A DNA stretch of 64,000 nucleotides from Nymphaea colorata (Eukaryota > Streptophyta > Magnoliopsida > Nymphaeales > Nymphaeaceae), in assembly GCF_008831285.2 (NCBI RefSeq), contig NC_045142.1, positions 13,346,716 to 13,410,715 of the forward strand, in the 5' to 3' direction. Of the stretch, positions 1 through 64,000 are shown one piece after another. Both the position numbers and the translations under genes were made by a program. The notes beneath the pieces are model-generated. The model did no database searches. It was not told where the DNA came from and was given only the letters and a program-made list of their open reading frames with translations. Position 1 is the stretch's first letter. Every line of letters starts with the position of its first letter.

Positions 1-1
1 T

Positions 2-656
2 AGTCAAATAGAAGAAAAGGAATATCAGATGACATTAGTATGAAATACAATGCAAGAGCTTTATAACAGCTACATTACAAAAATTGAAGGTTTAAATAAA
101 GATGTTGATTGTTATGCTACTACTTCTATGAGAGGAACTGACTCATCATGTAGCAACTCCACTAGATCTAGTGTGAGATTTTTTAGCTTTTTAAGCAAAG
201 TAGACAATGTTCCTTTCCAAGCTCCAAAGTCTGAGCTTGATATGTATTTAGAAGATGGATTGCTGAAATCTGATGCTACCACTCATGATTCATTTGATAT
301 ATTGATTTGGTGGAAAGATAAAGAATTGAAATACCTCATTTTATCACATATGGCATGAGATATATTATGTATTCCTATTACCACAGTTGCCTCTGAATCT
401 GCTTTTAGTACTGAAGGTCGAGTTGTGGATGAATGTAGGAGTTCATTGAGTCCAAAGACAGAAGAAGAATTAGTTTGTGCATGTGATTGGATAAAATAGT
501 ATGGTGACCCTATGAATCTTGTACTGGTATTGCTAAAGGTACGTACTATATTCAAAGTTTATCATGTTTATTCATGCTTATATGTCATAAAAGTTGTTTA
601 TTGATCCATTATTGTTGGTTTTTTTGTAGGGTACTGCTGAAGATGAGATAGCATGA
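2..656 (+). pseudogene. hAT transposase C-terminal fragment (dimerisation domain), decayed
   Basis: The reading frame entering at position 2 carries the hAT C-terminal dimerisation domain: a YLEDGLLK-like segment, ILIWWKDKELKYLILSHMA, and the PITTVASESAFST signature (about 375-415). It is broken by TGA at 41-43, by TGA at 356-358 where relatives have Arg in MARDI, and by TAG at 497-499. After the TAG the frame stays open to a good donor (AAG|GTACGT, 539) and an acceptor (TTTTTTGTAG, ending 629). Joining 538 to 630 in phase 0 adds GTAEDEIA and a TGA stop at 654-656. The same small last exon is present in hAT-2. The N-terminal BED finger and RNase H-like core are off the window. Confidence 0.8.
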
Positions 657-2439
657 CATCATTGAACATCATCTTATGCAGTAACAACTAACAAAATATC
701 ATGTATTGTTCTAAGTTCGATAGTTGTTTTGTTCTTAGATGCTTGACTTTACCTTGATGACAACATTATCAGCTGAGTTTCTTTGGAACACAGTCAATAT
801 TGATTTCTTTTATGCTAACATTTTTGTTTTGATATGATGGTACTGTAAGTTTCAAGTGACAGAATATCAGTGTATTGTGTAATATGTTTGAATACAGTGG
901 TGCCCCAAATGAAGAAGAGGTGTTGCAATATGCAAGAGTTGTTCTTGATGTAAGCGCCCAGAGTAATGTTATTTTGAGAAGCTGCCTTGTAAAAGTGCAG
1001 TTCATTGATAGACATGCAGATTCTTTTGTTTCCAAATGTATTCTTTGAAATTATCTTTCATTTTTAGTTAGTTATTCATTGTGAAAGCATCAATAGTTTG
1101 TAGTCTCTTCTGCTACAGACATATTGATGTATACTCTTACATGCACACATTGATAATAATGAGTTGTTTCATTAGTCATTAGCTTAACAAAGCAAAGCTG
1201 CTGGTCTTTTGTTGATCTAAAGTTTCCATTTGATATTATTTTATTGTTATAGATGTTGACCTTACAGGCTTTCTCAATTTTGTCTGACAATCCTTTATTC
1301 ACTTCCCTAATGTTAGTAAATTTAAATAATAGGCTTGTGCATGAAGGACACAATGAAACTGCTCAGCCCACCTCTCATTGATAAGATGTTATATAGGCTG
1401 TACAACCTTTTCTTTCCCATGAATTGTTCTTAGATAGCATCTTTGCTTTGTCCATAGCTTCATGGAGGTACCTGTAGCAGACCAATCGTCATTGTGAACC
1501 AAACTTTGTCCAATGTTATACTGAAAGTACCTGGTTGACTATGAATAGAATAACCACAACTTCTCTTAACTTTTGTGCATGTGGATATAGAGTCCATTCA
1601 TCTACCGAGCATATTGATCTCAAATGCATTTCTTTGCTTTATTATGCTCTATATAATGAAATCATTTGTAGCAAATCTAATTTGTGCAGGGTGAACGAAC
1701 TCAAATTCATGTGTATACTTTCTCGGCAAACTCAGCACATGTGGATATGATTACAGATGAAGTCTGATTTCTTGACAACTCAATAACTAGTGCAAGAGTG
1801 TTTTTTGATGAGGCATACGTGTGAACTGTATTATATATTCGAGCACTTATGTGTAATTTCTAAAATGTTAGATGGCTACAATTCATAGTCATCACTCTCT
1901 ACATTTTGAACAGCCACCGCAGATCTTGTCTTTTCATTGGTGCATTGTTCTGAATACTCTGAAAGATGAAAATGGCTTTGTTCCCAATCTTGGTAGCTTT
2001 TTATTGCTAGCAGTTTATGGAATTTTACAAAGAGTAGTACTTCTCAATTTCCAAGCACCAACCGCTGGGTTCTCACTAACAACGCTATTGGACATTTGAG
2101 TTGTCTTAATTCAAAGTAAAAGACAGAAAATTACTACCATGAGGAGGATTCCAAATTCATAAAAGGTTGTAACTTTTTGTCTCTTCGATCTGTTGGCTTT
2201 TTACTGTTCAATTGATGGAATATTTGCATAAACAGTACTGTTGAGTTATTCAAATAGGTCTTCACTGTTGTTGCAGATGGAATATTTTCTGCATAAACAA
2301 AGTTAACTTATTCATATGGGATTTTGTTGTTCAAGCAGGTGGAATGTCTGCATTAACAGAGCTAACTTATCCACATTGTCTCTTTCCTTTTTCCATTTTA
2401 AAAAGCTTTTCTTCTGATTACTTTTATGCAAATCTCATA

Positions 2440-2630
2440 TAAAAATTTGTCAAGGATTATAAACGAGTTAATCAAGTTATGCGAGCCGAGCTCCAGCTCG
2501 ACTTTGTATAATCGAGTCAAGCTCGAGCTTGTGTTAGGCAGCTCGACTCAAGTTCGAGCTCGAGCTCTTTGAGCCGAGTTGAGCTCGAGCTGGGCAAGCT
2601 CGAGCTCGACTCGGCTCGTGTGCAGCCCTA
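2440..2630 (+). repeat. GAGCTCG-rich subterminal array of hAT-1
   Basis: Many overlapping copies of GAGCTCG and CTCGAGC, in both orientations, lie in about 150 bp next to the TAGGGCTGCACAC terminus. A second copy lies at 15,390-15,581 with the same right end (GCTCGTGTGCAGCCCTA). In hAT elements such subterminal arrays are usually transposase-binding sites; that role here is inferred. Confidence 0.65.
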
Positions 2631-2637
2631 GCGGGTC

Positions 2638-2955
2638 TCATTCTGGGATGCTTCTATCAGAGTCTTCCTCATCAAAGTAGAAGGGCTTCAGGTTACAAAC
2701 ATGGAACATTGAATGCACCTTAAAGTCCGGCGTTGAGTTTAGCTTGTAGGCTAGCTTCCCGATTCTCTTTAGCACGATAAAGGGTCCTTCATACTTGCGG
2801 ATTAATGACTTGTGTTGACCACGAAAGATGCCCGGGCGATCAGGATAATGTTTCACGAGGACTTGATCACCCACTTGAAATTCCATTGGCCTTCGAATTC
2901 GATCTGCAAATTTCTTCATCTTTTTGGCGGTCTTATGTAAGAACGCCTTAGCCAA
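2638..2955 (-). pseudogene. gypsy integrase C-terminal region (GPF/Y-like)
   Basis: An open stretch of about 105 residues contains VGDQVLVKHYPDRPG, LIRKYEGPFIVLKRIGKLAY and VHSMFHVCNLKPF. This is the typical tail of plant gypsy integrases (nucleic-acid-binding GPF/Y module) ahead of a chromodomain. The frame hits TGA at the end, and gypsy sequence stops at 2,631 where hAT-1 abuts. The upstream continuation is interrupted by a TAG next to the HDL motif (about 2,970) and then by hAT-2. Confidence 0.85.
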
Positions 2956-3042
2956 CTCAATCTGTTTCTACAAGTCATGGACAAACTGGTTGGCAAAAGT
3001 AAGTCGTCCCTTCTCTTGGGCTGCAAGGGTATGAGGCATAAG

Positions 3043-3215
3043 CCTGGGCACCGGGCCGGGCCGCCGCTGGGTACCCGGTACCTGGCCCGACTCGGGCCCG
3101 GGCCCGGGCCTTGAAAAAATCAATTTCGGCCCGTTAATTACCGGGCTCGGCCCGGCCCGGTAGTTAACGGGTTGGGCTCGGGCCCGCCACTGTGCTTGGC
3201 GGCGGCCCGAGAGGC
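3043..3215. repeat. CCGGGC-type subterminal array, left end of hAT-2
   Basis: Overlapping CCCGG/CCGGG motifs in both orientations just inside the left terminal repeat. A matching array lies at the right end. They are absent from the body of the element, so they are likely transposase-binding or end-recognition sites. Confidence 0.75.
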
Positions 3216-3240
3216 GAGAGCCCGATACTATTATTTTTTT

Positions 3241-5237
3241 TAAAAAAAATTAACTTATGAGTTATGTAGGGTTTCAGTTTTCACTCTCTCGATACTTCCC
3301 TTCCCTGTTTGGTTGTTCCTCGCCGCCGTCGAGACTCTTCAGTGAAGACTGCCTTCTCGTCGCCCAACATTTGCCTCCTCCGGTGACTGTCTGCCTCCTC
3401 CGGTGACCGGTCCTCCCAGTTGCCGTCGCCAGCGCCCAATTAGGTAGCTGCTCAGAAGAGGCGAGAATCTGCTGGAATCACGCCAGAACGGTCCCAATTA
3501 AGAGGAGAACACGAAGCTTTCAGGCCACTCGAGTTCGGATTGAAGTCTGCATGATCCCATCAAAAACCACACGTTTTGAGGTTTGTACTGCTCTTCTGGT
3601 TCATGTTCACTTATCTCCATCTCCTCTTCGTTATCATCTAGGACAGAGACCATATACTTTGGAGGCGCTTAACTCTAATCACTGCTCCAATTAGAAGGAA
3701 TCAAGATTGTAATAGGGAAAATTCAAAATGGAAGGAAAATATTTAGCCTAGTAGATTCCTAGTATAACTTCAGCCTTCTTTTGATCATATATAAGTTCTT
3801 ATTGCAGTACTTCTGATTTTCTCGCTCTAGAACATGCTTCCTTCCTGCATTTATCTTCAAATGCAGTAACTTTGAATGCAAGATCTGTAGATCAACATCA
3901 ACTCATCAAGTTGCCCCTGCAATAAGATCTACACAAGGAAAAGCATTATTCTTTCATTGGTTATTTGAACAATGCTGGCCGACAATCCTGTTCTTTGTAT
4001 AGATTTCTGTTGTTGTGTCTCTTTTATCAGCGCGTAAGTGAGTCAAATATATAATTGGTTGCAACCTTTTAAAGAAGCTTCTGCAAGGAACCGAGCGCGC
4101 TCTTGTGTCCTTATACTGTGCCCATTACCTGTTTGGTAAGTTGTCTGAGAGAACTTGACTTTGCAGCTGTGGTCCATTACCTGTTTTCTCATTTGTTTCT
4201 TTTCTTTGTAAATTCTATTACTGTGGTGGGAAAAAAATACGCCAATATCAAAACAAGATGCTACGCTACATCATGCCTCGTCTACTAGTTTGGGATGAGC
4301 AGGAACATATCTCAAGCAGCCATTTGCAGTCAAGGGCTTACTGTTCTTAGTATGACCTTTCTGTACCTGAATCCTGGAAAATTGGTTTTCAGAGACTTCA
4401 TAATTATAATGTTCAACGCAAGATTTATTTCTGTACCATAATTATAATGTTCAACTGAATTATTGACGAGGTAGAGTGCAAGGCTTTGCCCAGTGCAATG
4501 GAAAAAAAGAATGCAAGAAATAAAAGCAATTTGATGCATTTATCTGACATTAGGAGCACTTTTTATTTTTTATTTTTGAAGAAGAATACGGGTTCCATTT
4601 ATTTTGTTGTCAGCATACCATGATCATTGAAAAGGCCATGACAGTCGACAGATGGGTGCTTCTTGTAGCTAGTTCAAGGTGAACAAAAGAGCAGGTGGCA
4701 TGAGTTGTAAAATAAGTTTTTTTTTTAAATTTTCTTAAACATTCTAAAATAGTTATTAATTGCTTTTTTCAAAAGATTAAAAATGTCAGCGTGTTTTTTT
4801 TTGGGGGTTGGGAAACCAAATGGAAACCAATAGTGAACAAAGATCGCCTGAAGCTATACAAAGATGATACCATAGTCCATAGTCGTTGTAAATCTTCTCT
4901 TACTTAGCATGAGTTACGAATGGAAATTGCTGCTCAATTTTGTGTATGTATGGGAAGTAACTCGTGGCTCATGGTGATGTGGCCAGTTCTACTTGGACTT
5001 GTCATGTGCTATATGATGTGGTCACAAAATCAAATATCTATTTCATGGAATAGGATATGTGAAACTTTTATGTAAATTTGGTATGAGCATAAAAATATAT
5101 GTATTTACAATAAGTTTTCTATACATATGCCTGCATAAGAGTGAATTCTTGTTATTCTTGTTATTACCATCCATGCTCAATGATGTTGGTCTTTAGTATG
5201 TTATTGTTTTGGCTATTTACATGTGTCATTTCAACTT
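3241..5237 (+). other. 5' leader region of hAT-2, no separate gene
   Basis: About 2 kb between the left subterminal array and the transposase start. The stretch 3,280-3,450 is C/T-rich and looks like transcript leader sequence. The rest is AT-rich with no convincing coding frame. A possible splice acceptor (CTTATGTCAG) sits at about 5,244, so a leader intron is plausible, with ATG 5,247 as first codon. This is inference. Confidence 0.4.
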
Positions 5238-7334
5238 ATGTCAGTTATGTCGCCTGCTTCTTTTGATAAAGAATATTGTCCAACTTCTAATATGGAATCA
5301 GTCGAATCATCTACTGAGAGAGAAGCTGTCTCAAAGAGAAAAAGGACTTCAAAAGTATGGATTGATTTTATATTGGTTACATATAAAGGAGAAGAGTTTG
5401 CCAAATGCAAACATTGTGGAGAACGACTTAAAGCAAGCAGTGCTCATGGAACTAGCCATTTAAGTCGACATATGAAATCTTGTTTAAATAGGCAAATCAA
5501 TGAAGGAAAGCAAAGAACTTTATCACTTGCAGTTAATGACTCTGGTGCTACTTCTATAGGTATACAAAAATTTGACATGGAGTTTATAAGAAAGTTGATG
5601 TCAAAGTGTGTAATAGCACATGAGCTTTCGTTCAATTTGGCAGAATATAAATATCATAACAAACTTCTTCAAGCTTGCAACCATAAGTTTGTTCCATTTT
5701 CTAGAAGAACTTTGAAAAGAGAAATTATGTCAGTGTACAAGGCTGAGAAAGCCCGACTTGAAGGATTTATAAATGATTCTACGCAGCGAGTTTCATTGAC
5801 ATTTGATATGTGGACTTCACAGCAGACATTGGGTTATCTATGTGTGACAGGACAATATGTTGATAGATATTGAAAGTTGCATGCTCACATGTTCAGTTTT
5901 GTACATGTGCCTCCGCCACATAATGCAAATAGTTTGTGTGAGGCTTTATTAGAATGCATCTCTAAATGGAACATTCAATCAAAGTTATTTTATATTACAG
6001 CTGACAATTGTTCGACGAATGATAGTGCAATAACTACACTGAAAAGGAACTTAGGAAGAAGAAATCTTATTCCAATGCAGGGGCAACATTTGCATATTCG
6101 TTGTGGTGCGCATATTCTAAATCTTATAGTTCAAGATGGTATGCAGGATCTGCATGATACAATTTCAAAGATTCGTGAAAGTGTTAAATATGTAAAGGGA
6201 TCACCAAAGCGGTTACATTCCTTTAAGGATTGTATAAGAACAGTGGGCTTAATTGGTACAAAGAAATTAACTTATGATGTTCCAACTCGATGGAACTCTA
6301 CATATGTTATGTTGAGAGATGCATTGTTCTACAAAGATGCATTTCAACATTTAGCTTCTATAGATCCCAATTATACAAATTTACCTTCTGATGATGAATG
6401 GTCTTATGCAACTACCTTGTGCCAGTTTTTGAAGTTATTCTATAATGTTAGAAATATCTTCTCTGCCACTAGAAACGTAACAGCTAATGTGGTTTTTGAA
6501 GAAATACAGAAGGTACGCAACCATTTGCGTAAAAATCGTTTGGCAGACAATGATTATATAAGGTCATTAGCATACAAAATGCAAGAAAAGTTTGACAAAT
6601 ATTGGAAAAATGATTACAATGTCCTTTTTGGAATTGCATTTGTCTTAGATCCTAGATCCAAACTGGGATATTTGAAGTATGTGCTTGAGAGTTTAAATGA
6701 AATTGATGCAATGGTACAATATGAAAAAATAGAGAGTAGTCTTCATGGATTGTATGTTGAGTACAAAAACGTGTATGGTACAGACAATGAAGAAAATGAA
6801 AATGCAAACAACGCCATTGTTGATTTTGAAGAAGAGAGGGCTTCAACTTTTTCAAGAGATGCCTTCTTCACATATTACATGAGTTCTGCATCTTCTCAAG
6901 TACCTCGCACAGATCTGGAAGCATATTTAACTGATCCAATAGAACGATCTCGGCCTAATGAAGACTTCAATATATTATCTTGGTGGAAGGCAAATGAAAA
7001 TAAATATAGAGTTTTATCCAAAATGGCTCGAGATATCTTGGCAATCCCTATATCCACGGTTGCATCTGAGTCTGCATTCAGTACAGCTGGAAGAATCATT
7101 AATGATTATCGATGTTCAACCACTCCCGAAACTGTTGAAGCACTAGTTTGCACACAGAGTTGGATTCGTGATGAAGATATCTCATGTGAAACGTAAGATG
7201 TTCATTGTTTAATGTTAATTTTTAATCTTTTTTTTTGTTTTTCATGATATACTAACATTGTAGTTTGCTTGTGGTGATGTGTTTTTTGTAGTTTTGAAGA
7301 AAAGGAAGAATCTTCTGGTGACGAATTAGCATGA
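5238..7334 (+). pseudogene. hAT transposase (BED-finger, RICESLEEPER/DAYSLEEPER-like) with one nonsense codon and a small terminal exon
   Basis: Transposase of about 660 residues. The BED-type zinc finger comes first (KCKHCGERL ... HLSRH, about residues 60-85). The RNase H-like catalytic core follows (TFDMWTS, then TADNCSTND, then PTRWNSTYVML), and last comes the hAT dimerisation domain (FNILSWWKAN, PISTVASESAFSTAGRI). The frame is open from ATG 5,238 or 5,247 except for TGA at 5,871-5,873, where relatives have Trp after the DxY motif (TGG to TGA). The ORF seems to stop at TAA 7,194-7,196, but that TAA lies in a donor (AC|GTAAGA). Splicing 7,192 to 7,292 (99-bp intron, acceptor TTTTTTGTAG) gives TFEEKEESSGDELA and a stop at 7,332-7,334. 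Domain family is certain. Whether readthrough or a source copy elsewhere supplies active protein is unknown. Confidence 0.9.
7193..7291 (+). other. Terminal intron of hAT-2 transposase gene (99 bp)
   Basis: Donor GTAAGATG after 7,192, AT-rich body, acceptor TTTTTTGTAG. The downstream exon stays in frame to a TGA. The homologous intron in hAT-1 (539-629, 91 bp) has the same acceptor and a similar last exon, which argues that it is real. Confidence 0.75.
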
Positions 7335-8129
7335 ATTATATTTCATTGTGGTAAAACGTTTCTTTGACATTTTATAACATTGTAGGTTGGTTTCTTATGC
7401 TATAAGCATAGTGTTGCACCATATCAAATCAATCTTATTGTCTCTCTTTATCTCTTTGCTTTCTCATGCAAATTCAATGGGTGTGGTTGTTACAGTGAAA
7501 GCACATATGAAGGCGAAGGATGTCACATAACAAAGCTTGATCAGATTTTGTTCAATGGGAAGACAACGCTGGTGTTGCTCTTGTTTGCTCAGCCCTCCTA
7601 ATATATATGTAGCATGCTATGTGGGTGGGATTTGTACTCTTTTCCTGCCTTGGTTGTTAAGGTGGTTTGGGATCTTGTAAGTTCGGAAAGGAAGATATCA
7701 TGTGCTGTTTAGATAGCTGGTATTATCACTAATATGGAGATACAATGTTCAATCATGTACTTTGACACTATTGGAAAACAAGTGCAACTTCTATGGATAT
7801 CTTTTTTACTAAGGCTGCTTTGCTTTGTACTTGGGTTCTAAACTTAGATGCTATTATGTTCTTGATTTTGTGGAGCTTTAAAATACTTCATGAGTCCTTA
7901 CTCCACGCCCATGTAACGAACTAACTATGTAAGGTTTCTTACAATGAAGGACTATTGTTTTTACATGGGAGTTTTTGTAATGTGGTGCCCTGTCCGATGT
8001 ATCTATGTTTGGGATAAATGGCTGTTATTTGCTTCAAATATCATATGAAACTACCATCTTATAAAAAATTATTGGTTACATGGTGATTATAGAAGCAAAC
8101 TGAACCAAAAAACAGGTTTGAGAAACAAG
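7335..8129 (+). other. 3' region of hAT-2
   Basis: AT-rich sequence between the transposase stop and the right CCGGGC array. No coding frame of substance and no internal repeat recognised. Confidence 0.5.
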
Positions 8130-8375
8130 CCCGGCCCCAAAAATTCCTGGCCCGGCCCGCCAAAAGCCCAACTGAGCCCGCCCGGCCCGTTATTAATTGG
8201 GCCGGGCCGGGCCTTGGGCCTTGACCGAAGCCCGGGGCCCGATATGGCATGGGCCCGGCCCGGCCCGTTTAGAAACGGGCCGGGCCTCGGGCCGACCCGT
8301 TTCGGTTTTTGGGCTTCATTTTCACATTCTTATCGGGCCGGCCCGGCCCGGCCCGGCCCGGCCCGGCCCGGCCCG
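8130..8375. repeat. CCGGGC-type subterminal array, right end of hAT-2
   Basis: Includes an almost pure run of the pentamer GGCCC (about 8,336-8,374) just inside the right terminal repeat. Long open frames here (Pro/Gly/Ala-rich) are artefacts of the repeat. Confidence 0.8.
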
Positions 8376-8397
8376 ATGCCCAGCCCTAATGAGGCAT

Positions 8398-9400
8398 CAA
8401 TGGCTGCTGCCCAGTGGCTATCTTGAACGGGCTATGACTTGAGTTACATCCAACAATTTATGAAATTGTTGGATGTAGCTCAATCTATAAATTGTAGCAA
8501 AATTGAGCTACATCCAACAATTTCACTCAGTTCTTTCTGATTTGCACTAAAATAGTGTTGAAAGTATTGTTCCAACAAACAGTTAATCTGTTCAGTTTGA
8601 CTATCAGTTTGCAGGTGGAAACTTGTTGAGAATAATAAATCCAAACCCAGCAAATGAAATACTTCGTGCCAAAACTTTCTTGTGAAGCGGACTTCATGAT
8701 CACTTACAATGTTTTTCGGCACACCCCAGTGCTTCACTATGTGCTTCACAAAGTACTCCGCTGTCATCTCCATGGGACATTCCTTAGAGGCTGGGATGAA
8801 AGTCACATACTTTGAGAATCAATTCGCAACCACAAGGATGGAATTGAAGCCGTCAACTTTGGGTAAGCTGATGATGAAGTCCATATAGAGACATTCCCAT
8901 GGATGTTCTGGAATAGGAAGAGGCTCCAAGAGACCAGCAGTCTTCTAATTTGTTCCCTTCTCTTGCTGGCAAATCAAGCAAGTTTTTACATATGCCTCAA
9001 CATCATCGCGCATCTGTGGCTAGTAATAACCACGTTCAAGGAACGCCAACATCCGCTCCTGGTTAGGATGGTCAGCCCACAATGAGTCATGACATTCCTT
9101 CAGCAACTCTCGTCGAAGGTTGCCCCATCTAGGTACGAACACACGTCTGCCTTTTGCCATCAGAATTCCATCACACAACTAGAATCATCGTGTTTTCCCA
9201 CCTCAGCTGCCTCAACCAAGTGCTTGGCCATAGGGTCCTACTTCATGCCATCTCGAACCCGCCCGAGAAGAGCACTTTCAAGTTTCACTTCAGATGATGC
9301 CATCCGAGTAGCTGCCAACTCCACCTTCTGACTTAATGTGTCGCCTACGATGTTCGCCTTTCCTGCCTTGTACTCCAAGCCAAAATCAAATCCTGCATGG
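8398..9400 (-). pseudogene. gypsy integrase (zinc-binding and catalytic core), degraded
   Basis: Reading leftwards: an HHCC-type zinc region (H..H in KECHDSLWADHP, then CLICQQEK), then the DDE core. The core has LYMDFIISLPK (first Asp), VPKNIVSDHEVRFT (second Asp in SDH, usually SDRD) and LQTDSQTEQIN (Glu). The frame ends HSPFKIATGQQPL at 8,398, where hAT-2 interrupts, and continues at 2,960-3,030. Stops and frameshifts occur, including a local 21-bp duplication and inversion at 8,439-8,523 that destroys the segment after the Glu region. Confidence 0.85.
8439..8523. repeat. 21-bp inverted plus direct repeat inside the gypsy integrase
   Basis: Arms 8,439-8,459 and 8,463-8,483 form a hairpin with a 3-base loop and one mismatch. 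A third copy of the same 21-mer (core CTACATCCAACAATTT) lies at 8,503-8,523. Related gypsy proteins have no counterpart of the extra sequence, so it is a local duplication within the decayed element. Confidence 0.85.
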
Positions 9401-9439
9401 AATTCCTGCCAACGGGCCTGCTTCGGGCTCAACTTCTTT

Positions 9440-9701
9440 TGAGTCTAGAAGTAGCTTGTAGCTACGTTACAGTCTTCACCACAAATTGAGCTTCCAACAA
9501 GTAATGTCTCCATATGCGAAGACAGTGGATAATGGCCGTCATTTCCCTTTCATGCACGGAGTATCGTCGCTCTGCATCTTTAAGCTTTCTGCTTTCATAG
9601 GCAACCAGGTGACCATCCTGCATCAACACTCCACCAATAACAAAAATTGAAGCATCGGTGTGGACTTCAAATTTCTTGGTATAGTCAGGTAACCTAAGCA
9701 C
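9440..9701 (-). pseudogene. gypsy RNase H domain
   Basis: The segment LPDYTKKFEVHTDAS is followed by GGVLMQDGHLVAYESRKL, ERRYSVHEREMTAI and HCLRIWRHYLL. This is the classic plant gypsy RNase H (RT_RNaseH_2 type), with Asp in HTDAS and Glu in HERE. It is separated from the RT by a stop (TAG, about 9,707-9,709) and ends in TAG after VKTVT, so it is not functional as read. Confidence 0.85.
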
Positions 9702-9749
9702 AGGCTCCTACGTAAGTGCCTTCTTCAATCGATCAAAGGCATCTTCAAG

Positions 9750-10560
9750 TTTTTTTCAAGCCCAAGTTCGGTTCTTCTTTAGCAAATCAGTGAGAGATGC
9801 AACTATCAAAGAATATCCTTCAATGAATCGCTGATAGTAATTCGCCAAACCGAGAAAAGAACGCAACCTCTGTATATTGGTTGGCAGTTTCCAATCTTGA
9901 ATAGCCCCCACCGTTTCTATGTTCATCCGTAGCTTACCTTTTCCCACAATATGACCTAGAAAACTGATTTCTTTTTAGCCAAATAAGCACTTCTTGTGCT
10001 TCACATATAGTTCATTTTCTTTCAACACCTTGAACACTGTCTATAGGTGTCCCACATGATCCTCCATTGAGTTGTTGTACACGACAATATCATCAAGGGT
10101 AGAACATCTTGTTCATTAGAGTCGAAAAAGTTGCAGAAGAATTCGTCAACCTGAACGACATTACCAAGAATTCAAAGGCACGTAGCGAGTGACACAAGTT
10201 GTCTTCGGCTCATCATCATCAACACTTCGAACTTGCCAATAACCTGATCGAAGGTCTAACTTGAAAAAGAGCTGAATTCCATCGAGCTAATCGAAGAGAT
10301 CTGCAATCAAAGGTAAGGGATATTTATTCTTTACCATTACCTTGTTCAATGCCCTATAATCCATACAGCCTTTTGGAGCCATCACGTTTTACTTGGAACA
10401 ACACTGGTGCACCAAAAGGAGCATTGGAGGGTCTGATTATGCCTCCAACTAGCATTTCATCCAACTGTCATCGAAGTTTCTTCAATTCTGCAGGGGCTAT
10501 TGATAAGGTGCCATCATCGGGAATGAGTTATATGGCATGATCCACCTCATGTCGAGGTGG
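9750..10560 (-). pseudogene. gypsy reverse transcriptase, degraded
   Basis: Fragments in order: [56 protein letters not shown] and [19 protein letters not shown]. These match the fingers, palm and thumb of Ty3/gypsy RT. The region of the YxDD catalytic motif (about 10,070-10,110) is disrupted by stops and small indels, so no active RT is possible. Confidence 0.8.
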
Positions 10561-10799
10561 CAGATGTTTAGGGAGCAGACATTGTTCCTGTGAATTCCTC
10601 TAAGACAAGCGCAAGCGCCTCTAGGACCAAACCAGGGGAGTCATTAGTCACTTCTCTGATTGCCACCAAGTACGTATCTTCGCCGTGTTTCAAGTGTTTC
10701 TTCAATTGAAGACTGGATATTATCATGGCCTTGCCCTTATTCTTTTTTATCATTACTATTGGGACCATGCAAGGAGACTTCTCATCCATAATACTGATC

Positions 10800-11277
10800 C
10801 TGCGCAATGCGGCATCGGAACCATCTTTGTTGCACTAAGGAGCTCCATGCCTAGAATCATCTGGAAATCACCCATTGGGACCACCGAGATGTTGGCTTTG
10901 CCTGACCAACTCTCAATCTTCACGACAACATCCTAGGCTACTCCGTGGATGAGTTTTGCCTATGAGTTCACCGCCGTCATGTGTAACTCTCCTTTCTAAA
11001 GGGCGATGCCTAATCTCCTCATCGCTTCATCTGAAGTGAAGTTGTGTGTGATACCCATGTCTACCATAACCATCATAGACTTTCCATTTATCAGAATTTT
11101 TAGGTACATGAGTCCATTGAAAGGTGTCGTTATCACCTTCGCTTTTTCCTTCATTTTAAAGTATTCAGAAGTTGAAGTGCACCCATCTATGGTCCTTCCC
11201 CTTCTACACCTTGGGCTGCATTGGCAGACTGTCTTGAAGTACTTGCTTGGTTGTCCTTTATTAGACGCTTTGGACAT
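10800..11277 (-). pseudogene. gypsy aspartic protease region, degraded
   Basis: The fragment LKILINGKSMMVMVDMGITHNF is followed by SDEAMRRLGIAL. In plant gypsy proteases the active-site triad reads D-S/T-G-A-T-H; here it is VDMGITH, so the triad residue after Asp is changed. Frame breaks follow on both sides. Confidence 0.7.
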
Positions 11278-12335
11278 TGCCTGGCAAAGTGCCTATCTCC
11301 ATAGAACCAACAATTCAACACTTTATTTTGGTAATTGTTGGTCTTACGAAAGAAATGTTTCTTCTCGACTTGATGCTGGATCTATGATTCACCTTTATGT
11401 TCTTGTTGATCCTTCTTCTTTCCTATATGGTCAGGCTTCTTCAAAGGCTTGAAGGTGTTAGTGTATCTCTTGCATTGGGTATCAGCCAAGCGCTCTGCTA
11501 TCACATAAGCTTCCTCCAAGGTCTCTGGATTACACCTTTCCACTTCGGATTGTGCTCATGGCTGAAGTTCCAAAATAAACCAATCTAGTTTATCCTGTTT
11601 CGGCATATCTAGTACATCCAACATGAGCCTTTGATAGGTCCTCACATATTCTCACAATGGTCCTGTGTGTTTCAATTCATCGACCATTCGGTAAGCATGA
11701 CATCTTGCATTCAAGGGCATGAAGTAATTCCTCAACTTTCGCTGAAAATCATCGAAAGTGTCTATTGTGCAGATCCCTTTTTGAATGTCAAGTTGTTTCT
11801 TTCTCCACCACGCCACAGTATCTCCCTCGAGTAACATGGCGGTGGTCTTGACCTGAAGGTCATCTCCCACAACACCCTGAAGGTCCAATTAATATTCCAC
11901 TTGGAACAAAAAGTTCTCGATCACTCGACTGTCTCAAATTTTATTGTATTTTGCAGGCCATTGAACATCGACTCTTACTGGTCGATCGTCTCCTCCACCT
12001 ACAAAGACTTGTCGCTGTAGTGCGCAGTTCTTTGCTTGAAGTTCTTTGACTTTCGCTTGCAGTGTGGTCACTGTGTCAGTAAGTGACCGACTCATGGCCA
12101 TAAGGTCGACCATCTATTCTCGTAGGGTCTTCATTTCATCAATCATTTCCTCGAAGGACTCAGTTGCATTGCCCAACGCTTCTTCTTGAGTAGCTACATC
12201 GGCAACCAGCTTGTTCACCACTTCGGCCAGGTCTTTCTGACCTTGGGATGTGCCCATCTCGTCAGATATGGTCACTCCCTTGCCATTGGTGCTTCGCAGA
12301 TTGTATTGAGTCGCCAGGACGTCCTCTTCGATCAA
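11278..12335 (-). pseudogene. gypsy gag with zinc knuckle, degraded
   Basis: Near the N-terminus a coiled-coil-like segment (EVVNKLVADVATQEEALG) is followed by the capsid-type region (AMLLEGDTVAWWRKK; FDDFQRKLRNYFMP). A zinc knuckle, CWFYGDRHFARQCP, follows, with its second Cys replaced by Tyr. Several TAG/TGA codons interrupt it. This is the retrotrans_gag family arrangement ahead of protease. Confidence 0.8.
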
Positions 12336-12400
12336 CGATCGTCAATGTGTTATTCTACACCGACTCTCCAACCGCTTCCCCATATTGAGCCAAACATGAG

Positions 12401-12411
12401 CATTGATACCA
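12401..12411 (-). other. Primer-binding site for initiator-Met tRNA (degenerate)
   Basis: On the minus strand TGGTATCAATG matches the first eight bases of the common plant LTR primer-binding site TGGTATCAGAGC. It lies two bases inside the LTR boundary, as expected. Confidence 0.65.
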
Positions 12412-12413
12412 GT

Positions 12414-12825
12414 TGTCACAGACTGACTCTTTCAGTTCGTGCGGCATGGCAAGAACCTAATTATCGTTAGCCTTCAAACCACCAAAAGGGGCACAAAGAT
12501 CATTTTGGAAAGCAAAGTGCATAAAGAAAACTTGAGTGTGAATAAAGAAAGCTCGCAATGTATTCATCTTGGAAAACTTGTATATCATGAGAGAGGTAAG
12601 AAAAGAGAATAATCTCAACTTGCTTACATAGGATGGCCGAAGCCAGATACAAAGATTCCAATGCCGACCACCCAAAACATAGAATCCTCAAAACATGACA
12701 CTTAGACTGGTGGGAGGGTACTCCCTTACGAGTGAACAAGCCTAAGCAAAGACTCCACATAAGCAAAGAAAATGCATAGCAAAACAAAACAAATGACTAT
12801 ACAAACTCTTAGACACATGGGAACA
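12414..12825 (-). repeat. Candidate 5' LTR of the gypsy element (412 bp)
   Basis: On the minus strand the segment begins TGTTCCCATGTG and ends CTGTGACA, next to the primer-binding site. TG..CA ends and position fit an LTR. The second LTR is not in the window, so the outer boundary is inferred only from the TG dinucleotide and from the start of NAA40 intron-like sequence. Confidence 0.55.
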
Positions 12826-12920
12826 TCTATATTGGAAGCAGTAAATGTTGAGCATGCATTTAAGACCATTCTCAACAATATATAAGTATTGTATCAGCTT
12901 AAGCTACTATAGATTTTCAG

Positions 12921-13841
12921 CTTAATATGGAAGGTCCACATGGACCAGAATGCTGGTGAAGAGAAGATCAAACGCAGGGAAATGGTTGCTCAAGCACGTT
13001 ATATATTTATCCGAAGAACCAGAGGAAACAGTTGCTAAAGAAACTCTCAACAATGATTCAGATGAATGTCAAATCCATTGGATGGCAGATGGAGATCTAG
13101 TTGTTGGGGTTCATGCAATATCTCTTTATTGTGTTGGAGCACATACCTGTTACATATGTTTATGAACTTTTGTTGGAGCCCTGTGTGCAAGGGAAGGGGT
13201 TAGGCAAGTTCCTTATGCAACTCATTGAGCTTATTGCTCGAAAGGTACTATTCATATTTCTTCATTAAACAGTTGCAATTTACTAGTTATTGAATCTCTG
13301 CTGTTATTCATGGGCTTAGATAAAGGTTTTCTTTTTCTGTTGTGTTCTACTTGGACCTTGCATTTTTTTACTAAAAATATATAGAATCAGTTATATTCTT
13401 TTTGTGTACAGGATCGAATGGATGTTGTCATGCTTATTATTTAGAAGCTAAATGTGTCGGCCATAAATTTCTACAAGTAAACTTAGGTAGTGCACAATGG
13501 CATTGGTGTGTAATCATAATAACTTTTGGCTGTTCTATGTCAGCTTTAGGCTGGACCATGATTTGGTATATAAACATTGATTTCAAAATATTTTGACAGA
13601 TATACAATTTCAGCCATTTCACCTTTGTGAGTTGATCCTCCGGTGTGTAGCATCTCAACTAGAGGAACATCTTGTTAATAGTCAGTATACAGTTCAATTA
13701 TTATTTGCTATTTTTTCTTTTACAACTTGCCATGGTGCATTTGGCTTCCTCAGTGGATTGCACAAATTTGTTTCCAGATAGGAGCTGAGAAGAGTTATGA
13801 TACTTTTCAAAACATTCCATCTTGAAGCTAAAGACAAATGA
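12921..13841 (+). pseudogene. NAA40: NAA40 (NatD) N-alpha-acetyltransferase pseudogene, four exons
   Basis: NAA40 is a GNAT enzyme that acetylates the N-termini of histones H4 and H2A. Exon a (12,921-13,244) has NMEGPHGPE, EEKIKRREMVAQARYIF and the acetyl-CoA-binding stretch YVYELLLEPCVQGKGLGKF, ending LIELIARK|GT. Exon b (13,412-13,486) has DRMDVVML and KLNVSAINFY. Exon c (13,600-13,642) has YTISAISP, a stop, then VDPP. Exon d (13,778-13,841) has IGAEKSYD, then TFHLEAKDK and stop. The junctions keep GT..AG and matching phases, so this is not a processed copy. At least three frameshifts in exon a, one each in b and d, and stops at conserved Gln and Arg codons make it dead. Upstream exons are not seen; a gypsy LTR lies just before exon a. 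Confidence 0.88.
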
Positions 13842-14330
13842 GAGGTTAGTTCTTATCCTCAATAATGAAATTTGGAATGCTATTATGTGTTTTATGCATT
13901 GTAGGAGCAGGTTTCTGGTTACTGGATGAGTAGGGAAAAAGACTGACCGTGAAAGTAATGCAGGTCTAACACAACCAACTCTCAAGTGTTTTTGATGATA
14001 TGATTTCTGTGAAGGGAAACAACTTTACAGGTGAAGCACACCATTGATCCTAAAGTTATGCCATGGGCGTCTCAACTTTTTCACACAGTAGGTGATGGTT
14101 CCATATGAAGCTTTTATCAGGTCAATGTCAAGTGGCGTGTATTCTTTTCCACTAATGTGCATATATAGTCGTCTTAATCAAGGCAAAAGATTTTGTGTAT
14201 GAAGACTCAGCCCTCTTATAATAAAGTGACATTGATAGGCATTGTACAAATTAAGTCAACCTGTTGACATGATATCTGCTCACATACATATTGAAGTCCT
14301 TGGCAAATTTTGTGACCAGAATGCTTCCCT
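13842..14330. other. No gene recognised
   Basis: AT-rich sequence after the NAA40 pseudogene. I see no coding frame, repeat or RNA gene that I can support. Confidence 0.4.
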
Positions 14331-14338
14331 GTTCCGGG

Positions 14339-14453
14339 TAGGGGTGGGCATCGGGCTGGGCCGGCACGGCCCGGTAAGAACCAAGCCCCATCGGGTCGAC
14401 CCGGGCTAGGTACTGGGCCCCCATCGGTGGCCGGCCCCCGGCACCCACCTCTA
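14339..14453. mobile_element. 115-bp hAT-like miniature element (CCGGGC type)
   Basis: Begins TAGGGGTGGGCATCGGGC and ends GGCACCCACCTCTA, imperfect inverted repeats. The flanks GTTCCGGG (14,331-14,338) and GTTCTGGG (14,454-14,461) form an 8-bp target duplication with one mismatch. The ends resemble those of hAT-2, so it could have been mobilised by that transposase family. Confidence 0.8.
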
Positions 14454-14559
14454 GTTCTGGGCAACATAAACCTCTTGTGTTGTTACCAGTTATTCTGAAT
14501 TTATCTATTTCATGTGTTTCATATTCTTTATAGGGATTACATGGATGGAAGAGTACAGG

Positions 14560-14812
14560 TAGGTGTCAGGCCAGGCCGCCAGCGGGGACCCAGTACCCAG
14601 CTTGGGCCCGACGGGGCCCGTTAATATTTAAAAAATAATTTTCATTATTAATAAAAATATATTTTATTATTAAAAAATATATTTTATATTTAAAAAATTT
14701 TTATAGTTAATTTTTTTTTAATTATTACCGGGTCGGGCCTGAGCCCGATGTTTCGGACATCAGACTGAACAGGGTCCGGTTGTCACCTAGCCAGGCCGAT
14801 GATCACCCCCTA
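14560..14812. mobile_element. Miniature element of the CCGGGC type, 253 bp
   Basis: Two GC-rich ends (TAGGTGTCAGGCC on the left; reverse complement of the right TAGGGGGTGATCATCGGCC) flank a very AT-rich middle (14,625-14,730). Terminal repeats are diverged and I found no clear target duplication. Confidence 0.5.
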
Positions 14813-15389
14813 CGAGGAGGCAATGGTACCATGATTATTCCATGCATCACAAATACTCGTGTTGCTACAGTTGAGAGGCATGCATTTCACTTTCTAACAA
14901 TAAGCGATGGTGACTTCTCAAATTTGCTGCACCCCTATTTCTTACTTTGAGCCAGGATTGTAACTTATCATCATCTATCTCATGTCTTTGTTTCCTTTTT
15001 GTATCTAGAGATTCCTCTGCGATGGTGGGGTCTACTGGGGACTGTCGACTGCCTACTCCCTACTATGTGCCTCCTTTGAATAACGTCTCTGTTGATGAAA
15101 TTTCCGAGTCATTTGTGGTGTTTGTTATGATATAGTAATGAAACCAAGCAGAGCAGCAGTCTTAGTGTATTTTGGGACCGTCCATCTAAGGATGAAAATT
15201 TGTCTCTATTTCATGGAGGTAGTTATTTTGGATGAACATCTCACAAAAATGAAGATGGGTTGTTTGCGCCAAAGCTCATACATGCATGTGATGCTTCATT
15301 TATGTTTTTTCATGTTAATTTCATTTAAATGTTGTTCGATACCTTTATATATTGGTTTTAAATTGGGTTGAAGGGTGTTGCAACAGAAA
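14813..15389. other. No gene recognised
   Basis: Short open frames only, with no family resemblance. Nothing else seen. Confidence 0.4.
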
Positions 15390-15581
15390 ATTTGGACACA
15401 ATTAACACCTAAACGAGTTAACACTAAATGAGTTAAATGGGTTAAACGAGTCGAGTTCAAGCTCGACTTTGTGTAGTCAAGTCGAGCTTGAGCTTGCTAT
15501 AAGGAGCTCGACTCGAGTTCGAGCTTATCTTGAGCTTGGGCTGGCCAAGCTCGAGCTCGACTCTGCTCGTGTGCAGCCCTA
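15390..15581. mobile_element. GAGCTCG-type subterminal array and right terminus, copy of the hAT-1 end
   Basis: Shares with 2,440-2,630 the AAACGAGTTAA start, the CTCGAGC/GAGCTCG array and the exact end GCTCGTGTGCAGCCCTA. It is a miniature relative or a solo end of the hAT-1 family. Its left terminus and target duplication are not clear. Confidence 0.6.
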
Positions 15582-16740
15582 CTGGTGGTGAGCTCCCTGC
15601 ACTAGGGAAATAAAGAACATTTGGGGAGAATGAGAGAGGAAACGGAGGCGGACGATGTCTTTTGATACATGTTAAAATGAAAATAGTGTGATTTACTATT
15701 ATTTTGTTAAAACTGGTTCAAGACTTTTGAAACTGATTCAAGCCTTTTGAACCAGTTGGTAATGTGTGTAGCTGGTTTAGAGTTAATATCGACCAGTTCG
15801 GTCAATTTTGAATGATATAGGGCCAAATTCAATTAATTTTATGAATTGTACATAGCTCTTATGACCCAATAGAAGTCATTTTGAATTAATATAGAGCTGT
15901 TTCAAGGGTTAAGGGAAAATTTGTGGCATTCTAAAAATTTTAAAGTTGTAAAGATGCAAAATTTTTCATGGTTACAATTTTTTTTTGCGTATGTCTTACA
16001 TGAATTGAGTGGTTCTATATTAAACTTGTTAGAAAATTGAAATATTGATATTAGAATAGTAAGATTTTAATTGAATCATGTTTAATTCTATCAAAGTTCA
16101 TGATTTAATTAAAAAATCTTTTCATTATAAAGAAAAATAAACATTTAAATTGTGCTTAAACTCATATGAAATGACTGTGCTAACCAAAGGTAGGCCACCG
16201 TGTCCAAGATAATAAATAGTGTGAAATAGAAAGATTGGCATTTCAAAATTTTAGCCAATTGCAAAAGTGTCTTGCTTTTATTCTTTTTGTGTTTGATCTT
16301 TTCTAGTTTTATCAAATATAGTTGAGGTAGAATATATGTGTGTGTTCAGCATGTTACCAAAGTAATATGTTAATGACCCCTAGTATTTGCCTTAGAAATA
16401 ATGAACATTAAGTGGTCTTGTAGTTTACCTTTTCCATTCATTGTTTCATGTAATTCATGTCAACTTATGAATGTCTTTTAATTCTTTTTTAGTGCCTAGT
16501 TTTTATGCATTGTTCTAGTGGTACTCCTTTTCTTGATAGATCAAATTTCAATAAATGGAAAGAAATTGTGCTGTTTACATTGGGGGTACATGAATATGGA
16601 CATGTTCTAAAAGAACAAGTCTACAGCTCTTACACTATACAGTACACATGAAGAAAAAGTGTTCTTTGAAAAGTGGTAGTGTTCTAATCGACTCAATTTG
16701 TTGCTTTTGCAATTTAGAGTTGCAAAGAGCATACAAGGTG
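15582..16740. other. AT-rich intergenic stretch
   Basis: No coding frame, structured repeat or RNA gene recognised. It may contain the decayed 5' end of the adjacent copia element. Confidence 0.4.
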
Positions 16741-19390
16741 CAAGTCCATAATGTAGGACGGTGAAAGAGTTTGTCGATATCATTGAGGCACAATTTGTTA
16801 GCTTCAGTAAAGCCAAATCTAGTACCCTAATGTCTAAATTGATATCTATGAAGCACAATTGGGAAAGTAATACATGTCAGCATATCCTCGAAATGAGGAA
16901 TATAACGACACATCTAAATGGCATGTCATTGACCATATCTGACTCTTTCTTGGTGCATTTCATTTTGGAGTATCTACCACCAAAGTATGTGTCGTTTAAG
17001 ATCTCATACAGCACACATGATACTCAATGGACAGCTAATGAATTGCTATCCAAATGTGTTGAAGAAGAGGAGATACTTCAGGTGAGAAGATATAGAGAAG
17101 ACATATGGCTGCCCACCAGGACTCTAGCAAGTATGGACCAAAAAGAAAGGTTATGAAAAAAGGTGCTAGAAAGAAGTCATCAGGACAAGGTACTTCTAAA
17201 ATGTAGTCCAGTCTGGCTCCTGTAAGATAGATTGTGTGAAATACAAGAAATGATTAGAAAAAAACAAGGTAACTTGTCCATTGTTTTTCATTAATATAAT
17301 TTATTACATGTTCTTGTAAATAGCTGGAGGATTGACTCAGGTGCTACAGCACATATTGCTAACACTTTATAGGACTTTTTGAGCAAAAGGGAGCAAACAA
17401 CGCATGAAAGGAGTATATTTTCAGAGAACATGATGCGTTCAAGTGCAAAGGCTGTTAGGACCTGCCAAGTCAAACTTGATATTGGTCTCATTTTGGATCT
17501 TTATGATATATTTTTTCGACTATCATGTAGTAAAAGCCTCATATGTTTATCAATATTAAGTGGACTTGAATTTTGTTTGAAGGTTGTAAACCCCAAAGTG
17601 TATATATAAAGATTTTGCTGAAGTTGGTTATGCCCTTTTATGTGATGTTTTGTATAAGTTAAATATAAAAACTCAATAAATATTGGTTTTTGAATTTGCA
17701 TTAATTGGAAATAAATGTGCCATCATAAATGATAACTCTTGTATGCACTAGCATTGCAGATTATGTTATATCTCTGAAAAAAGAATAGGGAGGGAGGCTT
17801 GTAAATAAAAAGATTTAAACTCTTTAGACTTTACAAATAATGGTCCATGTGTTGATTGCATAAAGGCAAAGCAGACCAAAATATATAAGGAATGTGCTAA
17901 GAGAAGCAATAAGATATTAGAAGTAGTCCATACATATGTATATGAACCCTTTACTCCTTGTTATATTAGTGAAAAGCATTTTATCGCCTTTATAGATGAC
18001 TATCCATGATATATGTATCTCTACTTAATTTCTGAAAAATCAGATGTATGCCAGGTTTTCAAAAAGTTTGAGAAAGAAGTAAAGAAACAAATGTTGAAAT
18101 AATCAAGATAGTTAAATCAAAGAGATGTGGCAAATATTATGGTAGATTTATTGAGATAGGACAAATAGAAAGGCCATTAGCTTGATTTAAAAAAAAAAAG
18201 CATCGTACCTCAATCTACTATCAAAATGGCATAGCAAAAAGAAAAAATCATATGCTTAAGAAATGGTTAGGGCTACATTAAATTTCTCGGCTCTTCTTAT
18301 TCAAATGTGGGGAGAAACTTTTTAGACAACGATACATATTTTAAATAAAGTCCCAGCTAAAGTTGTACCTAAAACTCTATATGAGTTATGGATATGTAGG
18401 ACACCTTCCCTATATTATATGCACATACAAAAATGTCATGTTCAACCTAAACTATATAACCCTGACATAAAGGCCTTCAATCATATAACAAACAATGGTT
18501 TTTTAATTGGCTATATAGAAAGATCGAAAGGGTACCGATTCTACTATCCACCTCATTCACCCCATATTATGGAAACAAATAAAGATAAGTTCATATAACA
18601 TGGTTCAATTCAGTTGAATACATAACAAAATCTTGAATTAAGGAATTGCAGGATATAAAATATAGACCTGTTGAAAAAAGTACCGAAGGATTGGACTTTA
18701 CTATTTTTTATGATAATATAGAAGTTGATCCAGCAGTAATGTACCAAAGCAAAATGAACCAACTGTGGATCATACTGATGAGGGAGAACAACATCTATAT
18801 GTTCAAGTTAAGTCGGTGAAATTATTTGTTCGAAGATCTATCATAGTAAGGAAACCTGTTATTCTACTTGACTATGTAGTGTATATAGTAGTTTGATGAT
18901 TTTATAGATATCGATGAAGATCCTAGATATTTATGAAAATCATAGAAATTAAGCAATAAACATACTAGATAAATGTCGTGAAAAAAGACCTTCACTCTAT
19001 GGCTAAAAGCCAAAGGTGGAGTCTTGTTGAGATACATAAAACTCATAGGATGCAAATGAGTCTATAAGACCAAAAAGAACTCTAAAGGCAACATTGAAAG
19101 GTACAAAATAGACTAGTTGCCAAAAGATTTACTAGATGAAGGGCATAAACTATAATGAGACGTATTCTCTAGTCACTACTAAAAAGTCAATGAGAACATT
19201 TATTGATGTAATAGCTCATTTCGACCTAGAGTTACATCAGATGGAGGCTAAAAGAATTTTTTCTAAATGGGATCTAAATCAAGAAACATACATGGAACAA
19301 CCTCAAAGGTTCTCTAAGAGAAATACAAGCTTAATAAGTCAATTTATAGACATAAATAAGCCTCTCTATAATGGTATATCACGATATTAA
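16741..19390 (+). pseudogene. Ty1/copia retrotransposon remnant (gag, protease, integrase, RT start)
   Basis: Order on the plus strand is gag-PR-IN-RT, as in copia. Gag (UBN2 type, 16,755-17,156) has LISMKHNWESN, HILEMRNIT and LVHFILEYLPPKYVSFK. Protease (about 17,327) has WIDSGATAHIANTL. The GAG-pre-integrase and integrase part has CVDCIKAKQTK (about 17,850) and FIDDYP followed by a stop and YMYLYLISEKSD (about 17,988-18,045). The post-integrase region is at about 18,440-18,580 (GFLIGYIERSKGYRFY). The start of RVT_2 is at 19,136-19,300 (GINYNETYSLVTTKKSMRT, AHFDLELHQMEAKRIF). Many stops and frameshifts are present. The RT catalytic region and RNase H are missing, and no LTR was identified. 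It stops about 150 bp before a CACTA remnant in opposite orientation, which may have truncated it. Confidence 0.88.
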
Positions 19391-19539
19391 AACATAATTC
19401 TTTGAAAAACTAATAAACTCAACAATATTGAGCTAACCTTCATTGGCAATGTTCTATGTACCACTAATGAAAGAATTTGGTGCATCACGATATTACAATC
19501 ATGGCTTTTGAGTCCAATCAGTTTGTTTATTCATATGAA

Positions 19540-21420
19540 CATATCATGCAAGGTTTGTTGCATAACCATCTGGGACCTTTACATGTTTTATTACTTTATA
19601 AAAAATATCTTTCTGCCTCTTACCTAGCCAAAAAATGTGTAGGAGGAAGACACACTTTACTAGTACCTTCAATTTGTACTGCATGAAGAGATTATCATAT
19701 AAACATACCTCGCATGTCCAGATGAGCATTTAAAGTGTCCTTCATTTTCCTCTCAATATTCAATAATGTCCCAATTAAATTGCCACAAACATTTTTTAAT
19801 ATACATTAATACAATATTATGTCTCAACAAATTATGTTACCAATACGGCAACATAAAGAAAATGCTCTTTTTCTTCCAATTAAATGGTAAAAGAGAAGCA
19901 CTAGCTTCAAAAAGCACATCTGATCCAAAAAACATTATAGGAGCACCTCTAAGTTCAACATTGCCATTAAATAAAAGCTCATCATGACAAAATCTATGAT
20001 TCCTTGGCAAAAAAACAATGACTTCCCATATATTTGCGACAATTTTTTTAGACGAAGAGATTTTTTTTTTGTTTTTGTGACATAAGGACATGCCAAATAA
20101 CCTTTTGTACTCCATCTAGACAAACGTGCATATGTTGGAAAATCATTAATGGTCCGCAATAATTTTGCATACAGCTGAAATATTTCATTTCTTGATGCAT
20201 CATATGTGTGAATATCATTTTTGTACATTTCTTTCAATTTTTCTATAAGAGACTGCAGGCAAACGTGCATATGTTTACTTGAATCATCAAAAAATAAGCA
20301 AGAAAATCATAATATATGGTTGTTTCATGCACTTTGATGATGGTAAGTTGTATGGTACAAGAACAACCAGCCATGTGCTATGAACAAATTCATTGTTCTA
20401 AAGCGATTAATTCCATCACTTGCTAAAGAAAGTCTAACATTAGAGGATTCAGCAGCGAATGATGGGTTGCATTCATCAAAATATCTCCATGTTAGAGAAT
20501 CTGTAGGATGCCTCAATTTTTTGTCCTCTAAACGACCCTTATCATGCCATCTTATTGAAGAAGTATCTTTTGAAAACATGTATAACCTTTGAAGCCTTGG
20601 TAACAAAGGAAAATGTCACAATATATTAGCTGCAACCTCCTTCTTCCTTCTTTTCACTGAATCTACATTGCATTGATTTGTTTTATTTTCATTCATTTTC
20701 CACCTTGATCTGTCACAAAAAATCATGAACTCTTATCCAACTGATTTTTTTTCTAATATAGGATATAATTATTATGGCATGTGTCAATCTTATCACAATT
20801 GAGACCAAGTTGTGCAATAGTTTTCTTCGTCTCACAATCAGACTTTGAAAATGTTTCACCTTCAAGTAAAGCTTGCTTAAAGAAAACTAGTATCATGTTG
20901 AATGGCTTGTTACTCCACCCATTAAGACACTTTATATAAAACAAGCACACAAGAAATGACAATTTGCTGAATCTTGTGCGACATGGATGTAATTCTTGTA
21001 TAACATCTTTCAATAACTTTGAAAAAGACTTGGAGTTCTCATTATGTCTTTCTGTAAGTTCATCTTCTGGATCATTTATATCAAAATCTACACTAGAAAT
21101 TTGATATATATCATGGAACAATCCATGCATGTCATCCTGATTTAATTATAGAGTTGAAGTTTTCATGACAAATTGAGATGTGTCCTCTCCATAATGATGC
21201 CAATGAGTATAATTTGGACAAATTTCAATAGAAATTAAGTGATCCCAAACGACCTTATTAGGACAAATTCAATGAATTCTTTTACTCCATCCACATACTC
21301 ATCACTTGTCCTATTAAATGTACATAAAATTAGTCATCATGTAAGGGCCAAGACATTCATATTCAACTTTTCATATATTACCTTTGCAGACGAACCCAAC
21401 TTCTATCAGCCATAGACATA
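19540..21420 (-). pseudogene. CACTA (En/Spm) TNP2-like transposase remnant
   Basis: Reading from 21,420 leftwards: an ADRSWVRLQ-like transposase-associated start, then FSKLLKDVIQELHP, TRFSKLSFLVCLF, CLNGWSNKPFNMIL and GLNCDKIDTCHNNYILY. Next come LRHPTDSLTWRYFDE with NVRLSLASDGINRF, then TINDFPTYARLSRWSTKGYLACP. A late VIKHVKVPDGYATNLA segment (about 19,545) closes it. These are the successive conserved blocks of TNP2 transposases from CACTA elements. Stops and frameshifts separate the blocks. No CACTA terminal repeats were found, so the element ends are unknown. Confidence 0.9.
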
Positions 21421-21429
21421 ACAAATATT

Positions 21430-21558
21430 AATACAACAATCCCTTTTAAAAATCAATAAAACAAAAGCAACATTAGTTTAAATATAAAATTTACATAACA
21501 AAAATAATAATTAAATACAATTCTATCACATTGATCACTATAGACAGATCAAAGGATG

Positions 21559-21589
<31 letters not shown>

Positions 21590-24500
21590 GGATACAACCT
21601 AAGGTTTCTTGCAAAAACACTGACAAACATCCATAGTAGCTTTTAAAATTAGATAGGAAACAAAAAATAAAAAGTGTGCACTTGGGCCATGGTGAGCGAT
21701 AAACAAGTAAACAGGATGGAGGCATTTTACTAGAAGGTACCTGCTATAAAAGTCTGGATAGATCAAAGTGATGTGCATTTTATGCATGAGTGGTTCAGTG
21801 AACATGATGTAAAGATGATTGATCTGAAATACATATATATGAAATTTGAAAAGTATAGATCGAAGCTGGAAGAAAAAGGGATGGCAGAAAATTGATGCGA
21901 TGAGTTCCAATAGCACAAGTGCTCACTTGCTTTCAGACTTGCCATCTTCATAAGGAGCTTTAGATCAGCCTAAGATGCCCTTGATAAATCATGTTTGACT
22001 GCCATGTTAGACCAACCGTTTTTCTACTTCACTTAATTTTAAAACTTAATTATTACTGCCCATGTTGACCTGCCCACATGCATGTGCCTTGACCACTTTG
22101 TTACTATGTAAAAACAGATCTGTCTCTGCCTGTGCAACATCCTCATCTAATTCCTCTTTGATTAAGAAAATGAATCCTGGATAGTTCTGCTCAATGATGT
22201 TACCAGAGAAGAATAATCTATAAGCCTATAAAGTAATGGAACCAAACACATTTGCCCAAGTTCTATATAAAGCACATGCAGTGGCTGACCCATGTAGTTC
22301 CTTAGTGCCTTCAGTGACAACAGAAATATAAAGGACAAACTAATCATGCTTAGGGTTGAAAGTCTTGAAATGCAACACATGAACCCAGCCTCAGTAATTT
22401 CCACAATTTTTTTATAAAACTTTATTCGGATCATGCAGATCCCCAGGTTCTGTCATCATAGGCCTATACTGGCATAATATATAAGGATCAACACTATAAC
22501 TCGAACTCACCCATCCACAAAATAAATAAATTAATAAAGTAAAAACAAACTGAGCTTAAACATAAGGCAAGAGTAAACTAGCGTTTAAAACCCACAAGGG
22601 GCATCCCTTGCTGCCAAAAAAAGTTGGTGAGTTGAGCACGGTTAACTTGTAAACCACAAGAGGCTGAATGAATGATCAACAGGGGTTCATGCATCGATTG
22701 GTGACAGAATTCCAAAGCATATTACCAATTTTTAATGTGGTTTAGGGTTACTCTTTTACCCATCATCAAAACAAACAGTTTTAATTTAGTCATCAAACAG
22801 CAGCCCAACATATATAGGATTCAACCCTAAAAATTACTTATGATCTGCTCACCTTCAGTTGTGTGGCACTTATCAGCACAACAGTGACTAGGAGAACTTG
22901 AAACTTGAATTGTACAACCACCCTTGGAGAAGACTTGAAACTATGCATTTTCATTCACTATGCATCTAAATCAGGGGCAGTCAAGGAGAGCTGGATCTAA
23001 GGTTTATGACTTACTTGTAGTGGGTCCTGGGGTCGGTCTAGTTTAGACCATAAAAGACTTGGACATGGGTGAACTCTAGGTTTAGATCTTGACCATGCAT
23101 CAACCTAGGGTTTTCATAAAACATAGCTTTTAAAAGAGGTTTGGTTTGTAAAATGTGCATTATAAAAACTATGTTTCAGAAAGTGAGTTCACGTAAAGAC
23201 TAGACTGAGCTGGATGTTCACATGCTAAGACTAATGTCGCATATCATGGTACTAGCCAGTCATACTTAGTTTCTACATGAATCCTATGTCTGAGTGCATA
23301 TTTAAAATTTAATTTAGATTCATGGTCCTAGATACTATATGTTTGCATGCATTAAAGCAAGAATATAAACCAAAATTTAAATACTGAAATGAAGAGAGAG
23401 AGAGAGATGATGGACATACTTGACCCCATATATCTAGCCTGTTAACTGAAATTAAAATTCTAGTTCTAAGAAAACTGGAAAGTCTAAAACCTAAGCATGC
23501 TTAAGGGAAATTAAACTGAGAACTAAAGCAGATAATGCTAAAGTTGAAAAGAAAATTCTAAAGTATGCTACTAAAGAACCTAACCAAAATTTTTGTTGCT
23601 TTGCGTGGTTCCCGTTTGCAGGAGGGGTGCGAACAATGTCCCATCTGGACACCCTCTCTCTAGATCTTAGAGTCTGCACCAATTTCGGAAGAAGCTTCCA
23701 TCTCTTCCCATGTCCAAATAAAGAAAGGAAAAAGGAGAACTAAGAAGAAAAAGAAGAACTTGAAAAAGAAGAAGAACAAGTCGAGGTAGGATCTCTTTCC
23801 CTCTTTCTTTTCTTTTCTCTCCCTCACCCCTCTCATCGCCCTCTTTCTCCATATTTCCCACATTTTCTTGCTTCTTCATTTAGGATTATGATTTTATTTC
23901 TTTTCTAACTCGTGTATGTGCTGCATTGAAGCACTCCATAGAGCCTTCATGATTGATCATTCTTTGTATCTTTTGTTTCTTTCATTTTGTATATGTGCCA
24001 TTTCTGTTATTTTTCTTCATGTTTAGTGTAAACGTATTTAAATTAATGGTTTGCAAGCTTTTAGGTCATGAAATTTGAGATTTTTATACATTTTCTAGCT
24101 TTAGAGATAGTATTCTTGAGTTCATGCAAAATTCAGAATTGTAGAAGTTCGGGAATTTTTGCCTAATTTCAAGAAGCTATATCTCTTTAACAAAAAATTG
24201 ATTGACAATCCATAAAGATTACACGTTTCTTCTATGTGCATACCTTGTTTTATTCAAATTTCATAAAATCCTAAGCTAATTTGGTCCTACATTTAGTCAT
24301 TTTCCGAATATATATTTTCTACAACTTTCAAACCGTAGAAATTAGGTCCTCAAATTTGTCTATTTGCAAAGTTCACAACTTTTGATTGCAAACTCAGATT
24401 TGCATTCTGTAAAAGCCAAAAGTTAGATATATGTGTCTGGTTTTGCCCCACTATATCTTAACCAATTTCAAGTTCTTTTGTCCAGCCAATTAGGTGATTT

Positions 24501-25369
24501 AGTCAAAACTATTTTTTTGTAACAATTCTGCATAATCGTATTTTTTGCCAAATTTGTGATGTTATTTTTCTTTTTATTTGTTTAATTGTTTCAAAACTTT
24601 CAACAACTGTTGATTCTTCCTTGCTTTAAACATATTTAGGGTTTTAAGACGTGTCTTAGCTCTAACCTAAGGTGTATAGGCATGCAAATCTTAATTTAAT
24701 ATGTTGGTTTATATTTTTGTTATAAATATTTATGCATAGTGTGTTTGCATTTTAGTAACATAATGCTGCATTTGATTTCAAATTTATGTTTAATCATTAA
24801 CGTAATTTGAGCTAGCTCAACATGTGTCTCGAGATAATAGTCCTTGAACATGTACTCTTGATCTATCTTGGCTCCTAGATGCGTTTAGGTTCAAACTCAT
24901 GCATATCATAATTAGATGTTTTGTAATGTTTGGTGTGCATTCATATAGTTTGCCTTTGCTTTACATCATACATTTAATTTCAAATTGTGCACTTTAATTA
25001 TGTCTACGTGAGAATTAGGTTGGGTTGTCAACTATATGCATGTGACTATAGTCCTTACATGCACCCAAACTGATATTCATAAGGACACACGGTTTGAAAA
25101 ACATAGACTTGAACTGCACATTTTCAAAATTGAACCAACTTTTGAACCCATTTTCTAACACAGTAGGTTTAAACATGCTTGAGATCTAAAACCTAGATTT
25201 AACCAACCAAAACTACATTAGGCTTACTTGATGCCTTATCCAAGACCCGACATCAAGCCCATGTGAAGGAACCACCCACCAACCCATGTTGGAACCTAGT
25301 TGAAATCCTGATCCCAGTTCGGTTCACCTAAATCCTCTTTTATGAACATGGATAGGTCGTGTGAGCCTA
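21430..25369. other. AT-rich intergenic DNA, no gene recognised
   Basis: No protein family could be recognised in any frame. Minor features: (AT)n at 21,562-21,588, a short (GA)n at 23,394-23,407, a purine-rich stretch at 23,725-23,790 facing a C/T-rich stretch at 23,790-23,870. The open frames over the latter are low-complexity artefacts. Confidence 0.5.
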
Positions 25370-25830
25370 GAACAAATCCAAACATTACGAATTGGATTTT
25401 AGATTATTGGCTTTAAATTTGGATCTAATCGAATCCATATTTAAAAATTGGATCTCAGTTTGGATATCGCGTCTAAATTTTGGATATTATATCTGGAATG
25501 GATCTCAGATCTTAGAATTTAAATCATATCTTATATGATTGTATCCTAATTTGAACTTTGGATTCAAAACCATATTATTTGGATCAAGATCTCAGATCAT
25601 ACAAGTTTGGAGTTTAGAATTGAACTTGAATCTCAACCTTAGTTGACCCCTTAGATGCAAAACCCTAAATTCCAAATCCTTAGATTTAGGTCTCTGGATT
25701 GGATCAGAAAGTACAAATTTGAATTTTCCTTGAATCAGATATCAAACTCAGATTTAGATCTCAATATTTTGGATTTCAAATCATAGACTTCTTTGGGTCC
25801 AGTTTCAAAACCATAGTAAGCAGATCTCAA
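25370..25830. repeat. TTGGAT/GGATCT-rich motif array
   Basis: TTGGAT, GGATCT, AGATCT and their complements occur unusually often over about 450 bp. The style is similar to the motif arrays inside the hAT-like ends elsewhere in the window, but I see no terminal repeats or target duplication here. Confidence 0.4.
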
Positions 25831-27185
25831 CTATATGTGGACCTAGTTTGCATGCATTCATATTAGATCTAAGGCATGTTGCATGGATTGATGATGATAT
25901 GGATCATGAAATGCATCTCCAATACTTCAGTTCAAATACTTCAATTTTTTATGAACTACTTAGATCTTTCAAAATCTCATTTTTTTCAAATTTAGGACAC
26001 ATTAGGATCATGACGTCAATCATAACTCATAATCTGGACCATCTCATCTAGTCTTTCATCTAGTTACACTAGTAAAGGCGTTAGAAACAACCAGATCTCA
26101 TACTGATAGGTTGGTTCATATCTCTAGTAAGTTCCCATAGGAGATAAGGAGGCAAGTAAATTTTTGAACTTTTTTTCATATGAACGGTCATATGTAAGAT
26201 TGTTAAATTTTGCACGTAAAGAAAAGTGGTGATCATGATGAGACTTGTCTCTGCTTTATCTAGATTAAGTGTTCTCGATAATCAGATTTTGATTGTCTTC
26301 CAAATGATAGAACTATCTAGGTATCTTCATGTGTGCATTCTTGTTTGCATTAGTACCTAGCATTGACAGGAATTATGCATGTTCACATAAATCTAGGATC
26401 AAATGTAACTCCTCTCAATTTAGAGATATTTGAATATCATATTTGCTTCTCTCTAGTGATTTGATTGTCTTTCTTATGAATTGCATTAGAGCCTTCTGTT
26501 TGCGCATATAATCATGTTGTTAAACTTTCGTTTGAACCTATATAAGTTCTGGTCATGATGTCACAAAACTTTTCCTATTAATTAATAGCTTGAAGGCATT
26601 CAATAAAAGGACTAACCTACTAAGATAATATTTCCATATATCAGTAAGGTTCAAAAAGAATGGGGAGCCCTGAACAACAGAACCCAAGGAGGAGCCCATG
26701 CCACGTAAATTGTATTTATATAGGCATAACATGATACATAACTATTGTTAATCATGAACCTTAGGGTCTAGTTTAAGAGTCCAAGCCTTTTTTAGATATG
26801 CATTGTAGAGTCATGTCTTCTAGGGTGCGTTGTGTGTGCATCTTGGGGTGATCCATGTTTGCCTTGTCTGATGCCTTCCTAAACTTATTTTTCAAAAACT
26901 GGATGTAAATTCCTAATATTGTTCTCTTGTATTCATTGTCAAATCCATCCAGGAGTCCAAATCATATCTTATGTTGTCAATCTACCTCTTAGGAGTGTTT
27001 GTTTTTTGCCTACTCTAGATCAAACATATACGTCATTATTGTTGGTACCTTTCCCATTGGGTCCACCCAGGTGGGCATAATCTCTTCACCAAGTCTGGAC
27101 ATCTTTCATTTTATTTGATCGATTTGGACCCTACCATGTACATAGAATGGTATTTTTCAAAATTATAACCATTTCATAGGAACCA
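25831..27185. other. Intergenic DNA upstream of a gypsy gag remnant
   Basis: No gene recognised. The last few hundred bases may be leader or LTR of the following retroelement, but no LTR ends were identified. Confidence 0.35.
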
Positions 27186-27189
27186 AGCA

Positions 27190-27835
27190 ATAGCAAGACA
27201 CTATGGCCCCTAGAACCAAATCAAGAAAGAATGTCAAAGTAAAAGAAGAAGAGATTGAGCTAGAGTACAATGAAGGGTCCAACTGCTCTGAGGATGAATG
27301 GCTTCAATAAGAAAAAGATGATACAAAGATCAACCCAAAAGCCTTCGCCCAATTGAAAAATCGTTAAGAACAATGGAGCTTAGTCATCTGGAAACAGAAG
27401 TAGATAAACTTTGACAACCAGAGGCTTTGGCAAGTCAACTAACACCATACAATCCCAGATTGGGAAGATGGAAAAAACAGAGTGTCTCGTGTAGACTGAA
27501 GGCAAGTGGATCTATACAAAAAGGGGACTTCTGTGAGGGCCTTGATGGTGAACATTTAGGACATCTTAGAAAGTTCAGCAAGTTCAAAGGGACTGAAAAC
27601 CCACATGTGCGCTAAGCATTGCTAAGTGTGGCAATTTCTGATACAATGATGAGGCTCCTTTTATATGTTTTCTGAGGACTTAGAGAGATAGGTGACAAAT
27701 GGTATGGAGCATATAGACCCCTTCAAAATGAAGGATTTTGACAAGGTTGTAAATGCTTCATCACAAGTACAAGTGCAATTATTCTAAAGTCCTTGCCATT
27801 GATGCTTTCATAGAGATACATGTAGCATGCGACAC
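27190..27835 (+). pseudogene. Ty3/gypsy gag remnant
   Basis: Begins with MAPRTKSRKNVKVKEEEIE (ATG near 27,204), a basic-acidic N-terminus common in plant gypsy gag. Later KFKGTENPHVR resembles the KFxGTxDPxxHL block at the start of the capsid region, and further on KMKDFDKVVNASSQ. The frame is broken repeatedly. Only gag is visible. Confidence 0.55.
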
Positions 27836-28456
27836 ATCTCGTGAGGAAGATGGTCTAGGTTAGGGTCCATACCCGGACACATGTTGCATCTGCATGAAGA
27901 GACCCGACATCAAGGGGCCTCTCTTCCTACTTAGTCAGGCCTTTCACCATCATTTCTTTGCCCTATCTCTCATTCTCTCCCTTGTTCCCAATCTCCCTCA
28001 CACAAACTCACTCTCTCTGTGTGCATGTCACTCTCAAACTCTCACTGCACTCCCTTGTGCACACACTCCCTCTCTCAGGCACGTTCTCACTCTCCCTTGT
28101 TGTCTCCCTCACAATTCCCCCATGTGTGCCTTCTCACTCGCATGCACCCTACTGCTCGCTCACTCTCTCACAGACCCTCAATGCTTAACCGACTGCCTGC
28201 TGACACCAATGTGTTTGTTTTTTTTGTCCACTCATTTTCATTCCCTATTGGTAATGTTTGGGTTGGACTATAGAATATGGATTTCTTTCCCCTTTCTTTC
28301 CCGTGATAGAAAGTGTTCGAAGCATCGACAATGAACTGTCATCAACGGCTAGTTGCTGGCCCAACATTTGGGGTAGCTTTTAGAAACACCTACAATAGTT
28401 AGGACTCTATAAGAGGAGTGAGCATAGTAAAAAAGGCCTAATTTTACTACATTTTG
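27836..28456. other. C/T-rich stretch without a gene
   Basis: Positions 27,950-28,200 are rich in CTCTC and CACTC, so all frames stay open over it. The predicted Ser/Leu-rich peptides are low-complexity artefacts. It could be leader or LTR-adjacent DNA. Confidence 0.45.
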
Positions 28457-31400
28457 TCCTAATAATGTATATTATCCTTTTAGCATGATGGGTTAATATT
28501 TGAAGCGGTTAGGGAGCATCATAAAATCTTGATAATGTTGAGAAGGTTTAGGACTGTTTTAACAAACTCTGGATCTATGCTATTGTCTATTTGAATATCA
28601 TGTTGCCTATTAGGAAAGAGTACTTAAGTTGGTTTGCATGTGAAATTATGATTTGAAAGGACGACAGAACATGTAAGTTATTGGGGTCTGAACATCCACT
28701 AAGGTGTGATGAAAATGCTCATTTATATTGATTTGATTACTTTTATGTTCTTGCAAGTGAGCTAGTGTCATTGTCATCAAATTGACAAAGGAAAAGTATG
28801 ATTGTTGGGATGATGCTCAACTAACAAAGCAAGTTGAGAAGCATACTACTGATAGGTTGAATCGAGGTCTTGGAGTTTAAATTGATTAGTCATAAACTTG
28901 AAAGGATGGAAAAAGCTTGTTGAAAGGTTCTATAAATAGGTTCTACCTTCCATCACCTTCTTGGATGATAACCAAAGATTTGTTGGTCTTACTTCTTACC
29001 TAAATAGATTTTAGAGCAAAGTGGACAGAAAACTTATTGTTTTGAGTTTTTGTATGTGGACTGGGCACATGGAGTAGACCTTGAATGACAGTATCCAGAG
29101 CTCAAGGCAATTTTAGGTTTTTGTAGAGATGCATGACATGTATGGCGGCATTCTGGGCAAATCCCTCCATGAGGCCAAATATGGAGTGTGTGTTGTGTTC
29201 TCCAAGTGTGAGTTTTTAGGATCGTTGGATCTTATGTTTGTGTTTTTGTCTAAATGGTGTGTGATATGGCATGGCTCTTGACATATGAACGAAGGTATAA
29301 ATTGTTCGATTGTGTTGATTAACCATCTTAAAAATGTTTCATGATGGCATATGCATGTTAGAGATTATAATTGCTACAAATTAGGTGGGGTATTGAGTTG
29401 AGTACATCATCGACTCTAATTGTGCATTAATGAGCATTTTAGCATGACATTTGCTTATGACAGCTATGAGTTGATTACGGATCGAGATTACTCTTTGTGA
29501 TTCACCTAAGTTTTCATATGAAGCGAGTGTTATGACTTGAATGTTGTAATCATTAGGAATTTTTTTGTATTGCCACTGGAAATGATTTAATTGAATGGAC
29601 TTATGGGTAGAGGTACCCATATAGTGTGGTTAGGCTACCTAAAAGCATTGATTGAAAGTGTGGCCTTCTTAGGAAGGCAGATTGGGTCTGGTTGTCCTAA
29701 GAATATATATATTTATTTTTTTAGCATGATGGGTTAATATTTGAAGCGGTTAAGGACTACGGTAGAGATCTTGATAATGTTGAGAAGGTTTAGGACTATT
29801 TTAAGAAACTCTGGATTTGTGCTATTGTTGATATTACGTCGCTTGTGAGGAAAGAGAACTTAAGTTGGTTTGCATGTGAAATTATGATTTGAAAGGACGA
29901 AAGAATCATGTAAGTTATTAGGGTCTCAACATGTGCTAAGGTGTGATCAAAATGCTCATTTATGTTTATTTGATTAATTTTATGCTCTTGCAAGTGAGCT
30001 AGTGTCGTTGTCATCAAATTAACAAAAGAAAAGTGTGATTGCTGGGATGACAGTCAACTAAAAAAGCAAGTTGAGAAACATATCACTGATAGGTTGAATT
30101 GAGATCTTGGAATTTAAATTGATTGGTCATAACCTTGAAAGGATGTAAAAAGCTTGTTGAAAAGGTTATACGAACCAATTCTACCTTCCAGCACCTTCTT
30201 GGATGATAACTTATGAGCCGTTGGTCTTACTTCTTAACTAAATAGAGTTTAGAGCAAAGTGGATAGGAAACTTATTGCTTTGAGTTTTTGCAGGTGGACC
30301 GAGCACATCGAGTAGACCTTGAATCATAGGATTAGGAGCTCGAGGTGATTTTAGGTTTTTGTGGAGATGCATGATATGTATGGCGACATTCTAGGCAAAT
30401 CCCTACCTGGGGCCAAATATGGAGTGTGTGTTGTGTTCCACAAGTGTGAGTTTTTAGGATCGTTAGATCTTATGTTTGTGTTTTTGTTTGAATGATGTGT
30501 GATATGACATGGCCCTTGACATATGAATGTAAGTATAAAATTGTTTGATTGTGTTGATTAATCGTCTTAAAAATGTTTCGTGATGGCATATGCATGTTAG
30601 ACATTATAACTGTTTAGCATAAATTAGGTAGGGTATTGAGTTGAGTACCTCATCTGACTCTAATTGTGCATTAATGAGCATCCTAGCATGATATTTGCTT
30701 AGGACAACTACAATCTGATTACAGATCGAGATTACTCTTTGTGGTTCCGCTAAGTTTTTATATGAAGTGATTGTTATAACTTGATTGTTGTGATCATTAG
30801 GAAATTTTGTTTGTATTGTCGTTGGACAATGATTTAATTAAATGACTTATGGGTGAAGGTACTCATAGAGTGTGTTAGGCTAGCTAAAAGTATTGATTGA
30901 ACATGTAGCCTTCCTAGGAAGGCAGATTAGGGTTTGGTTATCCTAAGAATGTATATATTTATCCTTTTAACAGGATGGGTTAAGATTTGAAGCGGTTAAG
31001 AAGCATAGTAGAGATCTTGATAATGTTGAGAAGGTTTAGGACTGTTTGACAAACTCTGGATCCATGCTATTGTCAATTTGAATATTACGTCGCTTGTGAG
31101 GAAAGAATGCTTAAGTCGGTTTGCATGTGAAATTATGATTTGAAAGGACGACAGAACATGTAAGTTATTAGGGTCCAAACATGTGCTAAGGTGTGATAAA
31201 AATGCTCGTTTATGTTGATTTGATTAATTTTATGCTCCTGCAAGTGAGCTAGTGTCATTGTCATCAAATTGACAAAGGAAAAGTATGATTGCTGGGATGA
31301 TGCTCAACTAAGAAAGCAAGTTAAGAAACATACTAATGATAGGTTGAATTGAGGTCTTGGAGTTTAAATTGATTGATCATAACCTTGAAAGGATGGCAAA

Positions 31401-32186
31401 AACTTGTTGAAAGGTTCTATGAACTGATTCTACCTTCCGACACCTTTTCGAACGATAACCTGAGTCGTTTGTTTTACTTCTTACCTAAATAGATTTTAGA
31501 GCAAAGTGGATAGAAAACTTATTGCTTTGAGTTTTTGTAGGTGGACTGAGCACATCAAGTAGACCTTGAATGATAGGATCCAGAGCTCGAGGTGATTTTT
31601 GGTTTTTGTAGAGATGCACGACATGTATGGTGGCATTCTAGGCAAATCCCTACCTGGGGCCAAATATGGAGTGTGTGTTGTGTTCCCCAAGTGTGAGTTT
31701 CTAGGATCGTTAGATCTTATGTTTGCGTTTTTGTCTGAATGATGTGTGATATGACATGGCTCTTGGAAAATGAATGTAGGTATGAAATTGTTTGATTGTG
31801 TTGATTAACTGTCTTAAAAATGTTGCGTGATGGCATATGCATGTTAGAAATTATAACTGCTTAGGACAAATTAGGTAGGGTATTGAGTTGAGTACCTCCT
31901 CAACCCTCATTGTGCATTAATGAGCATCCTAACATGATATTTGCTTAGGACAGCTACGAACTGATTACGAATCGAGATTACTCTCTCTGGTGTGGCTAAG
32001 TTTTCATATGATGTGATTGTCATGACTTGATTGTTGTGATCATTAGGGAATTTTGTCTGTATTTCCATTGGACAATTATTTAATGAATGGACTTATGGGT
32101 AGAAGCACCATAGAATATGGTTAGGCTAGTTAAAAGCATTGATTGAATGTGTGACCTTCTTAAGAAGGCAGATTGGGGTCTGGTTG
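28457..32186 (+). repeat. Three tandem copies of a 1.24-kb unit (LTR-like)
   Basis: Units at 28,457-29,694 (1,238 bp), 29,695-30,940 (1,246 bp) and 30,941-32,186 (1,246 bp). Each starts near TCCTAA(G/T)AAT, contains GGGTTAATATTTGAAGCGGTTA soon after, and ends GGCAGATT..GGTCTGGTTG or a near variant. They are clearly similar by eye with scattered substitutions. No coding frame runs through them. A single-unit relative lies inverted at 43,300-44,335. The unit is probably part of a gypsy LTR or untranslated region; that is inference. Confidence 0.85.
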
Positions 32187-33240
32187 CACTCGTAAAATGA
32201 ACAAGCCTTGGGTGTTAGTCAATTCACTATGAATGTGCTAAAGAAAGAAGAACTGATTGGAGGCCAGTGAGTTATAAAAGTACAATTGGGATACATCACG
32301 CCCTTGCCACTAGTCTCGCCTACACAGAGAATAGGTGGTGCAAGGTCCCAAGATATCATTGTGTGATAAGCTTGGAGCATTGGGCTCCTACCTTCCCAAT
32401 CTAGGTGTCTTAGAGAATGTTGAGTAACCTCCCTTAGGATTCATACATCCATGGTGGATTGTCTTACTGCTGCAGCTTACAATTCATACATCCATGGATT
32501 GCTTTACTGTTGCAGCATGTATAGATTTATATTTTTTCGGGCCATCATAGGGGTTGTCTCTGATTGTAGGTCGCCCATGGTGTGCACGCACCTATGTTTT
32601 GTACCTACAAAAATTGTTAATTCACTGAATTGAATGTGAATGAAACAAATGTGAATGCAGTAAATGTGCATGAATTGAATATGGTTAACAAGTGTGTTGA
32701 TGGTGGCTATTGAGTCATCCCTACATATTGTGGAATATCTAAGCAACTACAATGACTATTTATGTGAATATACATATGCATTGTGATATTATGGTGATTA
32801 TGTTTCTTTTGTTTGATGGACTCCAGATTTGACCCCTTACTTTAAAGGGTTAGGTATTTAATTGGCTTGTTGTCGTACTGCGAAGGCTCAGCCTTCTCTT
32901 ATTTATTTTTTTTAAGTTTTAGTGGACCCAGGGCATTAGGTTGATAGGATGGATTAGCTCACATCCTACTGGAGAGATTTTGGGTGTATTCTCATGTTGG
33001 CGCGTCATGTCTAGTTTTATCAATGTCTGGTCTTTGTTTAGACGTCAATTTTTTTTGTGCATTTTTGTCATGGGTGTCATTAATAAATGTTAGGCCATTT
33101 GTATGAACTCATTTTGATAAATGAATTATTCGCCCCACTGTTAATTGAATTGCATAGCTCCATTTTTATCATTGTGTCGTCACACCTCGTCAAGTTATGT
33201 TGAAAAAAAAAATTGAGGATCAAAAGGCAGGGTATGGCAA
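32187..33240 (+). repeat. Tail of the LTR-like repeat
   Basis: Single-copy continuation after the tandem units, beginning GCACTCGTAAAATGAAC. Its reverse complement is found in two parts flanking the TTF-hAT, at about 43,150-43,300 and 37,016-37,927. The far end in the inverted copy reads TTAGGGTGTGATA, similar to common plant LTR 3' ends, so this could be the LTR end. Confidence 0.65.
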
Positions 33241-33259
33241 TACACCAAAAACCTAGAGA

Positions 33260-33900
33260 ATAAACTCGAGAATATATTCAACATTGGAAACCTGTATGTA
33301 GTAAATTGAGAACTCTGACAGCAAAGGATCACACCCTTGCTATTATTTTTGTTGATTCCCAAGAGCACATCAGATATCACCTCATACAACATGAGTACAA
33401 GTCATTTTAAGATCTAGCCAAGAAAGCAAAGCGTATAGAGAGAGTCTTCAAGGTCCACTACCTCAATGCATAAATTGATCAGAGCTACTACAAGAATGAT
33501 GATGTCAACAAGTCAGCCAAATCTGAGGTCCATGCACTATCTTCAGCTTAGGGCAACATAACAAAAAGCAGAGATCAGAGCAAGCTATGGGAAAACAAGC
33601 ACAATCATAAGGAAAACAACAATAACAATACAAAATTGCCCATGGGACAAGGAGCAAGAGACACTCAAGGTGGACAAGAGACAAAAAATTATCTCCATAA
33701 AACAAAACAACGAGGAGTTTCTGTTATCCCAAAACATTTGTAAACTGCTAAAGGTGGCCAGTCCCCTTGAGGTGAAAGGAAAATATGAGGATTAATTCTA
33801 TAAATGTAGCACTGAAGACTATATTCCTCTCAAGCACATCATACAAGAGTACATATGCAAGGGGCTTCTACTGGAAAGCTCAATGCCTAAGCAGAACACT
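33260..33900 (+). pseudogene. Gypsy gag C-terminal remnant
   Basis: One frame carries IFVDSQEHIRYHL, DLAKKAKRIERVFKVHYLN and, near the end, YKCSTEDYIPLKHIIQEY followed by ICKGLL. The last block resembles the knuckle-like C..H.TEDC..LK..IE.LI..G.L segment of plant gypsy gag. Several stops interrupt it. It directly follows the LTR-like tail, as gag would follow an LTR. Confidence 0.5.
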
Positions 33901-34985
33901 AAAGCCTAAGTTGAACTTGTTATTACTTTGTTTTCTGTTCTTTTTCATGCATTGAGGGACAGTAAGGGTCTCCTTGTCAATCCTTTGATCAAAAAAATTG
34001 TTTTTCTTTGAGTCAAATGTGTTTCTCTATCCTTTATGTCCAAGTATTTCTGTTTATTCTTTTGGTGGCCAGACTTATCTATTTCCCATGATCCTAGCAT
34101 TTCTATTGCCATTTGTGAACACCTAAATTTTTCATTTGGCCAATTGGCTATTTTGCCGCTTACTATGTTAATTGTAGGGAATCTCAAAAAATTTGGACAT
34201 TAATTACAAATATTTCAAAGTTTTCAGAATTTTCAAAAGATCCTCAGTTAATTCCTAAATCAATACATTTTAATTCAAGATTAGTTTTTCAATACTTTGA
34301 AGTCAAATTTCAAGAATTTCCTAAAAGTTTTCAAGTGTTTCTCAAAGATTTTAAAACCAAATTCAATGGATTTTTCAATCAATATCAAGGTTTCAAAGGG
34401 AGCAAAATCAACGGACTTTCGAGCTAACCATAAAGAAGAATTCACGGTGATTTTCTAAATCAATTTACATTCATAGATTTTAATTTTTTTTATTTTCCAT
34501 TCCTCCCCCCTCCACTTTCTTGTATTTCCATTCTCTTTTGTTGGGGAGGACGATTTCTTCATCTTTGGTGTGCCTTCTCCAACTCTCTCCACTTCCTCCC
34601 CTCTTCTATGGTTTCCAACTTAGTTTCTTTCTGCATCTCCTCCTTAATGTCTCTCTCCTAGCACATGCATTTAGGGATCAAGTTTGTGAGGTGTAATCTC
34701 CGATTTGGCAAGATAAATCACCTCCAACTTCATTTATTCATCAGAACAAGAGCTGGAGTGGTGATTTGCCCTTTCATTGTCAGATTTAAGTGAATCTCTT
34801 ACAATTCCCCTCTTTCACTCTTTGTCCTTTCTGTTCTTCGAGTGAAAGGGAGCTGTGGTGAGGGTTCGATGTAAGGATCCTTCGGGGAGTCTGTGGTTAA
34901 GTAACTAACACACTTTAACTGATGTTTTTGTCTTCTTCTTCAATGTTCTTTCCATGCGATCTAGTATTTCCATCGATTGTTGTTT
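33901..34985. other. No gene recognised
   Basis: AT-rich to 34,450, then a C/T-rich block (34,490-34,660). Nothing supportable as coding. Confidence 0.4.
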
Positions 34986-34989
34986 GTAT

Positions 34990-35765
34990 GTCAAATCTTT
35001 TTGTAAGATGATTTCTTCATGCTGAATAATATGTGATGGATATGGTACATACTTATGAAGCATCAACACATGCAACACACTTTAAATATGATCATATTGA
35101 GGAGGTAATGCAATTTGATAGGCTGTTTCACCAACTCGTTCTAAAATGTCAAACAGCCGCATGAAATGAGGACTCAACTCCCCTTTCCTGCTGAAACCCA
35201 ACATGTTCTTTATAGGCAAAACACAAACAAAAACATGGTCATAAACTTCAAAGCTGATTTCTTTGTGCTTCTATTATGCATAACTCTTTTGTCGGCATTG
35301 GGCTGCAAACAGCCACTTGCGAATCAATTTGACTTGATTTGTATCATGTTGCAAGACGAGTGGGTTCTTGACAGCTCTAGCTCAAACTTCATCCCAGCAA
35401 AATAGGGATATGCATGGTGTTCCATATAATGTCTCAAATAATGCCATGCCAATGCTTACATGGAAACTGTTGTTGTGGGTGAACTCCGTAAATTGACATA
35501 CGTGTCCAAGTCACCTCCCCACTCCAATGCACATGACAGCAGCATATCTTCTAGTTTGAATAGTTCTCTCTAATTAGCCATCTATATGTGGGTGGAAAGT
35601 CATGCTAAACTTCAAATTTGTTCCTAGTGTCTTCTATAGTTGTCTCCAAAACCTTGATGTAAATTGAAGGTCTTGATTAGAAATAATCTTCATAGGAACT
35701 CCATGGAGGCAAACTATCCCAATTATATACAATTCTACTAATGGGCAGATTCAAAAAAATTTATA
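34990..35765 (-). pseudogene. Ty3/gypsy integrase fragment (second element)
   Basis: Minus-strand blocks: [21 protein letters not shown] with RFWRQL, then FSMTFHPHIDG followed by a stop and LERTIQT, HNNSFHVSIGMALFETLYG, and the C-terminal GKGELSPHFMRLFDILERVG with TAYQIALPP. The second catalytic Asp lies in SNQD and the HPQTDG block reads HPHIDG. This is integrase core plus GPF/Y-type tail of a different gypsy lineage from the one at 2.6-12.8 kb. Stops and frameshifts are present. It is truncated at about 35,765. Confidence 0.85.
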
Positions 35766-35859
35766 AAATCACCTAAAGCCCCTTGTCGACCCAATCTTCC
35801 ATTTCTCTTCCATGTTCTCTAATCTCTCATTCTCTTCTTCACCAGTTCGCCTTCGACCG

Positions 35860-36365
35860 ACCTGCCACAGCCATCACCCATCTCCAGCCAGCCACTGACA
35901 TCTTTGATAGCGGCAAACCACCATGGCAACTCGATGGCCACCAACTACTTCTTTGTAATCTCTATTCCTTCACTTTTTTTACATTTTAGGTTTGGTTAGA
36001 AAGGCAGCAGCTGTCTTTGGCAACCAGCACATCCACTAGCGGCATGACACCACTCGACGGCCACCAACTGGAAACGATTTTTGACTCTCTATAACCAAAT
36101 GTTTTTTTTTTCTCTATTCCTTCACTTTTTTGACATTTTAGGTTTGGCTATAAAGGCGGCAGCCATCTTTGGCAACCAGCAAGCCCACTAGCGGCATGAC
36201 ACCACCATGGCAACTCAATGGCTACAGATTAGAAGCGATTTTTGTCTCTATCTAACCTGCTTTTTTTTGTGATCTCTATTCCTTCACTTTTTTGACATTT
36301 TAGGTTCGGCTAGAAAGGCAGCAGACATCTTCGGTGACCAGCAATCCCACTAGCGGCATGACATC
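35860..36365. repeat. Tandem repeat of about 150-160 bp, three copies plus a partial
   Basis: The marker CTCTATTCCTTCACTTTTTT recurs at 35,960, 36,112 and 36,274, each time followed by ACATTTTAGGTT(T/C)GG and CCACTAGCGGCATGACA. A half unit (ACCACCATGGCAACTCGATGG) precedes the first. The array abuts the gypsy integrase fragment. Confidence 0.85.
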
Positions 36366-36922
36366 GACCAAAACTCTAGTGGGTTTCTCTCTCTTGATTG
36401 TGTGTATGTGTGTGTGTGTAAGATCACATGTATATTTGTACATCTCTTTCACTCTATTTCCCTTAAGATCAAGGGTTTGGTTTCAGAGAAAGTGGGCCCT
36501 ACTAGCTCCACCAATGACAACATACAAGGCCATGGTCATTGCCATCCAGAAAAGCCTACTGTTACTCATATCATTTTGTACCTATTCATTATTTGTAGGT
36601 GTCATGACTTTATTTTTTTCTCTTATTTTTTAGGGGTTTGGTATTTTGGAAAGCTCATTGGAGCCAACAAGCAATGGTGATTCAGTTTTGAGAGAAAAAT
36701 TAGTGCAGATGTGCATACATATAGAAAACCTGTAGCAAGAACATGCAAAGAAAGTCATCATCATATATGTATGTGTCATTATCATGTATGCAATCTTTCT
36801 TATAAGATATAGTCAAAATAAGAACCTGAAAAACATGGACATCATGGCCATCATGCACATACATAAATGCCGATCTATATGAGACCACCAAATGGAAGTT
36901 TCATGTACTATGACACCACTTG

Positions 36923-36923
<1 letters not shown>
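36366..36923. other. No gene recognised
   Basis: Short frames only. (TGTG)n-like stretch near 36,403-36,420. Confidence 0.4.

Positions 36924-36988
<65 letters not shown>
36924..36988. repeat. (AT)n microsatellite, about 64 bp
   Basis: Uninterrupted AT dinucleotides. It lies next to the end of the inverted LTR-like repeat. Confidence 0.95.
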
Positions 36989-36991
<3 letters not shown>

Positions 36992-38544
36992 GTATACAAT
37001 ACTTACTATCAAAGGTATCACACCCTAACACTTTGACCCTCAAATAACTCTTTTTCTTTTTGTTAAAACATAAATTTGAGGTGCTACGACTCAACGATTC
37101 AAAAGGAAAGGAGATATGCAAATCATGACAATGGGGCAAACTTTCCATTATATAATAAATTTCGTTCATACAAAAACACTTCATATTTCTTAATAACACA
37201 TATGATAAAAATACCCCAAAACCACAACATTGATGCCTAACAAAAATATGACATCAAAGAGTCCTAAACATGACGCACCGACACTACAATAGACCCAAAA
37301 TCTCCACAGTATGATGTGAATTGAGCCATCTCATCAACTTCCTGCCCCAGGTTAGCCAAAACCTAAAAAAGTAAACAACAGAAGGCTTAGCCTTCGCAGT
37401 ATGGTAACAAACCAGATAAATCCCTAACCCTCTAAGTTAATGGCTCAAATTTGGGATATAACAAATACGAAAATAAAACACTATCATGTCATGATAGGAG
37501 CATGTAGTCATATGACTTGTCATGGAACCCCCATACCTATAACACGACATGTAAAGACTACTCAATGGCCACAATTAACACATTTAATTATCACATTCAC
37601 TTCATGTATATTCACTTCATTTACATACACTTCATTTACATTCTTTTCATTTTCAATCATTTCATTTACATTAGCTTTAGTGAACTGACAGTTCATGTGG
37701 GTGCAAACACAGGCACGTACACGCCACGGGCGACTTACAATAGGGAGACAACCATAGTAGTTGCCCAAAACGATAAGGATCCGTTCACCATGCAGCGGTA
37801 GAGCACTCATCCATGGTGTGTGAATTCCAAGGAGAGTTGCTCAGCCATCCCTATGACACCTAGGTTGGGAATGCGGGAGCTCTACGCTCCAAGCACATCA
37901 CACATCAATATCTTGAGGCCTTGCACCTAGGGGCGGAGCTAGGATTTTTTTCAGGGGCAGGCCAAACGGCCCAACGAACTATATTATATTATATTATTTT
38001 ATTTTATATATTTATATATTTATATATATATATATATATATATACTCACACACTTTAGATAATACTTGCAAACCACGGTATAGTAGAAGTGAACATATGT
38101 TGTATATAATTGCCCACGTCATGAACGTGAAGCGCGACTTGTCCTACGGCACATTTAATAATTGTTTGTGTCATTAGTACAAAGTGTGATCTGTCCTCAG
38201 CAGATAAGGTGCTCTATTTCTATTGCAGTGACGTAAGTGTGAGCAGTGAGCACAAGATGGACATACAAATATCACAACTCAAAATATAGCAAACAAATAC
38301 ATCTATAAACTCCAAAACCAAAACATGTTACTTACCTAAAACAATAAGTTTTGTATTCTTTCTATGTAACACAATCAGCTTTTGCTTATGTTTTTATTGA
38401 AAATAGTTACATATCATCATTCATTCACCTGCACAATAAAATATAAACAAAAACTACATCATTTATTATTGAAACTAATAATGACTCAGATAAACATTAA
38501 TATAAAAGTGATGCAACAAAATACTTTACTTATTGCAATTGTGT

Positions 38545-40926
38545 TCTACCACTTTTCATCTTGTAAAAGGCATCAATAATATCATTGGAATCAAACATTT
38601 GAGCAATTTCTTTCTCAATATAAAAAAACAAACAATCTACAAAGAATTCATCCTCCATTTTGTTGCGCAACCTTGTTTTAATAAGCTTCATAACAGATAA
38701 TGTCCTTCTGTGGTTGTAGTGGAGACAGGAAGCGTTAGAATGAGACTAAGCAACCTGTAGACATAAGCATATCATTTACTTTTTCTACTACATACCATTG
38801 TTTGACATATATCTGATAGTGTACCTAAATTTTGAAAACTTTGATGTTGAACAATATCATTCTTATAATGTCTCAACTAATAATTTAAACTCATAAGATC
38901 TGAGTCTAGAAAATCTTCATGATAAAACTTCTCTGCAAGAGTGTATGCATCTAATGCATTAAATGACTCATATTGATCTCTAGGGTTGAATGTCGACATC
39001 AAACGTAGCATTTCCATAGAATTTTCTTTAAATCTACTATCCAACTCTATCAGCTGAGAAGCAATGGCAGCAATAAAAATATCAACATGTTAATGATGTC
39101 TCACTATAATAAAATTACATTCATGACGAGAACGTGATCATCTAACAAAATATTAAACATCCATATTTGGAATAGGGATATCATCTGTCATACAAACTGC
39201 TCTCATAGTATCTATAAATGAATCTCAACTATTCTCCTTAAATTCTTGTAGGAAATTTTTTGAAATATAAACTATAGCCATTGCATTTAAAATGTTTTGT
39301 CTTTGCCTTTACAATGATTGACAAAGACTATCACTCTGTCCCAAAATTTGTTTTGCCAAGTGTAAAATAAATACAAAGTCAAATGATGTGATCATATCGT
39401 AAGCTGAAAGACCTTCACCACGTATTTGATATGTTGATTCATTATCTCTTAAATTTTCCAATACTACACATGTTGCATTAAACATTTTTATTAAAATGCA
39501 CATAGACAAAAAATGAGATCCTCATCTAGTATCACCAGGCCGCTGTAGTGATTCAATTTGATTAAGTTCTCTTCCTGTTTTAAGTTAATCTGTAGCAATT
39601 CTAAATGCAAATTCTTTTGCTTGAGCTTCATGCAATTCATCATTATGTTTATTGCTTACACTAACAATATTAATTACATATGTTAACTGTTCAAAAAATT
39701 TATGAACATGGTCAACTTCTTTTGAAGTTGCAACAAGTGCAAGTTGTAATCTATGAGGAAAACAATTAACATAAGGACATTCATTCAAAACTAGTGCTTG
39801 CAATCCATTCCATTCACTTCGCATATTACTAGCACCATCATATCCTTGACCCCGTATATCTTGAATGCTAAGATTATGTTGAGACAACAAAGTACAAATT
39901 GCATTCTTCAAAGTAACTATTGTAGTATCCCTTACATGCACAATATCTAAAAATTGCTCTTCAACTTGACCTTGCTTATTAACAAATCTAAGAACAACAA
40001 CCATTTGCTCTCTCTTGGACTCATCTCGAGCTTCATCAATAATAATACAATATTTGACATCATCAATTTCTTTTATAATTTTGGCTCTCACTTTACTTAC
40101 AAAATATGTAAAAAAAATTTCTGAACTATTGGTGATGTACATTTAGCATTCTTTGGGGCATTATCCAAGATAAGTTATGTAACTCTGTCATTATAACTAG
40201 CTAAAGTTTTAATGAGATCAATAAAGTTACCTAGATTTAATGAACTTGAACTTTCATCATGGCCTCTAAAGCACAAGCTTGAAATGCTAACCAATGAACT
40301 GCATCTACAGATGCCTTCAATCTCAAGTGGTTGTTGTGAACAAGGTCTGAACTTTGTTTTTCAATCATTTTATCTGTGTGTTTGCTTTGATGATTTAAGT
40401 CATTAAATGCTCGCACATTCATATTATGAGGTGAATTTTGACGTGTCCCTTCATGAGTATGAAATGTACATGTTTTCTCATTACCACTCACCCTCTTCCA
40501 AGCTCTGAATCCTTTACTAATAAATGGACTATCATTTGAATCTGGAGTACTGAAAAGATAACACGGCAAACAATATGCACTGTCTGTCTTGAGAGAACAT
40601 TCTAACCAAGAAAATTTTTGAAACCATGAAGCTTGAAATTGACGAGGATGATTTGAAGGACCTGACACTGGATATCTATAAAGTTTGTGCTGATATGTCT
40701 GATAATTAATATATGCTCGCCTAACTTCATCTCTCTCATTTATTGATATCTCACATATAGGACGTCGCAACCCTGGAACGTGCACGATGCTTTCTGCAGT
40801 TTCAATTTTTGAATACTTAGAAGGTGGAGAATCTGAGTAAAAAAGAACAACATCAAGAGCTTTCGGACTCGAACAACTAGCATTTTGGTTTTCTCCCCCC
40901 TTGGTTTTCTCCCTCCTGATCAACAA
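38545..40926 (-). pseudogene. hAT transposase, TTF zinc-finger/DUF4371 type, decayed
   Basis: N-terminal part (40,926-40,237): RRPICEISINERDEVRRAY, FQASWFQKFSWLECS and a TTF-like YCLPCYLF, then DLNHQSKHTDKMIEKQSSD. Middle part (40,142-39,585), the RNase H-like core: YCIIIDEARDESKREQM, GQGYDGASNMRSEWNGLQ and CFPHRLQLALVA. A later part (39,509-39,309) carries MCILIKMFNATCVVLENL. C-terminal traces of the dimerisation domain (LILTLPVSTTTTEGH, about 38,700) lack the expected FSA block. Frameshifts and stops separate these. Family is clear (zinc finger MYM-type protein 1-like plant proteins); the copy is dead. Confidence 0.88.
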
Positions 40927-42640
40927 CTTGTTTTTTTTTTAATAATCTTGAATATTTGTCATCATCTTCTCAATAAGCTAACACAAAAAACCTGAAAACA
41001 TACAATAAGATTTAAACATTTTAGATTATATTTGACACTTTATCTGGGAAAGATCATATTCTAAGCTAGGGTACTTGTCAAATTTTAAAGCATAGCAGGA
41101 TATTCATATTCTAAATTGGCACCCTGCAGAAGCTTTCAAGAAGATGTGCCCATTAGGAAGAACTTACAAAACAAATGTCTGACTTGGTGTGCTTTCTTCA
41201 GAGTGTCTAGTCTTGCTAATTAAGCCAGCTACGAACAGTACCCAAATTGCACATGCAGATCAAGCTCAAAATTAAGTTCAAACCACCTGAAAAGCAAGAC
41301 CAATCTATCACATTGTAACTTAGTCCCTCAATTGAGGGTATTCAAGTAGCAATAGTAAAAATTTGACTGTAGTTTCATATAACTGCAAACTGTCATCAGC
41401 ACAATCTTCTTTTTTGAAGAAAATATTGATATCCTAGTGGTTCAGAATTCCCCAGTTGAAACTCATACCTTGAAAAGATTATGAACCTATAAGAAACAAA
41501 AGCTTTTTTATTGTTTACATATTAATATTCATTAAAATTAATGATCTCTTTTTGGCTTATAAAATCTGATATATACTAAAGAAAACATGTTTTTTCTTGA
41601 TGTGGCTTATCGCGTCAGGCATGGCGATCGCATCCACACGATTAGTTTACCAAAATGTTTCAATGAGTACCAAAAAAGGAAAACCATAGGCCAATTTGGA
41701 CCTACAAACACTTTTTTCTTTTTAAAATAAAGAACAAGACTTCATTTTTATGGAATCGGCCTTGTTATTTTTTACAAGAATGACTATCTATTTAATATTG
41801 ATATTCTGTCCATACATCAATAGTAATTAACCTCAGGAACTGTTTTGCAAAAATTCCTAGAGAAGCCAATGAGTTCCATTAAAGCATGGAAGGAAATCAC
41901 CTGGGATTCTGGGAAAGAGGTACTTTGATGAGATGAGCTATGGCTATCAAGTATAGGAAAGGAATATTCAAACACACAAACTTGTCCATACCATGATTGT
42001 ATACTGCACATCCAAAACAAACAATGGAAGAACAAAAACTGCAATATTTTGACAAAGCACACAGATAGATTCATATATGGTTATGTTCCTGCTCCCTAGA
42101 TACTTATTGCCTAATAATTATATATTACAGGAATGAAGGTGAATTACATGTAAAAACCCTTAATTCAAACACTGATTGTGGCTTTTCTTCGAACCACTAC
42201 AGTAGGGATTTGAGCCTGAATTTTAAGCAACCTACTTAGGGAATCAGTAAATGGTAAAAACAGAGATTGGATCTTTACTCATTGTGTTGTTTATATAATA
42301 TAATTTCTAACAATTTTGAAGCAGGGGAGATATATAGCATTATTCCACCCTAATATATATCAATCATCGATAAGTTTAATATTCCACTGTAAAAAGCATA
42401 ACAGTAATAAATTGGGGTTATGTCCGACCAATTTTGATTGTTTAGTTCTGAATCAAAGCTAAAGATAATACAGCAGCACTGCCAAGATAGAATGAATCAA
42501 AAGCAATAGAATAGGGTGCAGACTGCAGTCACAGTAATAAAAGCATCCTCCCAAAGAAAAGGCAGAGCAGAAGCACAATAACTAAATGATACAGAGAAAG
42601 AGATGTTCACCTGTGAGCAGCAGAAGACACAAATGGCTAC
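40927..42640 (-). other. Leader or intron region of the TTF-hAT
   Basis: AT-rich sequence upstream of the transposase within the element. No coding frame or repeat recognised. Confidence 0.4.
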
Positions 42641-42849
42641 CTAGGGCTGCAGATGAAGGGAGGAAAAAAAGCTGAGAGAAAGATGGATGAGAGAGAAAAA
42701 AAAAAGTGTGGTAAATGCCATTGCCAATGGAATATGGACCTGGTGATTTCTGATGAGCAAATGCTGATTTGTTGACGCAATCTGCTGACTTCCGAGTCCC
42801 CTATGCTATGGGCCACGGAGGGAGTGAGCAAGAAAGAGCCAGGGTGTGA

Positions 42850-43020
42850 GAGAGAGGGCCCCTGTGTTGTGGTTGTGGGCCAGGGCAGGGAGGGAGAGTG
42901 CGAGAGAGGCCTGTGTTGTGGTTGTGCGCCAGGGCAGAGAGCGAGCAAGCGAGCAACAGCTAGAGAGGCCTGTACAGTGGTTGTGGGCCAGAGCAGGAGG
43001 GAGGGAGGGAGCGAGAGAGA
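42850..43020. repeat. Minisatellite of about 52-60 bp, three copies, in the TTF-hAT leader
   Basis: The segment GAGAGGCCTGTGTTGTGGTTG, or close variants, starts at about 42,851, 42,903 and 42,963, each time followed by TG(G/C)GCCAG(G/A)GCAG. Purine-rich, so long frames over it are artefacts. Confidence 0.75.
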
Positions 43021-44333
43021 GGGCGGGGCCGGTGAGCGACGGGTTGAGCCAAGACGAGCGGCGGGTGGGGTCAAACTAAAAAAAATTGATTTTTCAAATA
43101 TATATTTTTTTCCATGCGTTGGGTAGGGCCATGGCCAGCACCCCCCCCCACCACCATGCTCCGAGCAGATGAGACGAGTGGCGAGGGTGGGACATCTCCC
43201 AAACACATTGTCATAACCCACTGGTCTCACCTCTATGATTCTGTCTAACTTATCATTGGAAAAATACATTTAGAAAATAACTGGCTAGTACATGAGGTTG
43301 GTTCACTTCACGAGTGCACCCACACCTCCAAATGTCTCCACACGAGAGCTACACATATAGTCAGTATTATTAGCTACCCATCATAACTTTACTGGTACAA
43401 CTACTCTTCAAATTCATTCAATTGCATCATGCCCACCGTAATGCATACAAAACATATTACGACATTACATCAGTCAAACACATCAATCACATCTTTCAAA
43501 ACTTAGCCGAACCACAGAGAGTAGTTTTGGTTTGTGATTGGCTCGTGGCTATCTTATGCAATTATCATTCTAGGATGTTTTCTAATGCACAATCGGAGTC
43601 GAGGAAATACTCGACTCGATATCACACCTCATCTGTCCTAAGCAGTTATAATTGCTAGCATGCACATGAAATTGTGTAGTAATTTGAAAAACAAAACTAA
43701 TCTCATAATCATCCATTCACATGCATCCATTCATTCAACACAACACAATCATAGGATCTAACAATCTTGAAAGCATACATTCCAACTTTAGCCTCAGGCA
43801 AAAATTTGCCTGGAATGTCGCCATATTTGTTGTGCATCGCCAAAAGACCCAAAATTCCTCGAGCTTCGAATCTTATCGCTCAAGGTTTGCTCGACATGCC
43901 CAGTGTACCTGCAAACAAGGTCAAGCGATAAGATTTCTATTCGTTCTGCTTTACAGTGTATACAGGTTTGAAATTAAATCATTGAGGAATAGGGCATCGC
44001 CTCAAGAGGGTGTCGATGAGTAGTATTGGCCCATAAAGCCCTCTAATAGGACCCTTCCCAACTCTAGGAGGTTTGTGACCAAACAATTAAAACTCAAAAT
44101 TTCGATTCGACCTATCACTTGTATGTTTCTCACTTGTTTTCTTGGTTGAAGCGTCTTCCCAGTAATTATGGTTCCCAACTTACATACTCTTTCCCAACCA
44201 ATAATGCAATACGCAAATTGCCAATAGCATGCACCAGGTGTTCACAACAACGGTACTACACTTACGCTACGACATGAAAATCTCTACCATGCTTCCTAAC
44301 CACTTCAAAAATTAACCCATGCATGGCCAAGCA

Positions 44334-44391
44334 CAGGCCTAGCCAGCCAATCCCAGCCTGGCAGGCCCTGTTCGGCCAGGCTAGGCCTGCA
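44334..44391. repeat. Short GC-rich palindrome
   Basis: CAGGCCTAGCCAGCC on the left pairs with GGCCAGGCTAGGCCTG on the right. It sits exactly at the edge of the inverted LTR-like unit. Function unknown. Confidence 0.6.
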
Positions 44392-46860
44392 TCTATTTAT
44401 TTGTGAACAAAAAACAGGTAAATTTTCATATCAATATCTCTCTAGACCCTTACAAAATTTTCTGAGTTTTAGAGGGTACAACACTTAAACATGTTACACG
44501 TCCACAAAATTTGCTGAAAATTGAGCCTCAACTTCCTTGAAATAAAAGTAGTAAATCTCTCCCCTAAAACAGCTAGGATTAGAAATCGGTATTTTGCACT
44601 TTGAAAAATGAACCAAAAACTCATTTTTTTTAAAGATTTTCGTCAAAACAAATGCTTGCTCTACACAAATCAGATATGTCATTTCAACAATCAAAACTTT
44701 AGATCTGGTTTGATATTTTTAAATGGTCTTTCAAACTAGCTTATTTTCTAGCATAGAACAGAAAATAGGAAGTATTATTGTCATTGTCTGTTATCCTAGA
44801 AAAACAAACTATGTTAGCCTAAAATATACTATTAGCACTCAAAATATTAGAAAAAAAAAAACCTAGGCATGCAACCCTCAAAATCTATGATACTCTAGTA
44901 TATATATACATGTCTATTTGCGCCCTTCTTGCATTGTCGTTTTCAACAATAAATAGGTTGCAATAAAAGATTAAATACATAAGCAATTAATGAAAATAAA
45001 AGTCAAAACCTAACAAAAAGTGATGAGACGGCACTATATAAAGCTATCCACTTTGAGGCCCTACTGTTATTGTCTATTAGTGCATTGCAAGTGTCAATAC
45101 ACAATAAAAGTAGGGCCTTAAAAACATGATGTTGCACTTCCAAGTGATGTGTTCCAAAAAAGTTTTATTTATTAAGATAAATGTACATATACCACATGAT
45201 ATTTTGGTCACTTGATCACTTAACAAGGTGGTTTTATGAGTGGAAGCTCAGGGATACAACAAAACTTAAGGCACATCAATACATACATGTACATGCAATG
45301 TGTGTGTATGTATGTATGTATGTATTCCATATGTATGTACATGGAGGAAACTAGACCCCGAATAATCCTGACAATGGGACTCCTTATATTGGCCCTCTTC
45401 TTATTTCCCCCTATTAAATGACCCTTAATGAGAAAGTGAGGAGAGAGATCGAGGTTATTATGAAGTGCTAAAACCTAGAATAAAATATAAAGAATGAGTT
45501 TGACCCGTTCACTTTTGAGACTGCTTCTTTCAACCCCTTCCCTTCCCTCTTTTTTTATTCTTTATTTTCCTCTCTCCCTCGCCTAAGCTGCTCCTCTTGC
45601 CCTCCTTCCTCTGCTATCCTCTCTGCACCTATTTTCCCACTCTAAATTAAATAGGTGGATATTAGGAGGGGAACAGACGTAATATATATCAAGCGTGGTT
45701 TTCCCATGTATCCCAATCCAAACTTCATTAATTATGCATAATCTAGTGGTATGTGTGGATAGATTGAACGCAATTCTTGATAAAAATCAAGCTTTAGATC
45801 ATACAGTACTTCACCCGTGAAGGTTTGGTGCCCTGTGAATTGTTGAAATTTTTATATTTTTGCTTTTCCTTCTTTTGCCGAGATGTGTGATTTAAAACTC
45901 AGTGTTTGTTTGTTAAACTATGTAGGTTACATCTATCATGATGTTTGTCATCCAATTATTTTTATGATTTTGAAATAGGAAATACTAGCTAGGACAAGTA
46001 AAATTGGGGAACACCAATACACACACACACGTGTGTGTCTGTGTGGAGCTGATATCGTCTAGCCAGCTAGAGATCTGTCCAATCATGGGCCACCCAATAC
46101 AATGCATCAAGCGGATGCGATTAAACACACTGCCATGCAATGCATTACATGGCTCATGTTTCCTTAGAAGGCTTATGTTGGCTTTGGCATGGATTCTTCA
46201 TGTGCATGTTAAATGTACGGATAAGTACTTTGGACTTCCAAGATATGTATTATATTTCGGCTTTCCTTGATTTGTTGTCCTCGCTATGCCTTAAGTTTGA
46301 ACAGATTATTATCCTCCTGCCTCGATAGTTGGTTGAATTTGGCTTGCTTTCCTTGTTTGGAACAGCTTATGCTGCCTTCAAATGCCGATAGTGCAGATTT
46401 GATGCATTAACATAATTTTTAGTTGCTAGCCTTGAAGATAAGGATGTGGAGGGTTCAAATTCACGTCAAATATAGCGGTTACATGTCTACTTTGGCATTT
46501 AATTTTCGAGGATTAGATTTGGATTTAAATAAAAAAAATCCAAACTGCATCTGAATAATCAAGATTTGAATATTCTTGAAAGTCAAACACCCATCAGTTA
46601 TCCCTGAGGGGGTTGGCATACGGATGTGGAAGGGTATGATAAGTGGTCAGTTTCTTCGCATTCCTGGGGCATCAACTTCCTATACTATAAAAAGAGGGCA
46701 CTGAAAGAAGGCGTATACTTTGGGGGGATGGAGGGAAAGGTGGGGGTTTTGTCTCCTTCTGGGTGATAGGATAGAATACTCCTCCCGTTCACACAACAAA
46801 CACCCATCATATTCATTAAGGGGCATTCAGCTATCATCTTTGGTCTAAGATATGTGGATA
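44392..46860. other. Intergenic DNA without a recognised gene
   Basis: Contains a foldback at 45,053-45,121, a (TGTA)n stretch at 45,299-45,324, a C/T-rich block at 45,520-45,640 and an (AC)n/(GT)n stretch at 46,020-46,046. No coding frame supported. Confidence 0.4.
45053..45121. repeat. Foldback (hairpin) with arms of about 30 nt
   Basis: Left arm TTGAGGCCCTACTGTTATTG pairs with the reverse complement of the right arm (TTAAGGCCCTACTTTTATTG), with a loop of under 10 nt and a few mismatches or one bulge. It could be a tiny foldback element or a small-RNA precursor; the sequence alone does not decide. Confidence 0.6.
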
Positions 46861-47234
46861 TAGGGATGTCAACGGATCGAATATATCCTTAATCATCCGC
46901 TTTTTCGGATATTCACATATTCAGATTCGAAGTCGAATAAAGAAAAGTCATATCCGAATCTGAAATCTGATTTTACAATCCGAATCCGATCTAAATCCAA
47001 ATTTTGAACCGGATTTTGCCATTTTTCAAAATCTAATAGCATTAGATACAGGATATTTGTCTAAAAATGAATCCGGTCAGATATTTATGTATATCCGAAT
47101 CCGATCGGATGCCATTTATTAAATCCGAATCTGATTCGATTTCTTAAACGAATATTAAATTTTTTTCCATATCTGATTTTTTTTTATCGAATCGGTCGAA
47201 TATCCTATTCAAATTGGATATATTGACATCCCTA
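46861..47234. mobile_element. 374-bp hAT-like miniature element with ATCCGAAT array
   Basis: Begins TAGGGATGTCAA and ends TTGACATCCCTA, a perfect 12-bp terminal inverted repeat. The interior is packed with ATCCGAAT, CGGATAT and their complements. A 9-bp direct repeat ATGTGGATA lies at 46,852-46,860 and 47,239-47,247, the right copy displaced four bases from the element end. The TAGGGATG end resembles classical Ac-type hAT termini. Confidence 0.8.
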
Positions 47235-47889
47235 TGTCATGTGGATATAATATCGGATGTTTTTACTAAAATAGCAAAAGAACAATCCACATAAAATCTA
47301 TGGTTCATCAAACTAAGGATTTTATGTCACTTCATATCCATATTTTTTAATGATCTTCATTTTACACCAGGACATGGTATAATCTAATATGAAATGGGTG
47401 AGCGACTGATCTTAAGCCTATAGTTCTCAGGTCTTGAGGATCTAAGATCATTTAGACCTGAGACAATCAAATGCCAAAAAAAAAAGAACCTATACTGCAT
47501 TTGCATCCACTTGCTGATCAGGTTTGAATTTTCTTATTGAATCTTTCTATTCAAATAATGATTCACACCCAAGTTCTTGAACTTGGATCCTTATTGTAGA
47601 TTATGTATGAGCCATTGGCATCCGTGCCCAAACCGCTTAAGTTCTGTTCGTTTTGCAAGGACCACGGACTCCTAGTGAGCATATTTCAGCGACTTCCTCT
47701 TTGTTCTTACAACTTGATGGTAGAATATCTCTCCATTTTAAGAGGCTCGGTCCAAATGGTCCCAGCAAAATTTCTTCTCCTGTTCATACCCACTCTAGTT
47801 GTTTCTACTTTATATAATCATGCATAATAGGTTATCATTTAGGCTAAAAAAAAAAAGAGAGGTATATGACTCATGAATATGTGTATATA
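47235..47889. other. No gene recognised
   Basis: Short frames only, no repeats of note apart from an A-rich run near 47,475. Confidence 0.4.
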
Positions 47890-48130
47890 GGGTGAGCAGG
47901 ATGTTAACAACCATCGGCCCAGAAAAGAAACCCAACTTCATCTCCCCCACCACCAAAGAAAAAAAGAAAAAAGAAAAAAAGAAAAAACCAAAATTCCTCC
48001 TGCTTCAGAGTCTAGGGCTGCGTCAAAGACCTACATAGGGTGCAATACACCCTTCAAGTGTCGTGTTCTTACTATTTGCAGTTTTAGAAGAGTAGCGCCC
48101 AGAGGAATTGAATGGATGACACACTTTTTA
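47890..48130 (+). repeat. Dispersed repeat, copy 1 of 2
   Basis: Similar to 50,310-50,530 in the same orientation. Shared blocks include TAGGGT..AATACACCC followed by TT(C/A)AAG and GTG, then ACTATTT(G/A)CAGT. Moderately diverged, no coding capacity seen, element type unknown. Confidence 0.55.
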
Positions 48131-50309
48131 CGCACCGCCTGCCCGCCCAGCTATGTGGTGCCTCGAGGCAGAATATGTGTTTCCATTAAGGATTGGTTCC
48201 CCATATGTTTCCTTCAATGAGCACTGGCCATCAAGCGTTATGAGGACAACATGTACAAAGGAAAAAGCCCAGGCAACATAACAACAGAGCATCAACAGAG
48301 CATGTTCATTCATGATGCAAAATTTGAAAAAACTAGCTTTGCATGATTTTGCCATGAAATGACATATCTAAGTTCAAAAGCTCCAAGATTTTAAAATTCT
48401 AAGGCTCATTTTGCACAAAGCAAGAGTTCCAAAAGCTCGGAACGTTCCTAAAACTTCGTCCAGGTCACCAACGCAATTCTATTTATGCTTCTTTTTTGCA
48501 CTCAATTCGGAATTTTGTAGTATTAATTGCAATATGGTTTTATTCTAGCTCAAAAAGGTTTGTTGAACAAACAAGTCTTAGAAGAAAAGCATTCTTGATG
48601 CATGTTGCAACACGTTGCTTTAATTTTCAGCTCGTTTTTGTTAATATATACACGTAACAAACTTACAAAATTTAAACGTATTAATGATTCAATTCGTTCA
48701 TGCACCAGCTGCTACTTGTCAATCAGAGAAAGAAAAAAGTATTGATTCCTTTAGTAATTGCTCGTGGGGCAAATTGTAGAATATTCTCAATCATTCTCCG
48801 CAGCCATCAAATTAGAAAGACAAGAGAATCTGAGAACTTACTGAAAATACTTCTCGAACGAAGAGGGATAAGGACAGCAATCTTAGCCTGACTTCGAGTT
48901 CTTCAAGCTTATGATAAAGGTGAATTATTCAAGACTAAGAAAACTTCTATCGAATATGAGCACAAAAACAGGAATAGGTCGGGATTCGGGAACAAAACTG
49001 AAAGTAGGGAACGAACATGCTAAAGATGCCAAAGTAGGATTCTTTTCGAGGGCCAATTCGCGTTGGATTCAGTAGAAAGTGAAATGGCGAACTTGAGGGG
49101 AGAGGTAGGGGTGGCAGACGGGCATGGTGTGGGCAATTGGCCACACAGGCCCATAAAAAGTGTTTATTTTCATATTGAAACTTCATGGCAGTTTTCATTT
49201 ACATAAAGGTGCTTCTTAAAAGTTTGATACTATATTAAATTATCATTTTTGATGAAATGGGAATTGGGTTGTCAAACAAATAATTTTGACTCCACAATTA
49301 TAGGCTCATTCTTGAACCAAAATTGTAGAACTGTGATTTTATCATCAGAGGCGGAATTATGGTTACAAAATTTTAGAATTTTTCATCTCTCTTTAGGACA
49401 CTTCTCATGAAGGTTTTAATCCATCAATTATATAATTTTTTAATTCATGTTTTGTCGAACACGTCATTTTCAATTCTACAATCAAAATTCTAGAATATCA
49501 AACTCAAAGGGAAATTAGAAGTGAAGTTTTCATTCCACCACTTCTAGTTTGAGGTGAAATTTTGTCCCTCGAATTTTAATTCTAAAATCAAAATTCAAGG
49601 CCCTCGAATGCAGAATTTTTCGGCTCTGCCCATAAGGAAAAGGACATATGAACCAAGATGGACTTGGGGTTCATTGTTTGGACCCTCAATTATGAAAGAA
49701 AATTGGAATCCTAAAGGAACAATGGCCAGTTGATAAGGGAAGCTGATGCCCAGGTGGATCAGTTGGAATTTGGATCACGTCATGGACTCTTTTCAACAAG
49801 TTGATTGGAGCATCGTAGTGCACAATGTTGTTACACCGGCTTGGATTCGCTGGTAAATGCTATGCCCTGACTGTCTTGAAATTGTGTTCAAATTAACTGG
49901 TCTTGGATCCACAAAATCCATGATTTGAGGCCTGTAAGAGAAGCAATAAAATTTTGTAGATCCCTCCATACACTTTCAATAGCCTCGGGAGCAGTGACGG
50001 AGACACATTTGGGCAGGTGTTCGGCAGTTGCCTACGGTAGCCTTATAAAATGGAGGCACATTACTATTTTCAACCACAAGTTGCTGATAAGGCATCACAC
50101 TTGAGGGCCTTTGTTGATCCCAAAATGTTTGTAGAATATACTGGACAGGTGAATTTTCACTTGCCCATTTGTCCTGAATTCAAACACGAGTGAAATTTTT
50201 CATAGAGATTTTACATGTTACTACTTCAAAGGCCAAAAATTTTTGGAAGAAAAAACACAAGCTCAGGAGATTTGACGATATATCCATTATGTCTCCAAGT
50301 ATCTCCCAT
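48131..50309. other. Intergenic DNA without a recognised gene
   Basis: A stretch rich in AGAATTTT and AAAATTCT occurs at 49,370-49,620 and may be another decayed miniature element. No terminal repeats were found and nothing coding is supported. Confidence 0.4.
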
Positions 50310-50530
50310 TATGTCCGAGTGAATAGGAGGTAAGTAGGAAGTTAGCAACCCACCACTCAAAGAAAAGGCCCAAAGGCTCCCCTCATTCCCTTTGTCGTCA
50401 GGGTCCTGGGTTGCGTTGAGAATTAGGTAGGGTAAGATACACCCATTAAAGAGTGTTGTGATTCCACTATTTACAGTCCAAAGGGAGTGGCACTCATGAG
50501 AATGCAACCAAAGGCACGTCTTCAATGCAC
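50310..50530 (+). repeat. Dispersed repeat, copy 2 of 2
   Basis: Partner of 47,890-48,130, same orientation. Confidence 0.55.
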
Positions 50531-51090
50531 CACCTGTCGAACCAACCATATTGTGCGTTTGGAGTCTATCGCTATCTATATGTCAGTATCATTGTTTCTG
50601 ATTGTGAAATTAATTTCTGCCAAATGTTGGATGCTCATATCAACTATTCTCTAGCATATGAAAAGTCTGATGACGGTGATGTCACTTACTCTATTTTATA
50701 CAATGACTAGTCCCAAAAACAACCTGAATGCGTCGTTGTTAGCTTTGGGGCCAAAGATGAGCAAAATGATTGGCAATAACTCATCCAAGTTTATTAAGGA
50801 TATAGGACTGAAACCAACCATCTACGCCTCTTAAGATTTTACATAACAATATCTTTTGCGGCACATGTGTCCACTTTGTGTGCCTTAGGTCTAAATGTTG
50901 AACCTAACTCTGATACTAATAGTAACTGTGCAGCCAAAAAATGACACAAGTGCCTAACTTTAGGCAACCCACAAGCCTCCCATAAAAGATCAAACAACGT
51001 CATAGTTGCTTAGTTGCTTTAGCATCAAGAGCGGGGGTGTACCTTTAGTTAGGTGTCACGCCTCGTACCTTTAGTTAGGTGTTGTGCCTC

Positions 51091-51251
51091 TATCCCTTGA
51101 TATGTAGAAGCATAGCGCCCATGGTAATAAAAAGTGATTGGGTGTGAGCATAACGAGTTATGTTGCGTCCCTATCCCTTGATATATATAATCATAGTGCC
51201 CATGGTAATAAAAAATGATTGGGTGTGAGCATAGCTAGTTATGTTATGCCC
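51091..51251. repeat. 81-bp tandem duplication
   Basis: Copy 1 at 51,091-51,171 and copy 2 at 51,172-51,251, both starting TATCCCTTGATAT and containing GCCCATGGTAATAAAAA and GATTGGGTGTGAGCATA. A 17-bp repeat (TACCTTTAGTTAGGTGT) occurs twice just before, near 51,041 and 51,066. Confidence 0.9.
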
Positions 51252-51379
51252 TCTACGGTAATATAAGTGCCTAGGGCACCAAGCCTTGTAAACCTTCCTT
51301 CTATGGTTTCCTAAGGTGCTCGATATAAAGCTAAAACCTACTATTCTTGCATATTGGGATGTTACAATGGACCATGGGC

Positions 51380-51560
51380 TAAGACAAGAGGGGGCTCATA
51401 AGGGCTCTGGCCTTCTTAAAAAAAATACATGTAAATTTTAAAAAAATTTATTTATCCTACATAAAAATTTTGAAAAATGATATTTTGGCTCCTATCAAAA
51501 ATTAAAAATTTTAATTTGACCCCTTCACGAAAAATTTTTGAATCTGCCCCTCCAACCACC
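51380..51560 (-). mobile_element. Miniature hAT-like element (GGCGGAG type), copy 1, inverted
   Basis: The reverse complement begins GGGGCAGATTCAAAAATTTT and continues with the same AT-rich interior as 52,064-52,272 (TATCATTTTTCAAAATTTTTAT). It ends near GAGCCCCCTCTTGTC. Ends are diverged; no target duplication identified. Confidence 0.6.
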
Positions 51561-52063
51561 CCCACTTTTTTTGGAGTACACGTATGTAGACTACATTGAA
51601 GCATTGAACTTTTAGTTTTAATACTAATTATAATTGCTCAATAGTACAAAAAAGTACGGCTGTTACGGACAGCCAAAAAAATATTGGCAAAGATAGTTCA
51701 AGCGTTCATAAAAATATTACCAACGTTTCCTTCAAGTGTCGGTAAAATATTGTCGCTGAAAGTTTTCACCGACATTTTCAGCCTACGTGTCGATGTAGAT
51801 TGGATGTCAATTAAGAAATTATTACCGAAATAATGAAACCCCAACTAGTGGCCCGAGTCAAGGCTCCAAATTTATAGCCAATCGAAAAATTGAAGGTGGG
51901 GTGTAGAGGCCCGTGATGAAATCTGCGATGTATCAAGGTCTCAAGTTTTGTTTTGTTTTTGAGTGCGAAAGTTTCTTTGTTTTTGAGTGAGAAAGTTTTC
52001 TCAAAAGCTCTCTTAAATAAATATCTAATGTTGGTTCAAAAACTATAGAGATAAGGTGCGTGT

Positions 52064-52272
52064 TTGGAGGCGGAGGTAGAAATTTTTCATGAAGTGGACT
52101 GAATTAAAGTTTTTAAATTTTGACAATTTTAAATTTTAATTAAGATTCGAACTATCATTTTTCAAAATTTTTATATAGCATAAGTAAAATTTTTTAAATT
52201 TACATATATATTTTAAAAAAAATTGAGGTGGAGCCAAGGCCCAAGCGGGCCCTACCTTGGCTCAGAGCTCCT
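52064..52272 (+). mobile_element. Miniature hAT-like element (GGCGGAG type), copy 2
   Basis: Begins GGAGGCGGAGGTAGAAATTT and ends GGGCCCTACCTTGGCTCAGAG. The ends resemble the left terminus of the TTF-hAT (GGGGCGGAGCTAGGATTT), so it is a plausible non-autonomous relative. It lies in inverted orientation to 51,380-51,560, 0.5 kb apart. Confidence 0.65.
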
Positions 52273-52869
52273 GTGTGTGTCTACGTGTATAGTTATAACT
52301 TTTCTATGCACGAGACTTTCATAATCTTAAAGTGTATATGGTTATCTGGAAAAGAAGTGGGAAAATGTTGGATGCTTATGTGTTTTGCACTAGAACTCAG
52401 CGTTCCAACTTCTCTAAAGCTTTTTGGATAAGGAGTGCGTCCAAACAAATTAAGTTAAGAGATAAGGTGGATTGTCTTGCGGTTAAGTTGCCGGAGAGAT
52501 CCACATTTTCACTTAAGAAAGTTAGTTTTATGATCATATGTTCATATGGTCTATAATATTTTATTCACTTAGTACAACTACGAATGTACATGCTTTGTGA
52601 AGATGCAGCAGGCAAATGACGGTGAAAGGTGCAAGACCAAGAAGGACTAATTGAAATTAAGTTCACGTTGCAAGAGATATTTGTCATAACTTCAGTCAAG
52701 ATTAGACGTAAGGCAATAAATCGTTGATTGCGAGATGGTGCTCCTGTCTCCCACAATCTAGCTCTTTGGTGGTGGATGCAACCTGTTCTCTTTCTAATGA
52801 TATGAACCATAAAGACGAGGAAGCCCTTGCAGTATACGAAGGAGGACGACGCTTGGTCAGGAATGAGGA

Positions 52870-53217
52870 TAGGGATGCCCAACGAGCAGGGCTCGAGTCG
52901 AACTCCCTCGAGTAGCTCGACTTGAGCTCCACTCGTTTAATAAAGGAGTCAACCTTCAGTTTGAGTTAAAGTTCAGTTATATATGAGTCGAGTTCAAGTT
53001 AGACGAGTTTGACTTGTTTCTCCATGTTTGTTAATCTTCATAGGCATGTTTGTAATTTTTGATAAATTTTAACACCATTTTTTGTTTTTATTTCATATAT
53101 ATATATATAAAGTGGCACTATCTTAAACATGTTCAGCTCGGACTCAATTTACTGAATCTAGGTCGACTCGATATCAAACTGAACAATATGTGACTGGAGC
53201 TGGTGCACTTGTTCCTA
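52870..53217. mobile_element. Candidate hAT-like miniature element with GAGCTCGA motifs (348 bp)
   Basis: Begins TAGGGATGCCC and ends TTGTTCCTA, flanked by AATGAGGA (52,862-52,869) and GATGAGGA (53,218-53,225), 7 of 8 bases equal. CTCGAG/GAGCTC motifs cluster in the left third and GTCGACTCG near the right end. Terminal repeats are weak beyond TAGG. Confidence 0.55.
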
Positions 53218-53993
53218 GATGAGGATGAGATGCTACCGATATTTATGAAGATAAGAAGGTCAAAATTGATCGATAATAAAGTTGGGATTGCCCCTAGAGA
53301 GAAAGAGCGAGAGAGAGAGAGAGAGTAGTTTTGTTATTTTGTTTAAATAACATTTTTCATTCACAAAGCCCCTTCTTAAGTTATGTTTGATAACCTTGGA
53401 TTTGAAATCCGACACTCATTTTATATTGATGTTAGGTTAAATCCACCAACCCAACAAACAACGGATTTCTCAAATGGAGATCCCAAATTTGTATTATCTT
53501 GTGAACACCATCGGTTTGTGGTCCGACGACGGGAGAGGGGTCCGACTACGTATCCATTGTTTTAAAATTTACAGTAACATCGGATAAAAAATCTGAGGCT
53601 ATGCTGGAAAAAGGTTGCCGGGAAAAAGGTTGGAGCTTCAAAAGCTGAGCGGTAACTCGGCATTCATCCAATCGTTAGGCGGCTTTTTGTTATTCTTTTT
53701 AAAATTTTTATGACGCTTAACGACTTGCCACTTTTTATCCGGCCTGAAGAGGGAATATATGCTTCCCGATAAAAACCACAGACGTTGCATAAAAACGAAA
53801 AGCTCGGCGCATAAATGCGGCCATCCCTTCCCATACCCTCCGCTTCTCTCTCAACAGCACCACCAGGCCGACGAAACCTGGGAGAAGAGGAGGGAAGAGA
53901 GGGCGATCGAAGCAACACCAAGGAAACAGTTGACTCCAAACTCCATTGTCCGCTGCGTTTAGCGGCCGAAGGTTGAGGAGGGAGGAGGAGGGG
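53218..53993 (+). promoter_or_regulatory. Upstream and probable 5' leader region of AMP deaminase
   Basis: Contains a (GA)n tract at 53,299-53,327, of a kind common in plant core promoters, and a C/T-rich segment at 53,822-53,860 followed by a purine-rich segment (53,880-53,900) just ahead of the ATG. The transcription start cannot be fixed from sequence. No TATA box of good quality was seen; CATAAATG near 53,810 is the nearest candidate. Confidence 0.4.
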
Positions 53994-54417
53994 ATGGACT
54001 CTTACGCGATACACTTGGCGATGGCGGCGCTTGTCGGCGCGTCATTCGTCGCTGTCTCCGCGTACTATATGCACCGCCGAACGCTATCGCAGCTTCTCGA
54101 GTTCGCTCGCAAGGTTGGCCATGAGAGCGGCAGCGACAGCGAGCGAGAGGCTCACTCTCAGGGCTACAGGAAGGTTGAGAAGCGGAGGCGGGGTCGGAAG
54201 TCCGCTCCCTCCTACCGCCGATCGTCGGCCTCGTTACCGGATGTTAGCAGCATGGCAGACGGGGGTTACCATCTGGAGGCCGGTATGGAGAAGAAGCTCA
54301 ATGGACCTTTATCTGTTGAGGATGGTGGGGTTCTGCAGCAGCAGCAGCAGAGGTCCTCTTCCGCTGCTGGCTTCGCCATTCCGGCCGGCCTGCCCCGCCT
54401 GCAGACGCTTCCGGAAG
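53994..54417 (+). CDS. AMPD: AMP deaminase (FAC1/AMPD), exon 1: membrane anchor and disordered N-terminus
   Basis: AMP deaminase converts AMP to IMP in purine metabolism; the plant enzyme (FAC1 in Arabidopsis) is essential in embryos. This exon encodes residues 1-141. Residues 6-27 (IHLAMAALVGASFVAVSAYYMH) form the conserved hydrophobic anchor. Next come an acidic stretch, a basic stretch (VEKRRRGRK), SSASLPD, a short polyglutamine run (five Gln) and GLPRLQTLPEG, all typical of plant AMPD N-termini. ATG 53,994 is chosen because it starts the anchor; the frame upstream has no ATG after its last stop. The exon ends GAAG|GTATGC in phase 1. If the intron is retained, the frame ends at TGA 54,447-54,449. 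The exon is much richer in GC than its surroundings. Identification is secure although the catalytic domain is off the window. Confidence 0.93.
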
Positions 54418-54980
54418 GTATGCCGTTATCTGATTTCTCCCCTGAATGAAGTAGTCCAGCTCCTACGATATACGTACATTGTCGGACAACCATCCTCTGC
54501 TTCGTAATGTATGGGCGAATTGTTGTATGTATGCGCTTTGTATCGGTGGAATACGATGCTTCTTTTATATGATTAATTCCTATAATTATTGGCGCCCTTT
54601 AATTAGGTGAGCATTTCTGTGGAACCTAAGCTTCTGTAACCTACTGATTGCTTTGTAAGAGAATCCAACGAGTATTGTGAGGATCATGATGCTTAGTTCT
54701 TATTCATCTCTTCCCTATTCGACATTCTTATATCGAAATGCTTGGTTACTTCATGCTTGACCATCATTGTTCCGGTAATTGCAGGCATACTAGATACCGC
54801 CCGTTCTGTTTTCTGATACGCATCGTAACTTATGCCACTAGTACAGGTTGTTGGGCATTATGAGTTTACCAACTTTATGCATCAGGAACTCACGATGTTA
54901 GGTTCCATCACAGCGTCACTTGAGAGTGAGAGGAAGTGAACGCAAGCTTGTTTCGATTTGTAGAGGGGCCGTAAATGCAA

Positions 54981-55100
54981 CGTCGTCCAGATGGTATTGC
55001 AGAAATTACAGGTGTTTCAACTGTATAGAATCCTCAGCACCGTCGTCCAGATGGTATTGCAGAAATTACAGGTGTTTCAACTGTATAGAATCCTCAGCAC
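54981..55100. repeat. Perfect 60-bp tandem duplication in AMPD intron 1
   Basis: Copies 54,981-55,040 and 55,041-55,100 are identical over 60 bases, starting CGTCGTCCAGATGG and ending AATCCTCAGCAC. Identity suggests a recent duplication or an assembly artefact. Confidence 0.97.
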
Positions 55101-56905
55101 GTTGCCTCAGTATGTTTTTGTTAAGTATCTTTTCACCCTAGCTGTTTGCCTATCCCCAGTTTTCCTATTACCAAGAAGGCGCTTCTTTACATGATATAGC
55201 TTTTTCAGAAATGGGTAAGCCTTCCCAGCTAGCGTACCTATCTCATTTGTGATTTGAAGAGTATGAAAATAGTCCTAACTCCTTAGTTCCAGTGCAGCAA
55301 ATATCGGTTCTAGTGTTTTTTTGGCAGTAGCTTAAACTAAATTCCTGTGTGGTTCTTAATATACTCGTGTATCTCCTATATTTCACCAAATGTTATGGCA
55401 GGTGAAGAATCACCAGGTCTTCTCCTTTGGTGTTGCCCAATTAGACAAGGGAATGTGTTTAAAAAGTCCACATAGTGTACTAAATTTTCTAAGAACCACC
55501 TAAGAAGAATTTCAGGTCAATTCCTCATCAGACCAGCTCAGAAGATAGTGACTTTGCCTAGAGAATCAAGGTTGATTTGTTGACATATACATCAACCAAC
55601 CAAATGTTGCGTGTGGATTAGGTACCTAACTTTTTCCCTTTCAGAGGAGAAAGATATTAAAGTACCACATATATTATTAGCCAAGTATTGCATGATATAG
55701 ACCATTAGCATTGCTAATTTACTAAATTGCTTAGCAACAATCAGAGAAGTGTATAAAAACAAAAAATTTTGGATGGAGAGAAATCTAAATGTTGGCTGAA
55801 TTGGTAGAAAGCCAGCAGTCTTCAGCTTTTTCTGCAGTTTCTAATACTACACTGGCTCCCTTGTGCAACCAAGAGTTCAACAATATCCTTCTGCACGACA
55901 ACTTTAAGAATATTTTAGCATATTGTCATTGCATAGCAGGGTTGATAATATGTTTGCTGATCCAATTCAATCTTCAATTAACAAGGGCCTCTTGTCATTT
56001 ACACCAAAGCCTTTTAGACTCCTAAGCTACCCTTAGCCAAAAGACCATTTCCAAAGAGGCAAACACGTAGCCAGATATTCCTTTCCTAAGAACAAATCCT
56101 ATGTTATAGAGAAATGACGGGCCGTCACCACTGCATCACGTCTATACCTCCAAAAGAGTAACCTAGTCTCATATCTTTAGCATAGTGAGTCCCTATAAAC
56201 ATCTGCACATAATTGGTCAAACTTGTTGACCTAGTCCGTGAGAGAATTAGTTTTGTGTTTATGGTTTAATGAAGGGTTTTTCTTCATTTGGTTGACCCTT
56301 AACTATTTCTTTTAGTTTGTGATAAGGTTATTCTCACCTTTTCTTTGCAAGAAGTTGAATAATTGAGAAGGAATAAACCTCGCATCCATGGTATGCGATG
56401 GCGGAGGGGGAAGCCTGCTGTATGACCTGTCTACTGACATGTTCCCGCAACTGGGTGCGGTCGGCTGGCAGCAAAGCTTAACTCAATTTTACTTTTTTAT
56501 ACATGTTCTAACATGCGTACTTCATTTTTATAGTTACTTGTTATATTATTATTTTTTGTTAAATTGTGGTATTCCTTATTTTGTGGCAATTTTATATTTC
56601 GTTCAGTGTCACAAATATCATTTTCGGGTTTTTATCGGGGTTTTAATGGCAAAATTGTTTTTTTGGGAAAATCTTGAGGAAAGCTCAGAAAATTTGAAAA
56701 AAAAAGGTATAAATGAAATAAATGAGGAACTAACAGGAAATATGAATAAAACTATATAAAAGTGATAAAAGGAATTAATGATAATACAAATAATGGAAAT
56801 AATTTAGTTTAAATTGATATTTAAATCCATGATAATATCAATGCTAAAGAATAGAAAATGAAAAAATCACAGAAAAATGTGATAATAACACGATAAATAT
56901 TTTCC

Positions 56906-57255
56906 CTATGTCACATGGGTATGGGTGCCGGTGCGGGATGTAGCAAGTTTAAAAAAAAATTGGGTGCGGGTGCAGCGAGATAATATAAATAAATAAATAA
57001 ATAAATAAAAATAAATAAATAAATATATATATGTATATAAATTATATACATATATATGTTATTTGTTATATAAGTAATATTATTTTTGTATATTTTTAAA
57101 CTTTCTTTTATCAAGGTTGTCTTGAATCGATATATCAATGAAAACTCAGCCAAAACATTTTCCAGAACGGCCAAAATTCATTTGACGCTGTGTCGGGCTG
57201 CACCAGCACCAGCATCCGCACTGATGTGTGTGTGGGTGCGGCCTGTGTGACTTAG
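56906..57255. mobile_element. 350-bp miniature element in AMPD intron 1
   Basis: Terminal repeats CTATGTCACATGGG and, on the complement, CTAAGTCACACAGG. The 8-bp target duplication TATTTTCC lies at 56,898-56,905 and 57,256-57,263 and is exact (extendable to nine bases). GGTGC-rich motifs lie inside both ends and the middle is AT-rich. Superfamily is uncertain: an 8-bp duplication suits hAT and nine would suit Mutator. Confidence 0.85.
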
Positions 57256-59264
57256 TATTTTCCCAAATTTTCAAAATATCGCGTTTTTTTCAATTTTTTT
57301 CGTTTTTCTGTTTTTTGACGTTAATATCACAATATTTTCAAAAATGTTGCGATGTCTATGACTGATTCTGTTATAACATGTTACGTGCATGTGTATAAGA
57401 ATAACTTTGTAAATTGGTTTTCTGAAAAAAAAAGTACAACACATGTTGAGTTTTAATGGAATAAATGCTTTTGTTTTGATTCCTTCGTTTGACCACTTAA
57501 ATTTACATAAGAAACAGGTGGTTATATGAAGGGTTTCCAAAGTTAAGCATGTTTTTGTTATACTGTCAAAACTTACTGCATTTTTTGGTAAAATGTTCTT
57601 TCCGAAAAATAGAAAAAACCAACATTAAATACAGTTCATTGATTTTTTAAAGTTATCTTAAAATCTTGATGATGTTTTGCCAGCAGTTATAAAGGATAAG
57701 ATTTATTCTTTATTGCATAAAGAATGAAATAATTAAAGTGGTCACATGACATTAACTTCGTATTTGTTTCCATGAATTTTGACCTGTTTCAAAATTGGAA
57801 ATTGAATTGGATAGCAGGTGCTGATTCAGTGATTCGGCTGAATCAGCTATGAATGGGCAAAAATATTACAATAATGATTTTTTGAGAGGGGCCTTTACAT
57901 AGAAAATGTGACACTCATGTCGCTTTAAAAACTTCTTGGTAAGATTTTTTGATAAATAATCAATTACTTTCTACACCCAATGTACTATTCCTCTCTCTCC
58001 AAATGAATAGCCTAAAATAGCCTAATAACTCTCTCTAACTTGTTCAAGTTGATTAAAATGAAATTAGTTATATCAATTGCCAATGCATATTCTTTGATAC
58101 TTATGAATATTACTTGAATACGTACTGTTTAAGTGCCAATTATTGGATGTTAATGTTCCAGGAAAGTTTCTGATGGAAATGTAATTTTAACTTATTTATT
58201 TTTCTTGGTAAGTTTAAATAATGAAAACTTTAAATGGAGGCAGCTATGCAATAAGCGCCATTCTGCAAAACCTTCATGTAAAGTAATAAGTTGAAAATAA
58301 ATTTGTTTCTTCTTCATTATACACATTTTTACTATAGACAATTTTATACGAATGTTCATTTAAAGTGAAAGAAATATAATTATGAATTAGCAGAATTTTT
58401 TTTGTAAATTTTATTCCTCATTTAGGTTATATAACTTGTAGCGTTAGTTGCATAGACTGTATAAGTGTTGATTTGTCAATATTGGAAATTTAGTTAAGGG
58501 TCAACCATAGCTTATTAATCTTAACAAAATTGCATTAATCCAACTTTATTTGATTATATTTTTTGTGAAATTAGAATACTGAAAATGCTAAGAGTACATA
58601 AGCCTGGAGTTTACAGCCTAACATAAGAGAATTAAAGTAACAAAAATGCCCCAGCTTGAGTTAGCGGGTTTGGCAATTTAACAGAAGAGTATAAGAGCAA
58701 TTATCTACAAATTTTATATATGTTATACGATAATGGATGCATATAGTTTTTCTTTTATATTATTTTAGGAGATAGAAATTTTTTGTTGCTTTGTAACTTC
58801 AAGTAGGGTCGAATATGTCATTCAAATGAATGAGATACAATTGGTAAACAAATTTTAGAATACCTGGTGGTCTAATGTTATGAGCACATTCATAGTCAAC
58901 CGGCTTCTTGAAGATCAGAATGACTACTTGAACAATAAAAGGTGCTTCATTTCAAGCATAACAACAATATCTTGCACACTCAAGACATTATTATTAAACC
59001 AGGTAACAAAAGTCTGCTCGTTTGATTGAAAAGTATGTTCTGTTTCGGCGTCTATGATGTGAACACAATGATTTCTTTCTTTAGTGTTCCGTGGTAAGAT
59101 AAACTTATCTATCTTTAGTGTTCCATGATAAGATAAACTTGTTTAATTCACATTTAACTTTCTTCTCATATGTTATGACTTTTATCACAGTGCTAGTCTT
59201 GTGCTTGATGCATGCTTATGATGGGAGCCTCCACTTTACAAATCCATTATTCTTCCAAATGCAG

Positions 59265-59425
59265 GCTCTGCTAAAAGATCTGGTTCTGTCATCAGGCCTT
59301 CGTCTCCCAAGTCTCCTGTTGCTAGTGCTAGTGCCTTTGAGAGTGTAGAGGGCTCTGATGAGGATGATGATGTGCCTGAAAATGGAAAGCTGGAAAATCA
59401 CTATGGCCATGTGAATGGAAATGTG
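59265..59425 (+). CDS. AMPD: AMP deaminase exon 2
   Basis: Acceptor TGCAG|GCT and donor AATGTG|GTAAC. With the single base carried from exon 1 it encodes residues 142-195 in phase 1 to phase 0. The stretch SPKSPVASASAFES (residues 155-168) and the acidic run EGSDEDDD are hallmark blocks of plant AMPD and are potential Ser-Pro phosphorylation sites. That phosphorylation is known-family inference, not shown here. A second, shorter-exon donor (GTGGTA, two bases earlier) is possible but would break the phase with exon 3. Confidence 0.92.
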
Positions 59426-59526
59426 GTAACATTCCCCACTTCTGTTGGCTGGTTTGGATGAAATATTTGTTTCCTTAGAATGCTCTCCTCATTAATTAGG
59501 AAACAACTAAGTCGCATGCATACTTC

Positions 59527-59860
59527 AGTAAGGTCCACATACCCGTCTCGCTGTACCGATACCCAAAATGGGTACTTGGACACACTTGAGTACCTTTAGA
59601 TCCAAACTGCTTAATTTTACTTTGATTTAATTTTTTTCCGCCTTACTTTTCATTCTATTCTTGGAGTTATTGTTCAGTAACATATAATGTTTTTATGTTT
59701 TATTTATATCACTTCTTTATTAAAATGTTGCTTTCATTTTGATTTTTTTGTGTTATTTTGTACATATACATACATATATCCTGCCATACCCACATTTTTT
59801 TAAGTTGTCGTATCCGTACCCATATCTCCGTACCCGTACCCATACCCATGTGACTTGGGG
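59527..59860. mobile_element. Candidate miniature element related to 56,906-57,255
   Basis: The right end reads CCATACCCATGTGACTTGGG. Its complement (CAAGTCACATGGGTATGG) matches the GTCACATGGGTATGG block at the left end of the intron-1 element. The left end (TAAGGTCCACATACCCGT) is a diverged inverted repeat. GTACCC/GGGTAC motifs fill both ends. No clear target duplication. Confidence 0.55.
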
Positions 59861-61024
59861 AACCAGGTATCCTGGTTGGTCATTAGTTTTGTTCAGCAGA
59901 TAATAGTTGAGCAATAAGTCTGTTAATTCAAAATGTGATTGTCTTTCCTTTGTCCTTTTATTTTCTTCATCTGCATGGAGGTTGACTCTGAAGCAACTAA
60001 ATAAGTTACTATTGTTTCCATGACAAGCCATTCTGCTTCCATGTCCTGTACTTCTGCTATGGCTGCAGGATGATGTTTCCTGTGGATGTGCTCCCTGACA
60101 TGTTATTTTGCATTTTCTGCCCAGTCACTTAATATTTTTGCAAATGTCATTGTATTGATATCATTTGGAGCTAGCCACCCAATGCCGTCACAATATTTGC
60201 CCCAAAAAAGATTCTGCGGCACTGTCATGATATTATGCCAACAAAATCCTGCTCATTTTGCAGTTTTTTGGACAAAAACATACTTGATATTTTTTTCTTT
60301 CTAATTTTTCTTTTGTTTGAAAAGCTTTTTGTATGGTATTTTCTTTACTTTTTGAAATATTAAAAACATATATTTTTGTAGCTTTGGTATTGTCTTATGT
60401 ATTATTCATGTTTTTTGAATTCCCGATTTTCTTAGGATTATCCTTAGGAAAATCTCGTTTTGAATAACAACAGAAGTAAATCTTCCTCAGGAATTCCCAA
60501 AACAATGCTGCAAACTGTGTTCTGCATGTGAACAGGCATTTGGAACTTAATCATCTACTAGATGAGTTTGATATGGTGAAACGAATGTCACAAAAAACGT
60601 GTTTTTTTAAAAAAAAAGTGAAAAAATGCAATAAATTAAATTGCCATTTAAAACTTAAAAAAACGTGTTTTTTTTGAAAAAAATGTTAAAAACGAAAAAA
60701 AACATTTTTAATGCGTTTTTTTGTGTTTTTTTCACTTTTTCATTTTGTAATAGTAATACCAAACAGTTTTTTTTTTCATTTTCTATTTTTTATTTGTTGC
60801 AAATCTACTTATCTTTTGATGTTTGTGTTATTAGTTTCTCACTTATTTTATTTTTCCCTCACTTTTAGTTTTTATTTCTATTTTTTAAAAATTGACCGTA
60901 TTTTTCCTGTTTTTTTCAAACTCACCGTATTATACTCGAGAAAAACCTTGCCGTTTAAAACTCTGAAACATTATTTGTGACTATGGGTGAAACTTATTTA
61001 CCTACCTCATGATGTTATTCAACG

Positions 61025-61356
61025 TAGGGGTGGGCATTGGGCTTGGCCCTGGCTGGCCCGGCCGGATTCAGCTCGGGTCCGGGCTGGCCCAGCCGGATTC
61101 AGCCCGGGCCCAGTTTTAATTAAAAAAAGTCAAAAATATATATTATATATATATATATATATTTGTATGGAAATATATATAAAAAATATAATAAAAAAAT
61201 TAAAAAAAAATATCAGGCCTAGGTTCCGGAGGCCTGGTTGAACCACCTGGGCCCGGGCCCTGGCTGGCCCACTGCAATTTTCATGGCCCGGCCCCGGCCC
61301 GACCATGGGCTGGGGGCCCAAAAGCCTGACGGGCCCCGTCCCAATGCCCACCCTTA
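61025..61356. mobile_element. 332-bp hAT-like miniature element (CCGGGC type) in AMPD intron 2
   Basis: Begins TAGGGGTGGGCATTGGG; the complement of the right end is TAAGGGTGGGCATTGGG. The exact 8-bp target duplication ATTCAACG lies at 61,017-61,024 and 61,357-61,364. CCGGGC/GGCCCGG arrays sit inside both ends, with an AT-rich middle (61,110-61,215). The ends are near those of hAT-2. Confidence 0.92.
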
Positions 61357-61560
61357 ATTCAACGTCATCTTATCATGTGGATAAATTAGAGGCCTTGGTG
61401 TACCTGCATTTTTTTTTCCGTCATTTCAAAATGCTATACCTACTGCAGTCAATGAATTAGTTAATGGTGCTTCTAACTTGCTGCTCAATCCATATATTTT
61501 TGCCAATATGTTTCTCTAGACTGACCTAGCACACTGGTGACATGTGAGTCTTATCAACAG

Positions 61561-61768
61561 GAATTAGAAGGTCGGGCACCGTTTTTAGCAATGTCAGATT
61601 CTGCTATGGCCAATGGAGACCAGAAACCCATTGTTTCAGCTAGCATGATACGATCTCATAGTGTGTCTGGAGACCTTCATGGTGTGCAGCCTGATCCGGT
61701 GGCGGCAGATATTTTAAGGAAGGAACCAGAACAGGAAACTTTTGTTAGACTAAAAATCTCTCCAAACG
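61561..61768 (+). CDS. AMPD: AMP deaminase exon 3
   Basis: Acceptor CAACAG|GAA, donor AACG|GTATGC; phase 0 to phase 1, residues 196-264. It contains MIRSHSVSGDLHGVQPDPV (residues 224-242) followed directly by ADILRKEPEQETF. This is an almost invariant block just before the catalytic half of plant AMP deaminases and makes the gene call secure. The next expected exon (homologous to the segment around DEVEAYKCLQ in Arabidopsis) is not found before 64,000. Confidence 0.95.
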
Positions 61769-63359
61769 GTATGCATGACACTACTATCTCAATTTGAATC
61801 ATTGTCTTTGCTTAGAGCGGCAATGGTGGCTTTCATGCCTGGTGTCATTTTCCAATTCTCGATGGAAATTGTGCTCAATGCTCGTGTGTGAGTTTTTTTC
61901 TTGATATGTGAAGTTGCTTTCTGATTCCCTCTCTCAAAGATCATATTGATTTTTTGTGTTTGCACTTCGGATTTTTTCATATTCTTAAATTTCTTATGAA
62001 GTTGTTTACCTCTCATCTGTCTTCTAGGTCATGTTTATCTCCAAGCCTGTTTAAAATTCCTTTTTTTCTTTTCCCAAAATTTATCTTCCAAACATCCCCA
62101 CCCCCCATGCAGAAAATTTCCTTCATGTGGTTTTATCTATATATCCTTACCAACCATTTACTGAGATCTATTGGTTTCTATTCTTCTGAACTGAAATCTC
62201 CAAATTTCTCGTCGTTGGGTCCTCTTTCTTCTCCTTCCAAAACCCTAAGTGTGCTTTCCAAATGCTAAAATCTTAAATTTCTAAGTTAATCTCCTGTCAT
62301 CTACATAAAGGTTACACCCAAAATCTCAGTTATGTTTCACGTGTTTTGGCCAAAAAATTCATGCCAAATCTGATTTGCTTTTTATTTCAGTTTTGACTCT
62401 AATTCTCTGTTCTGTCTTGTGCTGCACTGGCTTAAATATATCACCTATTGTGTTACTATATAAAGGACATTTTGATAAGAAATTAGATTCAGAACTTCTT
62501 CAGCACTTTGTACATGTGATCAGCCTGTGGATTTCATTCCAGGCTTAGAATTCTAGACTTCTGCTTAAAGAAAAACAGATGTCCACTTATCTGGCTTAGA
62601 TGTCTATTCTTTCATGTCTTGAGTCTTGACCATTGTTGTTAGTTGGCATTGAACCTTTTTTTTTCTGTTTCTTTATTTTGTGTGTCTTGGGTCATGTCTT
62701 TTCGTTTCCTTAGCCATGGATTGTTCTTTATCTTGATTTGCGTTCTCTTCAAACTTTTTGTGCAACTTGTCTATGAAAAATTTGAACTGCAAACTTCTGG
62801 ACTGGGAAAAGGCACATTTCCCTTTTATTACGAAGGTTTTTTTTTTCTTTTGGGCATATGGATGATCAATACCAGCCATGCCACAATTTGTTTTGTAGGA
62901 AGAAAAGGATGATGATAAAGAGGTCACTTCCATCATAATGGTCTGAAACTCAAAGAGTCAAACTTTGTTACTTGGATGAAGAGATGTTAGGCATTGGTTG
63001 TAGATATTGCCTCTACTCTCTCTTAAGAGGTTTCAGTATGCACTTTTGATGATTGGTTGGTGATTGAGTTGTCCAACAAACCCTTTTACACTTAATCACT
63101 TACTCTTAAATTTTAGGGGCAAAATGTGAATTTTGACTTTTGAAGAAAGGTTTTATGTTTGTGAAAAATACTTAAAAATAGTATGAAGAGTGTCACATGC
63201 TATCTGGTTGTAATTGTTATGAGGTTTTAGGCAAGAAAAAGGTTCCGGGTGTTTGATTTGCAGCAATTGCCAAGATTTACAAGAAATGAGTCAAACCACC
63301 CAACTTTATGAAGATAACTCCGGAGGAACTCAACCAAGGTCAGTTCTTGCAGATCTTGA

Positions 63360-63377
63360 ATATATATATATATATAT

Positions 63378-63414
<37 letters not shown>
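63360..63414. repeat. Compound (TA)n-(GA)n microsatellite
   Basis: About nine TA units followed by about 17 GA units. Confidence 0.95.
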
Positions 63415-63416
<2 letters not shown>

Positions 63417-63858
63417 CACTAGGGGAGAGGCCAGCCTGGGTAGTGGAGTCTTAAGTACAAGAATGGTTAGGACTTAGGCCTTCAGGAGACGTTTCTCGTT
63501 GCAAATGAGGTCAACATTCACTTTCTTTGACCATGAATTATCCACTATCAATGGTGAGTGCTGCAGCTGTTGTAGCTCTATTTGTGTAGTGGTTTTTCAA
63601 GTCACTCCTCGATGGCCAAGAGGTAGTTGATGTACCATTGACTTGTATTCAAGGGCATTGGTCGTGACTGAGGCTGTTGTGAGGAGGGTTGATGCCATAA
63701 CTGAAGGTTCTGTTGAGAGTATAGAGGAGGTTTCTTGACAACCAAAATCGACCTACAAATGTTGTCAAGTGTTATCTTCTGTCTTGGTATCAAGGTTTCT
63801 ATTTGCACTCACAACCCTTTGCTGCTCAAACTAAATGCCATGTCCAACTGTAGTCCAC

Positions 63859-63938
63859 CTATGGCTAATACTAGTTGTTTTGCTAGCGACGGGGTTGTCT
63901 ATGGCTAATACTAGTTGTTTTGCTAGCGACGGGATTGT
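63859..63938. repeat. 40-bp tandem duplication
   Basis: Two adjacent copies beginning CTATGGCTAATACTAG and containing TTTTGCTAGCGACGG, with a single G/A difference near the end. Confidence 0.93.
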
Positions 63939-64000
63939 CAAGTGTTATCAGCTGCGGCTAAGGTGTGCTGTCCTTCTCCCTCGGTGTTCACAACCATCGG

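Follow-up and report, generated by a model that had tools for sequence, protein, structure and literature searches.

A hAT transposon with two acquired host DNA fragments in its leader, nested in a gypsy integrase of Nymphaea colorata

In the genome of the water lily Nymphaea colorata, the integrase region of an older gypsy element is interrupted by a hAT transposon, which made an 8-bp target-site duplication on insertion. The leader of the transposon contains, beside the transposase gene, two fragments acquired from the host, one of which is the end of a neprosin-domain gene. Coordinates refer to the window, i.e. the whole stretch of 64,000 nucleotides that was analysed (contig NC_045142.1), and are collected in Table 1. 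The element and its nested position had been proposed in an original prediction made from the letters of the window; the current analysis adds to it the two acquired host fragments, the spliced last exon of the transposase gene, a second hAT and other damage to the integrase.

Table 1. Features of the hAT element and of its gypsy flanks in the window
Feature	Position	Strand	Remarks
Gypsy pol flank, integrase C-terminal side	2639-3030	-	Pfam SH3_Tf2-1 on 2638-2967; homologous copies
Left target-site duplication (8 bp), ATGAGGCA	3031-3038	.	One octamer only in 9/9 empty sites
hAT element	3039-8388	+	5,350 bp; same ends with own exact duplications at 11/20 other loci
5' terminal inverted repeat, TAAGCCTGGGC...	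3039-3063	+	25 nt, 88% complementary to 3' end
5' subterminal GGGCC/CCGGGCC array	3039-3238	.	GGGCC x14, both strands counted, first 200 bp
Predicted transposase first intron	3581-5244	+	Prediction; donor-like GT and acceptor TCAG
Captured piece A	3651-4102	+	Last 7 codons (stop included) of neprosin-domain gene and 3' region; match C1:27371689-27372146
Captured piece B, inverted	4692-4892	-	201 bp; C3:9042516-9042716, 97.0% by blastn
Transposase coding exon	5238-7192	+	ATG at 5238, or at 5247 with predicted intron
BED zinc finger	5349-5483	+	Pfam PF02892
Nonsense codon breaking the window copy	5871-5873	+	TGA; absent from L009 and L010
hAT-like RNase-H fold region	6462-6764	+	Pfam PF14372
hAT C-terminal dimerisation region	6912-7166	+	Pfam PF05699
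GT-AG intron preceding last exon	7193-7291	+	Spliced frame matches P0001 C-terminus
Transposase last coding exon	7292-7334	+	Frame ends at 7334
3' subterminal GGGCC array	8110-8388	.	GGGCC x25, both strands counted, last 279 bp
3' terminal inverted repeat, ...GCCCAGCCCTA	8364-8388	-	25 nt, 88% complementary to 5' end
Right target-site duplication, ATGAGGCA	8389-8396	.	Matches left octamer
Gypsy pol flank, integrase core side	8397-8897	-	At least 39 other genomic places

The insertion and its empty site

The limits of the element and the 8-bp duplication given in the original prediction were confirmed. The features of the hAT superfamily are present, namely the 8-bp duplication, short terminal inverted repeats and subterminal repeats confined to both ends, GGGCC being absent, with both strands counted, from the 4,871 bp of interior sequence (3239-8109). 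The direct repeat around the window copy is actually 9 bp in length (ATGAGGCAT), so that the boundary is ambiguous by 1 bp when judged from this copy alone; the shifted reading is ruled out by the next base in nine of the eleven other copies with exact duplications. These copies derive from a genome search (783 contigs, approximately 408 Mb) in which the query was the first 301 bp of the element and 40 of 556 first-look candidates were scored, for which reason the copy number of the family is a lower bound. Twenty loci were fetched besides the window, and the same ends, whose recurrence elsewhere in the genome the original prediction had proposed as a check, were found with their own exact duplications at eleven of them; L015 and L019 have a duplication with one mismatch, while none was detected at the searched end motifs of the other seven (L011, L013, L014, L016, L017, L020 and L022). 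Five of the eleven exact-duplication copies (L024-L028) are miniature, at 598-796 bp. Among the 13 duplications, a small set, T occupies position 2 in eight and A occupies position 7 in eight, a composition that resembles the preference described for Hermes (PMC10368747).

Natural empty sites support the nesting of the hAT in a gypsy integrase. A genome search with the right flank, in which 40 of 186 candidates including the window itself were scored, returned the other places counted in Table 1, and nine of these gypsy loci (L030-L038) were fetched. The alignment of the left flank reaches the end of the octamer at 3038 in all nine, at 82.7-87.4% identity, and the octamer, which is single and continues into the right flank, reads ATGAGGCA in four, ATGAGACA in three and ATGTGGCA in two. 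Right-flank alignments begin no more than 5 bases from 8397 in six of the loci; in L033, L036 and L038 the local alignment begins only at 8488-8489, and the join was read by eye from the sequence. Integrase homologues, for which a lack of continuity over the junction had been named beforehand as grounds for abandoning the proposal, are continuous over it in all nine loci.

The rejoined integrase frame which had also been claimed holds locally, as the frame of L034, which has a Pfam rve core match, is open over the insertion site (...TGQQPLMPHTLAAQEKG) and meets a stop approximately ten codons later. It does not hold for the whole gene, given a stop codon at 2968-2970 in the window integrase and a foldback of approximately 48 bp (8440-8487) that repeats nearby integrase sequence in inverted orientation. 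This foldback is absent, as judged by eye, from the nine other gypsy copies and looks like a local template-switch mutation. Considering both lesions, the gypsy element was not an intact gene broken by the hAT alone.

The same gypsy element houses a second hAT-like element approximately 400 bp from the first, which occupies 1-2630 of the window and extends leftward to C5:13344029 (L046:2530), amounting to 5,317 bp. Its ends share 12 identical terminal bases (TAGGGCTGCACA), the flanking octamers (GTGAGTCT and GCGGGTCT) differ by two mismatches, and gypsy sequence resumes beyond its far end in all four comparisons; the end of a transposase at approximately 1-660 was read by eye only. Elsewhere in the window, positions 15425-15581 are 78.5% identical to 2460-2630 and finish in the same TGTGCAGCCCTA, and are probably another end of this second family. 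Short G+C-rich stretches at 14340-14460 and 14555-14815 resemble, by eye, candidate miniature hAT-type elements, and approximately three units of about 1,240 bp, 87% alike, are arranged in tandem at 28454-32186.

Transposase gene and sister copies

All three domains of a hAT transposase (BED finger, RNase-H-like core and dimerisation region) were found by Pfam. Solved relatives retrieved by sequence at E values up to 0.001 are all hAT transposases, two of the four entries being Hermes and two named 'transposase'; Hermes is the nearest, albeit distant (best E 8.6e-19), and the stretches fdmwts and asesaf, in which catalytic acidic residues may lie, align with it. The publicly annotated protein P0001, which is 100% identical over 88% of the L009 query and ends in ...CETFEEKEESSGDELA, fixes the last intron and the end of the frame. 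The first intron is a prediction: the window, L009, L011 and L044 share a donor-like site at 3581, L012, L019 and L021 yielded no such motif, and the TCAG acceptor (5243-5244) occurs in six of the seven elements examined, L011 having been considered only through its leader region.

The window was compared with the 11 other copies that have coding sequence. As the original prediction stated, a single in-frame nonsense codon breaks the window transposase, which thus lacks the unbroken frame of an autonomous hAT; both sister copies, L009 and L010, are free of this codon. The accompanying suggestion that intact source copies may exist is borne out by L009, in which the transposase frame is open and this codon is not nonsense; L009 and L019 have neither a premature stop nor a change in length. 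The only frame difference in L010 is the loss of 1 bp. Since the published 409-Mb genome in 804 scaffolds was assembled from PacBio RSII reads (PMC7015852), a single-base loss of this sort may be erroneous. Eight of the 11 other copies have premature stops or deletions of greater length, and most of the family examined is therefore broken. Besides the window, two copies have a nonsense codon at the place of 5871-5873, L015 likewise with TGA and L018 with TAG. Recurrence at one codon was considered as a possible signal and rejected, because with 20 premature nonsense codons in the window and the 11 copies it is, by a rough hand estimate, not clearly beyond chance.

Ratios of dN/dS lie between 0.27 and 0.35 when the window or L009 is compared with L012, L013, L019 or L044. 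Values for other pairs are 0.20 (window-L009), 0.26 (L009-L010), 0.44 (L009-L016), 0.33 (L012-L019) and 1.04 (L019-L021), and the ratio is undefined for L018-L019, which differ by 10 nonsynonymous changes and no synonymous change. The deeper comparisons thus show selection on the frame, which two of the shallow ones do not.

In a tree of the coding region the window groups with L009 and L010 (support 0.985). With 59 gapped columns excluded, 6 of 5,330 sites (0.11%) distinguish L009 from L010; the distances of the window are 0.75% to L009 and 0.71% to L010, and 0.82% in non-coding sequence minus the ends. The two sisters lie on the same contig, and this location together with their near identity might suggest a segmental or assembly duplicate whose 0.11% would date no transposition. 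We regard the chance of this as close to negligible, since they are approximately 22 Mb apart on opposite strands, their duplications (GTTTAGAA and ATTTTCAC) differ although both are exact, and the bases outside the duplications differ as well. The pair therefore records a transposition, and the claim in the original prediction that the family was recently active is upheld by it. If each site changes at a plant rate of 7e-9 per year, a value that may differ in water lilies, the separation would date back some 0.1 million years for L009-L010 and some 0.6 million years between this pair and the window copy, as orders of magnitude. Recent activity of this hAT family is well supported, and its copies may be mobile today.

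Host DNA in the leader

The leader (3290-5190) was searched against the genome, with all 25 candidates scored and 36 matches returned, and was further compared by local alignment. Blocks 3438-3650, 4105-4304 and 4301-4695 match family locus L011, and the sequence from 4888 onwards matches L044. Piece A, which stands in place of approximately 166 bp that are mutually similar in L011 and L044, is mostly 3' non-coding sequence. At its donor locus a Pfam Neprosin domain extends to the end of the profile and the coding frame continues upstream; as the piece begins seven codons, stop included, before this frame ends, the DNA moved from the gene to the transposon. Some 94 bp within piece A (3875-3968) have four further weak matches in the genome (77-84%), and this part of the piece is consequently not unique. 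Piece B has a single genomic match besides its three carriers (all 25 candidates scored, common words skipped).

The window, L009 and L010 carry both pieces. Neither was found by local alignment in any of 14 other family loci (scores of 24-37, where the pieces score 904 and 402 against themselves), a comparison in which L044 and L022 are incomplete and to which the five miniature copies do not belong. The substitution distance of piece A to its donor is 2.7% in the window and 3.7% in L009 and L010, that of piece B is 2.0%, and those of the four leader blocks to L011 or L044 are 6.1, 2.5, 5.0 and 7.4%. Taken with the carriers, these distances place both uptakes before the window, L009 and L010 diverged and, going by three blocks out of four, after their split from L011 and L044; the exception is the block that differs from L011 by 2.5%, less than piece A differs from its donor, which runs contrary to a simple age order. 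At the left junction of piece B, 4 bp (CAGG) overlap with both sources, while the overlap at its right junction contains a mismatch and the junctions of piece A have little or no overlap.

The leader of L012 (L012:1350-3790), a member of a related subfamily, holds a nested element of approximately 770 bp; its ends are inverted over 45 bp, and it has matches elsewhere in the genome. Gene capture was looked for in this leader and was not demonstrable, the sequence found being the nested element and family-specific sequence.

Proposed history and known systems

We propose that the element moved by hAT cut-and-paste, presumably with the chemistry of an Ac/Hermes-type transposase, when it entered the older gypsy integrase. 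Its lineage acquired pieces A and B in the non-coding leader before the three copies separated. Template switching during the repair of an excision gap is the likely route of uptake, and it has been proposed that captured sequence can arise from faulty repair of this kind (PMC3260210); as the right overlap of piece B is imperfect and piece A has little or no overlap, support for this route is weak. Both pieces lie inside the predicted first intron, which, if used, would explain how the transposase tolerated them: it would have remained translatable, and the lineage would have kept transposing to yield the window copy and its two sisters, of which three only the window copy has the nonsense codon. 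Taken as a whole, this account of hAT insertion, leader uptake of two host fragments through gap repair, intron tolerance and three descendant copies is, in our judgement, very probable.

A reading of the two pieces as transposons nested in the leader, or as former hAT leader sequence since lost elsewhere, and not as captured host DNA, is highly improbable. Leaders of this family do hold nested elements, as in L012, and part of piece A has its four weak extra matches; against this, piece A carries the end of a coding frame for Neprosin whose upstream part lies in the donor, the only genomic match of piece B outside the three carriers emerged from a search in which every candidate was scored, and the 14 other family loci compared have neither piece. 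Granted that host DNA was captured, it could have arrived by another route, such as the excision or repair of two neighbouring copies enclosing host DNA, a model proposed for Pack-CACTA and reviewed for Pack-TYPE elements (PMC13317346). We consider this rather unlikely, as template switching accommodates more simply two pieces from two chromosomes, one of them inverted, in one leader with a 4-bp overlap, thin as this argument is.

That the window copy was inserted with its nonsense codon already in place, having been moved in trans by the transposase of a sister, is possible though doubtful. Its duplication is still exact, a relative with an open frame exists, and movement in trans does occur in the family, as the miniature copies without a gene have exact duplications; the nonsense change may also have followed the insertion. 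Returning to the preferred account, one could extend it to a self-mobile hAT whose long first intron would accommodate captured host DNA without harm to the transposase and which would thereby spread gene ends, the neprosin 3' region perhaps feeding small-RNA control of its donor, an extension which we deem improbable. The hAT is ordinary in kind, and the captured neprosin end, the located donors and the young sisters lift it slightly above the routine. It is a documented case in which a hAT with a transposase gene took up host DNA and both sources are located, and very young sisters, natural empty sites and an open-frame relative render mobility directly testable in an early-diverging flowering plant.

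Among the literature matches listed for the end sequences of the element, none concerns transposon work by its title, and a literature search on hAT elements in Nymphaea colorata yielded nothing on the window element. Hermes of the housefly has an 8-bp duplication, imperfect terminal repeats and subterminal repeats bound by BED domains, as described in PMC10368747; the window element is like it in transposase type, duplication, imperfect terminal repeats and the presence of subterminal repeats, at the sequence distance given above, and by analogy its BED domain might bind the GGGCC repeats. Rice Dart/nDart, a plant hAT with a 19-bp terminal repeat (gcccatttggccacctcta) and an 8-bp duplication (PMC2956540), has a similarly G+C-rich end of different sequence, a likeness drawn from the ends and not from the transposases. 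Maize Ac/Ds is likewise a hAT with an 8-bp duplication, with a terminal repeat of 11 bp as against approximately 25 imperfect bp here (PMC3260210).

The uptake of host DNA by hAT elements is already known, and the present case is hence a clean example and not a new kind. Filler in maize Ds is sometimes gene-derived, and the authors of PMC3260210 call such uptake by hAT elements rare; that filler resides in non-autonomous Ds, whereas the fragments described here sit beside a transposase gene. Pack-TYPE elements, including Pack-hAT, hold host gene sequence between transposon ends and are defined as non-autonomous (PMC8903248). Piece A is captured host gene sequence of this sort, although mostly 3' non-coding, but the window lineage has a transposase gene. 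Among earlier hAT captures the nearest precedent found is the Hatvine-6 group of grapevine, and a closer case in print is possible; its members have a common transposase and ends, the rest differing and often matching genic or non-genic host DNA, according to PMC2528002. The window element resembles them in holding host DNA within a hAT and differs, in another plant lineage, in that both donors are located, the uptake lies in the leader, and near-identical sisters exist, one with an open frame. What mainly sets it apart is that the fragments stand beside a transposase gene and that its lineage includes sisters which are nearly identical.
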